From Pseudoxanthomonas mexicana (lineage in GTDB: Bacteria > Pseudomonadota > Gammaproteobacteria > Xanthomonadales > Xanthomonadaceae), in the NCBI RefSeq assembly GCF_001556105.1, contig NZ_LSIF01000055.1:76314-140313 (forward strand): a stretch of DNA of 64,000 bases, given 5' to 3'. Positions 1-64,000 of the stretch are shown piece by piece (positions within the stretch are counted from its first letter, which is position 1; the number at the start of each line of letters is the position of its first letter). Under the pieces are notes generated by a model. That model did no database searches, was not told where the DNA came from, and worked only from the letters and a program-made list of their open reading frames with translations. A program made the translations under genes and the position numbers.

Positions 1-330
1 CTCGCGGCCGAGTCGCGCGAGCGGTGGCAGTACCCACCGAAGGCGCTGGTGATCCATCGCAGGGTGTGGGGGCGTGAGGGCGAGATTCGGCTGGACGCCG
101 CCAATGTCGCCTCCATCCAGGTGCTGCATCTCACTGAGTTCGACATGCCGGACCGCTGGCGCGTCACGGTACGTCCTCGGGCAGGAATGGCGGTGACCCG
201 ATCGCGTTGGGTCTTGCCCGATCATGTGTCCGTGTTCGAAACCGACGATTTCGCTTCGCGCGAAGCGGCGGAAGCCGCGCTGCATGTATTGCGGGAGCAC
301 CTGGGCATGCCGGCGCTTCGCACACGGTAG
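1..330 (+). CDS. Hypothetical protein, 5' end outside the window
   Basis: The frame is open from base 1 to a TAG at 328-330, giving at least 109 residues with no stop, so the true start lies upstream of the window. A GTG at 49 could also start it, but the codons before it read as ordinary coding sequence. The piece is soluble, with no signal peptide, membrane segment or cysteine. It is rich in Arg and Val and looks like alternating strands followed by a C-terminal helix around the Ala-Ala-Glu-Ala-Ala stretch. I do not recognise the family. It converges on the DUF6122 gene 7 bases away. Confidence 0.55.
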   Translation, partial: LAAESRERWQYPPKALVIHRRVWGREGEIRLDAANVASIQVLHLTEFDMPDRWRVTVRPRAGMAVTRSRWVLPDHVSVFETDDFASREAAEAALHVLREHLGMPALRTR

Positions 331-337
331 ACGAGCG

Positions 338-658
338 TTACATCAGCAGGCAGTCGATCCCGTCCAGCGTGATGTGGATCAGCAGGCCGATGCCGAACCA
401 GCGGGTTTTCTTCGGCAGCGTGAGGCCGGCGTAGACGGCGATGGCGGGCCAGGTATGCAGCGGATGGAAGCCGATGCTGCAGCGGCCGGGCGCGTAGATC
501 GGATCGGCGAGCAGGTGGTCGAGGTCGATCACCCAGGCGGCCAGCATCCACAGCGCGGCGCGTTTCCAGTCCTTCGGCCAGCACAGCCGCGCCGCTGCGA
601 CGGGCACGATGACGTGCAGCAGCAGGTGGAGCGGGGCGCGCAGCTCGAACTCGGGCAT
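338..658 (-). CDS. DUF6122-type small integral membrane protein
   Basis: This 106-residue protein has an N-terminal hydrophobic helix with several His and Leu (about residues 8-25) and further membrane segments at about 35-50, 68-80 and 88-104. The pattern D-L-D-H-L near residue 47, together with conserved His residues, recalls the metal-dependent-hydrolase-like membrane proteins (YbcI/DUF457 relatives), of which DUF6122 is a short version. Its function is unknown. The ATG at 658 lies just downstream of the yaiI stop at 666, so it probably ends a three-gene operon with 1133-1300 and yaiI. Confidence 0.75.
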   Translation of the reverse strand: MPEFELRAPLHLLLHVIVPVAAARLCWPKDWKRAALWMLAAWVIDLDHLLADPIYAPGRCSIGFHPLHTWPAIAVYAGLTLPKKTRWFGIGLLIHITLDGIDCLLM

Positions 659-665
659 GGCGTTC

Positions 666-1136
666 TCAGCGGCGCGCGGCCAGCCAGCGGTCGAGCTGGT
701 TGGCGAAGGCCTGGCGGTCGCGTGCATTGAACGCGGCCGGGCCGCCGGTCTGCACGCCGGCCCCGCGCAGCTCGTCCATGAAATTCCGCATCGACAGCCG
801 CTCGGCGATGTTGTCCGTGGTGAAGCGGTCGCCGCGCGGATTGACGGCCTGCGCGCCGTTGGCGAGCACGCGCGCGGCCAGCGGGATGTCCTGGGTGACC
901 ACGAGGTCACCGGCCTGGGCGCGTTCGACGATGGCGTCGTCGGCGACGTCGTAGCCGCCCTGTACCTGGAGCGCCCGGATGAACCGCGAGGGCGGGGTGC
1001 GCAGCCACTGGTTCGCCACCAGCGTGACGGCCACCGGTGCGCGTTCGGCGGCGCGGAACAGGATGTCCTTCACCGGTCCCGGGCAGGCGTCGGCATCCAC
1101 CCAGACCTGGGCGGCGGGGACCCCGGGCTCACTCAT
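666..1136 (-). CDS. yaiI: YaiI/YqxD family protein (UPF0178)
   Basis: The 156-residue protein carries the family hallmarks: V-W-V-D-A-D-A-C-P near residue 11 (a PIN-like acidic site), V-V-T-Q-D-I-P-L-A in the middle, and the segment around G-D-R-F-T-T-D-N-I near residue 103. UPF0178 proteins are cytosolic with a PIN-like fold; a nuclease role is suspected but not established. The start codon at 1134-1136 overlaps the stop of the upstream small gene (ATGA), so the two are probably translationally coupled. Length is typical of the family. Confidence 0.93.
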
Positions 1137-1300
1137 TCCGGCGCGGTGTCGGACTCAGACTCGGATTCCGGTACATCGGGAGCGTCATCGGAACGGCCGG
1201 CGTCGCGTTCGGCACGCTTCTTGGCGTCCTTCTCGTCCTTCTTCTTTTTCTTGGCCAGCTCGCGCTGGCGCTTCTCGAACGAATAATTGGGTTTGGCCAT
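1133..1300 (-). CDS. Small lysine-rich conserved hypothetical protein
   Basis: The 55-residue protein begins [17 protein letters not shown], continues with a run of five lysines, and ends in a Ser/Glu/Asp tail. The charge split, with a basic first half and an acidic tail, suggests a disordered nucleic-acid or ribosome-associated protein, but that is inference. I recognise the N-terminus as a short protein common in Xanthomonadaceae with no assigned role. The ATG at 1300 was chosen over an in-frame start 30 bases upstream because the conserved N-terminus begins there. Its stop overlaps the yaiI start by the ATGA arrangement. Confidence 0.8.
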
Positions 1301-1715
1301 GCTGGGGGTCCTGTGAAGAGGGGCGGGCACCGGAAGACACGGGCGCCAAGGCGTACACGATAGCCGGCTTCCGCGCGGGTGTCCTGCGGCACGTGGCCGG
1401 CGTCAGGTTTTACGGGTCGTGTCCGGACGGCGTGTGGCCCGCGTGGCGTCGGCATCACGGGCCGTTGGGCGCGGTGCGGCGGGCGCTCGTGGACGTTGCG
1501 GCATCGCGGGCGTCGGGTGCCTGCGGGGAAGGGCGCCCATGGCGTCTTCTACGGGTGACGCCGCCGCCCGAGGCGGACCTGGTCAACGTGGGCGTGTTCT
1601 GGCCGCCAACCGGGGGCCGCCGACGGCGTCTGGGCAGATCGCTCCGTATGCCTCGTCCGAAGACATGGCGCTGCAGGCTTCCAAGCAGGTGAATCGCGGG
1701 CCACTTCTGGAAGAT
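1301..1715. other. Long GC-rich stretch without a supported gene
   Basis: About 415 bases lie between the start of the lysine-rich gene and the hairpin behind the esterase gene. Open frames on the plus strand (from 979 and 1419) run through here, but their products are Arg/Gly/Pro-rich and look like chance frames in high-GC DNA. It must hold the promoter of the minus-strand yaiI group. I saw no tRNA, repeat or convincing promoter hexamers. Confidence 0.5.
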
Positions 1716-1747
1716 CCTGCCGCCGCCGTGATGCGGCCGGCGGCAGG
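1716..1747 (-). terminator. Hairpin behind the PHB-depolymerase-like gene
   Basis: CCTGCCGCCG (1716-1725) pairs perfectly with CGGCGGCAGG (1738-1747) around a 12-base loop. It begins 10 bases after the esterase stop on the minus strand. It has no clear U-tract, so it may stabilise the 3' end rather than terminate by itself. Confidence 0.5.
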
Positions 1748-1757
1748 CTGACCTCCG

Positions 1758-3584
1758 TCACGGCAGCGTGTAGGTCACCGAGAGCCTGGCGGTCGCACCA
1801 CGGTCGATCCACAGGTAGTTCGTCGCCGTCTGGTTGGCGCTGAATCGCAAGCGCAGCTGGGTGCGTCCGCTGCGGTTGATCGCGGTGCGGCCGGCCGTGT
1901 CGAACACGGTGCTGGTCTGGTTGCCGCCGGTGAAGGCGGGCACCTGCGCACTGCCGGATGACGTGGTGGCCGCCGACCAGTCCGCTGCCTCGACGGTGCA
2001 GGCACCGAAACAGCCGTTGCGCACATCGACGACCATCGTATTGCCTGCCGGACTGTTCCACGGATCGCCGCTGGCGCTGCGGTAGGCGACGGTCAGCACC
2101 GCCGACGTCACCACTGCGTTGTCCGGCAGCGACGCGGTGTCGAACGACAGCACCGCGCGGTTGTAGTTGCCGTCGGTGCCACGTCCGATCGCCAGGCCGT
2201 AGTACGCCTCCAGCGTGCCGACTGCGGCGCTGCCGCCGGCGGCGGTGGCCTTGATGTAGCCATCGTTGGTGTCTTCGTTGTTGAACACCACGGTGACCGG
2301 CGAGCCGCCGCTGCTGCCGCCCGTCACGGTGACATTGACCGGTGCCGACGTGCCGGTGTTGCCGGCCAGGTCGACAGCACGCGCCGACAGCACATGCGCG
2401 CCATTGCCGGTGCCGCTGCTGTTCCAGGCCAGCGTGTACGGCGCACTGGCATCGCTGCCGAGCAGCGCGCCGTCGAGCAGGAAGTCCACGCGCGCCACGC
2501 CGACATCATCGCTGGCCGTGGCCGACAGCGTGAGCGTGCCGCTGACGGTGGCACCGTTCGCCGGCGAGGTCAGCGTCGCGGTCGGCGCCACGCCGTCCAG
2601 GTTGTCCAGGCCGAAGAAGCGGGCGATGTAGTAACTGGAGCAGATATTGACGTCGAGGATGTAGGCGCCGGCGGTGCCGCACTGGGTTTCGCCGGTACCG
2701 GGATCGACCGGCGTGCCGTGGCCCATGCCGGTGACGACGTAGGTTTCCAGCTTCGCGACGCCGCTGGCGTTCTTGTAGACCTTGTGCGGATATCCGCTGA
2801 CGGTGTCGCTGACGTCGGCGACCGTGTCGATGCCGTGCACATCGGCCCACTGTTCCAGGCTCTCGGTGAAATTGGCGGGGCGCACGGTGTAGTCGGCGTC
2901 GCCGTGCCAGATCGAGACGATGGGCCATGGACCGGTCCAGTTGCTGGCCGCGCGGACCTTCGCACCCCATTGGGCCGGCGTGAGGTCGCTGCCGGGATTC
3001 ATGCAGCTGAAAGCGGCGGTCTGCGTGGTCGCGCAGCGGTAGGGAATGCCGGCCACGATGGCGCCACCGGCGAACACGTCCGGATAGGTCGCCAGCATCA
3101 CCGAGGTCATCGCACCGCCCGCGGACAGGCCGGTGACGTAGACGCGGGCGGGATCGATGCCGTGGTCCGCGACCATGCGGTCGACCATCTGCTTGATCGA
3201 CAGTGGCTCGCCCTGTCCGCGCGTGGTGTCGGCGGTCTCGAACCAGGTGAAGCAGCGACTGCTGTTGTTGGCGGTCTGCTGCTCCGGCAGCAGCAGCGCG
3301 AAGCCGAAGCGGTTGGCCAGCAATTCCCAGCCGGTCTCGGCGTCGTAGTTGGCGGCGGACTGCGCACAGCCGTGCAGTGCGACCACCAACGGCGCGTTCG
3401 CCGGCAAGCCCGCAGGCACGACCTTGTACATCTTCAGGTTGCCGGGATTGCCGCCGAAGCCGGTGACTTCGGTCAGCGCCAGCACGTGGCCGCTGGCGAA
3501 CAGGCAGGACAGGACGAGCAGGGCGCCGATGCGGCGGAGACGGTGACGCAGGGCAGGACACGACAGCAGGGCAGTGATCGACAT
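1758..3584 (-). CDS. Secreted PHB depolymerase-type esterase with Ig-like and DNRLRE-like domains
   Basis: This 608-residue exported protein has a signal peptide (about 1-36, cleavage after V-L-A). The esterase/PHB-depolymerase domain follows, with the oxyanion motif H-G-C-A-Q-S-A at 71 and the nucleophile Ser154 in G-L-S-A-G-G; H-G-D-A-D and G-M-G-H-G supply the likely Asp and His. A bacterial Ig-like domain (about 335-425, with S-P-A-N-G-A-T-V) and a C-terminal beta-rich domain of the DNRLRE type follow. The enzyme should cleave polyester or aryl-ester substrates outside the cell; the C-terminal domains probably bind substrate or surface. The start at 3584 has GGAGGTG just upstream and gives a clean signal peptide, unlike the longer reading to 3650. 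Confidence 0.88.
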   Translation of the reverse strand: MSITALLSCPALRHRLRRIGALLVLSCLFASGHVLALTEVTGFGGNPGNLKMYKVVPAGLPANAPLVVALHGCAQSAANYDAETGWELLANRFGFALLLPEQQTANNSSRCFTWFETADTTRGQGEPLSIKQMVDRMVADHGIDPARVYVTGLSAGGAMTSVMLATYPDVFAGGAIVAGIPYRCATTQTAAFSCMNPGSDLTPAQWGAKVRAASNWTGPWPIVSIWHGDADYTVRPANFTESLEQWADVHGIDTVADVSDTVSGYPHKVYKNASGVAKLETYVVTGMGHGTPVDPGTGETQCGTAGAYILDVNICSSYYIARFFGLDNLDGVAPTATLTSPANGATVSGTLTLSATASDDVGVARVDFLLDGALLGSDASAPYTLAWNSSGTGNGAHVLSARAVDLAGNTGTSAPVNVTVTGGSSGGSPVTVVFNNEDTNDGYIKATAAGGSAAVGTLEAYYGLAIGRGTDGNYNRAVLSFDTASLPDNAVVTSAVLTVAYRSASGDPWNSPAGNTMVVDVRNGCFGACTVEAADWSAATTSSGSAQVPAFTGGNQTSTVFDTAGRTAINRSGRTQLRLRFSANQTATNYLWIDRGATARLSVTYTLP

Positions 3585-3721
3585 CGACGGCACCTCCGGT
3601 GTGAAGTGGCGGCAGTGGGCCACAGCGCATGCCGGCGGGGCATTGGCCAAAGGGGAAAGCTGCGATGCAGCATTCGCCGACGGTGACGCAGGTTGTTGGT
3701 GGCAGGGGGGCTTACCGGCGC

Positions 3722-4564
3722 TCAGCGGCGCATGCCGGTCACACCATCGAGTGCCCGCTGTGCCTTGAAGCCTGCTTTCTCCAGGCGTTTGGTGACCTCG
3801 CCGGGCACGTCACGGCCGCTGGTCAGCTTGTTGGGGCTGCCGGTGTAGTGGAACAGCGTGCCGCCACGGCGCAGCACGCGTGCGAGCTGGTCGTAGAAGG
3901 TCTGCGAATACAGTTCGCCGGCGATGCCGAAGCGCGGTGGATCGTGCAGCAGCGCGTCGATGGACGCGTCCGCCACCTGCGCAATGGCCTGCGAGACGTC
4001 GGCGTGGGTGAGTTGCAGGCGACCGCCGGCTTCGGCGCTGTCCGGATCGGGCGACCACGGATTCAGCGTGCGCAGCCACAGCACGTCGGCGTTCTTCTCG
4101 AACGAGAGGATGCGCGCGGCGCCAGCGTCGAGACAGCACGCGGCGAAATAGCCCAGCCCGCCGCAGGTATCCAGCACGGTCTTCCCGCGCGGTTCGACCA
4201 GCGCGACCTTCCGCTTCGCGTCGTCGAGCGGGGATTCCTTCGACGTCGGCAGCATCTTGATGCCATCGATCTCGAACGTCGGCACGCCCCATTCGGTCGG
4301 CACCAGCTTGATCAGCGATCCGGCATAGCGCGAGACCGGTTCGAAGTCCTCGCCGTCCCACCAGTACAGCGTGCGCTCCTTGAGTTTTCCGGGATACGGG
4401 TACGCCACGTGGTCCCATTCCCAACGATCCGCATGCAGCGATGCCGTGCCCTGCGAACGGCCGAGGTCGAGCGAACCGGTCCACTCGCCTTCGCCACGGT
4501 CACGGGCAGCGAGCAGGGCATGGGCGGAGTCGCGTGTCAGCAAAGGGGCGGTGTAGCGGGGCAT
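3722..4564 (-). CDS. Class I SAM-dependent methyltransferase (COG2521-like)
   Basis: The 280-residue protein has an N-terminal domain of about 130 residues with many Trp and Tyr, then a Rossmann methyltransferase domain. Motif I is V-L-D-T-C-G-G-L-G-Y-F (about residue 150), an acidic residue follows in S-F-E-K-N, and A-L-L-H-D-P-P-R-F is the motif IV region. A D-P-P motif fits N-methylation of a base or amine, or a spermidine-synthase-like fold. The substrate is unknown. The ATG at 4564 gives a compact start; the longer open frame to 4759 would overlap the divergent peptidase gene and is not needed. Confidence 0.8.
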   Translation of the reverse strand: MPRYTAPLLTRDSAHALLAARDRGEGEWTGSLDLGRSQGTASLHADRWEWDHVAYPYPGKLKERTLYWWDGEDFEPVSRYAGSLIKLVPTEWGVPTFEIDGIKMLPTSKESPLDDAKRKVALVEPRGKTVLDTCGGLGYFAACCLDAGAARILSFEKNADVLWLRTLNPWSPDPDSAEAGGRLQLTHADVSQAIAQVADASIDALLHDPPRFGIAGELYSQTFYDQLARVLRRGGTLFHYTGSPNKLTSGRDVPGEVTKRLEKAGFKAQRALDGVTGMRR

Positions 4565-4689
4565 CGGACCGTCTTGCGCAGGAAGCAGGCGCACATTTTC
4601 GCCGCGATGGCGCGTGGAAGACAGTGCGGCAGGCACCACGGGCCCCGCTGGTATAGTGCGGACCCCTTGATCCGCACGCCGCCATTGCC

Positions 4690-5616
4690 ATGAATACGCC
4701 AGAGCGCTTCCATCCCATCGGTATTCCCGGCCAGCCCTGGGGCGCGTCGGAGAAGGCACAGTGGCGGGCGCAGCAGCGCGTGCAGCGCCGTTACGTGGAC
4801 GACGTGCAGGCCACGGTCGATGCCCTGCGCGAGCGGTTCGACGTCGAACAGTATGGCCAGCTCGACTACGGCCCCGGCGAGACCTATCCCCTGTATGCCG
4901 TACGCAGTCGCGACTGGAACGGTGCGCTGCCGACGATGCTGGTGACCGGCGGCGTGCATGGCTACGAAACCAGCGGCGTGCATGGCGCGTTGCAGTTCCT
5001 CGAACAGCGCGCCGGCGACTACGCGGGCAAGGCCAACCTGCTGGTGGTGCCGTGCGTCAGCCCGTGGGGGTACGAGCGCATCCACCGCTGGAACGCCGAT
5101 GCGCTGGACCCGAACCGCTCGTTCCGCGCCGACAGCCCGGCGCAGGAATCCGCGGCGTTGATCGCGCTGGTCGTGCCGCTGAAGGACCGCGCGCTGATGC
5201 ACATCGACCTGCACGAGACTACCGACAGCGACGAGAGCGAGTTCCGCCCGGCGCTGGCGGCGCGCGATGGCAAGCCGTACGAGCCGGGTGAGATTCCGGA
5301 CGGCTTCTACCTGGTGGACGACAGCGAGCGCCGGCAGCCGGATTTCCAGCGGGCGGTGATCGCCGCCGTCGCCGCGGTCACGCATATCGCGCCGGCCGAT
5401 GCGCAGGGCGAGATCATCGGCTCGCCGGTCGTCGCCGAAGGCGTGATCGAGTACCCGGTGAAGTCGCTGGGCCTGTGCACCGGCATCACCGAGGCGCGCT
5501 ATACCACCATCACCGAAGTCTATCCGGACAGCCCCAAGGCCACGCCACAGCAGTGCAACGATGCGCAGGTGGCGGCGGTGGTGGCGGCGATCGACTACGC
5601 GCTGACGCACGCTTGA
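4690..5616 (+). CDS. M14 family zinc metallocarboxypeptidase
   Basis: The 308-residue protein has the M14 zinc ligands: H90 and E93 in G-G-V-H-G-Y-E and H174 in H-I-D-L-H-E. E-V-Y-P-D-S near the C-terminus may hold the catalytic Glu. No signal peptide is visible, so it is probably cytosolic, trimming C-terminal residues from peptides or an N-acyl group from an amino acid as in the succinylglutamate desuccinylase branch. It is divergent from the methyltransferase gene, with 125 bases between the two starts. Confidence 0.88.
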   Translation: MNTPERFHPIGIPGQPWGASEKAQWRAQQRVQRRYVDDVQATVDALRERFDVEQYGQLDYGPGETYPLYAVRSRDWNGALPTMLVTGGVHGYETSGVHGALQFLEQRAGDYAGKANLLVVPCVSPWGYERIHRWNADALDPNRSFRADSPAQESAALIALVVPLKDRALMHIDLHETTDSDESEFRPALAARDGKPYEPGEIPDGFYLVDDSERRQPDFQRAVIAAVAAVTHIAPADAQGEIIGSPVVAEGVIEYPVKSLGLCTGITEARYTTITEVYPDSPKATPQQCNDAQVAAVVAAIDYALTHA

Positions 5617-5713
5617 AGCAGGTCGCGGCAGGCCCTATCCCTGTTCGTGAACACCGGTGGGCGGCTGCGGCGTAAGCTGGGCCGGCGACCGTGATCCCCG
5701 AGAGGAGACGACC

Positions 5714-5980
5714 ATGGCAACCGGATGGGCCGGCGATGGCGCCGTGCAGGACCAGATCGATGCGACCGTCAAGGACGGCATCGCGCGTGCACGCCGCGCG
5801 TTGCCCACAGGTCCCAGCCTGACCCACTGCGAAGAATGCGAAAAACCCATTCCCGTCGCCCGCCAGCAGGCCGTGCCGGGCGTGCGCCTGTGCGTGACCT
5901 GCCAAGAAGCCGCCGACCAGGAAGAACAGGGCGCCGGCCTGTACAACCGGCGCGGCAGCAAGGACAGCCAGCTGCGCTGA
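5714..5980 (+). CDS. ybiI: YbiI-type DksA/TraR C4 zinc-finger protein
   Basis: The 88-residue protein matches E. coli YbiI in length and architecture: M-A-T-G-W-A at the start, a C-E-E-C...C-V-T-C four-cysteine zinc finger (about residues 38-62), and the ending N-R-R-G-S-K-D-S-Q-L-R. It lacks the long coiled coil of DksA, so binding in the RNA polymerase secondary channel is uncertain. GAGAGGAG sits 7 bases before the ATG at 5714. A hairpin at 6004-6027 ends the transcript. Confidence 0.93.
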   Translation: MATGWAGDGAVQDQIDATVKDGIARARRALPTGPSLTHCEECEKPIPVARQQAVPGVRLCVTCQEAADQEEQGAGLYNRRGSKDSQLR

Positions 5981-6003
5981 CCGGCGCAGCACAGCAAGCG
6001 AGA

Positions 6004-6027
6004 AAAGCCCCGCGTCTGGCGGGCTTT
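6004..6027. terminator. Bidirectional hairpin terminator between ybiI and the four-helix-bundle gene
   Basis: AAAGCCCCGC pairs with GCGGGCTTT with one bulged base around a short loop. A-rich sequence before and T-rich after would let it serve both converging genes (ybiI and 6052-6507). Confidence 0.7.
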
Positions 6028-6051
6028 CCGTGCACCGCATGATGTGGATTC

Positions 6052-6507
6052 TCAGCTCGCGCGCTTGAGTACCTGCTTGCGATCGCGCATCACGTTGTGG
6101 CACTCGCGCACGCTCGGCAGCAGCGCCTGGGCCTCGGCACGGGCGGCGGCCGGGGTGTCGTCGTCGCTGATGGTTTCGTTGAAGGCCTTCAGCAGGCGGT
6201 CTTCGGATTCCTCGAGCTCCGCGACGTAGCCGTACGTGGTGTCGCCCAGGGCGGCGCGGACCTTGCCGTAGAACTGCTGCATGCTGCCGACCATCGTGCC
6301 GTGCTCGGCGGGCGTGCCACCGGTAGCGGCGACGGCCGCGCTCAGGCGGGCCACGATGTCCTGCTTGACGCCGGCGATGCGCGTGAACAGCGATGCGAGT
6401 TCCGCGTCCTTCACCTTGCCGGCGGCTTCGGTGTAGAAGCCGTGGCCGTCGCGCGCGATCTCGATCAGGTCGTTGAGGCTGTGCTGGATCTTCTTCTGCG
6501 TGTTCAT
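6052..6507 (-). CDS. PA2169-like four-helix-bundle protein (DUF2383)
   Basis: The 151-residue all-helical protein starts M-N-T-Q-K-K-I-Q-H-S-L-N-D-L-I and has the ferritin-like bundle pattern of the PA2169/DUF2383 family, with F-Y-T-E-A near residue 24 and R-D-R-K-Q-V-L-K at the C-terminus. Family members are stress-associated cytosolic proteins of unknown activity. AGGA precedes the ATG at 6507; the longer frame to 6564 adds an Arg/Pro-rich stretch that looks non-coding. Confidence 0.87.
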   Translation of the reverse strand: MNTQKKIQHSLNDLIEIARDGHGFYTEAAGKVKDAELASLFTRIAGVKQDIVARLSAAVAATGGTPAEHGTMVGSMQQFYGKVRAALGDTTYGYVAELEESEDRLLKAFNETISDDDTPAAARAEAQALLPSVRECHNVMRDRKQVLKRAS

Positions 6508-6687
6508 GTCGGTTCCTGGGCGTGGGCGAGGTGAGGCACCTCTCGTGCGGCCACCGTCTCGCATCCGCGATCAACACCGCGTGACCTTCAAGATGAAGCG
6601 TTCACCAAGATGGTGGCAGCGAGAAACGCGTGTAATGCCCGCGTGATGCGATGGTGAGTGCCGTGTCGTCGCGCATGCGATGAAGGC

Positions 6688-6714
6688 TAAAGATTCCACC
6701 GCCGCGGCCGCTAG
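6688..6714 (+). promoter_or_regulatory. FliA (sigma-28)-like promoter of the HDOD gene
   Basis: TAAAGATT (6688-6695), exactly 11 bases, then GCCGCTAG (6707-6714). The enterobacterial FliA consensus is TAAAGTTT, 11 bases, GCCGATAA, so this matches 7 of 8 and 6 of 8. The HDOD start at 6744 lies about 30 bases downstream. Confidence 0.6.
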
Positions 6715-6743
6715 CATGAGGTCGAACATGCGGATGAAGGCGG

Positions 6744-7685
6744 GTGTGCGTGCCGCTGCTTGCGAAAATGACCGGTTGGTGGAAGCGCGGGCCTGCCCGT
6801 GAGCCGGCAGTGCGCGTGCCCGTCGCGGCGATCGATGTCGGCCCGGTGGTCCGCATGGCCGGCACAGCCGTTTCGCGCGACTGGAGCGGACCGCTGTTGC
6901 GGATGGCCGGCGTGGACGCCACGACGCGACTGTCGGCCGAGCAAAGCGCCGCGCTGGTCGCGGCGACGAAGCGCGCGCTCGTACGCTTTGCGGATGATCC
7001 GCAGCGGCTGCCTCGCCGTCCGCAGCTGCTGCCGCAGTTGTTGAGCACGCTGAATGACGACGAGGCCTCGAGCCGCGACATCGCCGGCATCATCGCGCGC
7101 GATCCCGCGCTGGCCGCGAACCTGTTGAAGCTGGCCAACAGCGCCTTGTACCGCAGCCAGGCCGCCCCGGTGGACAGCCTGGACCGTGCCGTGGCGATGG
7201 TGGGGGTCGATGGCTTGCGCCACCTGGTCTCGGTGGCGTTGATGCAGCCGGTGATGCGCCTTGACGGGGGCGTCTTCGGCCGTCTGCCGGATCTGATCTG
7301 GGATCACACCCAGCGCACTGCGCTGCTCGCCTCTCAGGCTGCGCGACCCGCAGGTCGCGAGGACGTCTTCGCGGCGCAGTTGCTCTCCCTGTTGCAGGGA
7401 TTGGGTGCCATCGTGGTCGTGCAGGTGCTGCGCGACACCTGCGCGCAGGCGGATGCGGGCCTGCCCGATGCCGACGCCATCGCGCGATTGCTGCGTCGCT
7501 GGTCGCCGCGCTTGGGTCGTGCCGTGGCGCGTGAATGGGCGCTGTCGGATCGCCTGATGCAGGCGTTGGACGACCAGGTGGTCGATGAGGTTGCCGCGAT
7601 GAGCGCGCTCGGCCGTTGTTTGGCACTGGCCGCGCCAGCAGCAAGTGTTGCAATGGAGTCCGCGGACGTCGCCGACGCCGCCTGA
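6744..7685 (+). CDS. HDOD domain signalling protein
   Basis: The 313-residue protein has a variable N-terminal stretch and an HDOD domain (about 95-300). Recognisable parts are L-P-Q-L-L-S-T-L-N-D, I-I-A-R-D-P-A-L-A-A-N-L-L-K-L-A-N-S-A, and V-D-S-L-D-R-A-V-A-M-V-G-V-D-G-L-R-H-L. HDOD proteins resemble HD hydrolases without the metal site and act as scaffolds in signalling, often of motility and c-di-GMP. The FliA-like promoter upstream fits such a role. The start is uncertain: GTG 6744, GTG 6750 and ATG 6768 are all in frame with no strong ribosome site. Confidence 0.88.
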   Translation: MCVPLLAKMTGWWKRGPAREPAVRVPVAAIDVGPVVRMAGTAVSRDWSGPLLRMAGVDATTRLSAEQSAALVAATKRALVRFADDPQRLPRRPQLLPQLLSTLNDDEASSRDIAGIIARDPALAANLLKLANSALYRSQAAPVDSLDRAVAMVGVDGLRHLVSVALMQPVMRLDGGVFGRLPDLIWDHTQRTALLASQAARPAGREDVFAAQLLSLLQGLGAIVVVQVLRDTCAQADAGLPDADAIARLLRRWSPRLGRAVAREWALSDRLMQALDDQVVDEVAAMSALGRCLALAAPAASVAMESADVADAA

Positions 7686-7800
7686 CGCGCGCGAACGCGA
7701 TGGCGGTTTGTCTGCCAGTCAGGCAATCGACGTGTGTTTGACGCCGTCCTTATATCCGCTGCGGTATCCCTCTCCTCACTGCGATGACGAAGAGCGAGGC

Positions 7801-8397
7801 ATGCCGATGACACTCGAATTGCGTTGCCAGTGCGGGAGCATCCACGGCAGGGTGAATCCGCGTCGCGCCTATGTGCGTGCAACCTGCTATTGCCGTGATT
7901 GCCAGGCGTACGCACGCCATCTGGGTCGCGGTGATGTCATGGATGGCCGTGGCGGCACCGACATCGTCGCAATGAACCCCGATGCCGTGACCTTTACTGC
8001 GGGCGAGGAGCACATCGCCGGGCTGTGCCTGCGCGAGGGCGGCCTGCTGCGTTGGTATGCGGCGTGTTGCCGCACACCATTGGCCAACACGCCGCACGAT
8101 GGGGCCGTCGCCTACGTCGGCATCGTGGCGGCATGTCTTCACGATGCCGCCGATGTGGATGCGGTCTTCGGTCCGCCCGGGAGGATCGTGCTCAATGCCG
8201 AGTCCGCCAGCGGTGATGTACGCGGCACACCGCTGGCCTTGATGGCCGGAGGCTTGCGCATCGCGTGCGGCATCGCGATGGCGAAACTGCGCAGGCAGGC
8301 ACCGTCCCTGTTCTTCGACGACGGTGGACAGCCGCATCGCACGGCGTATCCGCTGAGCCGGCAACAGCGGCAATCCGCGCGGCTCGAGCCTGCCTGA
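7801..8397 (+). CDS. DUF6151 / GFA-like zinc protein
   Basis: The 198-residue protein has the glutathione-dependent formaldehyde-activating (GFA) cysteine pattern: C-Q-C near residues 9-11, C-Y-C-R-D-C near 29-34, and A-C-C-R-T-P near 85. It probably binds one or two zinc ions in the Mss4-like fold. A formaldehyde-related role is only a family analogy. GAGCGAGG lies just before the ATG at 7801. It converges on the c-di-GMP gene with 10 bases between stops. Confidence 0.8.
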   Translation: MPMTLELRCQCGSIHGRVNPRRAYVRATCYCRDCQAYARHLGRGDVMDGRGGTDIVAMNPDAVTFTAGEEHIAGLCLREGGLLRWYAACCRTPLANTPHDGAVAYVGIVAACLHDAADVDAVFGPPGRIVLNAESASGDVRGTPLALMAGGLRIACGIAMAKLRRQAPSLFFDDGGQPHRTAYPLSRQQRQSARLEPA

Positions 8398-8407
8398 TTG
8401 GCTCCCT

Positions 8408-10483
8408 TCAGGCGAGCCGGCGATCCGCGTGTGCGGCGAACAGCTGGTCGGCTTCCACGGGCTCGCCCATCAGGTAGCCCTGGTAGAGGTCGCAGCCGAG
8501 GCGGCGCAGATGATGCCGCTGCCCGGGCGTTTCCACGCCCTCCGCGACCACATTCAGGTTGAGCGTTTTTCCCAGGGCGATGATGGAGGCGACGATCGCG
8601 ACGTCTTCGTGGTTGGATTCCAGGTCGTGGACGAAGGCGCGGTCGATCTTCAGCTCGGACGCCGGCAACCGCTTCAGGTACAGCAGGCTGGAATACCCGG
8701 TGCCGAAGTCGTCGATGGAGATCCTCACGCCCATCCGGGTCAGCTCGTCGAGGATGTCCAGGCTCGCATCCGCATCGCGCATCGCGGTGGTTTCAGTGAT
8801 CTCCAGCGTCAGGCAGGACGGCGGCAGGCCATGCCGCTCAAGCGTGCTGGCCACGGTCTCGATCAGCGACGGGGACGAGAACTGCAGCGGTGACAGGTTG
8901 ATCGCGACATTGGCGATGTCATGGCCTGCCTCGCGCCAGGCGCGCATCTGGCGGCACGCTTCGTCGAGCACCCAGTCGCCCAGCGAAAGGATCACCCCGC
9001 TGCGCTCTGCGGCCGGAATGAATGCCCCCGGCGGCAGCAGGCCGAGTTCGGGATGCTGCCAGCGCAACAGGGCCTCGGCGCCCACCATCCGGTAGTCCGG
9101 GGCGGCGAACTTCGGCTGGTAGTGGAGGACCAGTTCGCCTCGCTCGACGGCGCGGCGCAGCTCGTTCAGCAGCTTGACCTGCTGGTGGGCGCTGATGTTC
9201 ATCGATGGCGCGAAGAACGTATAGCCATTCCGGCCGTTGTCCTTGGTGTGGTACATCGCGGCGTCCGCATGCGCCATCAGCTCGCGCTCGCTGTCGCCAT
9301 CGGACGGATACAGGGCGATGCCGATGCTGCCGGTGACGTGCAGGTCGACGCCCTGCACCGGCAGCGCGGTTGCGGATACGGTATCGACGATACGCTGCGC
9401 CACCATGGCGGCGCCTTCGGGTTCGGTGGTGGCGATGATCAGCACGAATTCGTCGCCACCCAGGCGGGCGAGGGTGTCCTGGCTGCGCAGCAGGCCGCGC
9501 ACGCGCGCGGCGACGTCCACCAGCAGCGCATCGCCGGCCTGGTGGCCATAGGCGTCGTTGATGCCCTTGAAGCCGTCCAGGTCGAGGAACATGACCGCGA
9601 ACTGTTCATGCTTGCGCCTGGCCTTCTCGATCGCCTGTTCGATGCGGTCCTGCAGCAGGATGCGGTTGGGCAGGCGCGTGAGCGGATCGTGAAGCGCCGC
9701 CTGCACCAGTTCTTCGTTGGCGCGCGCCAGCGAGTTCGCTAGGTGGTGCGTGCGCGCATGCATCTGCCGGTCCAGCACCGAGACGAGCAGCGCGATGCCC
9801 ATGATGGCCACGGTCGCCACGACGACCAGGATCGCCAGCCACTGCGTGGGCACGCCACCATCGCGCGCGGCGCCGCACCAGCTGTCGGCAGGGAATTCGG
9901 CCGCCGCCATCCCGGTGTAGTGCATGCCGACGATCGCGAAGCCCATCACCACCGCGGCCAGCACGCGCAGCAGGTGCTTGCGGCGGCCGCCGCGGCGCAA
10001 ATGGAAGGCGATCCACAGCGCGGCGCCGGAGGCGGCGACCGCGATGACGATGGAGAGCGTGAACCAGCCCGGGTGGTAGTCGATGCCGGGCTGCATCTGC
10101 AGCGCGGCCATGCCGATGTAGTGCATCAGCGCGATGCCGATGCCCATCAGTACGGCACCCAGCAGCAGGCGCTGCGACGGCAGCTGCGCCTGCGAGACCA
10201 GCCACAGGGCGAACGCCGACGAGCCGAACGCGGCCAGCATCGAGCACAGGGTGAGGCCGATGTCGTAGCCCAGCGGGATCGGCAGGTGGAACGCCAGCAT
10301 GCCGACGAAGTGCATCGACCAGATGCCCAGCCCCATCGCGAACGCGCCGCCGGCGAGCCACCAGCGCGCCGCCGTGCCCTGCGTGGTGGCGACGCGGCCG
10401 GCCATGTCGAGGGCGGTGTACGACGCGAGGATGGCGACCAGCAGGGAGAAGAGAACGAGGATCTCGTTGTACGTGCCGGTCAT
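8408..10483 (-). CDS. MHYT-sensor bifunctional diguanylate cyclase/phosphodiesterase
   Basis: This inner-membrane protein of about 691 residues has an N-terminal MHYT sensor of seven helices with M-H-F-V-G-M, M-H-Y-I-G-M and M-H-Y-T-G-M, thought to bind copper and sense a diatomic gas. A GGDEF domain follows with an intact active site (L-G-G-D-E-F, about residue 345), then an EAL domain (E-A-L-L-R-W, about 468, with D-D-F-G-T-G-Y and the E-G-V-E motif). Both halves keep catalytic residues, so it could make or degrade c-di-GMP. Family members usually start M-T-G-T-Y-N, hence the start at 10483; ATG 10507 and 10522 are alternatives, but a FliA-like -10 box at 10525-10532 argues against 10522. 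Confidence 0.92.
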   Translation of the reverse strand: MTGTYNEILVLFSLLVAILASYTALDMAGRVATTQGTAARWWLAGGAFAMGLGIWSMHFVGMLAFHLPIPLGYDIGLTLCSMLAAFGSSAFALWLVSQAQLPSQRLLLGAVLMGIGIALMHYIGMAALQMQPGIDYHPGWFTLSIVIAVAASGAALWIAFHLRRGGRRKHLLRVLAAVVMGFAIVGMHYTGMAAAEFPADSWCGAARDGGVPTQWLAILVVVATVAIMGIALLVSVLDRQMHARTHHLANSLARANEELVQAALHDPLTRLPNRILLQDRIEQAIEKARRKHEQFAVMFLDLDGFKGINDAYGHQAGDALLVDVAARVRGLLRSQDTLARLGGDEFVLIIATTEPEGAAMVAQRIVDTVSATALPVQGVDLHVTGSIGIALYPSDGDSERELMAHADAAMYHTKDNGRNGYTFFAPSMNISAHQQVKLLNELRRAVERGELVLHYQPKFAAPDYRMVGAEALLRWQHPELGLLPPGAFIPAAERSGVILSLGDWVLDEACRQMRAWREAGHDIANVAINLSPLQFSSPSLIETVASTLERHGLPPSCLTLEITETTAMRDADASLDILDELTRMGVRISIDDFGTGYSSLLYLKRLPASELKIDRAFVHDLESNHEDVAIVASIIALGKTLNLNVVAEGVETPGQRHHLRRLGCDLYQGYLMGEPVEADQLFAAHADRRLA

Positions 10484-10524
10484 GGGATGGTTCGTTGCCC
10501 AGGGCATGAGCGTATCGGTCATTA

Positions 10525-10551
10525 CTATCGGCACCGCATCCCGCTTCTTGA
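10525..10551 (-). promoter_or_regulatory. FliA-like promoter of the MHYT-GGDEF-EAL gene
   Basis: Read on the minus strand: TCAAGAAG (10551-10544), 11 bases, GCCGATAG (10532-10525). The -10 box matches the FliA consensus GCCGATAA at 7 of 8, and TCAAG is the -35 form seen at flagellar promoters of pseudomonads. Transcription would begin near 10518, so the coding start should be 10507 or 10483. Confidence 0.55.
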
Positions 10552-10684
10552 ATGGCCGGGGCCCGGCGCACGCAGCAGATCGGTCGTTCCAGCACCTTTG
10601 GCACAGTCGGCGGCGGGACCCCGCCGATATCCTTCCAGCACGCCCGCGCGCGATGCGCGCCTGTCCCGCTGTCGGAGAACCCTG

Positions 10685-12808
10685 TTGAAGAAGACCCTGC
10701 TGTCCGCCGCCACTCTGCTGGCCCTCGCCGCCGCCGCCCCGTTGGCGGCCCACGAAGACCACGGCTGCCTGGATGACGGCTGCACGCTGCAGTCGCTGTT
10801 CGCCGAATCCGGTACGGACGGCGCCACTGCCTCAGGCTCGACGATCGCCGCCAAGCGCTTCGGCACCTGGGGTATCGACACGGCCAGCATGGACCGCCAG
10901 GCCAAGCCGGGCTCCGATTTCTTCCGTTACGTCAGCGGCACGTGGGCCGACACCACGCAGATCCCGGCCGAGCGGTCGAGCTACGGCAACTTCGCGTTGC
11001 TGCGCGACCTGTCCGAGCTGCGCGTGCGTGGCGTGGTCGAAGGGTATGCGCTGGGCGACCCCGCCACCGGCGGCGATGCCCCCAAGATCGCGGCGTTGTA
11101 CCGGGGCTTCATGGATGAGCAGGCCATCGATGCGCTCGGCGCCAAGCCGCTGCAGCCGGTGCTCGCGGGCATCCTCGCCGCGAAGGACCGGGATGCCGTG
11201 GCCACGCTGATGGGCCAGCGCGGTGGCTTCTACGACAGTTTCTTCAACCTCGGCGTCAGCGACGACCAGAAGGATCCCGACCGCTACACGCTGTACCTGA
11301 GCCAGGGCGGCCTGGGCCTGGGTGATCGCGAGATGTACCTGCGCGACAACTTCAAGCCGCAGCGCGAGCGCTACGAGGCCTACATCGCGCAGATACTGCA
11401 ACTCGCCGGCTGGGCCAGGCCGCAGGAGAACGCCAAGGCGATCCTCGCGCTGGAAACCCGCATCGCCGACGCGCACTGGACGCGCGCGGAGAGCCGCAAC
11501 CGCGACAAGACCTACAACCCGCTGGCGATGACGGCGTTCGCCACCACCTCGCCCGGCTTCCCGTGGGCATCGTTCTTCAAGGCGGCCGGCGTCGATGGCG
11601 CGGGCCGTGCGGTGATCCGCCAGGACAGCGCCATGCCGAAGATCGCCGCGATCTTCGCCGAGACCGACGTCGCCACGCTGCAGGCGTGGCAGGCCTTCCA
11701 CGCCACCGACAATGCCGCGCCGCTGCTGTCGAAGGACTTTTCGGTGGCGCAGTACGAGTTCCGCGACAAGTTCCTGTCCGGCCAGCCGCAGCAGCGCGAG
11801 CGCTGGAAGCGCGGCGTGGCGTTCGCCGAATCGGCGATGGGCGAAGCGATCGGCCGTGACTACGTGACGCTGTACTTCCCGCCCGATGCGAAGGCGAAGA
11901 TGGACGCGCTGGTCGCCAACGTGAAGGACGCCATGGGGGCGCGACTCGACACGCTCGCCTGGATGAGTCCGGCCACCAAGGCCGAGGCGCACGCCAAGCT
12001 GGCCGGGTTCGGCCTGAAGATCGGCCACCCCGACACGTACCGCGACTACAGCACGCTGGTGGTCAAGAACGGCGACCTGTTCGGCAACGCGCAGCGCGCC
12101 GCGCAGTTCGAGTGGAACTACCGCCGCGCCCGCATCGGCAAGCCGGTCGACAAGGCCGAGTGGGGCATGACCCCGCAGACGGTGAACGCGTACTACAACT
12201 CGGTGAAGAACGAGATCGTGTTCCCGGCTGCCATCCTGCAGCCGCCGTTCTTCGATCCCGATGCCGACCCCGCGGTGAACTACGGCGGCATCGGCGGCGT
12301 GATCGGCCACGAGATCATCCATGGCTTCGACGACCAGGGCCGCAAGTCCGACGGCGAGGGCGTGCTGCGCGACTGGTGGACGGCCGACGACGCGGCCAAG
12401 TTCGAAGTGCAGGCCGCCAAGCTCGGTGCGCAGTACGAGGCCTACACGTTCGCACCGTTGCCAGGCATGCATATCAACGGGCGCGTGGCGATGGGCGAGA
12501 ACATCGGCGACCTCGGCGGCCTGACGATCGCGCTGGAGGCCTACCACCGTTCGCTGGCCGGCAAGCCCGCGCCGGTGATCGACGGCTTCACCGGCGACCA
12601 GCGCTTCTTCATGGGCTGGGGCCAGGTCTGGCGCACGCTGTGGCGCGACGACGCGCTGCGCCAGCAGCTCGTCAACGGCACCCATTCGCCGGGCCACATC
12701 CGCGCGTTCGCCCCGTTGCGCAACATGGACGCGTGGTACGACGCGTTCGGCATCAAGCAGGGCGATCCGCTGTACATCGCGCCGCAGGACCGCGTGCGGA
12801 TCTGGTGA
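10685..12808 (+). CDS. pepO: M13 family zinc metallopeptidase (neprilysin-like, PepO)
   Basis: The 707-residue protein starts at TTG 10685, preceded by GGAGAA, and opens with a signal peptide (K-K-T-L-L then a hydrophobic stretch to about residue 22), so it is probably periplasmic. The M13 catalytic site is complete: H542-E-I-I-H546 in V-I-G-H-E-I-I-H-G-F-D-D and the third zinc ligand E605 in E-N-I-G-D-L-G-G. The N-terminal half is the family's helical cap. It should cleave peptides of up to about 40 residues. The frame stays open far upstream but lacks a start or signal peptide there. It is divergent from the MHYT gene. Confidence 0.93.
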   Translation: MKKTLLSAATLLALAAAAPLAAHEDHGCLDDGCTLQSLFAESGTDGATASGSTIAAKRFGTWGIDTASMDRQAKPGSDFFRYVSGTWADTTQIPAERSSYGNFALLRDLSELRVRGVVEGYALGDPATGGDAPKIAALYRGFMDEQAIDALGAKPLQPVLAGILAAKDRDAVATLMGQRGGFYDSFFNLGVSDDQKDPDRYTLYLSQGGLGLGDREMYLRDNFKPQRERYEAYIAQILQLAGWARPQENAKAILALETRIADAHWTRAESRNRDKTYNPLAMTAFATTSPGFPWASFFKAAGVDGAGRAVIRQDSAMPKIAAIFAETDVATLQAWQAFHATDNAAPLLSKDFSVAQYEFRDKFLSGQPQQRERWKRGVAFAESAMGEAIGRDYVTLYFPPDAKAKMDALVANVKDAMGARLDTLAWMSPATKAEAHAKLAGFGLKIGHPDTYRDYSTLVVKNGDLFGNAQRAAQFEWNYRRARIGKPVDKAEWGMTPQTVNAYYNSVKNEIVFPAAILQPPFFDPDADPAVNYGGIGGVIGHEIIHGFDDQGRKSDGEGVLRDWWTADDAAKFEVQAAKLGAQYEAYTFAPLPGMHINGRVAMGENIGDLGGLTIALEAYHRSLAGKPAPVIDGFTGDQRFFMGWGQVWRTLWRDDALRQQLVNGTHSPGHIRAFAPLRNMDAWYDAFGIKQGDPLYIAPQDRVRIW

Positions 12809-12822
12809 TCCGCTGACCTGTA

Positions 12823-12850
12823 CCTGCAGGCGTGCGTGCGCGCCTGCAGG
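12823..12850 (+). terminator. Perfect 10-bp hairpin behind pepO
   Basis: CCTGCAGGCG (12823-12832) and CGCCTGCAGG (12841-12850) form a perfect stem with an 8-base loop, 15 bases after the pepO stop. There is no U-tract. Confidence 0.5.
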
Positions 12851-12926
12851 ATGCGGCGACGGCCGCAGGGTTGCATGGCGATGGCGTCGCGTCGATGATG
12901 CGGGGGTTGTTCCACGCGCGCGCGCC

Positions 12927-13517
12927 ATGTCATCCCGCTCCGTTCCCACTCCGCAAGGCGACCTGTTCGGCGGCCCGCAACCGGGCCGGCTGCATCGGCT
13001 GTTCTTCGCGCTGGTGCCCTCGGCGGGCGAACGCGAGGGCCTGCGGCACCGCGCCGAAGACCTCAAGGCCGCCTTCCCGCAGGCGCGCTGGGTGAGCCCG
13101 GAGCGCTACCACCTGACCCTGCATTTCCTCGGCGAAAGCGATGGGCCGCGCGAGGACATGGTGCGCACGGCGTGCGATGCGATGCAGGGCTGGCAGCCGG
13201 AGCCGGTCGGCATCACCCTCGATCACCTGCTGTGCCTGGGCAATCCGAAGAATCCGGCATTGACGCTGGCGGCGCTGGCGCCATCGCCCGCCGTCGTCGC
13301 CTTCTGGCGCAACCTGCAGCAGCGCCTGCTGCGCGCCGGGTTCAAGCAGCACGTCGGGCGCAGCTTCGTCCCGCACCTGACCCTGGCCTACGTGCCGCCG
13401 CGCACCGCGCCGGTGGACGTGCCGCCGGTGGTGCTGCATCCGCAGGGCGTGCACCTGTTGCAGAGCATCGAGGGCGAAGCCGATTACGACCTGCTCGGCG
13501 AATGGCCACTGGGCTGA
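12927..13517 (+). CDS. thpR: RNA 2',3'-cyclic phosphodiesterase (2H family)
   Basis: The 196-residue protein has the two H-x-T motifs of the 2H phosphoesterases: H62-L-T64 and H150-L-T152. R-L-F-F-A-L-V-P near residue 24 is the typical first strand. ThpR/LigT enzymes open 2',3'-cyclic phosphates on RNA ends and can join tRNA half-molecules in vitro. A short Gly/Pro-rich extension precedes the domain. It converges on the TPR gene, with only 6 bases between the stops. Confidence 0.9.
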   Translation: MSSRSVPTPQGDLFGGPQPGRLHRLFFALVPSAGEREGLRHRAEDLKAAFPQARWVSPERYHLTLHFLGESDGPREDMVRTACDAMQGWQPEPVGITLDHLLCLGNPKNPALTLAALAPSPAVVAFWRNLQQRLLRAGFKQHVGRSFVPHLTLAYVPPRTAPVDVPPVVLHPQGVHLLQSIEGEADYDLLGEWPLG

Positions 13518-13523
13518 CGCGGT

Positions 13524-14609
13524 TCAGTGCTGGAGTCGTCGCAGCGCATCCAGCTTTGCGTGGTAGAGCTGCCGGTTGCCGCCTTCACTGAGTTGTTCGG
13601 CGCGCGCGAGCGCCGCGCCGGCACGGCCCCGGTCGCCCAGCTGGAAGTAGACGCGCGCCAGGCCGAAGTGGAAGCGGTGCTCGTCCGGAAACAGCCTGAT
13701 CGCCTGGCGATAGTCACGGACCGCCTGTTCGAGATCGCCTTCCCGCTCGTGCCTGACGCCTAGCAGGAAGTGGTGGAACGGGTCCTTCTTCTGCACCCGC
13801 TGCAGGCGGACCTGCAGCGCGGCCGCCGCGGCGGTGTTGCCGGTGCGCTGGTAATGCGCCGCCAGGTTGGACAGGGCGCCGGGGTGCTGCGGATCGAGCT
13901 GCAGCGCATGCAGGTAATGCTGCTCGGCCTGCACCGGATCGCCATGGCGCAAGTGCAGGACGCCGGTGTTGCTCCAGGTGACGGCGTAGCCAGGGTCCAT
14001 CGCCTTTGCCACTTCCGCATACCGCAGTGCATCCTCAAGCCGGCCGGCTTCCAGCAGGTCGGCGGCGCGGTTGTTGTAGTAGTGCACCAGCAGGCGCTTG
14101 TCGCTGATCCTGCGTGGCGGCTTGCGCGCGATCACCTCGTCCCAAGCCACGTCCACCGTCAGCAGACGATCCTGGATGCGCACGCCGGCATTGACGTGGT
14201 TCGTGCGGTACAGCGTGTCCTGTTCCTGGCGCCAGGCGAGGGTCTCGTCGATCTGCTGGCCGTACGCCTGCAGGCCGGCCTCGCGCGCGAGTGCGATGGC
14301 CAGCAGGGTGAAGCTGAGGCAATTCGCCTTGCGGGTGGCGTAGGCCTCGGACACCGTGTGGTTGGCGTCGATGTCGTAGCTCATGCCCAGATCGTCGGGC
14401 GAGAACAGAAACTCGACCATCCGCCGCAGGCGCTGCTCGGATCCACGCGGGGTCGACAGTACCTTGGCATGGAACTGCTGCCGCAGCGGTTCGGGCAGCG
14501 CCATGACTTCGATCGGCGTGGGCGGCTGGGCGGCGGGAACCGGGGGCGCGACGGGCGCGGGCACCAGTCCGGCCACGGCCAGGGTAGCGGCCATCAGGGT
14601 GGCGATCAT
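13524..14609 (-). CDS. Exported transglutaminase-like / TPR protein
   Basis: The 361-residue protein has a signal peptide (about 1-25) and a Pro-rich linker. A cysteine-protease-like domain follows, with K-A-N-C-L-S-F near residue 107, the usual place of the transglutaminase-core nucleophile; R-T-N-H-V-N near 150 and the D-V-A-W-D segment could give the His and Asp. The second half is at least four TPR repeats (about 215-345). This layout suits periplasmic complexes. The start at 14609 has GGGAGGG upstream; the long extension to 14933 overlaps trxC and is not credible. Confidence 0.82.
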   Translation of the reverse strand: MIATLMAATLAVAGLVPAPVAPPVPAAQPPTPIEVMALPEPLRQQFHAKVLSTPRGSEQRLRRMVEFLFSPDDLGMSYDIDANHTVSEAYATRKANCLSFTLLAIALAREAGLQAYGQQIDETLAWRQEQDTLYRTNHVNAGVRIQDRLLTVDVAWDEVIARKPPRRISDKRLLVHYYNNRAADLLEAGRLEDALRYAEVAKAMDPGYAVTWSNTGVLHLRHGDPVQAEQHYLHALQLDPQHPGALSNLAAHYQRTGNTAAAAALQVRLQRVQKKDPFHHFLLGVRHEREGDLEQAVRDYRQAIRLFPDEHRFHFGLARVYFQLGDRGRAGAALARAEQLSEGGNRQLYHAKLDALRRLQH

Positions 14610-14696
14610 GGGGCGGCCCTCCCGACGGAGACGATGGCGGCAGTCTATGCGCTGTGGCGATGCAGCATGGACACAGGGCGGGGTTAGGATGTGCGC

Positions 14697-15131
14697 ATGG
14701 ACGCTTCCGCCCACCTGATCGCCTGTCCCCACTGCGCCGCGATGAATCGCGTGCCGGTGGAGCGGTTGGCGGAGGCGCCGCAGTGCGGGCGTTGCCGCGC
14801 GTCGCTGTTCACCGGCGCGCCGTTGGCGTTGGGCGAGGCGGACTTCGATCGGCACGCGTTGCGCAGCACGTTGCCGCTGCTGGTCGATTTCTGGGCGCCG
14901 TGGTGCGGCCCGTGCCTGCAGATGGCGCCGCATTTCGAGCGCGCGGCGGGCCTATTGGAGCCGCAGCTGCGCTTGGCCAAGGTGGACACCGACGCCAGCC
15001 CCAGCCTCGGCAACCGCTTCGGTATCCGCAGCATCCCGACGATGGTGCTGCTGCAGGGCGGCCGCGAGATTGCCCGGCAGAGCGGGGCGATGCAGGCGGA
15101 GGGGATCGTGCGGTGGGCGAGGGGGCGGTAG
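14697..15131 (+). CDS. trxC: Thioredoxin 2
   Basis: The 144-residue protein has the TrxC layout: an N-terminal zinc ribbon with C10-P-H-C13 and C30-G-R-C33, then a thioredoxin domain with the redox site W-C70-G-P-C73 and the cis-Pro loop S-I-P-T-M. It reduces disulfides in the cytosol, and TrxC proteins are usually induced by oxidative stress. The ATG at 14697 is 7 bases after GGTTAGGA. It is the last high-GC gene before the low-GC island. Confidence 0.95.
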   Translation: MDASAHLIACPHCAAMNRVPVERLAEAPQCGRCRASLFTGAPLALGEADFDRHALRSTLPLLVDFWAPWCGPCLQMAPHFERAAGLLEPQLRLAKVDTDASPSLGNRFGIRSIPTMVLLQGGREIARQSGAMQAEGIVRWARGR

Positions 15132-15240
15132 TTCGCAAGGCTCCAACCGACTCCGATGTTTGGGATTGGATACGGCTGCCATGTTCTGCGGGCGGGTGAT
15201 GTGTTACTCATTACCCACCAAGCCGAGGTTCGTTCGCCCG

Positions 15241-15795
15241 ATGCCAAAGATCAAGGATCTGATCGAGACTGAAAGATTTCTGCTTCGGAGAATCGAGCCA
15301 GAAGACGAGGCGCTGTATGTGGCCATCCATACGGACGCTGGAATAATGCGAAATGCTGGCGGCGCAGTTGAAGAGAGCATTGCTAGAGCCGCCTTTGACA
15401 GGCTGCTGAAGTACGCGGAGTTGCCCGATCTAAAGCAGCACGCGTGGGTGATCAGCTCAAGGGTGGAACCGCCGAATCAGTCGATAGGAGTCGCGGCCAT
15501 GACCGCGCACGGCGCCGACGTAGAGCTAGGCATCATGGTCCTGGAAGCGTGGCAGAGCCTTAAGGTCGCTCAAGAAGTCCTGGCCGAGCTGACAAGGCAT
15601 GCATTCGGTGCGCATGATGCGCAACGTGTCTTCGCACGCCACCTCGCCGACAACTTGGCCGGTGCCGGAGTGATGAAGAGACTTAGCTTTGAATTGATGC
15701 CGGACGTTCCTGGTTCCGACAAATATGTTGGTTGGGTGATGAGGCGGCAGGATTCTTCCGCGCTTGATGGCCGATCTGGCTTTGACGTGCTTTAA
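15241..15795 (+). CDS. GNAT acetyltransferase 1 of the borosin-like cluster
   Basis: The 184-residue GNAT of RimJ/RimL type starts with E-T-E-R-F-L-L-R-R-I and E-D-E-A-L-Y-V-A-I-H-T-D. The strand before the acetyl-CoA loop is V-E-L-G-I-M-V-L. The loop itself reads W-Q-S-L-K-V-A, lacking the glycines of the usual Q/R-x-x-G-x-G/A motif, so acetyl-CoA binding may be weak or lost. It is a paralogue of the other two island GNATs and sits 111 bases upstream of precursor 1. The start is not certain; ATG 15199 and 15181 are in frame. Confidence 0.75.
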   Translation: MPKIKDLIETERFLLRRIEPEDEALYVAIHTDAGIMRNAGGAVEESIARAAFDRLLKYAELPDLKQHAWVISSRVEPPNQSIGVAAMTAHGADVELGIMVLEAWQSLKVAQEVLAELTRHAFGAHDAQRVFARHLADNLAGAGVMKRLSFELMPDVPGSDKYVGWVMRRQDSSALDGRSGFDVL

Positions 15796-15906
15796 CCAAC
15801 ATCGTGACGTTTGATGTGGAAGGTTGGCATATTCGAGATCGATGCTGCTTTCTGCATCAAGGCGTAGTGAAGTAAGGTAATTCCATTCTTTAAAAAGGAG
15901 TTTTCT

Positions 15907-16122
15907 ATGCTGGAAGTCGTAGATGTCCTGGAGCGCCTTGGTGGGGATGCATCCTCTTCCGCGCTTGATGCGGTGGGTTATGAGCAGATGATTCGTGCTT
16001 ATGATTTGCCTGACAAGCACCTCAGTGCGCTGCTCGCGCGCGATGCTCGGGCCCTGAGTAGCGAGCTTGGTGGGCGAGAGGCCATGAACTGCATGATTTT
16101 GGTGCCAGACGAAGAGGGTTAA
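15907..16122 (+). CDS. Putative split borosin precursor peptide 1 (SonA-like)
   Basis: This acidic protein has 71 residues, the length I recall for SonA of Shewanella oneidensis. Residues 1-56 look helical, with L-G-G-D-A at 11 and Y-D-L-P-D-K-H-L-S-A-L-L near 32, which resembles the borosin binding domain. The C-terminus M60-N-C-M-I-L-V-P-D-E-E-G is short and hydrophobic before an acidic end; 63 and 65 correspond to the residues N-methylated in SonA. Precursors 2 and 3 share the pattern G-R-x-x-M-x-C-[MA]-I-x-[VIA]-P-[DE]-E. AAAAAGGAG precedes the ATG and a stable hairpin follows. That it is a methyltransferase substrate is inference. Confidence 0.75.
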   Translation: MLEVVDVLERLGGDASSSALDAVGYEQMIRAYDLPDKHLSALLARDARALSSELGGREAMNCMILVPDEEG

Positions 16123-16150
16123 AGGTTTATTTATAGTTGGACTTCCGTTG

Positions 16151-16176
16151 TCGATCCATCCGAGAGGATGGATCGA
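16151..16176 (+). terminator. Stable 11-bp hairpin with GAGA tetraloop after precursor 1
   Basis: TCGATCCATCC (16151-16161), the GNRA-type loop GAGA, then GGATGGATCGA (16166-16176): a perfect 11-pair stem 29 bases after the precursor 1 stop. No U-tract follows, so it may protect the precursor 3' end or attenuate read-through into the next GNAT. Confidence 0.55.
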
Positions 16177-16306
16177 CTTAGGAGCCGGTTAGCATCTTTC
16201 CAATGGCTGTTTCGGCATTGTGTGAGTGCAGGCGCAGTTGAAGTCTGTGCCGAGAAGAACGTGGTAGCCTTCAGAGGGGAATTCATTTCGCAAGCGCGAG
16301 TGAAAT

Positions 16307-16858
16307 ATGTCTTCAAGAATGCGGCCGGAAGCCAAAGAAATCCGTTTGCGCCTCCTCGATGGCCGCGACAGGGCTCTATATTTGTTTGCCTTTACCGATA
16401 AATCGATGATGCGGTTCGTTGGCGAGCCCGTCGGTGATGAGCGAGCGGAGAAGGCTTTCTCGCGTGCGTGCGCCTCCAATTTGATGCAAAACTTGAAGGC
16501 TCGCACTTGGGTTGTCGAAGTCGGTCCATCAGGTGATGCTGCAGGTCTTCTGAGCATTTCCGTTAAAGGCGCTTCCGCTGAGATCGGTGGCATGATTCTG
16601 CCTCGCTGGCAGGGCCTGGGTATCTCGGGAGCTGTATTCCCATTAGGTATTGCGGAAGCGTTTTCTTTTAGTGAGATTGATGAGATGGTGATCAGATTCA
16701 GTAGCCAGAATGGCCTCGCAGCGGGGCTGATGCCAAAGATCGGATTCTTGCGAACTGCGGAGAGTCACCCTGATGATGGACTGGAACGTTGGGTTCTGCG
16801 TCGGGATGAGTGGGAGCGATGGAGCGTTACGAAGAGAAGTGCTAATTCCCGTCAATAA
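16307..16858 (+). CDS. GNAT acetyltransferase 2 of the borosin-like cluster
   Basis: The 183-residue protein is a paralogue of the GNATs at 15241 and 18035. It shares the N-terminal E-I-R-L-R-L-L-D and D-R-A-L-Y-L-F-A-F-T-D pattern and the strand A-E-I-G-G-M-I-L. The acetyl-CoA loop W-Q-G-L-G-I-S is closer to the family motif than in GNAT 1. K-I-G-F-L-R-T is the usual late GNAT strand. It ends 13 bases before precursor 2, whose ribosome site lies just past its stop, so the two are probably cotranscribed. ATG 16319 is an alternative start. Its substrate is unknown; precursor 2 is the obvious candidate. Confidence 0.8.
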   Translation: MSSRMRPEAKEIRLRLLDGRDRALYLFAFTDKSMMRFVGEPVGDERAEKAFSRACASNLMQNLKARTWVVEVGPSGDAAGLLSISVKGASAEIGGMILPRWQGLGISGAVFPLGIAEAFSFSEIDEMVIRFSSQNGLAAGLMPKIGFLRTAESHPDDGLERWVLRRDEWERWSVTKRSANSRQ

Positions 16859-16871
16859 AAGGAGCTGTTTA

Positions 16872-17108
16872 ATGTCGAGCGCGATTGAATTTCTGGAGAA
16901 AGCTGGGGCAAGTGCGCTGTTCGGTTCTTTCTCCGAGCGCGAGTATCAGGCGATGGTAGCTAGCTTGGATGTCGATGCTTCTCATCGACGGTCGTTGCAA
17001 ACGAAAGATGCGAGTGGACTTGCTCTCAGTCTCTGCGGTCGTGATCAGATGATTTGCATGATCGCGATTCCTGAGGAAGATGATCTTGACTCTGAAGATC
17101 GTGACTGA
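16872..17108 (+). CDS. Putative split borosin precursor peptide 2 (SonA-like)
   Basis: The 78-residue protein is paralogous to precursor 1 and aligns with it without gaps to residue 68. The helical domain ends in A-L-S-L-C-G-R-D-Q, then the core-like segment M60-I-C-M-I-A-I-P-E-E and a strongly acidic tail D-D-L-D-S-E-D-R-D. GGAG sits 7 bases before the ATG at 16872. A longer in-frame opening from 16773 overlaps GNAT 2 and is rejected. A near-perfect hairpin follows at 17118. It lies just upstream of the methyltransferase gene, as expected of a precursor and enzyme pair. Confidence 0.75.
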   Translation: MSSAIEFLEKAGASALFGSFSEREYQAMVASLDVDASHRRSLQTKDASGLALSLCGRDQMICMIAIPEEDDLDSEDRD

Positions 17109-17117
17109 TTGATTGGT

Positions 17118-17152
17118 GCGCTCGAGGCTTGTGTTAGGCGGGCCTCGGGCGC
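17118..17152 (+). terminator. Hairpin terminator or attenuator after precursor 2
   Basis: GCGCTCGAGGC (17118-17128) pairs with GCCTCGGGCGC (17142-17152) with a single G-U wobble around a 13-base loop, followed by TTTATGGTGTTT. It begins 9 bases after the precursor 2 stop and precedes the methyltransferase start by 75 bases, so it could keep precursor transcripts in excess over enzyme. Confidence 0.6.
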
Positions 17153-17227
17153 TTTATGGTGTTTGGTGGCTGATAGCGCGAAGCTGGCTACACAGTAGTC
17201 CGACATTTAATTTTTCGTGAGGGACAA

Positions 17228-18010
17228 ATGGGGAGTTTGGTTTGCGTTGGCACCGGCATGATGTTGGGTGCCCATATCGGTCCGCGTGCACGCAGTCATA
17301 TTGAGAAGGCGGATGTGGTGTTTGTCGCTGTCTCGGATCCACTGGTGGAGCTGTGGGTCCAGGGAATGAACAAGGATGTCCGCAGCCTTCAGCCATTCTA
17401 TGAAGAGGGGAAGCCCAGGACCGAGACCTACCGTCAGATGGTTGCTGCGATGATGGATGAGGTGCGAGCCGGTCGACGGGTATGCGGCGCGTTCTACGGT
17501 CATCCGGGTGTCTTCGCGCTCGTTCCGCATAGGGCGATTGACCTGGCAAGGCAAGAGGGATACGAGGCCGTCATGGAGGCTGGAGTGTCGGCCGAAGATT
17601 GCCTTTACGCCGATCTTGGCATCGATCCTGGCACGTTCGGATGCCAGCACTACGAGGCCAGCCAGTTCATGTTCTACAAGCGGAAGATCGATCTTTCCGC
17701 ATACCTTATCCTTTGGCAGATCGGTGTAGCAGGTGACAGGACGCTGGCGAGATTCTCGACGGGAGCGGCATTCCGTGAGGTGCTTGTGGATCTGCTGGCG
17801 GAAGAAGGCTATCCGACTTCGCATGAAGTGATCGCGTACGAAGCAGCGACGCTTGCCATATCCGAGCCGCGAATGGATCGATTGCCCTTGGCCGATCTGC
17901 CGTCCGCAGAGTTGCGGCTGAGTACTACGCTAGTAATTCCGCCGGCGCGCCCGCTTGAGCGGAATGAATTGGTGCTCCAACGACTGGCGAGCTTGCCGAC
18001 TGAAGTTTAG
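17228..18010 (+). CDS. Split borosin alpha-N-methyltransferase (SonM-like)
   Basis: The 260-residue protein has the tetrapyrrole-methylase fold used by borosin enzymes. It opens M-G-S-L-V-C-V-G-T-G, the SAM-binding start shared with SonM, and has F-Y-G-H-P-G-V-F near residue 89 and Q-F-M-F-Y near 146. The residues needed for amide methylation in OphMA and SonM appear conserved: Y58, R64, Y68 (P-R-T-E-T-Y-R-Q-M-V) and Y90. SonM-type enzymes work in trans, methylating backbone amides of a separate precursor, unlike the fused fungal OphMA. No clasp or core is fused here, and three precursor-like genes flank it. A cobalamin methylase or RsmI is less likely given those residues and neighbours. GAGGGA precedes the ATG. 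Confidence 0.85.
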   Translation: MGSLVCVGTGMMLGAHIGPRARSHIEKADVVFVAVSDPLVELWVQGMNKDVRSLQPFYEEGKPRTETYRQMVAAMMDEVRAGRRVCGAFYGHPGVFALVPHRAIDLARQEGYEAVMEAGVSAEDCLYADLGIDPGTFGCQHYEASQFMFYKRKIDLSAYLILWQIGVAGDRTLARFSTGAAFREVLVDLLAEEGYPTSHEVIAYEAATLAISEPRMDRLPLADLPSAELRLSTTLVIPPARPLERNELVLQRLASLPTEV

Positions 18011-18034
18011 TCGTCTGACGTTGGAGATTTGATC

Positions 18035-18562
18035 GTGGCGCCGCCGCCGTCGGGAATACCGCATCTTTACTCGTCTAAGCTCTATCTTCGTCCTCTGATT
18101 GCATTAGACGAAGCGAGGTACGTGTCATTGTTCACGGATCCGGAAATCATGGAGCATGTTGGTTCCCCGATGGGGAAAATTGACGCCGCTTCAGCGTTCT
18201 CTGCGACGTTGGGCATGATGTCCAAGTCGCCGCCCGACGCTTGGCTCTGGATTGCGTGCGATCGTACGGGTGGTCAAGAGGTTGGATTGTTCGGGTTGGT
18301 CATGCGGGAGGGCCGCTACGAGATCGGCGCGATGGTCCTGGAGGAGCACCAGGGTCGGGGTTTCGCTTATGAAGCACTGTCGTGCGTGCGTGACTTCGGT
18401 TTTGCGCAGTTGAGATTGGCGGCTCAGTTCGGTCGTCAGCTGGCATCCAATCGACGATCTGTCGGGTTGATGCTCAAGCTGGGGTTCGAGCAGGTTCCAG
18501 ATGGACCTCGCAGCGTCCATTGGCAGCTGGATCGCGCCGTTTGGGCCTCACGGCTCCGTTAA
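18035..18562 (+). CDS. GNAT acetyltransferase 3 of the borosin-like cluster
   Basis: This protein of about 175 residues is a paralogue of GNATs 1 and 2. It has S-S-K-L-Y-L-R-P-L, D-E-A-R-Y-V-S-L-F-T-D-P, the strand Y-E-I-G-A-M-V-L and a complete acetyl-CoA loop H-Q-G-R-G-F-A. It is the best preserved of the three. The GTG at 18035 is chosen because GGAG (18023-18026) lies 8 bases before it; TTG 18029 is too close. It begins 24 bases after the methyltransferase stop and is followed, after 259 bases, by precursor 3. Confidence 0.8.
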   Translation: MAPPPSGIPHLYSSKLYLRPLIALDEARYVSLFTDPEIMEHVGSPMGKIDAASAFSATLGMMSKSPPDAWLWIACDRTGGQEVGLFGLVMREGRYEIGAMVLEEHQGRGFAYEALSCVRDFGFAQLRLAAQFGRQLASNRRSVGLMLKLGFEQVPDGPRSVHWQLDRAVWASRLR

Positions 18563-18821
18563 GGGTGCCCTGAGCTGTTGGGATTGGTGCCCCCGGTGGG
18601 GCCGAGGCAGGTCTTCCCGCTTTCCCTTGGGTGGCAGTCCAGGTCAATGGGCAGAATCACGCGGGGTAGTGATCCATGCGGAAACCCGCTATCTTCAGCA
18701 CGGGGATAGGTAGGGGGTAAGCATTGCCCGCCTCGGCTCTGGCGGCCTTGGGGCTGTCGCCTGGAGGCGATGGATGACCCGACGAATGGCTGTTTTCTAG
18801 ACGTGCTCTATTGGGGAAGAT

Positions 18822-19112
18822 ATGTCGGATCATATGGTGAAGTGTCTTGAGGGCATGGGGAGCGACGCATCGGTGTCATTCCTCACCCATGAGCAGTATG
18901 TGGTTATGGTGGGGGCGATGGAGCTCTCGGAGCCTGAGCAGTCAGCACTGCTCGGTCGTGACGTCCAGCGCATCAATGATCTACTCGGGGGTCGACCGCA
19001 GATGGTCTGCGCCATTTTCGCGCCCGAGGAAAGCCCGCTCAAGGAAGGAGAAGATGGAGATGGGCAGCAAGATGGCGAAGATCTTCCGAACGAGGATGCG
19101 CCGCTCAACTGA
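18822..19112 (+). CDS. Putative split borosin precursor peptide 3 with long acidic tail
   Basis: The 96-residue protein is paralogous to precursors 1 and 2. It has H-E-Q-Y-V-V-M-V near residue 23, E-L-S-E-P-E-Q-S-A-L-L near 34, L-L-G-G-R-P-Q-M-V-C-A-I-F-A-P-E-E at 54-70, then a 26-residue Asp/Glu/Gly-rich tail absent from the others. The last 59 bases overlap, in another frame, the start of the TPR-GGDEF gene, so the tail may come from that overlap. GGGGAAG precedes the ATG at 18822. Its spacing from its GNAT is larger than in the other pairs. The precursor role is inferred from the shared core pattern. Confidence 0.72.
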   Translation: MSDHMVKCLEGMGSDASVSFLTHEQYVVMVGAMELSEPEQSALLGRDVQRINDLLGGRPQMVCAIFAPEESPLKEGEDGDGQQDGEDLPNEDAPLN

Positions 19113-20946
19113 GTCCTTTGGCAGGGGCATAAGGCGAGCCGTCGTCCAGGCATGGACGGCGGTTCTGTTTGTGTCCGTTATGCAGGCCAGTCCTGTCGCC
19201 TTCGCTGCTGGACCGGAGCGGGTGAGTGAATTGCTGGAGAAGGCTGAGGAGCTGCGGAGTTCCGATGCTTTGGCTTTCAGGCGATTCTTGCGAGAGGCAA
19301 ATGAGTCGCGCACTGAGGCCACCGAGGCTCAGCGTGAGCAGATGGACTATTTGAATGCTTACGCACTCAATACGTCCGGTCGTTTCGCTGATGCAATCGC
19401 GGCCACGAAGAGTCTGCTGGCCACAACGACGGACAAGAACCTGCGGGTACGCGCGAGCGCGCTGCTCGTCAATAGTTATGGTGCTACCAGGCAGTTCGCC
19501 GAGGGTCTACGTCAGCTTGAGCGAACGCTGGAATGGTTGCCCGAAAGCAACGATCCTCGCATGCATGTGCATGCGATGGTATCGGCCAGCATTCTCTACA
19601 ATCTGATCGGCCAGTATCAGCATGGCCTTGATTACGCCCTCAAGCTGCAACAGCAAACCTTAAGTGAGCGCGAGCAGTGTTTTGCGCGGTACACAGAGGC
19701 TGAAGCTAAATTTTTCTTGGGCAAGTCGACTGATAGTGCCGACATTGCTGCAGTGGTGGAGTTCTGTGCGTCGATCCGTGAGGCAATCCTATCCAATCTG
19801 GGGCGGCAGCTGTTGGCCCGTCAGCTGGCGGATAACGGACAACGTAAGAATGCCATCTCGCTGCTGCAGAACCATCTCGCAGACGCTGAGGCCACGCGTT
19901 ACCCGCGTTTGATCGGCGAAACCCATGCATTGCTCGCGCAATACATGCTCGAAGAAGAGAGCTTTGCCGGGGCGGAGCAGCATGCGACAGCCGCTGTAGC
20001 GTATTCGACCGATATCGCTTACTCGCAGCCTCTGGTGACGGCTTACCATACGCTTTATGAGTTGGCGCAGCGAAAGGGCGATCCGCAGTCCGCTCTTAAC
20101 TATTTCAGGAAGTACGCGGAAGCCGACAAGGCCTATCTCAATGAGATCAAGGCGCGAGAGCTGGCTTACCAGATCGTTCGCCAGGAAACTTTGCAGAAAT
20201 CTCAGCAGATCAGTGTCCTGGATCAGGAAAACCAGGTGCTCCAGCTACAGCGCCAAGTAGACAAGGCGGCACAGGACAACAACCGCCTGATCGTCATCCT
20301 ACTGGTGCTGCTGGTCGCCTCGATAGGCTATTGGGCGTTCAAGATCAAGCGTGTGCAGCTGTCGCTGAAGAAGATGGCCGAGACCGATGCCCTGACCGGC
20401 ATCTGCAACCGCCACCACTTCACCATCCGCGCCGAGCGCGCGCTGGCCGAGTGCGCCCGCAATGGCGAACAGGCCTCGCTGATCATGTTCGACCTGGACC
20501 ACTTCAAGAACATCAACGACCGCTTCGGCCACGGCACCGGCGACTGGGCGCTGAAGGAAGTCGCCGAGGCGAGCCAGGGGTTCTGCCGTCGCATCGACGT
20601 GCTGGGCCGCCTCGGCGGCGAAGAGTTCGCCATCCTGATGTACGGCTGCGACCTGCGCGCCGCCGCCCGTGTCGCTGAAGACTGCCGCGTGCGCCTGGCC
20701 CAGATTGAAACCCGCGACACCGGCCACGTCTTCGCCATCACCGGCAGCTTTGGCGTGACCTCAAGCCAGCACTCCGGTTACAGCCTGGCGAAGCTGCTTT
20801 CGCACGCCGACAAGCAGCTCTACCGCGCCAAGCACAATGGCCGTAACCGTGTGTGCGTTGTCGAGACAGAGCAGGACGCCGCCCGCGTGGCCAGCAACGT
20901 GCTGGAGATGCCGCACCGCGACCGCGCCGAGCACCTCGGCGCCTGA
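19054..20946 (+). CDS. Exported TPR-sensor diguanylate cyclase (TPR-TM-GGDEF)
   Basis: The 630-residue protein has a basic start, a signal-like helix (about 28-52, ending A-F-A-A-G), a periplasmic TPR-type helical region (about 55-370), a coiled coil (about 375-405), one membrane helix (about 410-428) and a cytosolic GGDEF domain with active site G-G-E-E-F at 521-525. It should make c-di-GMP in response to a periplasmic signal. The ATG at 19054 has AAGGAAGGAG just upstream. G+C jumps from about 50% in the TPR part to about 70% in the GGDEF part, so the gene looks like a mosaic. It overlaps precursor 3 by 59 bases, so it may be translated from the same mRNA. Confidence 0.87.
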   Translation: MEMGSKMAKIFRTRMRRSTESFGRGIRRAVVQAWTAVLFVSVMQASPVAFAAGPERVSELLEKAEELRSSDALAFRRFLREANESRTEATEAQREQMDYLNAYALNTSGRFADAIAATKSLLATTTDKNLRVRASALLVNSYGATRQFAEGLRQLERTLEWLPESNDPRMHVHAMVSASILYNLIGQYQHGLDYALKLQQQTLSEREQCFARYTEAEAKFFLGKSTDSADIAAVVEFCASIREAILSNLGRQLLARQLADNGQRKNAISLLQNHLADAEATRYPRLIGETHALLAQYMLEEESFAGAEQHATAAVAYSTDIAYSQPLVTAYHTLYELAQRKGDPQSALNYFRKYAEADKAYLNEIKARELAYQIVRQETLQKSQQISVLDQENQVLQLQRQVDKAAQDNNRLIVILLVLLVASIGYWAFKIKRVQLSLKKMAETDALTGICNRHHFTIRAERALAECARNGEQASLIMFDLDHFKNINDRFGHGTGDWALKEVAEASQGFCRRIDVLGRLGGEEFAILMYGCDLRAAARVAEDCRVRLAQIETRDTGHVFAITGSFGVTSSQHSGYSLAKLLSHADKQLYRAKHNGRNRVCVVETEQDAARVASNVLEMPHRDRAEHLGA

Positions 20947-20955
20947 GGGGCCGGA

Positions 20956-22044
20956 TCAGGGCGTATCGACGATCGCCCGCAGGTTGTCGTCGATGGCCAA
21001 CTGGTTGCGGCCCCGGCTCTTGGCCTGATACAGCGCCCGGTCGGCCGCTTCGAGCCAGGCGCGCAAACCGTCCGCCGATCCCGTTGCCTTCGCCAACCCA
21101 AGGCTGACGGTGGGGCATAGCCCCGGCGCGCTGCCCACTTGCAAGGTCTGCACGCCTTCGCGGATACGCTGCGCCACGATGCCGGCCGCCTCCACGTCGG
21201 TGCCGCGCAGCAGCACCGCGAACTCGTCGCCGCCCAGCCGGCCCGCGGCATCGTGACCACGGATGCTGTGGCGGATCACGTCCGCTGTCGCGCGCAGTAC
21301 GTCGTCGCCGGCCGCATGGCCGTGGCGGTCGTTGATCGCCTTGAAGTGGTCGATATCGATCATCAGCAGCGTGGCCGGCTCGCCGGTCGCCGCGCATTGG
21401 TCGAGCAGCAGCGCCGCCTGTTCCTGCCAGTGCCGCCGACTGTCCAGCGCGGTCAGCGTGTCGCGCCGGCTCAGTTCGTCCAGCTGCCGGTTCTGCCGCT
21501 TCACCTTGCGCACCAGGTGGTAGCTGGCCTGGCTGACGGCGATCGAATGGATCAGCAGCATCGGCAGGCAGGCGACCATCACCGGCATGCTGGTCGCCGG
21601 CTGCATCTCGAATCCCGTGGCGACGCCGATGGCCAGCGCGCTCGCGGCCATCAGTGGCAGCGACCAGTACCAGAGACGATCGATGCCGGTGCTGATCTTG
21701 TCGACCGTGGCCAGCGTCACCAGCAGCACGCTGGGCAGCAGGTTGAAGGCCATCAAGGGAACCCACATGCCGGCCAGGATCGAGTCGACCAGCAAGTTGC
21801 GGATCTCGCCGCGGAATGGCACGGGGTGTCGCAGCGCGAGCCACAGGGCGAGCTGCGGCCACAAGACCGTGGTGAAGAACAGGAACGCCCAATGACCGAT
21901 CCCCGCCTGGTTCTCCAGCAGGACCATGCCGATCGGCAGCGATGCCAAACCCATGCCGAGCATGCGCAGATGATGAATCCTGCGCGGCAGTCGTTGGGTG
22001 TGGCGCGCCGGGTCGGCGGCCGAGGGCGGTTCAGTGGACGGCAT
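20956..22044 (-). CDS. MASE2-type membrane diguanylate cyclase (AdrA/DgcC-like)
   Basis: The 362-residue protein has five or six membrane helices (about 28-185) in a MASE2-like block and a GGDEF domain with intact R-L-G-G-D-E-F near residue 270. This is the layout of E. coli DgcC (AdrA), which makes c-di-GMP for matrix production. The D-T-L-T-A-L-D-S-R-R-H-W segment is the usual GGDEF entry. It converges on the TPR-GGDEF gene with 9 bases between stops, so two cyclases end tail to tail. Confidence 0.9.
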   Translation of the reverse strand: MPSTEPPSAADPARHTQRLPRRIHHLRMLGMGLASLPIGMVLLENQAGIGHWAFLFFTTVLWPQLALWLALRHPVPFRGEIRNLLVDSILAGMWVPLMAFNLLPSVLLVTLATVDKISTGIDRLWYWSLPLMAASALAIGVATGFEMQPATSMPVMVACLPMLLIHSIAVSQASYHLVRKVKRQNRQLDELSRRDTLTALDSRRHWQEQAALLLDQCAATGEPATLLMIDIDHFKAINDRHGHAAGDDVLRATADVIRHSIRGHDAAGRLGGDEFAVLLRGTDVEAAGIVAQRIREGVQTLQVGSAPGLCPTVSLGLAKATGSADGLRAWLEAADRALYQAKSRGRNQLAIDDNLRAIVDTP

Positions 22045-22220
22045 TGGCGCGTGGAGTCCCCTTGCTCATGGCGGCCATCCCCGGGTGCCGGGGGAAGGCG
22101 GAGTGTAGGTCAAAGCGTGACGGCGGGCACGCTGCAGAGCCATGTCCGCCAGAGCGGCCGCGGGCACGGATTCTTGAGTCGCTGGACGATAATCCGTGGT
22201 CCCTCACGCCCGTTCCCTGG

Positions 22221-22833
22221 ATGTCCAAGCCCTGGCTTTCCACTGATCGCACCTTCCGGCAGGTTCCGGCCCGCCTGGCCGCGGTGACGGCGATGACCGG
22301 TGCTGCGGTGTTCCTTGCCGTGGCGGGATCGCTGCAACTGGTGCGCGGCGACCTGGACTGGCAACGGGCCACGCTGAGCCAGTACCTGCTCGGACCGTGG
22401 GGGCTGCTGCTGCGCATCACCTACTGCATGCTGGCTGCGGCCATCGTGGTGCTCGCGCTCGGGTTGCATGCGCAGTTGTCCGAGAAGGCACGCAGTGCGG
22501 CGCCACTGCTGCTGTTCTGCATCGGCGGCGTCGCGCTGGCGGGTGTCGCCCCATCACGCGTGTGCGATCACGGCCTTCCTGTGTGTCACCACCGGCATGC
22601 TCCTGCAGTCCTGGCGATTCCGTCTGGACGATGCGTGGCGACGTTACTTTCCCCTGGCTGCCACATGGTCCATCGCGTGCTATGCCCTGTTGTGGCTGCA
22701 CGCCTTGTGGCCGCCTGCGGGACAGGGCTGGGTGCAGAAGCTGCTGATTGCGTTGATCGTGATCGCCATGGGGCTGGCAGGGGCATGGCTCTGGCGTGCG
22801 TCTTCCCGTGCGGTGGCCGCGCAGCAGCGCTAA
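22221..22833 (+). pseudogene. DUF998-like membrane protein, interrupted
   Basis: The first part (22221 to about 22550, frame of 22221) encodes a Trp-rich start and three membrane helices ending G-G-V-A-L-A-G-V. The family sequence resumes in the next frame from about 22560 (A-I-T-A-F-L-C-V-T-T-G-M-L-L, then F-P-L-A-A-T-W-S) and ends at 22833. Family members have roughly 20-30 residues, with a His/Gly loop, between these parts that are missing here, so an out-of-frame deletion fits better than a single-base slip. Alone, neither half is a complete protein. Confidence 0.7.
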
Positions 22834-22862
22834 GCTTCGGGCATCACAACGGAGGAAATCCC

Positions 22863-23207
22863 ATGATCCAGCGGTTCGATGTAGGCGCGCGGCTGTCCGA
22901 GATGGCTATCCACAACGGCGTGGTGTACCTGGCCGGGCAGATCGCCGAAGACGCGACGCAGGGCATCGCCGGGCAGACCCAGCAGGTGCTGGGCGAGATC
23001 GATGCGTTGCTGGCGCGTGCAGGCACCGACAAGTCGAAGATCCTGCGTGCCGAGATCTACATCAAGGACCTGCAGGATTTCGAGGCGATGAACCGCGTGT
23101 GGGATGCCTGGGTGCCGGAAGGCAATGCGCCGCCGCGCGCGACCGTGCAGGCGAACCTCGCGCGGCCGGCGTGGCTGATCGAGATCGTGGTGACCGCCGC
23201 GGTCTGA
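22863..23207 (+). CDS. RidA family protein (YjgF/YER057c/UK114)
   Basis: The 114-residue protein is the compact trimeric RidA type. It shows G-V-V-Y-L-A-G-Q-I-A, a C-terminal P-P-R-A-T-V-Q-A-N-L-A (the Arg is the substrate-binding residue in RidA enamine deaminases) and I-E-I-V-V-T-A. The subgroup is closer to YjgH/Rid-like than to archetypal RidA, so hydrolysis of 2-aminoacrylate is likely but not certain. GGAGGAAA lies 6 bases before the ATG. The next small gene begins 4 bases after its stop. Confidence 0.92.
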   Translation: MIQRFDVGARLSEMAIHNGVVYLAGQIAEDATQGIAGQTQQVLGEIDALLARAGTDKSKILRAEIYIKDLQDFEAMNRVWDAWVPEGNAPPRATVQANLARPAWLIEIVVTAAV

Positions 23208-23210
23208 TCG

Positions 23211-23423
23211 ATGGCCGCGCGCAAGTCCGGTCCCTGGCAGCGCCCTGCACCGAAGCGGCGGGGTGGCGGTCTGAAGCTGACGCCGGCACAGGTGGAAGAA
23301 GCACGTGCCCGTGCCGCGGCGGCGGGCCGGCGCTATCCCAACCTGGTCGACAACATGCACGTGGCGGCGAAGGCGCGACGCGAGGCTGTCGAAAAAAAAC
23401 CGGCGAGCGACGAAGCAGAATGA
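23211..23423 (+). CDS. Small basic conserved hypothetical protein
   Basis: The 70-residue protein begins A-A-R-K-S-G-P-W-Q-R-P and continues with an Arg/Lys/Ala-rich helical region, L-T-P-A-Q-V-E-E-A-R, and Y-P-N-L-V-D-N near residue 42. The start is 4 bases after the ridA stop, so it is probably cotranscribed. High net positive charge suggests nucleic-acid or ribosome contact, but I do not know its role. Confidence 0.7.
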   Translation: MAARKSGPWQRPAPKRRGGGLKLTPAQVEEARARAAAAGRRYPNLVDNMHVAAKARREAVEKKPASDEAE

Positions 23424-23470
23424 CGGTGCGTGCCGCGTGAGGCCAAGCATGCACATCCCGCCGTAAATGT

Positions 23471-23488
23471 CTGTAATAAAACTGCTTT
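23471..23488. promoter_or_regulatory. Pho-box-like site without an obvious target gene
   Basis: CTGTAAT, AAAA, CTGCTTT: two 7-base half-sites with 4-base spacing, close to the PhoB consensus CTGTCAT. It lies in an AT-rich patch between two convergent genes (23423 and 23599). Confidence 0.3.
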
Positions 23489-23598
23489 GAAACGCTAACC
23501 GGACTTCAACAACGCGTCGCGTATCGTGCACGCACGTTCCGCAGCCGCTGCGGCATGCACTTCCCGGGGTGCGCGCCGCAGCCCCTGCGGACGACCAT

Positions 23599-24867
23599 TC
23601 AGGCCCTGCGATTCGCCAGCCAGTCGATCACGCCCAGCGCGGCGCGTCGGCCACTGGCGAAGCAGGCCGTCAGCAAGTAGCCACCGGTAGGCGCTTCCCA
23701 GTCGAGCATCTCGCCCGCGGCGAAAGTGCCTGGCAGGGTACGCAGCATCAGGCGCTGGTCCAATGCCTCGATCGGCACGCCACCGGCGCTGCTGATCGCT
23801 TCGCCGATGGGACGTGGACGCTGCAACCGGAAAGGAAAGCGTTTCAGCGTGCGTGCGATGCGTAGGGTGTCCGCGAGCGCCGTCTTGTCCAGCACTTCGT
23901 GGAGCAGTGCGACACGGACACCACTGACACCTGCTTCGCGCCGCAGGTGTTCGCCGAGGCTGCGCGAGCCGCGCGGCTTGCCGAGACGACGCACGAGCTC
24001 GTCTTCGTCGCGCCCGGGCAGCAGGTCCAGCACCAGCGTGGCATGGCCGTCGCGTGCGATGGCGTCGCGCAGCATCGGTGAGAGTGCGTAGACCAGGCTG
24101 CCTTCGATACCGGTGGTGGTGACGACGCACTCGCCCTGACGCTGATGCGGCATGCCGTGTTCATCGATCCAATGCGCGACGACCGGCTTGAGCGGTTCAC
24201 CGGCGAAGCGCGTCGCCAGATGCTCGCTCCAGCCGATGTCGAAACCGCAGTTCGACGGTTGCAGCGGTGCGATGGCGATGCCTTTTGCCTCCAGCGATTC
24301 GACCCAGCGACCATCGGACCCCAGTTCCGGCCAGCTCCCGCCGCCCATCGCCAGCACGGTCGCGTCGTGTCGCGCGACGACATCGCCATCCGGCGCCTCG
24401 AACCGCAGCGCCCCTTCGTCCGTCCAGCCGCGCCATCGGTGCTGGACATGGAAGCGGACGCCCTGTTCGCGCAGCCGCTTCACCCAGCCGCGCAGCAGCG
24501 GCGCCGCTTTCAGGTCGGTGGGAAACACGCGCCCCGACGTGCCGACGAAAGTCTCCACACCGAGGCCGCGCGCCCACGCGCGCAGGGCATCGGCGTCGAA
24601 GTCGCGCAGCCACGCGGCGACCTCGTCCCGACGTTCGCGGTAGCGGGTGACGAAGACATCGAACGGATCGGAGTGGGTCAGGTTCATGCCGCCCTTGCCG
24701 GCGATCAGGAACTTGCGGCCCACCGAGCCCTTGGCGTCGTACAGGTCCACCTGCAGGCCCGCGGCGCGCAGGGTTTCGGCCGCCATCAGGCCGGCGGGAC
24801 CGCCGCCGATGACGGCGATGGTGCGTGCAGGAGCAGGGGATTCGGAGTGTTGCACAGGCATCGGCAT
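23599..24867 (-). CDS. TIGR03862/HI0933-type NAD(P)/FAD-dependent oxidoreductase
   Basis: The 422-residue flavoprotein has an N-terminal dinucleotide site (I-A-V-I-G-G-G-P-A-G) and the family signature G-K-G-G-M-N-L-T-H-S near residue 56. A-M-G-G-G-S-W-P-E-L lies mid-protein, and T-G-G-Y-L-L-T-A-C-F-A-S-G at the C-terminus is the second FAD contact. The reaction is unknown; relatives act on quinones or steroids. A related but distinct copy lies at 33558-34739. The ATG at 24867 is preferred; another is in frame at 24861. It is divergent from the serine hydrolase. Confidence 0.88.
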   Translation of the reverse strand: MPMPVQHSESPAPARTIAVIGGGPAGLMAAETLRAAGLQVDLYDAKGSVGRKFLIAGKGGMNLTHSDPFDVFVTRYRERRDEVAAWLRDFDADALRAWARGLGVETFVGTSGRVFPTDLKAAPLLRGWVKRLREQGVRFHVQHRWRGWTDEGALRFEAPDGDVVARHDATVLAMGGGSWPELGSDGRWVESLEAKGIAIAPLQPSNCGFDIGWSEHLATRFAGEPLKPVVAHWIDEHGMPHQRQGECVVTTTGIEGSLVYALSPMLRDAIARDGHATLVLDLLPGRDEDELVRRLGKPRGSRSLGEHLRREAGVSGVRVALLHEVLDKTALADTLRIARTLKRFPFRLQRPRPIGEAISSAGGVPIEALDQRLMLRTLPGTFAAGEMLDWEAPTGGYLLTACFASGRRAALGVIDWLANRRA

Positions 24868-24958
24868 AGTATGCCGCGCCCGTCCGCTGCTTCCGGCATG
24901 CGCGGTGTGCGCCTGCCATGCGGTATGGTCGCGCAGCACTCACGACATGGGACACACG

Positions 24959-26557
24959 ATGCGTTCGAACCTGCCGGCGACCATGGGTCGCGCGCTCTGG
25001 CTGCTCTGCCTGTTCGCCTCCACGGCTGCCGCGAAGGACGCTGCTGCGCCGCCCGCGCTGCAGGACATCGACGCGTATGTCGAATCGGTCCGTGAAGCCT
25101 TCGACGTGCCCGGCATCGCGGTGGCGGTGGTCAAGGACGGCGAGGTGGTGCTGGCCAGGGGCTGGGGCGAACGCGAGATGGGCAAGGCGGCGCGGGTCGA
25201 CGCGCACACCATGTTCGCCATCGCCTCCAACACCAAGGCCTTCACCGCCGCGTCGCTGTCGATGCTGGCCGACGAGGGCAAGCTGGCGCTGGAGGATCGC
25301 GTGATCGACCACTTGCCGTGGTTCCGCATGGCCGATCCCTACGTCACCCGCGAGATGCGCATCCGTGACCTGCTGGTCCACCGCAGCGGCCTGGGCCTGG
25401 GCGCGGGCGACCTGCTGTTCTGGCCCACGACCACCTACAGCAACCGCGAAGTCGCCGAGCGCCTGCGCGATGTCCCGCTGACGGGTGGCTTCCGCGAGCG
25501 CTACGCCTACGACAACATCCTGTACGGCGTCGCGCAGCTGGTCGTCGAGCAGGCCAGCGGGCAGTCGTACGACCAGTTCCTGCGCACGCGCTTCTTCCAG
25601 CCGCTGGGCATGCGCGAGACGCGCTACAACAGCGATACGCTGAAAGCAGGGGACAACGTCGCCACCGGCCATGCCAAGGCGGATTTCACCACGCTGCAGC
25701 CAGCACCACGGATGACGTGGCGCAATGTCGCCGGTGCGGGCGGGATCTATTCCAGCGTGTCGGACATGGCGAAGTGGATGAACGCGCAACTCGCCGGCGG
25801 AACCTATCGCGACGCGAACGGCCGCGAGCAGGCGTTGTTCACGCCGGCGCGGCAGAAGGCGATGTGGTCGCTGGTCACGCCGATCCCGATTGCCGAGCCG
25901 AAGATCGACGCGTTGAAGGCGGCGAAGCCGAATTTCCTCGGCTATGGCGAGGGCTGGATGGTCTCCGACTTCCAGGGGAGCAAACTGGTGTGGCATACCG
26001 GCGGCTGGCCGGGCATGGTGTCGCGGGTGACGCTGGTGCCGGAACAGAAGCTGGGCATCGTGGTGTTGACCAACCAGGAAGTCGGCGCGGCGTTCAACGC
26101 CGTGACGATGAAGGTACTGGATGCCTATCTTGCGAACAGCGGCACCGACTGGCTGGCCGCCTACCGGGCGCAGGTGGCGCAGTCCAAGGACAACGCCGAC
26201 GGACACTGGAAGAAGCTGCTGGCCGCGCGCGATGCAGACGCGAAGCCCTCGCGGCCGCTGGCGAAGTACGCCGGCACGCTGCGCGACCCATGGTACGGCG
26301 ACGTGATGGTGACGCAGGAAGGCAACGGTCTGGTCCTGCGTTTCAGCCGCACGCCGGAACTGGTCGGCGACCTGCAACCGTGGCAGCACGATACCTTCGT
26401 GGTCCGCTGGCGCGAGCGCTGGCTCAACGCGGATGCGTTCCTGACCTATTCGCTGAAGCCGGATGGCGGCATCCGCGAGGCGCGGATGGAGGCGATCTCG
26501 CCGCTGACCGACTTCAGCTTCGACTTCCACGATCTGCGGCTGGCGCCGGTGGAGTAG
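24959..26557 (+). CDS. Serine hydrolase of the class C beta-lactamase fold (with DUF3471-like tail)
   Basis: The 532-residue exported protein has a signal peptide (about 1-25). The catalytic motifs are S90-N-T-K93, Y184-D-N186 and the H-T-G-G triad element near residue 345. The C-terminal 130 residues form a beta-rich extension of DUF3471 type. Such proteins are usually esterases or D-amino-acid peptidases rather than true beta-lactamases, so antibiotic hydrolysis should not be assumed. ATG 24947 is an alternative start four codons upstream. Confidence 0.9.
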   Translation: MRSNLPATMGRALWLLCLFASTAAAKDAAAPPALQDIDAYVESVREAFDVPGIAVAVVKDGEVVLARGWGEREMGKAARVDAHTMFAIASNTKAFTAASLSMLADEGKLALEDRVIDHLPWFRMADPYVTREMRIRDLLVHRSGLGLGAGDLLFWPTTTYSNREVAERLRDVPLTGGFRERYAYDNILYGVAQLVVEQASGQSYDQFLRTRFFQPLGMRETRYNSDTLKAGDNVATGHAKADFTTLQPAPRMTWRNVAGAGGIYSSVSDMAKWMNAQLAGGTYRDANGREQALFTPARQKAMWSLVTPIPIAEPKIDALKAAKPNFLGYGEGWMVSDFQGSKLVWHTGGWPGMVSRVTLVPEQKLGIVVLTNQEVGAAFNAVTMKVLDAYLANSGTDWLAAYRAQVAQSKDNADGHWKKLLAARDADAKPSRPLAKYAGTLRDPWYGDVMVTQEGNGLVLRFSRTPELVGDLQPWQHDTFVVRWRERWLNADAFLTYSLKPDGGIREARMEAISPLTDFSFDFHDLRLAPVE

Positions 26558-26578
26558 AGCGGTGTCGTGATAGCTGAC

Positions 26579-26676
26579 GTGGGAGCGACGTCAGTCGCGA
26601 TGGAAGCAGCGCGGTGTATTGGTCGTCCGGCGTGCCTCCTGGCCCGCCGGAAGCTCGCGACTGACGTCGCTCCCAC
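26579..26676. repeat. REP-type inverted repeat, copy 1
   Basis: A 22-base arm starting GTGGGAGCGACGTCAGTCGC (26579-26600) has its exact reverse complement at 26655-26676 with 54 bases between. The same arm recurs at 29887. A degenerate third arm (GGTCGCTCCTACAG) follows at about 26684. The element sits between convergent genes, where it could act as a terminator. Confidence 0.85.
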
Positions 26677-26707
26677 AACGGCGGTCGCTCCTACAGACAG
26701 CACAACC

Positions 26708-27085
26708 TCACTCGTGCGGCTTGACGTCGATCAGTTCGACGTCGAATACCAGCGAGGCGTTCGGCGGGATGACGCCGCCGGCGCCGCTGCTGCCGTAGCC
26801 GAGGTCGGCGGGGCCGGCACCGAGCAGGAAGGTGAACGGCGTGCCGCGGTCGACCGAGCTGTCGAACTTCATGCCGCGCTGCTGCGGGGCGTTCTCGTCG
26901 TACAGCCAGCCGGTGTAGTGCACGCTGACATCGCTGCCGCTGGTGGCCACGGTACCGGTGCCCGCAAGCGTGTCGATGCGCTCCAGTTCGGCGACGCTGC
27001 CGCCCGGGGGCGGGCCGGCGGGTGCGCAGGCGGCGAGCAGGGTCAACGAAACAGCGAGCAGCAGGGTACGCATCGAGGACGTCAT
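26708..27085 (-). CDS. FKBP-type peptidyl-prolyl isomerase lipoprotein with a missing central segment
   Basis: The 125-residue protein has a lipoprotein signal (L-L-A-A-C20) and an FKBP domain from about residue 45: [19 protein letters not shown] and [15 protein letters not shown]. In ordinary FKBPs the F-x-L-G-x-G element is followed by V-I-x-G-W-D-x-G-V-x-G-M-x-x-G. Here residue 91 (Gly) joins directly to P-A-D-L-G-Y-G, so about 23 residues are absent in frame, including the Val-Ile and Trp of the proline pocket. The protein may fold poorly or be inactive as an isomerase. Met5 (27073) is an alternative start. Confidence 0.85.
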
Positions 27086-27158
27086 CCGGTAGACGAAAGG
27101 CGGGCAGGGTAACCCATCCGGCGCGAGTACCCTGCAGTACGCCGGGTACACTGCGCGC

Positions 27159-27521
27159 ATGGCGAAACTTTTCCTGAACCTGCGCAACGTGCCCGGTGAC
27201 GAAGCCGACGAGGTGCGCGACCTGCTGCGCACGAATGCGATCGACTTCTATGAAACCCAGCCCAGTCCGTGGGGAATCTCCGCAGGCGGGCTGTGGATCG
27301 AGGACGCAGACCAACTGGCGCGCGCGAAGACCCTGATGGCCGACTATCAGGCCACGCGCCGCAACCAGGCCCGTGCGCGTCAGGCCGCGGACGAGCGGGA
27401 AGGGCGCGCTGAGACGTTCATGGGGCTGCTGCAGGCGCGGCCGGGCTACGTCATCGGCATGCTGGCGGCGATGGTCGCGATCATCGTGCTGACGCTGGCA
27501 TTGCCCTGGCTGCTGCTCTGA
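27159..27521 (+). CDS. DUF6164 family membrane-anchored protein
   Basis: The 120-residue protein has a soluble N-terminal domain ([10 protein letters not shown], then [18 protein letters not shown]) resembling a DUF2007-like signal-transducing fold, a charged linker, and one C-terminal membrane helix (about 97-119). I recognise it as a conserved family of Xanthomonadaceae and relatives without assigned function. It is divergent from the FKBP gene and lies 34 bases before trhO. Confidence 0.8.
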
Positions 27522-27555
27522 GGCGGATCTGGCCGGGGCACGGTAAAATCGCGTT

Positions 27556-28305
27556 ATGGTCACCAACATCGCCGCCTACCACTTCGCGTCCATCGACGCG
27601 CCTGCCGAGTTCGCGGCGACCTTGCATGCTCGCGCCGAGGCGCTCTCGCTGCGCGGTTCCGTGCTGGTGGCGGGGGAGGGGCTGAACCTGTTCCTGGCCG
27701 GCGAAGCCGATGCCATCGAATCCTTCCTCGCACCGCTGCGCGCCGACCCGCGCTTCGCCGGGCTGCGGGTGAAATACAGCACCAGCCGGCAGATTCCGTT
27801 CGCACGGCTCAAGGTCAAGGTGAAGCCGGAGATCATCAGCTTCCGCCGTCCGGGCTCCACGCCCGAGGACGCACGGGCGCCCGTCGTCGAACCGCGCACG
27901 CTGGCCCGCTGGCTGGAGCAGGGTCACGACGACGCAGGTCGCCGCGTGGTGATGCTGGACACGCGCAATGCGCAGGAGATCCAGTACGGCACCTTCGCCG
28001 GTGCGCTGACGCTGCCGATCGACAAGTTCACCGATCTGCCGGCCGCGCTGGCACCGCATCGCGATGCCTTGAAGGATGCCACCATCGTCAGCTTCTGCAC
28101 CGGCGGTATCCGCTGCGAAAAGGCTGCGCTGTGGATGCAGGCCGACGGCATGGACAACGTGCTGCAGCTGGACGACGGCATCCTGGGGTACTTCGAGCAG
28201 GTGGGCGGGTTCGGCTACGACGGTGCCTGCTTCGTGTTCGACGAGCGCGTGGCGCTGCGCCCGGACCTGAGCCCGCTGGTGGACGAGGCTGCGGACGCCG
28301 CATGA
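27556..28305 (+). CDS. trhO: tRNA uridine-34 hydroxylase, rhodanese family (TrhO/YceA)
   Basis: The 249-residue protein has the N-terminal UPF0176 domain and a rhodanese domain (about 120-230) with the active-site loop [10 protein letters not shown]; the first Cys is the expected catalytic one. TrhO uses O2 to make 5-hydroxyuridine at U34 of several tRNAs. Its stop overlaps the selO start (ATGA at 28302-28305), so the two are probably translated together. Confidence 0.93.
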
Positions 28306-29870
28306 GCGGCCTGGACGCGCTGCGCTTCGACAATCGCTTCATCCGCGAACTGCCGGGCGACGAGGAGCAGGGGTTCCGTCGTCGCGAAGCGAGGGGGGCG
28401 CTGTGGTCGGCGGTCGAGCCGACGCCGGTCGCGGCACCAACGCTGCTGGCCCATTCGCGCGAGGTGGCGGCGTTGCTCGGGCTCGACGACGCCGATGTCG
28501 CGTCGCCCGCCTTCGCGCAGGTGTTCGGTGGCAATGCGCTGCTGCCGGGCATGCAGCCGTTTGCCGGCAACTACGGCGGTCACCAGTTCGGCAACTGGGC
28601 CGGGCAGCTTGGCGATGGCCGTGCCATTTCCCTTGGCGAGGCGATCAACGCGAACGGCGAGCGTTGGGAGCTGCAGCTGAAAGGCGCGGGCCCGACGCCG
28701 TACTCCCGCACGGCGGATGGTCGCGCGGTGTTGCGTTCCTCGATCCGCGAATTCCTGTGCAGCGAGGCGATGCACCACCTCGGCGTGCCGACGACGCGGG
28801 CCCTGAGCCTGGTCGGCACCGGTGAATCCGTGGTGCGCGACATGTTCTACGACGGCCATCCGATACCCGAGCCGGGCGCGGTCGTGTGCCGCGTGGCGCC
28901 GTCGTTCCTGCGCTTCGGCCACTACCAGTTGCCGGCGTCGCGCGGCGAGACGGACCTGCTGCGCACGCTGGTCGACTTCACGATCCGACGCGATTTTCCG
29001 CACCTGTCCGGTGAAGGCGAGGCGCTGTACGCCGCGTGGTTCGCCGAGGTCTGCAAGCTCACCGCGGTGATGGTGGCGCACTGGATGCGTGTCGGCTTCG
29101 TCCATGGCGTGATGAACACCGACAACATGTCGGTGCTGGGCCTGACCATCGATTACGGTCCCTACGGCTGGATCGACAACTACGATCCGGACTGGACGCC
29201 GAACACCACCGATGCGCAGGGCCGGCGCTACCGCTTCGGTTGGCAGCCGAGGGTGGCGGGCTGGAACCTGAGCCGCTTCGCGCAGGCGCTGTCGCCCTTG
29301 TTCGCTGGCGTGGACGCGCTGCAGGACGGCCTGCAATGCTTCGCCGATGCCTATGCAATTGCCGATCGCGACGGAATCGCCCGCAAGCTGGGTCTGGCGG
29401 AATGTCGCGACGACGATGTCGACCGCATGGAGGCCCTGCAGGGCCTGCTGCAGGAAGGCGAGATCGACATGACGCTGTTCTTCCGGGCGCTGGTGGATGC
29501 GGACCTGTCGGATGCGTCGCTGTCGGCGTTCGACGGGGCGTTCTACGACGCGGCAAAGCGCGACGCCGTTGCTCCCGCGTTGTGCGATTGGATGGCGGCA
29601 TATGCACGTCGCCTCGAAGAAGACGTCCTCGATGCCGCTTCGCGTCGCGAACGCATGCGCCTGGCCAATCCACGCTACGTGCTGCGCAACTACCTGGCGC
29701 AGCAGGCCATCGATGCCGCCGAAGCGGGCGACTTGTCCGGCATCCACGACCTGTTGGACGTCATGCGCCGGCCGTACGACGACCAGCCGGGCAGCGAGCA
29801 GTTCGCACAGCGGCGACCGGACTGGGCGCGGCAGCGCGCCGGCTGCTCGATGCTGTCCTGCAGCTCCTGA
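28302..29870 (+). CDS. selO: Protein adenylyltransferase SelO (YdiU)
   Basis: The 522-residue SelO pseudokinase-fold protein has [17 protein letters not shown] near residue 91, the [14 protein letters not shown] stretch, and N-T-D-N-M-S with D-Y-G-P-Y-G-W, which supply the metal-binding Asn and Asp. SelO transfers AMP to Ser, Thr and Tyr of redox proteins. The C-terminus C-S-M-L-S-C-S-S keeps the two-Cys motif found where some homologues use selenocysteine. The start overlaps trhO by 4 bases. Confidence 0.95.
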
Positions 29871-29886
29871 CGGCATCATGGTGGAT

Positions 29887-29980
29887 GTGGGAGCGACGTA
29901 AGTCGCGAGCTGTTGTGCAGGTGTAACCCACATGCACGTAGTTTCGCTTTGCGCCGGTTCGCGACTGACGTCGCTCCCAC
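29887..29980. repeat. REP-type inverted repeat, copy 2
   Basis: The left arm (29887-29908) matches the copy at 26579 except for one base (A for C at the centre). The right arm (29959-29980) is identical to the right arm of copy 1. The 50-base spacer differs. It lies 17 bases after the selO stop. Confidence 0.85.
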
Positions 29981-30032
29981 AACCACAAGACGGGAGCGGT
30001 AGGATGTCCCATCTTTTGCGGAGCGCCGGCCC

Positions 30033-30704
30033 ATGATCACCGTCCACCACCTCAACAACTCCCGTTCGCAGCGCGTGCTGTGGCTGCTGGAGGAACTGGG
30101 CCTGGACTACACGGTGGTCCGCTACCAGCGCGACGCGAAGACGATGCTGGCGCCGCCGGAGCTGAAGAAGATCCATCCGCTCGGCAAGTCGCCGGTGATG
30201 GTCGATGGCGAACACGTACTGGCCGAATCCGGTGCCGTGCTCGAGTACCTCGTGGAGCGTTACGACGCCGCACGCCGGTTCGCGCCGTCACCGGGGACGG
30301 CGGAGCACCTGCGCTACCGCTATTGGCTGCACTACGCAGAAGGCTCGGCGATGCCGCCGATGCTGCTGAGCCTGGTGTTCTCGCGCCTGAAGAAGGCGCC
30401 CATGCCGTTCTTCGCCCGCCCGATCGCGCGCGGCATCGCCGACAAGGCGATGAAGACCTTCGTCGGTCCGCAGGTGAGGTTGCACCTGGACTACATGGAA
30501 CGCGAACTCGGCAAGGCGGCGTGGTTCGCGGGCGAGCAGTTCAGCGCGGCCGATATCCAGATGAGCTTCCCGGTGGAAGCGGCAGCGGTCCGCGCGGGAC
30601 TCGGGAACTATCCGAACCTCGCCGGATTTCTCGCGCATATCCACGCGCGTCCCGCTTACCAGCGGGCGCTGGAGCAAGGGGGGGCGTTCGACCTGCTGGG
30701 CTGA
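30033..30704 (+). CDS. Glutathione S-transferase family protein
   Basis: The 223-residue protein has a thioredoxin-fold N-domain (N-S-R-S-Q-R-V-L-W-L-L-E-E-L-G-L with Ser as the probable thiol-activating residue; G-K-S-P-V-M and L-A-E-S-G-A-V-L-E-Y-L are the glutathione contacts) and a helical C-domain with S-A-A-D-I-Q-M-S. The class is near bacterial GstA or YfcG-like enzymes; the substrate is unknown. Confidence 0.9.
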   Translation: MITVHHLNNSRSQRVLWLLEELGLDYTVVRYQRDAKTMLAPPELKKIHPLGKSPVMVDGEHVLAESGAVLEYLVERYDAARRFAPSPGTAEHLRYRYWLHYAEGSAMPPMLLSLVFSRLKKAPMPFFARPIARGIADKAMKTFVGPQVRLHLDYMERELGKAAWFAGEQFSAADIQMSFPVEAAAVRAGLGNYPNLAGFLAHIHARPAYQRALEQGGAFDLLG

Positions 30705-30788
30705 GCGGGATACAGCGTCCCGCGACGGGCGGTGGAATCCACGGCGCCATGTCCCCATGACGATGTCATCGTCATCGCCGGTACTCCC

Positions 30789-31772
30789 ATGATTCCCTAT
30801 TCGCTCCTCGACCTGGCCCCCGTCTGCGAAGGCAGCGACACCACCCAGGCCTTCGTCCACATGCGGGACCTCGCGCAGCATGCCGAACGCTGGGGTTACA
30901 CGCGCTACTGGCTGGCCGAGCACCACAACATGCCGGGCATCGCCAGTGCGGCGACCGCGGTGCTGATCGGACACGTCGCAGGCGCGACCTCGACCATCCG
31001 CGTCGGTTCCGGCGGCATCATGCTGCCGAACCATTCACCGCTGCAGGTGGCCGAACAGTTCGGCACGCTGGCGTCGCTGTATCCCGGTCGCATCGATCTG
31101 GGTCTGGGCCGCGCGCCCGGCACCGACCAGCCCACGGCGCGCGCGCTGCGCCGCTACTTCGACAGTTCCGAGCAGTTCCCGCAGGACGTGCAGGAGTTGC
31201 TGCGCTACTTCGAACCGGTGCAGGAAGGGCAGGCGGTGCGCGCCGTGCCGGGCGCCGGACTCGACGTGCCGGTGTGGTTGCTGGGCTCCAGCCTGTTCGG
31301 TGCGCAGCTGTCGGCCGCCCTCGGTTTGCCGTATGCGTTCGCCTCGCACTTCGCGCCTGATGCGATGGACCAGGCGCTGCTGCTGTACCACCGCGATTTC
31401 CGTCCGTCGAAACGGTTGGCGAAGCCGCACGCGATGCTGGCGTTGAACGTGGTGGCGGCAGAGACCGACGAGGAAGCCCGCCATCTGTTCACCACCCAGC
31501 AGCAGGCCTTCGTCAACCTGCGTCGCGGCCGTGCCGGGCTGGTGCCGCCGCCGATCGACGATATCGAAGCGTTCTGGCAGCCGCACGAGAAAGCGGGCGT
31601 CGCGCAGGCGCTGGCCTGTGCCGTTGTCGGCAATCCCGACACCGTGCGCAAGGGCATTGCCGCGTTCATCGAGCGGCATCGGCCGGACGAACTGATGCTG
31701 ACCGCCAACATCTTCGACCACGCCAAGCGCCTGCGTTCGTTCGAGATTGCCGCCGACGTCATGCGGTCGTAG
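30789..31772 (+). CDS. LLM class flavin-dependent oxidoreductase (luciferase-like)
   Basis: The 327-residue TIM-barrel protein has [20 protein letters not shown] and [11 protein letters not shown], which are typical of the MsnO8/YhbW-type luciferase-like monooxygenases that use FMNH2 and O2. The substrate is not predictable. The ATG at 30789 gives the normal family N-terminus [10 protein letters not shown]. Its stop lies within the left arm of the repeat at 31767. Confidence 0.9.
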
Positions 31773-31883
31773 GGCGGGCCGTGGCCCGCCGTCGCACGCT
31801 GTGGAACACGGTGCGTCGAGTCTCCCGATCATTAACCGCGTGAGCGGATGCGGCACGATGGTGGGCCAAGGCCCACCCTACGA
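31767..31883. repeat. Imperfect inverted repeat spanning two convergent gene ends
   Basis: Arm 31767-31790 and arm 31860-31883 are reverse complements with 3 mismatches in 24. Each arm is itself hairpin-prone (GGCGGGCCGTGGCCCGCC and GGTGGGCCAAGGCCCACC). The arms overlap the stop codons of the oxidoreductase (31770-31772) and the esterase (31878-31880), so the element probably serves as a shared bidirectional terminator. Confidence 0.75.
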
Positions 31884-33488
31884 AGTGCCTCTTTGACTGA
31901 AGGGAACGCGCTCGTAGAGTTTGCGTTCACCACTGCGCGGATCGTCCTGCAAGCCGCTGTCGTCGTCGAACACCATCGTCTGCCGCTGCGGCAGGGTGTA
32001 GGGCGACCACGACGGGCTGGCCGCGTGGTTCGGGTCGCCGTGACGGGCGAGGGCGATCAATGCGTTGCTCATACGCGCCGCCATCGTGCGGGCGCGCGCA
32101 TCGGTACCGGTCTTCGAGCCTTCGGCGCCGGTGTTGTCGAACACCAGCGGGATGTCTAGCGTGTGGAAGGCGCGCAGCCGTCCGCCGTCTGCCGGCGAGC
32201 GCCAGTCGAGTTGGTAGACCCATGCGGGCGATCCCTGTCGTGCGCGTTCCTCGGCTTCGATGATGGCGCCGCGCCACGAGCGCCCCGCGGTGGTGGCCGC
32301 GAAAAAGACGTCCGACGGGGTGTACTCCGGATACAGTCGGCGGTACTCGGTGATCACCACATCCGGCGACAGGTCCACATACTGCTGCTCGCGGAGCTTG
32401 TGCGGCAGTTGCTCCCACGTGAGGATGAAGTTCGCTTCGTCGTTGCCCAGGAAGGCGCGCGTTTCGTCGCGCGTGTTGCCGATGACCATCGGGATGCGTG
32501 CGGACTGCGCAGGTGCGTCCGGGTAGAAGGGGTGGCGACGCAGGCTGCGCGAGTCCAGCACAGGACCGAAGTAGAGCGACGTGTTCTCCGCGCGCGACGG
32601 ATCGCGGACCCGCGTGGCGTCGAGCAGACGCGCCATCGGCATCTTCAGCAACACATCGATGGCATTCGGTTCAAGACCGAGTTCGGCCAGGAGCAGCGTG
32701 CTGCGCTGCGTCGCCGCGCGCGGTCCGGCGGCGGTCACCTGCTGGCCGCTCATCGTCATCGCCTTGTGGAACAGGCCGTCGGCCTCCGGCATCGCCATCA
32801 AGGTTGCGATCTTCGCGCCACCGCCTGATTGACCGAACACGGTGACATTGCCGGCATCGCCGCCGAACTCGTGCGCGTGCTCGCGCACCCAGCGCAGCGC
32901 GTCGATCAGGTCGAGCTGGCCGATGTTGCCCGCGTCCAGCAGGCGTTCGTCGCCGGTGTCTCCCAGGTAGAGATAGCCGAACGCATTGAGCCGGTGGTTG
33001 ACGGTGATCACGACGACATCGCCGCGGCGGCACAGGTTCACGCCGTCGTAGAGCGGGTGCGATCCCGAGCCGTTGTTGTAGCCACCGCCGTGGATGTAGA
33101 ACAGGATCGGTCGCTTGCCGCCATCGCGCAGGGCAGGGGCGTAGACATTGAGGAACAGGCAGTCCTCGCTGACGGCCTGGCCATCGGCATCGCCGCGCTG
33201 TGGGGCGGAGGCGCCGAAGCGGACCGCGTCGCGCACGCCGGTCCAGGCGGTTTCGCGCAGCGCACGCTGGAAGCGTCGCGTGCCGGTGTCGGCGCCGTAA
33301 GGCACGCCGCGGAAGACGTGCACGCCACGGTCGACGATGCCGGCAATGCGGCCGCTGCGGGTCGTCGCGGAAACCGGGCTGCGTGCGGCGGCGGTGGCGG
33401 GCAGCGCCGTCGCCAGGGTGGCGAGCGCCGACGTGCCGACCAGCTGCCGCAGGAAGCGGCGCCGCGACGTTTCGGTGGAGGCAGTCAT
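31878..33488 (-). CDS. Tat-exported carboxylesterase/lipase family protein
   Basis: The 536-residue type-B carboxylesterase has a twin-arginine signal (S-R-R-R-F-L-R-Q-L near residue 8, then a hydrophobic helix ending A-T-A-A-A). The oxyanion segment I-H-G-G-G-Y follows, then the nucleophile in F-G-Q-S-G-G-G, S-E-D-C-L-F-L-N-V, and a C-terminal F-H-T-L-D-I-P-L-V-F-D-N region that holds the catalytic His. Relatives are para-nitrobenzyl esterases. Folding before export by Tat is expected. The start at 33488 gives a standard Tat signal; the extension to 33527 is unnecessary. Confidence 0.92.
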   Translation of the reverse strand: MTASTETSRRRFLRQLVGTSALATLATALPATAAARSPVSATTRSGRIAGIVDRGVHVFRGVPYGADTGTRRFQRALRETAWTGVRDAVRFGASAPQRGDADGQAVSEDCLFLNVYAPALRDGGKRPILFYIHGGGYNNGSGSHPLYDGVNLCRRGDVVVITVNHRLNAFGYLYLGDTGDERLLDAGNIGQLDLIDALRWVREHAHEFGGDAGNVTVFGQSGGGAKIATLMAMPEADGLFHKAMTMSGQQVTAAGPRAATQRSTLLLAELGLEPNAIDVLLKMPMARLLDATRVRDPSRAENTSLYFGPVLDSRSLRRHPFYPDAPAQSARIPMVIGNTRDETRAFLGNDEANFILTWEQLPHKLREQQYVDLSPDVVITEYRRLYPEYTPSDVFFAATTAGRSWRGAIIEAEERARQGSPAWVYQLDWRSPADGGRLRAFHTLDIPLVFDNTGAEGSKTGTDARARTMAARMSNALIALARHGDPNHAASPSWSPYTLPQRQTMVFDDDSGLQDDPRSGERKLYERVPFSQRGTS

Positions 33489-33557
33489 GGACACCTTCGG
33501 ATGACACCGGTTTCCAAAGGCTAGCAAAGGCGGCCCTGGCAGGAACGCCGCAGTGCG

Positions 33558-34739
33558 TCAGGCCGCCATGCCAGCCGCGTGGCCGGAGGCCCAGGCCCAC
33601 TGGAAGTTGTAGCCGCCCAGCCAGCCGGTGACGTCGAGCACTTCGCCGACAAAGAACAGGCCCGGCATGTGCTTCGACATCATCGTGCTGCTCGACACGC
33701 CGTCGGTGTCCACGCCGCCCAGCGTGACCTCGGCCGTGCGGTAACCCTCGGTGCCGCTGGCGACGAGCGGCCAGTCGGCCAGCAGCGCGGCGACGTCCTT
33801 CAGTTGCGGGGCGTTGAACTGTTTCATCGGCCGGTTGGGCAGCCAGACCTCGCACAGGCGCTGGGCGAACCGGCGCGGCAGTGCGTCGGACAGGACGGTC
33901 TTCAGTTCGGCATCGGGGCGCTGCTTCTGCTGGGACTGCAGCCAGTCCAGCGCATCGCGGTCGGGCAGCAGGTCCAGCCGCAGGTCGTCGCCGGGCTGCC
34001 AGTACGACGAGATCTGCAGGATCGACGGCCCGCTGACGCCGCGGTGGGTCAGCAGCATGAAGTTGCGGAAACGCGCCTTGCCGCAGCGGGCTTCGACGGG
34101 GAGCGCCACGCCGCTCAGGTCCGCCAGCCGTTCCTGATGCTTGCCGCTCAGCGTCAACGGCACCAGACCGGCGCGCGTCGGCAACACGTCATGGCCGAAC
34201 TGGCGCGCCAGCTCGTAGCCGACGCCGGTGGCGCCCATGCTGGGAATCGACAGCCCGCCGGTGGCGATGACGAGCGAGGGTGCGGCGAAACGGCCGAGCG
34301 CCGTCTCCAGCCGGAACACGCCCTCGGCCTGCTCGACCTTGTGTACGCCGCAGCCGGTCTCGATACGCACGCCGGCGGCCAGGCATTCGTCCACCAGCAG
34401 CTTCACGATGAGCTTGGACGAGACATCGCAGAACAGCTGGCCGAGTTCCTTCTCGTGGTAGGCGATGCGGTGGCGCTCGACCAGTTCGGTGAAATCCGCG
34501 GGCGTGTAGCGCGCCAGCGCCGATTTGCAGAAATGCGGGTTGGCGGACAGGAAGTTGGCGGGCGTGGTGCCGGTATTGGTGAAATTGCAGCGCCCGCCAC
34601 CGGACATCAGGATCTTCTTGCCCACCTTGTTGGCGTGCTCCACCACCAGCACGCGCAGGCCACGCTGGCCGGCGGTCAGCGCGGTCATCAGGCCCGCGGC
34701 GCCACCGCCGATGACCAGCACGTCATGGGTGGGCAGCAT
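33558..34739 (-). CDS. yhiN: HI0933/YhiN-type NAD(P)/FAD-dependent oxidoreductase
   Basis: The 393-residue flavoprotein has V-L-V-I-G-G-G-A-A-G-L-M at the N-terminus and the family signature K-I-L-M-S-G-G-G-R-C-N-F-T-N. A-T-G-G-L-S-I-P-S-M-G-A-T-G follows, and G-E-V-L-D-V-T-G-W-L-G-G-Y-N-F-Q at the end. It is closer to E. coli YhiN than is the paralogue at 23599. The activity is unassigned in most bacteria. It starts 4 bases after the yaeQ stop, so it is an operon partner of yaeQ. Confidence 0.92.
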   Translation of the reverse strand: MLPTHDVLVIGGGAAGLMTALTAGQRGLRVLVVEHANKVGKKILMSGGGRCNFTNTGTTPANFLSANPHFCKSALARYTPADFTELVERHRIAYHEKELGQLFCDVSSKLIVKLLVDECLAAGVRIETGCGVHKVEQAEGVFRLETALGRFAAPSLVIATGGLSIPSMGATGVGYELARQFGHDVLPTRAGLVPLTLSGKHQERLADLSGVALPVEARCGKARFRNFMLLTHRGVSGPSILQISSYWQPGDDLRLDLLPDRDALDWLQSQQKQRPDAELKTVLSDALPRRFAQRLCEVWLPNRPMKQFNAPQLKDVAALLADWPLVASGTEGYRTAEVTLGGVDTDGVSSSTMMSKHMPGLFFVGEVLDVTGWLGGYNFQWAWASGHAAGMAA

Positions 34740-34743
34740 GCGA

Positions 34744-35301
34744 TCAGGCGGCCCGGGCGAGACCTGCCTGGCGGATGGTCGGCGCGATGGCGACCATCTG
34801 GTCGTCGGTCAGCCACTGCATCTCGCCGTCCTGGATCATGACGCTGAAGCGCATGCTGCGCACCATCAGGGCGGTGATCGCGTCCACCGCGTCGGGGGCG
34901 ATGTCGAGCACGGTCAGGTTGCGGTGGCGCGCCAGCAGCGCCCCGTTCTTGTCCCACCAGAGGTCGGCGGCGCGACCGCCATAGTTGACGACGATCACCT
35001 CGTTGGCCCGCCCGCAGGCTTTGCGGATGCGGGATTCGTCCGGCTGGCCCAGGTCGATCCACTGCTCGATCAGTCCCGTGTAGTCCTTGCGCCACAGGTC
35101 CGGTTCTTCGTCATTGCTCAGTCCCTTGCCGAATTCCAGGCGGTCGTCGGCGAACAGGGCGAACGCCAGTACGCGGACCATCAGCCGCTCATCGGTTTCC
35201 GAGGGGTGCTGGGCCAGGGTCAGGCCGTGCGTGCCGTAATAATGCCGGTCCATGTCGCTGATCTGCAGTTCGGCTTTGACGACAGTGGACTTGAGCGCCA
35301 T
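34744..35301 (-). CDS. yaeQ: YaeQ family protein
   Basis: The 185-residue protein begins [18 protein letters not shown] and has [25 protein letters not shown] and W-I-D-L-G-Q-P-D-E, the YaeQ hallmarks. YaeQ has a PD-(D/E)XK nuclease-like fold; the old link to RfaH is doubtful, so its role is open. It is transcribed away from the cold-shock gene. Confidence 0.94.
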
Positions 35302-35614
35302 GGCGAGGGGTTCGGCAAAAGGGGCGCCATCATACGCCGGCGGCGCGAGGAGGCCAGGCGGCGCGCTGCAACCGGTTACAGGATGGTCCTCAGTGACCCC
35401 TGTTCAGCTTTCATGTGAAAGGGATTCGCTTTTACGTGAAAAGCCCGGTAGAGTGCGCGGCACTGTGCTTGCCAGGGTCACCGTGAATCGTGAGCCTGAT
35501 GCGGTAGATACATCTGCTACATCTTCCCGCTTTACCAACGCCTGCAAACCCAGTCCCGTCCCGGCCATCGCCGGGGTTGTGGTCCTTTCATCCATGTTTC
35601 AGGAGTTAGTAAAG
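35302..35614. promoter_or_regulatory. Divergent promoter region and long cold-shock leader
   Basis: This 313-base region lies between yaeQ and the cold-shock gene. It holds an AT-richer patch with TTTTACGTGAAAA at about 35430 and, at 35458-35473, CGGCAC, 5 bases, TTGCC, which resembles a sigma-54 site with two changes. The stretch before the cold-shock ATG could form a leader of about 150 bases, similar in length to that of E. coli cspA. I saw no further gene in it. Confidence 0.4.
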
Positions 35615-35824
35615 ATGTCAGATCGTCAGACTGGTACCGTCAAGTGGTTCAACGACGCCAAGGGCTTCGGCTTCATCACCCCGCAGAGCGGCCCGGACCT
35701 GTTCGTGCACTTCCGCTCGATCCAGGGCAATGGCTTCAAGTCGCTGAAGGAAGGCCAGGCGGTCTCCTTCGTCGCCGTGCAGGGCCAGAAGGGCATGCAG
35801 GCCGACCAGGTGCAGCCGCTGTAA
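35615..35824 (+). CDS. Cold-shock domain protein (CspA family)
   Basis: The 69-residue single cold-shock domain has the RNP1 motif K-G-F-G-F-I and an RNP2-like [13 protein letters not shown] is the usual first strand. It binds single-stranded RNA or DNA and opens mRNA structure. The sequence [12 protein letters not shown] resembles the Xanthomonas/Pseudomonas CapB-like group. AGGAG lies 9 bases before the ATG at 35615; a terminator follows at 35851. Confidence 0.95.
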
Positions 35825-35850
35825 TCCAGCGCTGAACCCGACGGTTCAAG

Positions 35851-35884
35851 AAAACGCCGGTGCGCAAGCGCCGGCGTTTTTGTT
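35851..35884. terminator. Rho-independent terminator between csp and dbpA
   Basis: AAAACGCCGG pairs with CCGGCGTTTT around a 10-base loop, then TGTTT. The A-rich and T-rich flanks make it usable from both directions; dbpA ends at 35893 on the other strand. Confidence 0.85.
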
Positions 35885-35892
35885 TGCGCGCC

Positions 35893-37269
35893 TTACAGCG
35901 TACGTACGCGGAAGCTGCGGCCCTTGATCTTGCCAGCGTTGAGGCGCAACAGCGCGAGGCCGGCCTTCTCACGGGCGACGGCCACGTAGGTGCGGGTGGC
36001 GAAGACGTTGATCTTGCCGATGGCCGCCGCCGACAGGCCGGCGTCGCCGGTCAGCGCGCCCAGCACGTCGCCGGGCCGCAGCTTGTCGGTCTTGCCGGCG
36101 TCGATGCGCAGCGTCGTCATCGCGGCCGGCGGTGCGGCGTGCGCCTTGGGTGCGGACGGCGCGCTGCGATCCCATAGCAGGGGCGCGCCCATCCGTTCCT
36201 CGATCGCGCTGGCGCGTGGCAGCTCACGTGGAGTGCACAGGCTGATCGCCAGACCATCGCGACCGGCACGACCGGTGCGGCCGATGCGATGCACGTAGGT
36301 GTCGGCGTCGCTGGGCATGTCGTAGTTGACGACAAGCGCCAGGTCTTCGATGTCCAGACCGCGTGCCGCCACATCGCTGGCGACCAGCACGTTGCAGCTG
36401 CGGTTGGCGAAACGCACCAGTACCTCGTCGCGGTCGCGCTGCTCCATGTCGCCATGCAGGGCAAGGGCGGAGAAACCGAAGTGCTGCAGCGAGACGGCGA
36501 CTTCGTCCACGTCCTTGCGCATGTTGCAGAACACCACGCTGGACTCGACGCGATGCTGCGCAAGCAGGCCGGCAAGTGCGGTCTGCTTGCGGGCGGGATC
36601 GACCTGCAGGAAGCGCTGTTCGATCACCGCCTGTTCCTGCGGTGCGTCGACGGTGACCTCCAGCGGGTCGTGCAACGTGGTGCGGGCGATCGCGCGGATG
36701 GCATCGGTGAAGGTGGCGGAGAACAGCAGGCTCTGGCGGTCCTTCGGGGTCCTGCCGGTGATCTCGCGGATCGGCTCCTCGAAGCCCATGTCGAGCATGC
36801 GGTCGGCTTCGTCCAGCACCAGCGTGCGCACGCCGCCCAGGTGCAAGGCCTTCTTGCGCAGCAGTTCCTGTATGCGCCCGGGCGTGCCGACCACCACGTG
36901 CGGGTCGTGCGCCTCCAGCGATCGCAACTGCGGCTCCAGCGGCATGCCGCCGCACAGCGTCAGCACCTTCAGGTTGGGCAGGCCGACCGCCAGCTTGCGC
37001 AGCTGCTGCGCCACCTGGTCGGCCAGTTCGCGTGTCGGGCACAGCACCAGCGCCTGAGTGCGTACCGTCGCGATGTCCAGTTTGTGCAGCAGGCCCAGGC
37101 CGAACGCGGCGGTCTTGCCGCTGCCGGTCGGCGCCTGCGCGATGACGTCGCGCCCGTCGAGGATGGCGGGCAGGCTGTGGGCCTGGATCGGGGTGGGTCG
37201 GGTGTAGCCGAGCGCCTGGACGCCCTGCTGCAGGCCGGGCGCCAGCGGGAGAGAAGTGAAATCGTGCAT
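35893..37269 (-). CDS. dbpA: ATP-dependent RNA helicase DbpA
   Basis: The 458-residue DEAD-box helicase has A-P-T-G-S-G-K-T (motif I), D-E-A-D (II), S-A-T (III) and H-R-I-G-R-T-G-R (VI). The C-terminal domain (about 385-458) has the DbpA RNA-recognition fold (T-L-R-I-D-A-G-K-T-D-K-L-R-P-G-D-V-L-G-A-L) that targets hairpin 92 of 23S rRNA, so it acts in 50S assembly. The ATG at 37269 gives the usual N-terminus F-T-S-L-P-L; the frame is open further upstream, but that part looks non-coding. Confidence 0.95.
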   Translation of the reverse strand: MHDFTSLPLAPGLQQGVQALGYTRPTPIQAHSLPAILDGRDVIAQAPTGSGKTAAFGLGLLHKLDIATVRTQALVLCPTRELADQVAQQLRKLAVGLPNLKVLTLCGGMPLEPQLRSLEAHDPHVVVGTPGRIQELLRKKALHLGGVRTLVLDEADRMLDMGFEEPIREITGRTPKDRQSLLFSATFTDAIRAIARTTLHDPLEVTVDAPQEQAVIEQRFLQVDPARKQTALAGLLAQHRVESSVVFCNMRKDVDEVAVSLQHFGFSALALHGDMEQRDRDEVLVRFANRSCNVLVASDVAARGLDIEDLALVVNYDMPSDADTYVHRIGRTGRAGRDGLAISLCTPRELPRASAIEERMGAPLLWDRSAPSAPKAHAAPPAAMTTLRIDAGKTDKLRPGDVLGALTGDAGLSAAAIGKINVFATRTYVAVAREKAGLALLRLNAGKIKGRSFRVRTL

Positions 37270-37310
37270 GCGGCATTTTCGCAGATCGGCGCCGCCGCTG
37301 CCCGGACCGG

Positions 37311-37745
37311 CTACTGCAGGTCGGGGAAATCCTCGTCCGGCAGCGCGATGAAGGCCCAGAACGGCACCTCGTCCGCGGCCCACGACTGCGAGGCCTCGTC
37401 GAGGATATCGAGCAGGGTGTCGAAATCAGCTTCGGTGCGGTCACGCAGCTCGTGGGCCTGTTCGAAGAGCAGCACGTAGCCGGATGCCTCCAGCCAGGAC
37501 AGATCGCGCAGGCTGTCGGACAGCGCGTCCCAGTTGCGGCCCGAGGTCTGCGGGAAGTCCAGCACGGTGGCGATGCGCAGCAGCAGCGCGGACTTGCTGT
37601 CGCAACCGGACAGGTCGATACGGCGCGCGAGCAGGCCGGCATCGCGACCGACCGCGGACAACGGACCCAAGTCGTCCTCGGTGACGAAGAACACGCCTGC
37701 GCGCGCGGGATCGGCGAGGCCGGGATCGAAGCCGGACTCGCTCAT
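37311..37745 (-). CDS. Barstar-like ribonuclease inhibitor
   Basis: The 144-residue protein has the barstar pattern in its second half: a strand and helix with I-D-L-S-G-C-D-S-K, R-N-W-D-A-L-S-D-S-L-R-D-L near residue 70, then a Leu/Phe strand and W-A-A-D-E-V-P-F-W. The acidic face that blocks barnase is plausible from its many Asp and Glu. It begins inside the stop of the RNase gene (ATGA at 37742-37745), so synthesis of the inhibitor is coupled to that of the RNase. Confidence 0.85.
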   Translation of the reverse strand: MSESGFDPGLADPARAGVFFVTEDDLGPLSAVGRDAGLLARRIDLSGCDSKSALLLRIATVLDFPQTSGRNWDALSDSLRDLSWLEASGYVLLFEQAHELRDRTEADFDTLLDILDEASQSWAADEVPFWAFIALPDEDFPDLQ

Positions 37746-38311
37746 GGGGCGTCTCCGCCGCCGATCTCGAACCGGCGGAAACTCCCGTAATGATCGTCGG
37801 TGTAGTAATACTCGCGCGGTGGCTGGCCGCCGGTGACGATGCGCCGCGCGCCGCGGTGACCAAGGCCCGGCGTGTCGACCGTGTACTCGCGGTAGTAGCC
37901 ACGTGCTTGCCGCGGCAGCCGGCCCTCGCGGTTCTGGAAGACGCCGCCGTCCTGGCGATACGGGAACGGTCCGCCGCGCTGGATCAACGACAGTGTCTGC
38001 CGCGCCTCCGCCGGCAGGAAAGCGGGCAGGGTGTCGGCGCTCCGCGACGGAGCAGGCGCCGCGAGCGGCGCAACGTCAGGTACCTCGCCGGCGAGTTCGC
38101 CTGGACGGGTCTGCTCCACCGGAGGCAGTGCCAGCACGGCGCTGGTGTGTTTCGGATCGGGCGCCGCTTCGCTGGTGGCGACCGGTGCGGCGGGCGCATC
38201 GCTGCGCTGCGACCACCACCACGCGCCCGCGCCCAGGACGAGCAGCGCGAGGATGGCGAACAGGGGGAGGCGTTGGCGGCTCTGGCGGCGTGCGCGGGAA
38301 CGTCGACTCAT
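37742..38311 (-). CDS. Membrane-anchored barnase-like ribonuclease
   Basis: The 189-residue protein has one N-terminal membrane helix (about 17-33), a Pro/Ala-rich linker (35-95) and a C-terminal guanyl-specific ribonuclease domain. The catalytic set is visible: G-Y-Y-R-E-Y-T-V (general base Glu), R-G-A-R-R-I-V (Arg) and T-D-D-H-Y-G-S-F (general acid His). L-P-x-x-x-R and F-x-N-R-E match barnase. The anchor suggests a periplasmic RNase, with barstar in the cytosol as protection before export. It starts 7 bases after the upstream lipoprotein stop. Confidence 0.9.
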   Translation of the reverse strand: MSRRSRARRQSRQRLPLFAILALLVLGAGAWWWSQRSDAPAAPVATSEAAPDPKHTSAVLALPPVEQTRPGELAGEVPDVAPLAAPAPSRSADTLPAFLPAEARQTLSLIQRGGPFPYRQDGGVFQNREGRLPRQARGYYREYTVDTPGLGHRGARRIVTGGQPPREYYYTDDHYGSFRRFEIGGGDAP

Positions 38312-38318
38312 GCGGGCA

Positions 38319-39098
38319 TCATTCCGACAGGAAGCGGCCGCAGCCGCGGTAGGTCTTGCCGGCGACGGTCAGGATCGCCGAGGCCGGATACTCGGTGTCG
38401 CTCATGCCGTCGCTGCAGGATTCCTTCTTCGTCGTCAGCGATACGGCCAGGCCATCGCCCGTACTGCCGACGTAGCCGTCCGAGGTCTTGTTGGCCCGGG
38501 CGACTTCGATCCTGCGCTCGCCATAGTCCAGATCGGCGGACAGGCGAGGCGCCGTACCGCCACCGACCTCCACCGACCAGCCCGGTTCGGTGCCGAGGCC
38601 GCGGAACACGCTGCCGCGCGCCTTGGCCTGCTCCCACGGCGTGCCGGCGACCGGTGCCACCGGATCGCCACCGGCGCGCACCAGGCGGAACTCCACCGGT
38701 GCGGAGGAGCCCGGCGTCACCGGCACTCGGGTGTCGGTGACGAACCAGAGCGTGCCCTGCGCATCGCGCAGGCCGGCATGCAGGCCGTACCGCCCGTTCG
38801 GTCGCAGCTTGGCGGCGTCGTAGGGCAGGGAGAAGACGAACGGCGAGCCTTTGATATCGGCAAAGTCGGCACTGGCGATGACCGCGGCCGGCGTATCGGC
38901 CAACTGGTTGTCGATCAGTTGCACGCTGAGGACCGCGCCGGGCGGCGGCGCGATCCGCTCGAGATAGAGGGCGCGCCCCTGGATCGTGGTCGCGGGGTGC
39001 GGAGCGACGGACGCGCCGCCAGGCGTCGGCGCGGTAGCCGGCGACTGGCAGGCCGCGAGCGCGAGCAGGCAGGCGGCGATCAGCAGGGGACGGAACAT
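38319..39098 (-). CDS. YbaY-like lipoprotein with COG3650-type C-terminal domain
   Basis: The 259-residue lipoprotein has a lipobox (L-A-L-A-A-C17) and a YbaY/META-type beta domain (about 38-135: I-Q-G-R-A-L-Y-L-E-R-I-A-P-P-P-G-A, V-Q-L-I-D-N-Q). The C-terminal domain (W-S-V-E-V-G-G-G ... C-S-D-G-M-S-D-T-E-Y ... Y-R-G-C-G-R) has the paired cysteines of COG3650/MliC-like proteins. It is probably a periplasmic outer-membrane-associated protein. It is the first gene of a likely operon with the RNase and barstar. Confidence 0.85.
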   Translation of the reverse strand: MFRPLLIAACLLALAACQSPATAPTPGGASVAPHPATTIQGRALYLERIAPPPGAVLSVQLIDNQLADTPAAVIASADFADIKGSPFVFSLPYDAAKLRPNGRYGLHAGLRDAQGTLWFVTDTRVPVTPGSSAPVEFRLVRAGGDPVAPVAGTPWEQAKARGSVFRGLGTEPGWSVEVGGGTAPRLSADLDYGERRIEVARANKTSDGYVGSTGDGLAVSLTTKKESCSDGMSDTEYPASAILTVAGKTYRGCGRFLSE

Positions 39099-39238
39099 CG
39101 CACGCGCTCCTCATGGTCCGGTGGCGGGCCGCCAGCTTAGCGATGGTGGACGTAATGGTTCGTCAACGCGGGAAGCGGGCCTGCGCGGACGTTGGCACAG
39201 GACAGCGCTACAGTGGCGCGACTCCGGGGAGTGCCGAC

Positions 39239-39844
39239 ATGTCAGCTCACGATCCACGCGTGGATGCGTACATCGAGAAGGCGTCACCGTTCGCCCGTCC
39301 CATCCTCGACCACCTGCGCGCGCTCGTGCATGCGGCTTGTCCCTCGGTGCAGGAAGACATCAAGTGGGGCATGCCGTCGTTCCAGTACGGCGGTCGCATC
39401 CTCTGCCAGATGGCGGCATTCACGCAGCACGCGTCGTTTGGTTTCTGGCAGCACGCGGCGGTGACGGAAGGCAAGGCGCGCGATGGCATGGGCAGCCTGG
39501 GACGGCTGGAGACGATCAAGGACGTGCCGTCGAAGCGCGAACTGACGGCGCTGCTGCGCAAGGCGATGGCCCTGATCGACGAGGGCGTGACCTCGACGGC
39601 GACACGCGCGAAACCCGCACCGCGCGCCGCGCTGAAGGTGCCGGCCGACCTGCGCGATGCGCTGGCCGGCAACCCCGGGGCGAAGGCGACGTTCGATGGC
39701 TTCAGCCCCAGTGCGCGCCGCGGCTACCTCGAATGGATCACCGAGGCCAAGCGCGAGGACACGCGCGCGCGCCGGCTGGCGCAAGCGGTCGAGTGGATGG
39801 CCGAAGGCAAGCTGCGGAACTGGAAGTACGCCAAGGCCAAATAG
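39239..39844 (+). CDS. DUF1801 / YdeI (OmdA-like) family protein
   Basis: The 201-residue protein has an N-terminal DUF1801 domain (Y-I-E-K-A-S-P-F-A-R-P-I-L-D-H-L-R, E-D-I-K-W-G-M-P-S-F) and a C-terminal bacteriocin-protection, OmdA-like helix bundle (F-D-G-F-S-P-S-A-R-R-G-Y-L-E-W-I ... R-R-L-A-Q-A-V-E). The family name comes from YdeI; its biochemical role is unclear. GGGGAG lies 7 bases before the ATG at 39239. Confidence 0.88.
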   Translation: MSAHDPRVDAYIEKASPFARPILDHLRALVHAACPSVQEDIKWGMPSFQYGGRILCQMAAFTQHASFGFWQHAAVTEGKARDGMGSLGRLETIKDVPSKRELTALLRKAMALIDEGVTSTATRAKPAPRAALKVPADLRDALAGNPGAKATFDGFSPSARRGYLEWITEAKREDTRARRLAQAVEWMAEGKLRNWKYAKAK

Positions 39845-39948
39845 GCGATCGATATCGTCGATCGTGCAGATTCAGTTTTGCGATGGGCGTCGGCGCATCC
39901 GTGGGACTAGTATCGGCCGCGACGCCGCACCGGGCATGGAGCAACCGC

Positions 39949-40830
39949 ATGAATCGCGTCCTGCAGCCGTTCGCCTACACCCGTGCGAGCACCGCGTGGC
40001 CGTTCGTGGTCGCCGTATTGTCGATCGTGGTGGTGTCATCGTGGCTGGTCGGCACGATTCCAGCGGACGATGCCAGCGGCATCCGCCGTGCGGTGCGGGG
40101 AGGGGCGTTGTGTGCGCTGGCGACGTCATTCGGCGCGATGCCGGTATGGGTGATCAAGCGCCTGCCACAACAATTGGCCGATGGCCTGCTGGGTTTCGGT
40201 GCGGGCGTCATGCTGGCGGCGACAGCATTCTCGCTGGTCCTGCCCGGACTGGACGCCGCGGGCCGCGCGGGCTACTCGGCATGGGGCGCCGCCGCACTGA
40301 TCAGTGCCGGCGTGATGCTCGGTGCGACCGCATTGCTCGTCTTCGACCTAAGTGCGGTGGACGATCCGCGCGATGCGAACCGGCATCTGGTGCCGTCGCG
40401 CGTGATGCTGTTCGTACTGGCCATCGTGCTGCACAACGTCCCCGAAGGGATGGCAGTCGGTGTCGCTGCGGGTGGTGGTCTCGCGGGTGCACAGGGCCTG
40501 GCGATGGGCATTTCCCTGCAGGACGTGCCGGAAGGTCTGGTTGTCGCGCTGATTCTTGCCGGAGCCGGCATGGCACGCAGCAAGGCGGTCTTCATCGGCG
40601 CGTTGTCGGGCGTGGCCGAGCCGGTCGCAGCAGTGCTGAGCGCGTGGGCAGTGGGCATCTCGGCGCTGTTGCTGCCCTGGGGGCTGGCGTTTGCCGCAGG
40701 CGCGATGCTGATCGCGGTCGGTCACAGCGTGATTCCGGAATCCAACCGTCACGGACACGCCGCCACGGCGTCGTTCGGGCTGGCCCTTGGCTTCTGCCTG
40801 ATGATGGCGCTGGACATGGCGCTGGGTTGA
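39949..40830 (+). CDS. ZIP family metal transporter
   Basis: The 293-residue protein has eight predicted membrane helices. Two metal-coordinating motifs are present: H-N-V-P-E-G and Q-D-V-P-E-G, where ZupT-type members have H-D-x-P-E-G or similar. The loop between helices 3 and 4 (V-D-D-P-R-D-A-N-R-H) is short. It is likely to import Zn2+ or other divalent ions. The frame remains open far upstream, but the hydrophobic protein begins only at 39949. Confidence 0.88.
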   Translation: MNRVLQPFAYTRASTAWPFVVAVLSIVVVSSWLVGTIPADDASGIRRAVRGGALCALATSFGAMPVWVIKRLPQQLADGLLGFGAGVMLAATAFSLVLPGLDAAGRAGYSAWGAAALISAGVMLGATALLVFDLSAVDDPRDANRHLVPSRVMLFVLAIVLHNVPEGMAVGVAAGGGLAGAQGLAMGISLQDVPEGLVVALILAGAGMARSKAVFIGALSGVAEPVAAVLSAWAVGISALLLPWGLAFAAGAMLIAVGHSVIPESNRHGHAATASFGLALGFCLMMALDMALG

Positions 40831-40881
40831 CCGCGTGTCGCGAGGTGCGCACGCTGCGGCTATCCCGAACGGAGCCGGCAC

Positions 40882-41634
40882 ATGAGCGAGCCCCTGACCA
40901 TCATCGGCAACCACCTGTCGCCTTACGTGCGCAAGGTGCTGGTCTGCCTGGAGCTGAAGGGCATCCCGTACCGCATCGATCCGATCGCCCCTTTCGTCGG
41001 GAACGAGGAATTCAGCCGCCTCAGTCCGCTGCGGCGCATTCCGGTGCTGATCGATGGCGACCTGGTGCTCAACGATTCCACCGTCATCTGCGAGTACCTG
41101 CAGGACCGGTTCCCGGAGGTCCCGCTGTATCCGGCCGATCCCGTGCAGCGCGCGAAGGCGCGCTGGCTGGAGGAGTACGCCGACTCCCAGCTCGGCGACG
41201 TCATCGTCTGGCGGATGTTCTTCCAGAAGGGCATCCGCCGCTTCCTGTTCAACGAAGGTACCGACGAGGACGTCGTGCGCAAGGCGCGCGAGGAGGAACT
41301 GCCGGTCGCGCTGGACTACCTGGAGGCGCAGCTGCCGGAACAGGGGTGGATCTTCGGTGAGCTGTCCATCGCCGACATCAGCCTCGCGGCGTTCTTCCGC
41401 AATGCCGCGTTCGTGCGGTACCAGGTCGATGCGGCGGGCTGGCCGCGCGTGGCGGCCTTACTCGAACGTGCATGGGCATTGCCTGCCTTCCGCACGCTGG
41501 CGGCGTACGAGGACGCGATGCTGCGGACACCGTTGCCGGAACAGCGCGCTGTGCTGGCGGCGATGGGAGCGCCGCTGACCGATACGACCTGCGGCAATGC
41601 GTCGCCGCGATATGGATTGAGGCGCCTCGGCTAG
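40882..41634 (+). CDS. Glutathione S-transferase family protein
   Basis: The 250-residue protein has N-H-L-S-P-Y-V-R-K-V-L-V-C-L-E-L-K-G-I near the start, R-R-I-P-V-L-I-D-G and N-D-S-T-V-I-C-E-Y-L, the glutathione site of a thioredoxin fold, then a helical C-domain with S-I-A-D-I-S-L-A-A. It is a different subclass from the GST at 30033. GGAG lies 7 bases before the ATG. Confidence 0.9.
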   Translation: MSEPLTIIGNHLSPYVRKVLVCLELKGIPYRIDPIAPFVGNEEFSRLSPLRRIPVLIDGDLVLNDSTVICEYLQDRFPEVPLYPADPVQRAKARWLEEYADSQLGDVIVWRMFFQKGIRRFLFNEGTDEDVVRKAREEELPVALDYLEAQLPEQGWIFGELSIADISLAAFFRNAAFVRYQVDAAGWPRVAALLERAWALPAFRTLAAYEDAMLRTPLPEQRAVLAAMGAPLTDTTCGNASPRYGLRRLG

Positions 41635-41653
41635 CGGCGACGCGCGGGTCCGA

Positions 41654-43408
41654 TCAAGGCGCGACGTCGACGCGCAGCACCGGATAAAGCTGGTAGCGCT
41701 CGTCCCACGAGGGGTGACGACGGTAGAAGAACTCCAACCGTGCGTTGGGGTCGGCGGCGAACGCCTTGTCCTCGCGCAGCTTCTTCTCGAACTCCGCCTT
41801 CACCGCCGGATCGCGCAGCATCTCGCGCGCGACGGTTTCGGCGACATAGTCCTCCATGTATTCCTTGCGCTCGAACGCGTTGTTGAACCGCCCCCATGCG
41901 AGCAGCGAGTCCGGTGCCAGCGGCTCGAGCAATGCCATCACCAGGCGCGACTTCGCCTGCGCGATGGGTACGAACAGTGAGCCCGCCGGCACGCTCTGCG
42001 CCTCGCGCTGCCAACCGCCTTCGACCGTCAGTCGCTGGTGGGTTTCCACCGAGCCGCTGCCGAAACTGCTTTTGCTGGCGCGGAATGCATCCGCATCGCC
42101 GTTCCATGCCTTGCCCAGCAGACGGTAGTCGACACCATGCGTCTTCAGCACCGCCGCTACCCAGGCCGCATCGGCGGCAGGCACCAGATAACCCGCGCCG
42201 GGCGCTTCGACAACCACGCCCGGTCGGATGTCGTCCTTCAGCGGCACCTTCCAGATCTGCGGCGTGGATTCGTCGTAGCGTGTCATCAACGCGCCAGACA
42301 CCTCAGATTTCGTGCGCGTGTAGGCGTAACCGCGGAAATCCACGGTGCGTGCCTTGGGTGCCGCGACATAGGTCACAGGTTCCTGCTGGCCGCCCAGTTC
42401 CGCTGCGGCGACATCCGCTTGCTTCGCCACCGCCAGCCAGGCGGCGCCGTCGCGCGCGACGTGGTCCAGCACCGACACCACGGTGTTGCGGGTGATGCGC
42501 ACACGGACCGGATACGCCTTCCACGAATGCGTTTCGACCAGCATCGCGATGCGGTTGCGCAGCAGGTAATAGCCATGCGAGAAGCGCGGCGGCGGCACAC
42601 TGTCCTCGAAACCGGACGTCGGGTCGTCCTGCACGACGAACGACGGGTAGTAGGGCAGGGGCAGCGAACCCTGCTTCGCCAGGTCGTCGATGACGCCCGT
42701 GCGCAGCGCCAGGCCCGCCTTGCGCAGTCCGGCATCGCCGGCATGTACGGGCTCGACCTGAATCGAGATGTCGTGCTCGAACTGCGCGCCGTTGGTGGCA
42801 TGCAGGTCCACGGTCACCAGCGGATCCCAGCGCTGCACCAGTTGCAGCATCGCCTGCATCTCGGGCGTGTCGGCCTTCAGGTAGTCGCGATTGAGGTTGT
42901 AGTTTTGCGCGGTGGTGCGCCAGCCCATTTCCTTCGGGCCGCGCTGGTTCGGTCGATTCCATGCACCGAAGCGCTCGTGGCCGTCCACGTTGAACACCGG
43001 CACGAACACCCATACCAGCTTGTCCAGAGTGCCTGGTGCTGCTTTGCCTTCAAGCACCTCGCGCAAGGCAAGGAAACCCGCATCCTTGCCGTCGATCTCA
43101 CCGGCATGGATGCCGCCCTGGATCAGCACGATCGGCAGGCCGCGCCGCTGCGCCTGTTCCGGCGTCAGTGCGCCGCTGGTGGAGGCGACCAGCGCCTTCA
43201 TCGGCCGTCCTTCCGGTGTGGTGCCGAAGGTGAGGCAGCGCACCGCCTTCGGATACTGTCGGGCGAAGGCATCGCACAGAGCGGTCACTTCGTCGTAGCG
43301 GCCGGTTTCGAGGAAGCCGGAGCGCTCGGATGCCGTGGTCAGTGCGGGCTGGGCGTTCGCCAACGGTACCAGAGCCAGCAGCAGGGAGACGCAGAGCGGT
43401 CGCAGCAT
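41654..43408 (-). CDS. Exported M14 family metallopeptidase
   Basis: The 584-residue protein has a signal peptide (about 1-19, A-N-A-Q). Zinc ligands H101 and E104 lie in Q-G-G-I-H-A-G-E, with the third in T-V-D-L-H-A-T-N-G. Y-N-L-N-R-D-Y and F-N-V-D-G-H-E are typical of large secreted M14 peptidases. A C-terminal domain of about 200 residues has no name I can give. It should trim C-terminal residues of peptides in the periplasm or outside, which fits the neighbouring divergent POT transporter. CAGGAA precedes the start at 43408. Confidence 0.88.
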   Translation of the reverse strand: MLRPLCVSLLLALVPLANAQPALTTASERSGFLETGRYDEVTALCDAFARQYPKAVRCLTFGTTPEGRPMKALVASTSGALTPEQAQRRGLPIVLIQGGIHAGEIDGKDAGFLALREVLEGKAAPGTLDKLVWVFVPVFNVDGHERFGAWNRPNQRGPKEMGWRTTAQNYNLNRDYLKADTPEMQAMLQLVQRWDPLVTVDLHATNGAQFEHDISIQVEPVHAGDAGLRKAGLALRTGVIDDLAKQGSLPLPYYPSFVVQDDPTSGFEDSVPPPRFSHGYYLLRNRIAMLVETHSWKAYPVRVRITRNTVVSVLDHVARDGAAWLAVAKQADVAAAELGGQQEPVTYVAAPKARTVDFRGYAYTRTKSEVSGALMTRYDESTPQIWKVPLKDDIRPGVVVEAPGAGYLVPAADAAWVAAVLKTHGVDYRLLGKAWNGDADAFRASKSSFGSGSVETHQRLTVEGGWQREAQSVPAGSLFVPIAQAKSRLVMALLEPLAPDSLLAWGRFNNAFERKEYMEDYVAETVAREMLRDPAVKAEFEKKLREDKAFAADPNARLEFFYRRHPSWDERYQLYPVLRVDVAP

Positions 43409-43546
43409 GGAAAATTCCTGAACAGGGCAGGGGCGCATGATGCCGCGCAATCGCGGACAGTCCCAGTCCCCATCGGGCACCCGCGCGGTTCGACCCTCCG
43501 AGGGCGGATACGGTAACCTTCCGGAACTTTTTCACCGGAAGATCGG

Positions 43547-45163
43547 ATGAGCACGACCGCGGAAGCCAACCAGGGCCGCATGCCCCGCCAGATTCCCTAC
43601 ATCATCGGCAACGAGGCGTGCGAGCGGTTCAGCTTCTACGGGATGCGCAACATCCTGGTGCCGTTCCTGATCAGTTCGGTGCTGCTGGCCTACCTGCCGG
43701 ACCAGGCGTCGCGAGAAGGTGCGGCGAAGGACCTGTTCCACAGCTTTGTCATCGGCGTGTACTTCTTCCCGCTGCTGGGCGGCTGGCTGTCCGACCGCTA
43801 CTTCGGCAAGTACAACACCGTCCTCTGGTTCTCGCTGATCTACTGCGCGGGCCATGCCTGCCTTGCGTTGTTCGAGGGCAACGCGGCCGGGTTCTATACC
43901 GGACTGTTCCTGATCGCCCTGGGGTCGGGCGGCATCAAGCCGCTGGTGGTGACATTCTGCGGCGACCAGTTCGACCAGTCGAACAAGAGCAAAGCGAAAC
44001 TGGTCTTCGATGCGTTCTACTGGATCATCAACTTCGGTTCGTTCTTCGCATCGTTGCTGATGCCGCTGGTGCTGCGCAGCTGGGGTCCGGCGTGGGCGTT
44101 CGGCATCCCGGGCATTCTGATGTTCATCGCGACCTTCATCTTCTGGCTGGGTCGCGACAAATACATCAACGTGCCGCCGTCGCGCGGCAACGATCCGGAC
44201 TCGTTCCTCAATATCGTGCGCAGCGCGCTGCTGGTCAAAGGCTTTGGCTTCGGCACGCTGGTCGCTGCCGTCGGCATGGTCGGTGCGGTCGTGATGCTGG
44301 CGTTGTGGGCGTTGAAGTTCGCAGGCGTCGGCCTCTGGCCCGAGCCGTGGGGTTTCGTCATCACGGCCTGCCTTGCGCTGGGCGCCATCATCGCGGGTGT
44401 CGGCTTGGGTACATCGATCCAGCTGGAGCGAGCGCGCGGCCTGCACCCGGATGCCGCGATCGAGGGCGTGCGCTCGGTGCTGCGCATCCTTATCGTATTC
44501 GCGCTGGTTACGCCGTTCTGGTCGCTGTTCGACCAGAAGGCCTCCACCTGGGTCATCCAGGGCAAGGCGATGGTGATTCCGCACGATCTGTGGTGGTGGC
44601 CGAGCTGGCTGGTGAAGGACGCCACCCAGATGCAGGCACTGAATCCGCTGATGGTCATGCTGCTGATCCCGTTCAACAACCTGGTGCTGTACCCGGCGTT
44701 GCGGAAGATGGGTTTCAACGTCACCGCACTGCGCCGGATGGGCTGGGGCATCGTCATCTCCGCCCTGTCGTGGATCGTCGCGGGCATGCTGCAACTGCAG
44801 ATGGACGACGGCGAGCAGGTTTCGCTGGCCTGGCAGACGCTGCCGTACCTGTTGCTGACCTTCGGCGAGGTGCTGGTGTCGGCAACCGCGCTGGAGTTCG
44901 CCTACAGCCAGGCGCCGATGGCGATGAAGGGCGTGATCATGGCGTTCTGGTACCTGACAAGCACGTTCGGCGGCCTGTGGGTGTTGCTGACCAACGCCAG
45001 CGTCCGCGATCCGGCGGTGATCGGCTGGATCCAGTCGCAGGGCTGGACGGAGAACGCGTTCCTGATGTTCTTCTTCGCCGGCTTCGCGTTCGTGGCAGCC
45101 CTGGCGTTCGCACTGTACGCGCGGACCTATCCGATGCAGGACAACTACCGCACCGCGGCGTAA
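43547..45163 (+). CDS. POT family proton-coupled oligopeptide transporter
   Basis: The 538-residue membrane protein has the POT signature G-N-E-A-C-E-R-F-S-F-Y-G-M-R, the E-x-x-E-R proton-coupling helix, F-F-P-L-L-G-G-W-L-S-D-R-Y-F-G-K and F-x-x-F-Y-W-I-I-N-x-G-S-F-F. It should import di- and tripeptides with protons. The neighbouring divergent secreted peptidase could supply its substrates. It is followed 9 bases later by the rhomboid gene. Confidence 0.93.
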   Translation: MSTTAEANQGRMPRQIPYIIGNEACERFSFYGMRNILVPFLISSVLLAYLPDQASREGAAKDLFHSFVIGVYFFPLLGGWLSDRYFGKYNTVLWFSLIYCAGHACLALFEGNAAGFYTGLFLIALGSGGIKPLVVTFCGDQFDQSNKSKAKLVFDAFYWIINFGSFFASLLMPLVLRSWGPAWAFGIPGILMFIATFIFWLGRDKYINVPPSRGNDPDSFLNIVRSALLVKGFGFGTLVAAVGMVGAVVMLALWALKFAGVGLWPEPWGFVITACLALGAIIAGVGLGTSIQLERARGLHPDAAIEGVRSVLRILIVFALVTPFWSLFDQKASTWVIQGKAMVIPHDLWWWPSWLVKDATQMQALNPLMVMLLIPFNNLVLYPALRKMGFNVTALRRMGWGIVISALSWIVAGMLQLQMDDGEQVSLAWQTLPYLLLTFGEVLVSATALEFAYSQAPMAMKGVIMAFWYLTSTFGGLWVLLTNASVRDPAVIGWIQSQGWTENAFLMFFFAGFAFVAALAFALYARTYPMQDNYRTAA

Positions 45164-45172
45164 GGACGACCG

Positions 45173-45790
45173 ATGGACGCTCCCATCACCCTGCTGTTGA
45201 TTGGCGTGACTTGCGTGGTCAGCCTGATCGCCTTCCGCACGCCGTCGCTACTGATGCGGCTGATCCTGTGGCCGCCGGCGATCGACCGGCACCGCCAGTA
45301 CGACCGGCTGGTGACCTACGGCTTTATCCACGCCGACTTCTGGCACCTGCTGTTCAACATGGTCACGCTGTTCTTCTTCGGTCGGATGATGGAGCAGGTG
45401 ATGACCCAGCTCAGCGGCAGCCGGCTGACATACGTCGCGTTCTATTTCTCCGCGCTGGTGGTCTCGATCCTGCCGACCTACCTCAAGCACCAGAAGGATC
45501 CCAACTACCGCAGCCTGGGCGCGTCCGGTGCGGTGTCGGCGGTGCTGTTCGCCTACATCCTGATCGATCCGTGGGCCCGCATCGGCGTGTTCTTCATCCC
45601 GATGCCGGCCATCGTGTTCGCCGTGCTGTACATCGCCTACAGCATCTGGATGGACCGGCGCGGCGGCGACAACATCAACCACGGCGCCCATCTGGCAGGC
45701 GCCGCGTACGGCATCCTGTTCCTGGCGGCGATGGAGCCGCGTGTGCTGGGGCACTTCCTGGAATCACTGTCCAATCCCAGCTTCGGTTAA
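45173..45790 (+). CDS. Rhomboid family intramembrane serine protease
   Basis: The 205-residue membrane protein of six helices has the catalytic Ser in S-L-G-A-S-G-A-V-S-A, the His in N-H-G-A-H-L-A-G-A, and H-x-x-x-N on the second helix (H-L-L-F-N-M). It cleaves substrates within membrane helices. It begins 9 bases after the POT stop, so it is probably cotranscribed with it. Confidence 0.92.
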   Translation: MDAPITLLLIGVTCVVSLIAFRTPSLLMRLILWPPAIDRHRQYDRLVTYGFIHADFWHLLFNMVTLFFFGRMMEQVMTQLSGSRLTYVAFYFSALVVSILPTYLKHQKDPNYRSLGASGAVSAVLFAYILIDPWARIGVFFIPMPAIVFAVLYIAYSIWMDRRGGDNINHGAHLAGAAYGILFLAAMEPRVLGHFLESLSNPSFG

Positions 45791-45870
45791 GTCGCCATTG
45801 CGCCTTCGCTCACCTCTACTGAAGGTGGGCCGTGATATCCCGGTGGCGTGTCCCACCCGTGGAGAAGCGC

Positions 45871-46545
45871 ATGGCGACCCGCAAGACAGCAGCCAAGAAG
45901 GCAGTCAAGAAAGCCGCGAAGAAGACCGCGGCCAAGAAGAGCACGGCACGCAAGGCGGTCAAGAAGACCGCGAAGAAAGCCACGAAGAAAACCGCGAGCA
46001 AGGCGACGACCAAGAAGCGCGTGGCGAAGCAGGCGGTCAAGAAGGCCGCATCACGCAAGCCCGTCAAGAAGGCTGCGAAGAAGACGGCGACGAAGGGCGC
46101 CAAGGCAACGCGCAAGACCGTCGCCAAGAAAGTCGCTGTCAAGAAGGCCACCAGGAAGGTGGTGAAGAAGGTCGCGAAAAAAGTCGCGGCAAAACCGTCG
46201 GCGGCGAAAAAGGCCGTCGCCAAGCGCACGACGGCACGCAAGACGCCTGCGAAGAAGGCGGCACCGCGCAAACGCGCTCCACGCAAGGTCACTCCGGCAC
46301 AGGCGCTGGCGACGGCACGCACGCTGCTGGAACAGAAGCACGAACACGATCGTCAGCCGGCACCCTGGCAGCAGTTGGACCAGAACGGTCAGCCGGGTGC
46401 GACGGGTACGGGTTTCGTGTCGAATGAGGCGCCGGCCAAGGCGCACGAACTGCATGCCGCCGAAAGCCGCATGAAAGCGATCCAGGGCAGCGCGGGCACA
46501 CAGGACCGGCGCAACCAGGGCAAGCGCGACCATCGCGGCGAGTAG
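45871..46545 (+). CDS. Histone H1-like Lys/Ala-rich DNA-binding protein
   Basis: In the 224-residue protein, residues 1-145 are built from repeats of K-K-A and K-K-T with Arg, as in bacterial H1-like nucleoid proteins (AlgP/Hc1 type). The last 75 residues are not basic repeats: A-L-A-T-A-R-T-L-L-E-Q-K-H-E-H, then P-W-Q-Q-L-D-Q-N-G-Q-P-G and A-E-S-R-M-K-A-I-Q. The tail may bring a second function. The ATG at 45871 follows GGAGAAG. Confidence 0.88.
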   Translation: MATRKTAAKKAVKKAAKKTAAKKSTARKAVKKTAKKATKKTASKATTKKRVAKQAVKKAASRKPVKKAAKKTATKGAKATRKTVAKKVAVKKATRKVVKKVAKKVAAKPSAAKKAVAKRTTARKTPAKKAAPRKRAPRKVTPAQALATARTLLEQKHEHDRQPAPWQQLDQNGQPGATGTGFVSNEAPAKAHELHAAESRMKAIQGSAGTQDRRNQGKRDHRGE

Positions 46546-46695
46546 GACGCGCCGTTCGTGTCTGTCGATGAGGACGGGGATTTCGTTCTGCCTGCACCGT
46601 GCGTGCAGGTGGGACGGGACTCCGGCGCGGCAGTCGCACCCGAAGGCGGACCCCTGCGCCGCGCCGGAGCACCCGGTGGGCGTCGTGCGGGTGGA

Positions 46696-46899
46696 TCAGT
46701 CCATCAAGGAGTGCACGGCGTGCACGCCGGCGGTCTCGCTGCCGGAATAGGTCGACATCAGGCGCTCGTACACCGCGTTGTTGAGTTTTTCGAACTCCCA
46801 CGCGTCGGTGTGGCCGGTGACGGTGAGCTGGTACAGGCCTTCCAGCAGGGTGAAGTCGCTGGCATTCGAGACATCGGGCAGTGCGTCGATCAGGCTCAT
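46696..46899 (-). CDS. Small acidic conserved hypothetical protein with a sigma-54-like promoter
   Basis: The 67-residue acidic, mostly helical protein contains L-L-E-G-L-Y-Q-L-T-V-T-G-H-T-D-A-W-E-F-E near the middle and ends A-G-V-H-A-V-H-S-L-M-D. There is no signal peptide or membrane helix. The function is unknown. GGAG lies about 8 bases before the ATG at 46899. A sigma-54-like promoter begins 37 bases upstream, which would place it under a specific activator. Confidence 0.65.
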   Translation of the reverse strand: MSLIDALPDVSNASDFTLLEGLYQLTVTGHTDAWEFEKLNNAVYERLMSTYSGSETAGVHAVHSLMD

Positions 46900-46935
46900 G
46901 GCGAAGCTCCGTGTGCAGGTCTATGTCCCGTATCA

Positions 46936-46952
46936 CGCAGCAATCGTGCCAA
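46936..46952 (-). promoter_or_regulatory. Sigma-54 (RpoN)-like promoter
   Basis: On the minus strand: T-TGGCACG, 4 bases, CTGCG (46952 to 46936). The consensus is TGGCACG, 4 bases, TTGCA/T, so the GG and GC dinucleotides are at the right spacing with one change in the -12 box. The 67-residue gene starts 37 bases downstream. Confidence 0.45.
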
Positions 46953-47096
46953 CTATCGAACTGCGAAGTCCGTCACGCTCGCCGTCGCTCGAATTTCTTT
47001 CACAAGCATGAATGTGACGCGCTGCGTCCAGTTGTGCCAAAGGACCCGCCGGGCATTGCGTCACAATGTAGGTGAGTCCCCTACCACGGAGCCGCC

Positions 47097-47396
47097 ATGA
47101 CCGGCGACCAGCCTTCCCTCGACCTCCATCACGACCCGGCCGCTCGCCGCTTTTCCACCCGGCTCGACGGGCATGACGCCGAACTCCTGTACTCGCTGCG
47201 GGACGGCCGCATGGTCATCGACCACACCGGCGTGCCGGAGGCGATCGGCGGTCGGGGCGTCGCCGCCACGCTGGTCAAGGCCGCGCTGGATCATGCACGT
47301 GCGCAGGGCTGGCGCGTGGTGCCGGCCTGTTCCTATTCCGCTGCCTATGTCCAGCGGCATCCCGAGTATGCCGATCTGATCGATGCGCGATCGTGA
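47097..47396 (+). CDS. Small YjdJ-type GNAT acetyltransferase
   Basis: The 99-residue protein has the compact GNAT fold of the Gcn5-related YjdJ group: H-T-G-V-P-E-A-I-G-G-R-G-V-A-A-T-L-V-K (acetyl-CoA loop G-G-R-G-V-A) and V-P-A-C-S-Y-S-A-A-Y-V-Q-R-H-P-E-Y. The conserved Cys in P-A-C-S-Y may be catalytic. The substrate is unknown. ACGGAG lies just before the ATG. Confidence 0.9.
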   Translation: MTGDQPSLDLHHDPAARRFSTRLDGHDAELLYSLRDGRMVIDHTGVPEAIGGRGVAATLVKAALDHARAQGWRVVPACSYSAAYVQRHPEYADLIDARS

Positions 47397-47456
47397 TGGA
47401 GGACTGCGGTGGGGCGGCCTAGAATGACGGCCATCACACGCGGAAGGAGCCCGAAC

Positions 47457-48305
47457 GTGTCATTCACCCCCATGTCCCGCAACCCGGCCCGCCAGGCCGG
47501 CCTCGTCCTGTTGACGGTGCTCGCCGTGGCCGCCTGCAAGCGCGAAGCCACCGCGCCGCCCGCCGCGACCGGCGAGCCGCAGCCCCCCGTGGTCGCGCCC
47601 GCCGGGACGGTCGCCGTGCCGGTCGACCTGAAGGACGTCATCGAGACCACCGACCGGTACGTCGTGGGCATCAGCTATCCGTCCACGGTCAACCGCTATC
47701 CTGGGCTGGCCAAGGCGCTGTCGGCGTATACCGAGGCGGAACGCGCCGAGTTGATGGAGGCCGTCGAGGCCTTTGGCAATGACAAGCCCTCCGCGCCGTA
47801 CGAACTGTCGCTGGCGTTCGAACAGGTGGTGGACACGCCGCAGATCGTGGCCGTGGCCGCCGATGGCAGCCGCTACACCGGCGGTGCGCACGGCCAGCCA
47901 TTGATCGCGCGCTTCGTCTGGCTGCCGCAACAGGACGCGCGCCTGACCGCAGACGCGCTGATTCCCGACGTGAAGGGGTGGCAGGCGGTCAGCGACTATG
48001 TGCGCGAACAGCTGCATACCGCCGTGGTCACCCGCGCGGACGAAGACGAACTGGCGCCGGTGGACCGGGCGGCACTGATCAAGAGTACGTTCCGGATGAT
48101 CGACGAGGGCACGGAGCCCGAGGCCGACAACTTCAGCGAGTTCGTGCCGGTGCTTGACGCGGCAGGCCGCATCACGGCATTGCGATTCGTCTTCGCGCCC
48201 TACCAGGTGGGGCCTTATGCCGACGGCACGCAGACGGTGGACGTGCCTGCTGCGCTGGTACTGCCGCATGTCGCGGCGGAGTACGCAGCGCTGTTCGCCC
48301 GCTGA
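47457..48305 (+). CDS. DUF3298/DUF4163 domain lipoprotein (RsiV-like fold)
   Basis: The 282-residue lipoprotein has a lipobox (L-A-V-A-A-C), a Pro/Ala linker and an RsiV/PdaC-like domain: Y-P-S-T-V-N-R-Y-P, G-S-R-Y-T-G-G-A-H-G, L-I-P-D-V-K-G-W and F-A-P-Y-Q-V-G-P-Y-A-D-G. DUF3298-type domains in RsiV bind lysozyme, but no such role can be read from this sequence. The GTG at 47457 has GGAAGGAG at the right distance. A strong terminator follows. Confidence 0.87.
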   Translation: MSFTPMSRNPARQAGLVLLTVLAVAACKREATAPPAATGEPQPPVVAPAGTVAVPVDLKDVIETTDRYVVGISYPSTVNRYPGLAKALSAYTEAERAELMEAVEAFGNDKPSAPYELSLAFEQVVDTPQIVAVAADGSRYTGGAHGQPLIARFVWLPQQDARLTADALIPDVKGWQAVSDYVREQLHTAVVTRADEDELAPVDRAALIKSTFRMIDEGTEPEADNFSEFVPVLDAAGRITALRFVFAPYQVGPYADGTQTVDVPAALVLPHVAAEYAALFAR

Positions 48306-48353
48306 CGGGTGACGGTGGCGAGCCCTCTCCGGAGGTAAGCATCTGAAACGAAA

Positions 48354-48381
48354 AGAGCAGGCCAGGGCCTGCTCTTTTTTT
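48354..48381 (+). terminator. Strong Rho-independent terminator
   Basis: GAGCAGGCC (48355-48363) and GGCCTGCTC (48366-48374) form a perfect stem with a 2-base gap, followed by seven T. The left flank AAAA also makes it usable on the minus strand for pilH, whose stop is at 48399. Confidence 0.9.
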
Positions 48382-48398
48382 CATGAGGTGCGGTGGCG

Positions 48399-48791
48399 TC
48401 AGGCCGACGGCGGCGACGGCAGTTCGCGTGCGTTGAAGATGCGCTCGATCACCTCGGCCAGCTCGTCTTCGGAGAACGGCTTGGTCAGGTAGGCCTTCGC
48501 GCCCTGGCGCAGGCCCCACATGCGATCCGTGTCCTGGTCCTTGGTGGTCACCAGGATCACCGGGATGTGCTTGGTGGTGACCTCGCGGCTCAATGTGCGT
48601 GTCGCCTGGAACCCGTTGAGGTTCGGCATCACCACATCCATCAGCACCATGTCCGGCAGCTCGCGCTTGGCCACTTCCACACCCGCGGCGCCGTCCTCGG
48701 CCGTAATGGATTCGTGCCCCAGTTTCTCTACGATGCGCTGGATGCCCAGCAGCTGCGACGGTGAATCGTCGACGATCAGAATCTTTGCCAT
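48399..48791 (-). CDS. pilH: Twitching-motility response regulator PilH
   Basis: The 130-residue single receiver domain has I-L-I-V-D-D-S-P-S-Q-L-L (acidic pocket), phospho-acceptor Asp in V-L-M-D-V-V-M-P-N-L-N-G, V-T-T-K and Y-L-T-K-P-F. The sequence D-Q-D-T-D-R-M-W-G-L-R-Q-G-A-K matches PilH of the type IV pilus Chp system, which controls pilus retraction. PilG usually has a different sequence and lies elsewhere. No partner pil genes are in this window. Confidence 0.9.
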   Translation of the reverse strand: MAKILIVDDSPSQLLGIQRIVEKLGHESITAEDGAAGVEVAKRELPDMVLMDVVMPNLNGFQATRTLSREVTTKHIPVILVTTKDQDTDRMWGLRQGAKAYLTKPFSEDELAEVIERIFNARELPSPPSA

Positions 48792-48818
48792 GGATGTCCC
48801 CAGTGTTCCCCGTCACCG

Positions 48819-48846
48819 ATTTTAGACCTTGCCGGTGACAACACAA
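48819..48846 (-). promoter_or_regulatory. Possible sigma-70 promoter of pilH
   Basis: On the minus strand: TTGTGT (48846-48841), 16 bases, TAAAAT (48824-48819). The -10 box matches 5 of 6. It lies 28 bases before the pilH start. Confidence 0.35.
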
Positions 48847-48893
48847 TGGGTTGGGCGGCCAACGGATAACGTCCGTCGTACCGCCGGCGCCGT

Positions 48894-49889
48894 TCATCCC
48901 ATTCGCACCAGCGTGCGCCCGAACGAGCGCCCGTCCAGCATGGTGCGGAACACCTCAGGCAAGCCTTCCAGCGTGGTTTCGCGCGTACAGATCGTGTCAA
49001 GGTGCCGCGGCTTCCAGTCGCTGGCCAGGTGCTGCCAGACCTGCTCGCGGATGTCGCGCGCGGTGCCTGCGGAGGCGACGCCGAGCAGCGACACGCCCCG
49101 AATGATGAAGGGCATCACAGTTATGGGCAGATCGGCAGTGGCGGCCAGACCGGCACTGGCCACATTGCCGTAGGGTGACGTCTGCGCCAGCAGGCTGGCC
49201 AGCATGGGGCCGCCGACGTTGTCGAGGCCGCCGCCGAAACGTGCCGACTCCATCGGACGCAGGGTGGCCAGCCCATCGCGCCCCAGCACCTCGGCGGCGC
49301 CGATCGACGTAAGGTACGCGGTGTTCTCGGGTTTGCCGCTGACGGCATGCACCTCGAAGCCCGCCTTGCTGAAGATGTCGACGGCGAGCGAGCCGACGCC
49401 ACCGGTGGCCCCGGTGACGGCAAGCGGGCCGAGATCCGGCGTCTGCCGGTTCTCGCGCATGCGGAACAACGCCAGCGCGGCAGTGAAGCCGGCGGTGCCC
49501 AGGATCATGCTCTCGCGCAGGCTCAGCCCCGAGGGCAGGGGAATGACCCACTTCGCGTCAAGCCGCGCGTACTCGGCGTAGCCGCCATCCCGCGTTTCGC
49601 TGAGGCCCGAGCCGGTGACCAGCACCGCATCGCCCTCCTTGAAAGAAGGATCAGTGGAGGCCACCACATGGCCGGCGACGTCGATGCCACCGACCAGCGG
49701 GAAACGCCGCAGGATCTTGCCTTCGCCCGTGCCGGCGAGCGCATCCTTGAAGTTGACCGACGAGTACGCGGTCTTGATGACGATCTCGCCGGGATTCAGC
49801 GCATCCAGCGCGATGGTTTCGATACCGCTGCGGTAGCCCGCATCGTCGTTGTGGATGCGGAAGGCGTTGAAGGTCGTGGGCAGGGTCAT
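48894..49889 (-). CDS. acuI: YhdH/AcuI-type quinone or acrylyl-CoA reductase
   Basis: The 331-residue medium-chain reductase has A-Y-S-S-V-N-F-K-D-A-L-A near residue 45, the NADPH site T-G-A-T-G-G-V-G-S-L-A, G-G-I-D-V-A-G-H-V, and no zinc ligands. YhdH/AcuI enzymes reduce acrylyl-CoA to propionyl-CoA with NADPH; quinone reduction is also attributed to the family. AGGA lies 8 bases before the ATG at 49889; ATG 49895 and 49907 are also in frame. Confidence 0.88.
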   Translation of the reverse strand: MTLPTTFNAFRIHNDDAGYRSGIETIALDALNPGEIVIKTAYSSVNFKDALAGTGEGKILRRFPLVGGIDVAGHVVASTDPSFKEGDAVLVTGSGLSETRDGGYAEYARLDAKWVIPLPSGLSLRESMILGTAGFTAALALFRMRENRQTPDLGPLAVTGATGGVGSLAVDIFSKAGFEVHAVSGKPENTAYLTSIGAAEVLGRDGLATLRPMESARFGGGLDNVGGPMLASLLAQTSPYGNVASAGLAATADLPITVMPFIIRGVSLLGVASAGTARDIREQVWQHLASDWKPRHLDTICTRETTLEGLPEVFRTMLDGRSFGRTLVRMG

Positions 49890-50005
49890 GGACATTTCCT
49901 GGTTCATGCCGTCACGGTCGACGGCAGGGAAGGGCATGGCCCTGATTCTGCGCGCGGATCGTCGGCGGGTACGCCGGACTTTGGTCTAAGCCGCTGCCGC
50001 GTGGT

Positions 50006-50599
50006 TCAACGCAACGACTTGCGCCGCTTCTCGTCCATCCACTTGTCCGCCTGCGCCGGCGAATAGGCGCGCATCCAGTCGACCATGGCATCGATATCGT
50101 CGCCATGCCACAGGTCGTCGCGCTGTTCCGGGTGCAGGAAGCGCTCTTCGACCATGCGGTCGATCATGCCCATCAGCGGGGTGTAGAAGCCTTCCACGTC
50201 GAGAAAGGCGCAGGGCTTGTTGCCGATGCCGAGCTGGCGCCAGGTCAGCATCTCGAACATCTCGTCGAGCGTGCCGAAGCCGCCGGGCAGGGCGACGAAC
50301 GCATCGGACAGGTCGAACATGCGCTTCTTTCGTTCGTGCATGTTGGCGACCACATCCAGACGGGTCAGGCCCTTGTGCGCGACTTCCCAGTTGACGAGCT
50401 GTTCGGGGATCACGCCGATCACTTCGCCACCGGCGGCCAGCACGGCGTCGGCGACGACGCCCATCAGGCCGACGTTGCCACCGCCGTAGACCAGCTGCAG
50501 GCCTTCCTTTGCGATGCGGTCGCCCAGCGCGATGGCGCGCTCGGTGTAGGCGGGCTTGTTGCCGGCGTTGGAGCCGCAGTAGACGCAGATGCTCTTCAT
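50006..50599 (-). CDS. LOG family protein (TIGR00730)
   Basis: The 197-residue Rossmann protein opens S-I-C-V-Y-C-G-S-N-A-G and has V-Y-G-G-G-N-V-G-L-M-G and the family signature P-G-G-F-G-T-L-D-E. LOG enzymes release a cytokinin base from its nucleotide; bacterial members act as nucleotide phosphoribohydrolases. A second frame covers much of it, but only this one keeps the motifs. The ATG at 50599 gives the conserved start; a longer start at 50668 is not needed. Confidence 0.93.
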   Translation of the reverse strand: MKSICVYCGSNAGNKPAYTERAIALGDRIAKEGLQLVYGGGNVGLMGVVADAVLAAGGEVIGVIPEQLVNWEVAHKGLTRLDVVANMHERKKRMFDLSDAFVALPGGFGTLDEMFEMLTWRQLGIGNKPCAFLDVEGFYTPLMGMIDRMVEERFLHPEQRDDLWHGDDIDAMVDWMRAYSPAQADKWMDEKRRKSLR

Positions 50600-50630
50600 G
50601 TCGATGTCCTGTGTTGCCTGTTGTCTGAAA

Positions 50631-50656
50631 CGCAAAACGCCAGGCATCGCCTGGCG
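50631..50656 (-). terminator. Terminator of the sucA-sucB-lpdA operon
   Basis: On the minus strand CGCCAGGC and GCCTGGCG form an 8-pair stem with a 3-base loop, followed by TTTTGCG. It lies 40 bases beyond the lpdA stop and before the LOG gene start. Confidence 0.75.
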
Positions 50657-50695
50657 CATGCGGATCACGGCGGCGACGGCGCCGCCGTGCGGGCC

Positions 50696-52318
<1,623 letters not shown>

Positions 52319-53539
52319 TCACATGCCCAGGAGCATGCGGTGCGGGTTTTCCAGCTGGTTCTTGATGTCGACCAGGAACAGCACCGCGTCCTTGCCGTCG
52401 ATGATGCGGTGGTCGTAGGACAGCGCGATGTACATCATCGGCGCGGCGACGACCTGGCCGTTCTCGACGATGGCGCGGTCCTTGATCGCGTGCATGCCGA
52501 GGATGGCGCTCTGCGGCGGGTTGACGATCGGCGTGGACATCAGCGAACCGAAGGTGCCGCCGTTGGTGATGGTGAAGGTGCCGCCCTGCAGGTCTTCCAG
52601 GCCGAGCTTGCCGTCGCGTGCCTTCTTGGCGTACTCGGCGATGCCCTTCTCGATGTCGCCGAAGCCCATGCGTTCGACATTGCGCAGCACCGGCGTGACC
52701 AGGCCCTTCTCGGTGGAGACGGCGATCGAGATGTCGGAGTAGCCGTGGTAGATGATGTCGTTGCCGTCGACCGAGGCGTTGACGATCGGGTGGCGCTGCA
52801 GCGCGTTGGCGGCGGCCTTGGCGAAGAAGCTCATGAAGCCGAGCTTGATGCCGTTGGCCTTCACGAAGTCGTCCTGCAGCTCCTTGCGCATCTCCATGAC
52901 CTTGGCCAGATTGACTTCGTTGAACGAGGTCAGCATGGCGATGGAGTTCTTGGACTGCATCAGGCGCTCGGCGATCCGCGTGCGGATGCGGGTCATCGGC
53001 ACGCGCTCTTCCGGGCGTGCGCCACCGGACACGCCGGCGGTCTTGCCGCTGGCGTAGTTGATCAGGTCTTCCTTGGTCACGGCGCCACGGCGGCCGGTAC
53101 CTTCCACGCCAGCCGGATCGATGCCCTGGGTGATGGCGGTGAAGCGTGCGCCCGGCGGCAGCGCATCGGCGCCGGCAGGCGCAGGCTTGGTGCTGGACGG
53201 GGCGGCGGCATCGGCCTTGGCGGCCTCCGCCTTCGGCTGCACTTCCTGGGCACCGGCGGCAGGCTGCTTGGCTTCGGCGGCCGGTGCCGCGGCGGCCACG
53301 GCACCTTCTTCGATGATCGCCAGCAGCTGCTGGCTGGTCACCGTGTCGCCTTCCTTGAACTTGATCTCCTTCAGCACGCCGTCGACGGGCGAGGGCACTT
53401 CCAGCACGACCTTGTCGGTTTCCAGGTCCATCAGGTTCTCGTCGCGCTTGACCGCGTCGCCGACCTTCTTGTGCCAGGCGGCGATGGTGGCATCGGAGAC
53501 GGATTCGGGAAGAACCGGAACTTTGACTTCAGTGGCCAT
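52319..53539 (-). CDS. sucB: Dihydrolipoyllysine succinyltransferase, E2 of 2-oxoglutarate dehydrogenase
   Basis: The 406-residue protein has an N-terminal lipoyl domain with the lipoylated Lys in [10 protein letters not shown], an Ala/Pro-rich linker (about 80-110), an E1/E3-binding domain ([10 protein letters not shown] near 145) and the C-terminal acyltransferase domain ending [10 protein letters not shown], with the catalytic His and Asp. It passes the succinyl group from lipoate to CoA. The ATG at 53539 lies 43 bases after the sucA stop. Confidence 0.97.
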
Positions 53540-53582
53540 GGGATGGGACGTCCTGGTGGTTTGTTCTAATGGGGGTGGGGGC

Positions 53583-56408
53583 TTATTCGGCGACGTTGTC
53601 GTTGCCGAGCTTGTTGACCAGTGCGTCGGCGACCAGCTTGAGCTGTTCCTCGACGTGCTCGGCGAAATGGCCGGCGGCGGGCGAGGGCGAACGCGGGCGG
53701 CCCGCATAGTCGAGCGTCTGCTTGTCGGTGAGGCAGGCCTGCAGGTGGTGCTTGATCTGGTACCACGCACCCTGGTTCTGCGGCTCTTCCTGGCACCAGA
53801 CCACCTCGGTGGCCTTGCCGTAGCGCTTGAGTTCGGCGGCCAGCTGCTCGCGCGGGAACGGGTAAAGCTGCTCCACGCGCAGGATGGCCACGTCGTCCTG
53901 GCCACGCTTTTGCGCGTCCTCCAGCAGGTCGTAATAGACCTTGCCCGAGCAGGCGACGATGCGCTTGACCTTCTTGGCGTCGGCGGTGGCATCGGGGATC
54001 AGGTGCTGGAACTCGCCGTTGGCCAGTTCGTCCAGCGTGGACACGGCCAGCTTGTGGCGCAGCAGCGACTTCGGGGTCATCACCACCAGCGGCTTGCGGG
54101 TGGTCATGCGCATCTGCCGGCGCAGCATGTGGTAGCACTGGGCAGGCGTGGTCGGCACGCAGACCAGCATGTTCTCGACCGCGCACAACTGCAGGAAGCG
54201 CTCAAGGCGCGCGGAGCTGTGCTCCGGGCCCTGGCCTTCATAGCCGTGCGGCAGCAGCAGGGTCAGGCCACTGATGCGGCCCCACTTGGCTTCGCCGGCG
54301 GCGATGAACTGGTCGATCACCACCTGCGCGCCATTGGCGAAGTCGCCGAACTGGGCTTCCCAGATGCATAGCGTGTTGGGATCGGTGGTCGAGAAACCGT
54401 ACTCGAACGCCATCACCGCTTCCTCGCTGAGCAGCGAGTCGATGATGGTGGCCTGTTCCGGCTGTTCCACCAGCTGGCGCAGCGGCAGGTAATAGCTGTC
54501 GGTCTTCTGATCGTGCAGGATCGCATGGCGGTGGAAGAACGTACCGCGGCCGGCGTCCTGGCCGACCAGGCGCAGGCCGTTGCCTTCCGACAGCAGCGTG
54601 GCGTAGGCGAGGTTCTCGGCGAAGCCCCAGTCGGCCAACTGCTCGCCGGCAGCCATTTTCACGCGATCCTCGTAGATCTTCGCCACGCGTGGGTGCAGCG
54701 CCACGCCGGCGGGGATCGTGGTGATGATCTTCGCCAGCGAGTCCAGCGCCTTGCGCTTGACCTTGGTGTCGACCGCATCGCTCAGCTTGCCCGACAGGTA
54801 GCGCGACCAGTCGATCGCCAGTTCGTCGCCCTTCTGCTTGGCCAGCTCGGTGGTGTATTCGCCCGAATCCAGCTTGTTGCGGTACGCATCGGCCATCGCC
54901 TTGCCGCCCTCGGCGGGAATCACGCCGGCGCCTTCCAGCTTGGCGGCGTACATCTCGCGCGTGGTCGCGTGCTTGCGGATGGTCTGGTACATCACCGGCT
55001 GCGTGGCTGCGGGCTCGTCGGCCTCGTTGTGGCCATGGCGGCGGTAGCAGACCAGGTCGATCACCACGTCCTTCTTGAACTGCTGGCGGAAGTCGTAGGC
55101 CAGTTGCGCCACGAACACCACCGCTTCCGGGTCGTCGCCGTTCACGTGGAAGACCGGGGCGCCGACCATCTTGGCCACGTCGGTGCAGTACAGCGTGGAG
55201 CGCGAGTCTTCCTTGTTGCTGGTGGTGAAACCGATCTGGTTGTTGATGACGATGTGCAGGGTGCCGCCGACGGCGAAGCCGCGCGCCTGCGACATCTGGA
55301 ACAGCTCCATCACCACGCCCTGGCCGGCGAACGCGGCATCGCCATGCATGATGATCGGCAGCACGCTCTGGCGCGCGGTGTCGTTGCGGCGCTCCTGGCG
55401 CGAACGCACGCTGCCGGCGACGACCGGGTCGACGATTTCCAGGTGCGACGGATTGAACGCCAGCGCCAGGTGGACCGGACCGCCCGGGGTGGCGATGTCG
55501 GCGGAGAAGCCCATGTGGTACTTCACGTCGCCGGCGTGGGCCAGGCTGTTGTCGTGTTCGAACTTGCCCTCGAACTCGTCGAACAGCTTGCGCGGGCTCT
55601 TGCCCAGCGTGTTGACCAGCACGTTCAGGCGGCCGCGGTGGGCCATGCCGACCACGATGTCCTTGACCCCGCCTTCGCCCGCGTTGCGGATCATGGTGTC
55701 CATCAGCGGGATCAGCGCGTCGCCGCCTTCCAGCGAAAAGCGCTTCTGGCCGACGTACTTGGTGTGCAGGTAGCGCTCGAGGCCCTCGGCGGCCGTCAGG
55801 CGTTCCAGCGTGCGGCGCTTGGCGTCGTCGGACAGGCCGAACTGGCCACCGGCAGTCTCGAGGCGCTGGTACAGCCACTGGCGCTGCTCGACCTCGGAGA
55901 TATGCATGAACTCGACGCCGATGGGACCGGTGTAGGTCGCCTTCAGGCGCCCCAGCAGGTCACGCAGCTTCATGCGCGAGTTGCCACCGACGTTGCCGGT
56001 GCTGAACTCGCTGTCGAGGTCGCGATCGGACAGGTCGTGGAAGGACAGGTCCAGGTCCGGCGGGTTGACCGGCGGGGTCAGGCCCAGCGGGTCAATCTGG
56101 GCGCCCAGGTGGCCGCGCGAACGGTAGGCGGTGATCAGGCGACCGACATTGCGCTCGCGTTCGTCGCCGCCGCCGGTCGCGACCACGCCCTTGCCGGCCT
56201 GCCGTGCCGCCTCGGTGATCTGCTGGATGACCACCGAGTGTGGAACATCGCCGGCCTCGTGGCCCTTGAAACCGTCGAAGTAAGCCTTCCATTTGGGGCC
56301 CACGCTGTCGGGGGCGACGAGGTATTGCTCGTACAGGTCTTCGACGTAGGAGGCGTTGCCCCCGTTGAGCTGCGAGGATTGCGCGAACTGCTTCAGGAGA
56401 TTGTCCAC
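53583..56408 (-). CDS. sucA: 2-oxoglutarate dehydrogenase E1
   Basis: The 941-residue thiamine-diphosphate enzyme has an N-terminal E2-contact stretch ([14 protein letters not shown]), H-R-G-R-L-N-V-L-V near residue 245, the ThDP site around [10 protein letters not shown], and [13 protein letters not shown]. It decarboxylates 2-oxoglutarate in the TCA cycle. The start is GTG at 56408. A perfect TATAAT lies 87 bases upstream, so the operon has an 80-base leader. It is the first of three genes. Confidence 0.97.
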
Positions 56409-56494
56409 GATGGCGATGGCGTGCAGTGGGTAGTCGAGGGGGCGCTTGCGTCCATGCTGCGCGATACCGCACTGACGGGGACGAAAACCATGAA

Positions 56495-56500
56495 ATTATA
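56495..56500 (-). promoter_or_regulatory. -10 box of the suc operon promoter
   Basis: TATAAT on the minus strand (56500-56495), directly preceded by GGGGG. The best -35 candidate is TTACGC with 19-base spacing, which is weak, so an activator may be needed. Confidence 0.45.
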
Positions 56501-56593
56501 CCCCCATGGCGGGAAGGGGGCGTAACCGGATTGGACTAAAGACGCAGATTGCAGGCCGACGGCGGGCATCGGAACGGTGCCGTATGCAGAATG

Positions 56594-57505
56594 CTAGATG
56601 CCCAGTGCTCGATACTCGCTGACGGGGCGAGAGCGCTCCCACATCTGCGTGAATTCGTTGCGGAGCTGCCGGGCGCGGCCGGCGTGCGCCAGTCCCGCCT
56701 CGCCATCGAGGCGATGGCCGAGCGGCCGGTGGTAGTAGCCCTGATCGTCGTTGGCGACGAAGGCTGCGGTGTATGACATGTCCGCGGGGTCCTGCACTTC
56801 GCGGAATGCGAGCACGCTGGGCAGGCGCTGGCCGAGGCCGATCAGGGGCGCCAGTGCCCGTTGTGGTGTGCCGGCATCCTGGAGCAGCACGTGGACCTGC
56901 GCCCCGGTCTGGCGGGTGGCGAAGCGGCGCAGCGACTCGATGACCGGTGGCGCATCCCAGAGCCCGGGATCCAGGGCTCGGCTGTAGATGACGAGGTTGC
57001 GCCGCGCCTGGGCCACCACTGCGGTGGTGATGGCCACGGCCTCGACGCGCTGGGCGATGCTGGCCGGGCCAATGAGCTGCCGCCGCATGCCCTGGTGCTC
57101 GATGCCGGCCTCGAAGAAGCGCTCGCCTTCCGGGAGGAAGCCGTGGCGCGCATAGAACGTCTCGGCGGTGACCTGCGCATGCAGCGACACGTCGGGCCAC
57201 TGGCGCCGCCGGGCCTCGTCCAGCAGGGTCGCCAGCAGGGCGTCGCCGACGCCCTGACCACGCCAGGTCGACAGCACGGCCATGCGGCCGATCCGGTGCT
57301 CGGGCGTCAGTCGCGCCGTCCCGATGGGGGTGCCCGAGGCATCACGGGCGACCACGTGGTGGCTGAGCGGGTCCAGCGCATCGCGTTCCAGGTCGCGTGG
57401 TACCTGCTGTTCCTGCACGAACACCACGTACCGCACCGCGTGGACCCAGTCCGCGTCCGCGGCGTAGTCGACGGCGTCGACGTGGTAGTCGCGAGGCGCG
57501 GTCAT
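56594..57505 (-). CDS. GNAT acetyltransferase with a DUF7931-like C-terminal domain
   Basis: The 303-residue protein has a GNAT domain (about 1-145: V-F-V-Q-E-Q-Q-V-P near 30; acetyl-CoA loop W-R-G-Q-G-V-G near 83; F-Y-A-R-H-G-F) and a second domain of about 150 residues (I-Y-S-R-A-L-D-P-G-L-W near 172, V-H-V-L-L-Q-D near 203) resembling a phospholipase-D-like fold without its HKD motif. Its start codon is inside the roxA stop (ATGA), so the two products are made together. A role near the ribosome or in protein modification is inference from that coupling. Confidence 0.85.
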   Translation of the reverse strand: MTAPRDYHVDAVDYAADADWVHAVRYVVFVQEQQVPRDLERDALDPLSHHVVARDASGTPIGTARLTPEHRIGRMAVLSTWRGQGVGDALLATLLDEARRRQWPDVSLHAQVTAETFYARHGFLPEGERFFEAGIEHQGMRRQLIGPASIAQRVEAVAITTAVVAQARRNLVIYSRALDPGLWDAPPVIESLRRFATRQTGAQVHVLLQDAGTPQRALAPLIGLGQRLPSVLAFREVQDPADMSYTAAFVANDDQGYYHRPLGHRLDGEAGLAHAGRARQLRNEFTQMWERSRPVSEYRALGI

Positions 57506-58746
57506 GCGTCTTCGCTACCCTGATCGTCACCGGGCAGGGCCAGCTGATAGTGGCCCTGCGCCGCCAGCGCCATCACTGCATCTCGTCCGGCCTCGCTGAG
57601 CGCCGCGTAGGTGGTGCCGTCCAGGCCTTCCAATGCCGCGAGCTGCTGGGCCTCCTTGACCGGCAGGGTGTAGTCCACGCCATTGCAGAACAGGGTCGCG
57701 CCCTTGCGGCGCCGACGCCACGCGACGCGCGAGAACGGGTGGCGCAGCAGCTGGGCGCCTTGCTGCAGGTCCCACTCCATCTCGATGCGCGACGGTGCGT
57801 CGGGCGCTGGCATCACATCGCCTGAGGCACGGTAGGTGGTGATGAAGCGGCCGAACCAGTCGCCGACCAGGTCCGGATCGTTCATCCGCAGCGCGTTCAA
57901 GGCCTCGACCACGCGTTCCATCGCCCGGGCGTCGATCTCGTTGGGGTCCTGCGGTGCTACCAGGTCCTCGTCGTGGTAACGGATGGCGTCGTCTGCCTCG
58001 GCGATCAGCGTGTCCAGGTAGTCGCCGATCAGTTCCGCCGACGACGGTGCGCGCATGCCCACCGAGAAGGTCAGGCAGGCGTTCTCGGCGACGCCGTGAT
58101 GGGGGACCAGCGGCGGCAGGTACAGCATGTCGCCGGGCGACAGCACCCATTCGTGGGTTGGGTCGAAGCGGCGCAGCAGCTTGATCGCCACGTCGTCCTG
58201 GAAGGCGAGATCCGGTGCCGGCTTCCCCATCGCGACACTGGCATCGATCATCCAGCGCCGCTCGCCCTGCGCCTGCAGCAGGAACACATCGTAGTGGTCC
58301 ACGTGCGCACCCACCGAGCCGCCGGTGGCGGCGAAGCTGATCATGATGTCGTCCACGCGCCAGCGCGGCAGGAAGCGGAACTGTTCGAGCAGCTGGCGGA
58401 CATCGGCGTCCCACTTGTCCACGTCCTGCACGAGCAGGGTCCAGTCGTGGTCGGGCAGGCCGGGGAAGTCTTCCTCCTGGAACGGGCCCGTGCGCACGTC
58501 CCAGACGCCCGTTGCCTTGTCCAGGCTGATCATGCGCGCCAGCACGCCCTCTTCGCAGGCCAGGCCGGCGAGGTCTTCGGGCTGCACAGGCGTTTCGAAA
58601 TCGGGGAAAGCGTTGCGGATCAGCAGCGGGCGCTTGTGCCAGTAGTCGCGCAGGAAACGTTCGGCGGGCATGCCCAGCGGCTGGTGCTGCGTGGCGTCCA
58701 CCTCGAAAGGCAGGTCCTTGGAGCGGCGGGTGGTCTTGGTGGTCAT
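57502..58746 (-). CDS. roxA: Ribosomal protein uL16 3-hydroxylase RoxA (YcfD, JmjC type)
   Basis: The 414-residue Fe(II)/2-oxoglutarate oxygenase has the iron ligands in G-A-H-V-D-H-Y-D-V-F (H-x-D) and P-H-H-G-V-A-E. Y-L-P-P-L-V-P and W-V-L-S-P-G-D-M-L-Y surround the cupin core. The C-terminal domain (after about 300) is the winged-helix dimer part. YcfD/RoxA hydroxylates an arginine of L16. The ATG at 58746 fits the family start. It is followed by a coupled GNAT-DUF7931 gene. Confidence 0.92.
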   Translation of the reverse strand: MTTKTTRRSKDLPFEVDATQHQPLGMPAERFLRDYWHKRPLLIRNAFPDFETPVQPEDLAGLACEEGVLARMISLDKATGVWDVRTGPFQEEDFPGLPDHDWTLLVQDVDKWDADVRQLLEQFRFLPRWRVDDIMISFAATGGSVGAHVDHYDVFLLQAQGERRWMIDASVAMGKPAPDLAFQDDVAIKLLRRFDPTHEWVLSPGDMLYLPPLVPHHGVAENACLTFSVGMRAPSSAELIGDYLDTLIAEADDAIRYHDEDLVAPQDPNEIDARAMERVVEALNALRMNDPDLVGDWFGRFITTYRASGDVMPAPDAPSRIEMEWDLQQGAQLLRHPFSRVAWRRRRKGATLFCNGVDYTLPVKEAQQLAALEGLDGTTYAALSEAGRDAVMALAAQGHYQLALPGDDQGSEDA

Positions 58747-58818
58747 CGACAGGGGGCGTTCAATAGAAAGGAAGGGCGGCAGCATTCATCGTGGGAGGGC
58801 GGTCGTCATTGCGTCCGA

Positions 58819-59724
58819 TCAAGGCGTCGGCGCGGATGCCTTCGCGGCTTCGTCGGCCAGCCGCTTGTCCAGCCGCTCGGAGGCTTTCTGCGCATAGGCA
58901 CGGCAAGCACCACGGTCCGCCAAAGGCGCATTGGCCGTGGGTCCGATCCGCGTCCACAGTCGGCTGGCGGATGGATGCGGCGTGATCAGGAGGTCGCAGT
59001 CGAGCGCGGCCACCCGCGCCAGTGTGTCGCGGAACGCGGCCGTATAGCCGGGGTGTGCGGCTTCGTCGGTGTAGCGGTACACGTCGTCGGAAATCGCCGT
59101 CAGGCTGTCGGCGTAGACCATCTGGCGACAGTCATCGCCGTCGCAGGCGCGCCAGGTCCAGCTGGTGCCGCCGGGAGTATGTCCGGGCGACGCGACCGCC
59201 TGCAGGGCCAGCGGCCCGACGCGCACCACGCCGTCGTCGGCGAGCGTGACGATGTGCTCGACCGGCGCGATGGGTTCCGCCACCTCGAGCTGCGGGTCGT
59301 TGCGGTCCGGCATGCCGCGCTTCAACGTGCCCAGGGCAGGCGCACGCGCGTACACCGGCGCACCCGTGGCCTTCTGCAACTCGGCCAGGCTGCCGGCGTG
59401 ATCGAAGTGCTCGTGCGAGAACACGATGGCGCGCACGTCCTCGGGCTTGAAGCCGAGCGCGCGGATGTTCGCCAGGATTTGTGGGCCCGCCTGCGGTGTG
59501 GCGGCGTCGATCAGAATGTGGCCTGCATCGGAGGTCACCAGCAGCGCACTGATACCGCAGGTGCCGACGTACCAAGTGTTGCCGTAGACGTGCAGCGGCG
59601 TGGCCGGGTCGTTCCAGCCGGCATCATCGGCACAGGCCTTGGCAGCGGGTGCGTCGGCAGCGAGCGCGGCGGAAGGAAGCGCGAGTGCGACCAGAGCGGA
59701 AAGCAGGGCGGAGCGGAGCGTCAT
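58819..59724 (-). CDS. Subclass B3 metallo-beta-lactamase
   Basis: The 301-residue protein has a signal peptide (about 1-22) and the B3 zinc set: H104-E-H106-F-D108-H109 (the H116-H118-D120-H121 site), H182 in S-P-G-H-T-P-G-G (H196) and H250 in I-T-P-H-P (H263). Ser in Y-A-D-S-L is the usual Ser221 of B3. All ligands are present, so hydrolysis of beta-lactams including carbapenems is plausible, but substrate range must be measured. Its start overlaps the VOC gene stop (ATGA, 59721-59724). Confidence 0.9.
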
Positions 59725-60119
59725 GTGGCGATCTCGTCGTAACCGCGATCGACGAACTGCAGCAGGCACCAGCCATGACCCCAGGGATCGGCCAGGCGCA
59801 CGATGCGGCCCCAGTTCGCGTCGCGTATGTCGGTTTCCTGCACCAGCCCGGCCTGCAGGGCGCGGTCGAGGGCAGGTTCAAGGGCTTCCACCACCACGTC
59901 CAGGTGGACGGGCGTCCAGTGGCGGGCGTAGTCGCGGCGCGCGTCGGCAGCGGCGATCGACCCGGCAGGGTTCTGCAGCAGGTAGATCGGCGCCTGCGCG
60001 CCGAGCAGTTCGACACCACCGTCGCCGAAGCGGCGCGCAGCGGTCAGGCCGAAGGCTTGCGTGTACAGCGTCTCCGCGGCGGGCAGGTCGGGAACGTCGA
60101 TGTTGATCAGCAGGTGCAT
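59721..60119 (-). CDS. VOC family protein (glyoxalase/bleomycin-resistance fold)
   Basis: The 132-residue protein has two beta-alpha-beta-beta-beta units. Candidate metal ligands include His in [20 protein letters not shown] and [11 protein letters not shown] are typical. Without knowing the ligands for certain, it could be a lyase, a dioxygenase or a drug-binding protein. It overlaps the start of the beta-lactamase gene, so they are cotranscribed. Confidence 0.88.
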
Positions 60120-60143
60120 CGCCGTTCCCTCGCGTCCCGGGCG

Positions 60144-61547
<1,404 letters not shown>

Positions 61548-61652
61548 TTACCCTGGGAAGGCGGCCATCCGGCCTGGCGTATCCTGTGGCCCCCCGCCAG
61601 CCACCGGCCCCGTGCCGGCGCGCAAGCCGTGAATCCCTCCAGGAGACGGTTG

Positions 61653-63104
<1,452 letters not shown>

Positions 63105-63127
63105 CGGAGAAGCTCCGCGCCTGAAGC

Positions 63128-63781
63128 TCAGGGAGTGGGAGCGGGCGCCGGTTCCGCTGCGGCGGCATCGGCTTCCTGCGCTGCATTGGCTTGCGTGGCC
63201 TTCACCGCCTGACCGACGACGCGTCCCACGTCCTTGCCGGCTTCATAGCTATCGTCGTGCGAGCTACGGCATTCCTGGATATCGTCCAGTTCCATGCCCG
63301 CGTAGGGCTGGAACGCCGGCAAGGCCACCGCGAGATCCTGCTGTGCCTTGTACAGGCCGGGCAGGCGGTCGCAGATCTTCATCGCTTCCGCTTCAACTTT
63401 CTTGGCCTCGGCTTCCATTTCCTTGTCGATCTGGTCGGGATTGCCGCTGAAGATGCCCTTCACTGCGGCGCCGACCGCCTTGCCGGCGAGCTTGGCGCCT
63501 TCCTTGCCGGTGGCGATGCCGGCATCGGCGATGCCACCGAGTTCGCGGTGATAGGTGACCAGCAGCGCGCGCTGCGCATCGGTTACCGGCACCGGCTTGC
63601 CGCCGACGATGAAGTCGCCCTTCGCCGATACCTCGGCCTTGGGATGACCGGTGGCGTTGAGCTTGAGGTTCTGGCCCCAGAGGGCGCTGGACTTGGTGGC
63701 ATCGCCATTGGCATCACCGCCTTTCGAGCAGGCGACGAGCAATAGAGCGGTCGACAGGGCGAATACGAACGTTCGGATCAT
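63128..63781 (-). CDS. DUF2884 family lipoprotein
   Basis: The 217-residue lipoprotein has a lipobox (L-L-L-V-A-C17) and a domain with G-K-P-V-P-V-T-D-A-Q-R-A-L-L-V-T-Y, K-L-A-G-K-A-V-G-A-A-V-K-G-I-F and a helix E-A-K-K-V-E-A-E-A-M-K-I-C. This matches the YggN/DUF2884 group, periplasmic proteins of unknown role. It ends in an Ala/Pro-rich tail. The next gene on the same strand begins outside the window and ends 16 bases before its start. Confidence 0.85.
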   Translation of the reverse strand: MIRTFVFALSTALLLVACSKGGDANGDATKSSALWGQNLKLNATGHPKAEVSAKGDFIVGGKPVPVTDAQRALLVTYHRELGGIADAGIATGKEGAKLAGKAVGAAVKGIFSGNPDQIDKEMEAEAKKVEAEAMKICDRLPGLYKAQQDLAVALPAFQPYAGMELDDIQECRSSHDDSYEAGKDVGRVVGQAVKATQANAAQEADAAAAEPAPAPTP

Positions 63782-63797
63782 GATGGTGTCCTTGGAA

Positions 63798-64000
63798 TCA
63801 GCGGCGCTTGGGGATGTCGATCCGGCCTTTCACGCCATCGTGGTCGACGTCGCCGCTGCCCACCGAACGGACGGTCAGGCCGCCGCTGACGTTGCGCACC
63901 TCCACGCCGCCCGAGCCGATCGAGCCGACGACGACGTTGCCGGTGATGTCGCGCAGTGCTGCGCCACCCGAACCGATCGAGCCGATCTCGACGCTGCCGC
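63798..64000 (-). CDS. C-terminal part of a beta-strand-repeat protein (DUF4097-like)
   Basis: The gene runs off the right edge; 66 residues are visible. They repeat a unit of about 20 residues around G-S-I-G-S-G-G and G-S-V-G-S-G, with I-G, V-R-N-V-S-G and V-D-H-D-G-V-K-G, ending R-I-D-I-P-K-R-R. This is typical of right-handed beta-helix or DUF4097 proteins that sit in the periplasm or at the surface. The function is unknown. Confidence 0.7.
   Translation of the reverse strand, partial: GSVEIGSIGSGGAALRDITGNVVVGSIGSGGVEVRNVSGGLTVRSVGSGDVDHDGVKGRIDIPKRR

What the first reader, a model, noticed from the sequence alone, without database searches (positions are those of the whole stretch)
15241..19112. 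Split borosin (backbone N-methylated RiPP) cluster with three precursors and three GNATs
The order is GNAT, precursor, GNAT, precursor, N-methyltransferase, GNAT, precursor. The enzyme has the SonM-type N-terminus and the residues Y58, R64, Y68 and Y90 expected for amide methylation. The three small proteins look like SonA: a helical recognition domain, then a short core. Known split borosins are usually described with one enzyme and one or a few precursors; three precursors each paired with its own GNAT is an arrangement I do not know from the literature. The chemistry (methylation, then possible acetylation) is inference.
Basis: partly seen in the sequence, partly recalled or inferred. Interest (0 to 1): 0.93.

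Follow-up and report, generated by a model that had tools for sequence, protein, structure and literature searches.

The report
Borosin pheromone genes with c-di-GMP receptor
A bacterial gene cluster encodes an enzyme predicted to N-methylate the backbone of three small peptides, followed by a predicted membrane enzyme for the messenger c-di-GMP that is likely the receptor for at least one of them, so the cluster would be a peptide-pheromone system built from a borosin-type modified peptide.

Summary
In detail: 15241-19112 carries GNAT, precursor, GNAT, precursor, SonM-type methyltransferase, GNAT, precursor. The enzyme is a clear split-borosin methyltransferase (SonM, 1.4e-78). The precursors have a SonA-type borosin-binding domain by profile and, for the one modelled (A3), by fold. 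It directly follows the precursor in 105 of 113 loci surveyed, window included; 6 of the other 8 are cut by contig ends. A GGDEF gene lies near the enzyme in 38 of 40 loci of the Colwellia order, including near-identical SonM/SonA loci. Of 395 family genomes, 102 have both stand-alone genes, 2 and 2 only one. In the window's clade the precursor core and the TPR domain vary together (partial r 0.55-0.61) while GGDEF stays 85-99% identical, as for pheromone and receptor; over all loci this is weak. Inferred mechanism: the N-methylated core leaves the cell, binds the periplasmic TPR domain and sets c-di-GMP synthesis. The three GNATs belong to three different lineages, as if foreign cassettes were collected. 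Methylation, export, acylation and binding are untested.

The parts
15241..15795 (+). GNAT 1 (Acetyltransf_3), lineage shared with L139/L144/L145/L154; P-loop glycine replaced by Lys in this lineage
15907..16122 (+). precursor A1, 71 aa, no acidic tail
16084..16119 (+). A1 core region MNCMILVPDEEG; M63 and L65 are placed opposite the methylated L63 and I65 of SonA
   Evidence: methylation sites from PMC8429565 (passage); placement inferred from alignment with SonA-like precursors
16307..16858 (+). GNAT 2 (Acetyltransf_3), lineage shared with L067/L069
16872..17108 (+). precursor A2, 78 aa, core MICMIAIPEE, 8 residues after the aligned core
17228..18010 (+). SonM-type peptide backbone N-methyltransferase, 260 aa
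18035..18562 (+). GNAT 3 (Acetyltransf_3), lineage shared with L133/L146/L152, P-loop QGRGFA
18822..19112 (+). precursor A3, 96 aa: five-helix borosin-binding domain, core MVCAIFAPEESP, acidic tail
19002..19037 (+). A3 core region, of the type that goes with the resident TPR type (block I)
19060..20946 (+). TPR-TM-GGDEF diguanylate cyclase, 628 aa from this start (start codon chosen by eye), likely receptor; overlaps the end of A3
19210..20280 (+). TPR domain (likely periplasmic, likely ligand-binding), AF2 mean pLDDT 92.9
20290..20346 (+). predicted transmembrane helix IVILLVLLVASIGYWAFKI
20377..20850 (+). GGDEF domain (GGEEF motif, RxxD upstream)

Best explanation
This is a split-borosin locus in which one SonM-like enzyme is predicted to N-methylate the backbone of three short precursor peptides, and the TPR-GGDEF protein encoded right after the last precursor is likely the receptor that would turn the mature peptide into a c-di-GMP signal. 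Proposed steps: (1) the borosin-binding domain of A1-A3 docks on the methyltransferase, which methylates the hydrophobic core (inferred from homology); (2) the core is cut free and exported or diffuses out (no protease or exporter was identified or searched for systematically); (3) a GNAT probably acylates the peptide, most simply at its new N-terminus, because the A1 and A2 cores contain no Lys, Ser or Thr (inferred); (4) the peptide binds the predicted periplasmic TPR superhelix and changes cyclase activity (inferred from synteny, fusion, co-occurrence and core-TPR covariation); (5) lineages carry different core/TPR types, like pherotypes. The window strain has the A3 core that fits its own TPR type, plus two extra precursors without acidic tail, each beside a GNAT of another lineage and without a receptor of its own, which would make it a sender of additional, possibly foreign-type, peptides.
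Against: No binding, methylation, export or c-di-GMP data. Over 81 dereplicated loci core~TPR given enzyme and GGDEF is weak (r 0.08, p 0.08). In three other clades it is positive but mostly short of significance: 0.29/0.067, 0.19/0.27, 0.44/0.086 at GGDEF >= 75%; 0.32/0.026, 0.41/0.011, 0.32/0.075 at 65%, where the window's merged cluster of 23 gives 0.15/0.10 and leader~TPR 0.28/0.016; in one clade core~enzyme is stronger than core~TPR. In the 16 loci core also tracks the enzyme when only flanks are controlled (0.33, p 0.0004), though not with one locus per cluster (0.14, p 0.23). The clade was looked at after the pattern was suspected. Membrane side is a prediction: in the window protein a 19-residue hydropathy scan passes 1.6 only at the TM; the N-terminal stretch passes only the laxer 13-residue scan. 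TPR folds are common, and eukaryotic TPR proteins match as well or better. L123 and L113 have the enzyme but no receptor. The core type of A2 is ambiguous (0.38/0.44/0.43 to blocks I/II/III).
Confidence: 0.58

Rival explanations
1. The borosin is an ordinary exported natural product (for instance an antimicrobial or metal-binding peptide) and the TPR-GGDEF protein only regulates when it is made or coordinates it with biofilm life.
For: Cyclases are common regulators (general knowledge); the GNAT could serve self-protection; split-borosin pathways had no final product assigned in the 2021 SonM paper (PMC8429565, passage).
Against: A plain regulator need not vary with the core sequence, yet TPR and core vary together in the window's clade while GGDEF and flanking genes do not follow. 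Several duplications carry precursor plus receptor.
Confidence: 0.2
2. The diguanylate cyclase is a membrane scaffold for biosynthesis: its TPR or GGDEF part recruits the enzyme or precursor, as the fused proteins suggest, and the peptide acts elsewhere.
For: Fused proteins; near-perfect co-occurrence.
Against: The TPR part is predicted to lie on the other side of the membrane from precursor and enzyme. The leader, which docks on the enzyme in SonM/SonA, tracks the enzyme over all loci (r 0.31, p 0.0005; not significant in the window's clade, 0.15, p 0.19) and not TPR in that clade.
Confidence: 0.12
3. The extra GNAT-precursor pairs are decaying leftovers of recombination with no function (this concerns A1/A2 only and can be true together with the best explanation).
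For: A1 and A2 lack the acidic tail; GNAT 1 has a changed P-loop; the cassettes' GNATs are of different lineages.
Against: All frames are open; short precursors placed before a longer one recur in L014, L015, L056, L060, L142 and L148; the GNAT 1 P-loop change is shared by four other loci. Selection was not tested.
Confidence: 0.25

Closest known systems
Type IV split borosin SonM/SonA (Shewanella oneidensis)
   Different: Three precursors, three GNATs, acidic tail on A3; no GNAT hit in the SonM-like loci read
GGDEF-containing borosin architecture drawn in PMC11395268 Figure 1 (only the legend and passages seen)
   Same: A GGDEF domain in a borosin pathway
   Different: Here the cyclase is a separate gene; no function or ligand role is stated in the passages read; of the typing papers it cites, PMC9019853 is not held and Cho 2022 was not looked up
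RRNPP peptide receptors (Rap, NprR, AimR)
   Different: Those are cytosolic with phosphatase or DNA-binding output (recalled); this one is predicted membrane-bound with a GGDEF output
ComQXP pherotype system of Bacillus
   Same: Modifying enzyme, short precursor and membrane receptor in a row; communication groups (starts of abstracts in the listing; domain-level covariation recalled)
   Different: Isoprenylation and histidine kinase there; predicted N-methylation and diguanylate cyclase here
RcbB TPR-GGDEF cyclase of Vibrio vulnificus (abstract and passages of PMC12282931)
   Same: N-terminal TPR domain controlling a C-terminal GGDEF domain
   Different: Partner is the TPR protein RcbA; the word methyltransferase does not occur in the paper

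Membership tests
Split (type IV) borosin | Methyltransferase homologous to SonM/OphMA | tested here: met
   phmmer 1.4e-78 to SonM, about 1e-50 to OphMA
Split (type IV) borosin | Active-site Tyr/Arg/Tyr residues | tested here: met
   Y58, R64, Y68 align with SonM Y58, R67, Y71
Split (type IV) borosin | Separate precursor with five-helix borosin-binding domain and C-terminal core | tested here: met
Split (type IV) borosin | Backbone N-methylation of the core | not testable with these tools
   Needs mass spectrometry
Diguanylate cyclase | GGDEF domain with GG[DE]EF motif | tested here: met
   PF00990 8.4e-42; GGEEF. Activity not tested
RRNPP peptide receptor | TPR ligand-binding superhelix | tested here: met
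RRNPP peptide receptor | Cytosolic receptor with HTH or phosphatase output | tested here: not met
   Predicted TM before a GGDEF output. Not filed as a member
ComQXP-like pherotype system | Precursor core and receptor sensor domain covary beyond kinship | tested here: met
   Window clade r 0.55-0.61; weak over all loci and partly repeated in other clades
ComQXP-like pherotype system | Isoprenyl transferase and histidine kinase | tested here: not met
   Methyltransferase and GGDEF instead. Works like, not a member

The most novel reading that the evidence does not exclude
Gram-negative bacteria from Pseudoxanthomonas to Shewanella use backbone N-methylated RiPPs as polymorphic peptide pheromones, read by the periplasmic TPR domain of a dedicated diguanylate cyclase; the window strain speaks in up to three dialects (A1, A2, A3) but hears with one receptor, having captured foreign GNAT-precursor cassettes.
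Probability: 0.45. Interest if true: 0.95.

Novelty: new variant of a known kind. Interest (0 to 1): 0.86.

Why it matters
In the 2021 SonM/SonA paper no split-borosin pathway had a final product (PMC8429565, passage), and the words GGDEF, diguanylate, c-di-GMP, TPR, signal and operon do not occur in its main text. If the cyclase is the receptor, the question what these peptides are for becomes directly testable in Shewanella oneidensis MR-1, a laboratory strain. It would add a chemical class of peptide signal and a receptor design, a peptide pheromone read straight into c-di-GMP, and would give a reason for the diversity of the cores.

Tried and rejected
Single-sequence phmmer of each precursor against the PDB: no SonA, only chance-level hits. 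GNAT-core pairing as the main coupling: not supported in general, partial Mantel r -0.09 over 72 loci and -0.12 in the clade. For the window alone, the core of the locus with the nearest GNAT fits the adjacent precursor best in 3 of 3 cases, but for A2 only by 0.39 vs 0.38, chance 1 in 6. GNAT~TPR given enzyme and GGDEF is weakly positive over 66 loci (r 0.19, p 0.002) but absent in the clade. Local duplication of the three window GNATs: rejected on a tree of 32 of the 110 GNAT rows, AU p 1.9e-42. One search translated the cyclase in a wrong frame and is discarded; one search repeats it correctly. Literature, library only: no paper with borosin and diguanylate cyclase, none with borosin and c-di-GMP, none with SO1480 and Shewanella oneidensis (that locus tag was a guess); borosin with acetyltransferase gave three papers, listing only seen. 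The listing (30 of 909 papers) showed the GGDEF mention in PMC11395268. PMC9019853, a split-borosin typing paper, is not held, so I cannot say that the cyclase neighbour is unreported.
Full report

Family survey. Enzyme homologues were found in 21 named loci, in 133 of 395 genomes of the family of Pseudoxanthomonas sp. PXM02 (G001, E <= 1e-40), 9 of 369 of its class (1e-20) and 95 of 394 of the order of a Colwellia genome (1e-30). One named locus, L012, repeats L079, so 113 stand-alone loci include one duplicate. The order was exactly G-M-A in 61 of 119; the window's G-A-G-A-M-G-A occurred once. An adjacent GNAT was found in 94 of 111 relatives (88 of 105 with at least 1.5 kb on both sides) and a GNAT hit within 3.5 kb in 19 of 40 loci of the Colwellia order.

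Precursors. The family has a leader of about 55 residues, a short hydrophobic core, often with a Cys and usually ending in P or A and acidic residues, and an acidic tail (median 24 residues after the aligned core in relatives). L123 carries three core repeats, which supports the placement of the core. A1 and A2 have 1 and 8 residues after the core. Of eight loci with two or more precursors before one cyclase (L014, L015, L056, L060, L106, L142, L148, window), seven have shorter precursors (60-78 aa) first and a longer one nearest the cyclase; L106 does not. In the Colwellia-order set L225 (two alike) and L243 (longer one first) do not follow this. The four SonA-like precursors aligned have no tail.

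The missing partner. A TPR-GGDEF gene follows the precursor in 105 of 113 loci. Six of the remaining eight (L019, L054, L070, L095, L098, L116) end at a contig edge, three of them inside a TPR frame; L113 and L123 lack it. In the Colwellia order I read 40 loci of the matches in 95 genomes: 38 have a GGDEF gene within 3.5 kb of the enzyme, on either strand, and the other two (L231, L252) have TPR-only proteins; 28 pass both a TPR and a GGDEF hit on the enzyme's strand with the window protein as query, and L225 shows only a GGDEF fragment. L237, L243 and L242 carry enzymes 98, 98 and 92% identical to SonM, each with SonA-like precursor(s) and then the cyclase; Pfam finds GGDEF and TPR_2 in that of L237. 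In another clade 8 of 11 outlying or long-frame enzymes read carry GGDEF and methyltransferase in one chain (L126-L129, L131, L180-L182), 6 with a hit to the window's TPR part, with a precursor-like hit just upstream in all 8 (TPR and both enzyme domains seen by Pfam for L126 and L127, TPR of L126 below cut-off); L130, L178 and L179 do not. A TPR profile search of the same 395 genomes (five best candidates per genome scored) gives 102 genomes with both the stand-alone enzyme and this TPR type, 2 with the enzyme only (G023 and G044, the sources of L123 and L113), 2 with the TPR only, and 289 with neither stand-alone gene, of which 29 have only fused or outlying enzymes; six weak TPR hits that lie on the contigs of long-frame enzymes were set aside. 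The Fisher value (6e-90) ignores kinship.

Covariation. In 16 loci whose GGDEF domains are 85-99% identical, TPR identity is 39-50% between three blocks and 52-99% within them. Cores follow the blocks: VCAI[FY]AP (window A3, L132, L135), CM[IV]WAP (L137, L146, L152, L158, L063), CM[IV][LVA][AT]P (L133, L134, L139, L144, L145, L154, L067, L069). Partial Mantel core~TPR given enzyme, GGDEF and leader is 0.55, p 0.0002; GNAT~TPR, GNAT~core, leader~TPR and leader~enzyme are not significant. With the flanking thioredoxin and GGDEF2 genes as kinship control it is 0.59 (0.56 with enzyme and GGDEF too), and with one locus per TPR cluster (10 loci) 0.60-0.61, p 0.0004; TPR itself does not follow the flanking genes. 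With flanks alone controlled, core~enzyme (0.33) and TPR~enzyme (0.28) are also significant in the 16 loci but not in the 10. Along the cyclase, between-block identity is 0.27-0.45 over TPR residues 1-280, 0.65-0.83 over 281-360, 0.93-0.97 over TM and most of GGDEF, and 0.80 at its end. Against this, the signal is weak over all 81 loci (0.08, p 0.08) and only partly repeated in other clades (values in the Against line). Over all loci the leader follows the enzyme (0.31, p 0.0005), as a docking domain should.

The window's extra cassettes. Its three GNATs are 26-28% identical to each other but group with single GNATs of other genomes: G1 with L139/L144/L145/L154 (support 92/91), G2 with L067/L069 (100/99), G3 with L133/L146/L152 (100/99); one clade is rejected. 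The A3 core is of the resident receptor's block I (mean similarity 0.71). The A1 core is nearest to block III (0.49, against 0.45 for II and 0.37 for I), the block of its GNAT's relatives; A2 is undecided. I read this as capture of GNAT-precursor cassettes without their receptors; that is inference.

Verdict. Observation confirmed; classification as split borosin confirmed by sequence and, for A3, by fold. The mechanism I commit to is a borosin pheromone read by a TPR diguanylate cyclase: supported by position, fusion, co-occurrence and covariation; methylation, processing, export, acylation, binding and signalling are unshown.

Noticed in passing
L123 (about 686 bp before the enzyme): Precursor with three core repeats (YFCWVATPEE, YFCAVNTPEL, YFCGVLTPEE), order GNAT-precursor-enzyme, and no TPR-GGDEF gene; its genome (G023) is one of two with the stand-alone enzyme but without the TPR type.
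   Followed up: partly
L126-L129, L131, L180-L182: Proteins of about 830-930 residues (open frame) with GGDEF and borosin methyltransferase in one chain and a separate precursor-like frame just upstream.
   Followed up: partly
L231, L252: SonM-like enzyme and precursor next to TPR-only proteins without a GGDEF hit.
   Followed up: no
window 15241-15795 and L139, L144, L145, L154: GNAT P-loop glycine replaced by Lys in a whole lineage (QSLK/QGRK), so acyl-CoA use may be altered.
   Followed up: no
window 19210-20280, residues 157 and 186 of the TPR domain: Two cysteines present in 103 of 103 aligned cyclases, possible periplasmic disulfide.
   Followed up: no
window 20956-22044, minus strand: A second GGDEF gene convergent with the receptor, not part of the system; a homologue was found in 16 of 16 clade loci as part of the flank.
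   Followed up: partly
G944, G965, G995: Small genomes (2.7-2.9 Mb) with three enzyme matches each, one of them interrupted by stops.
   Followed up: no
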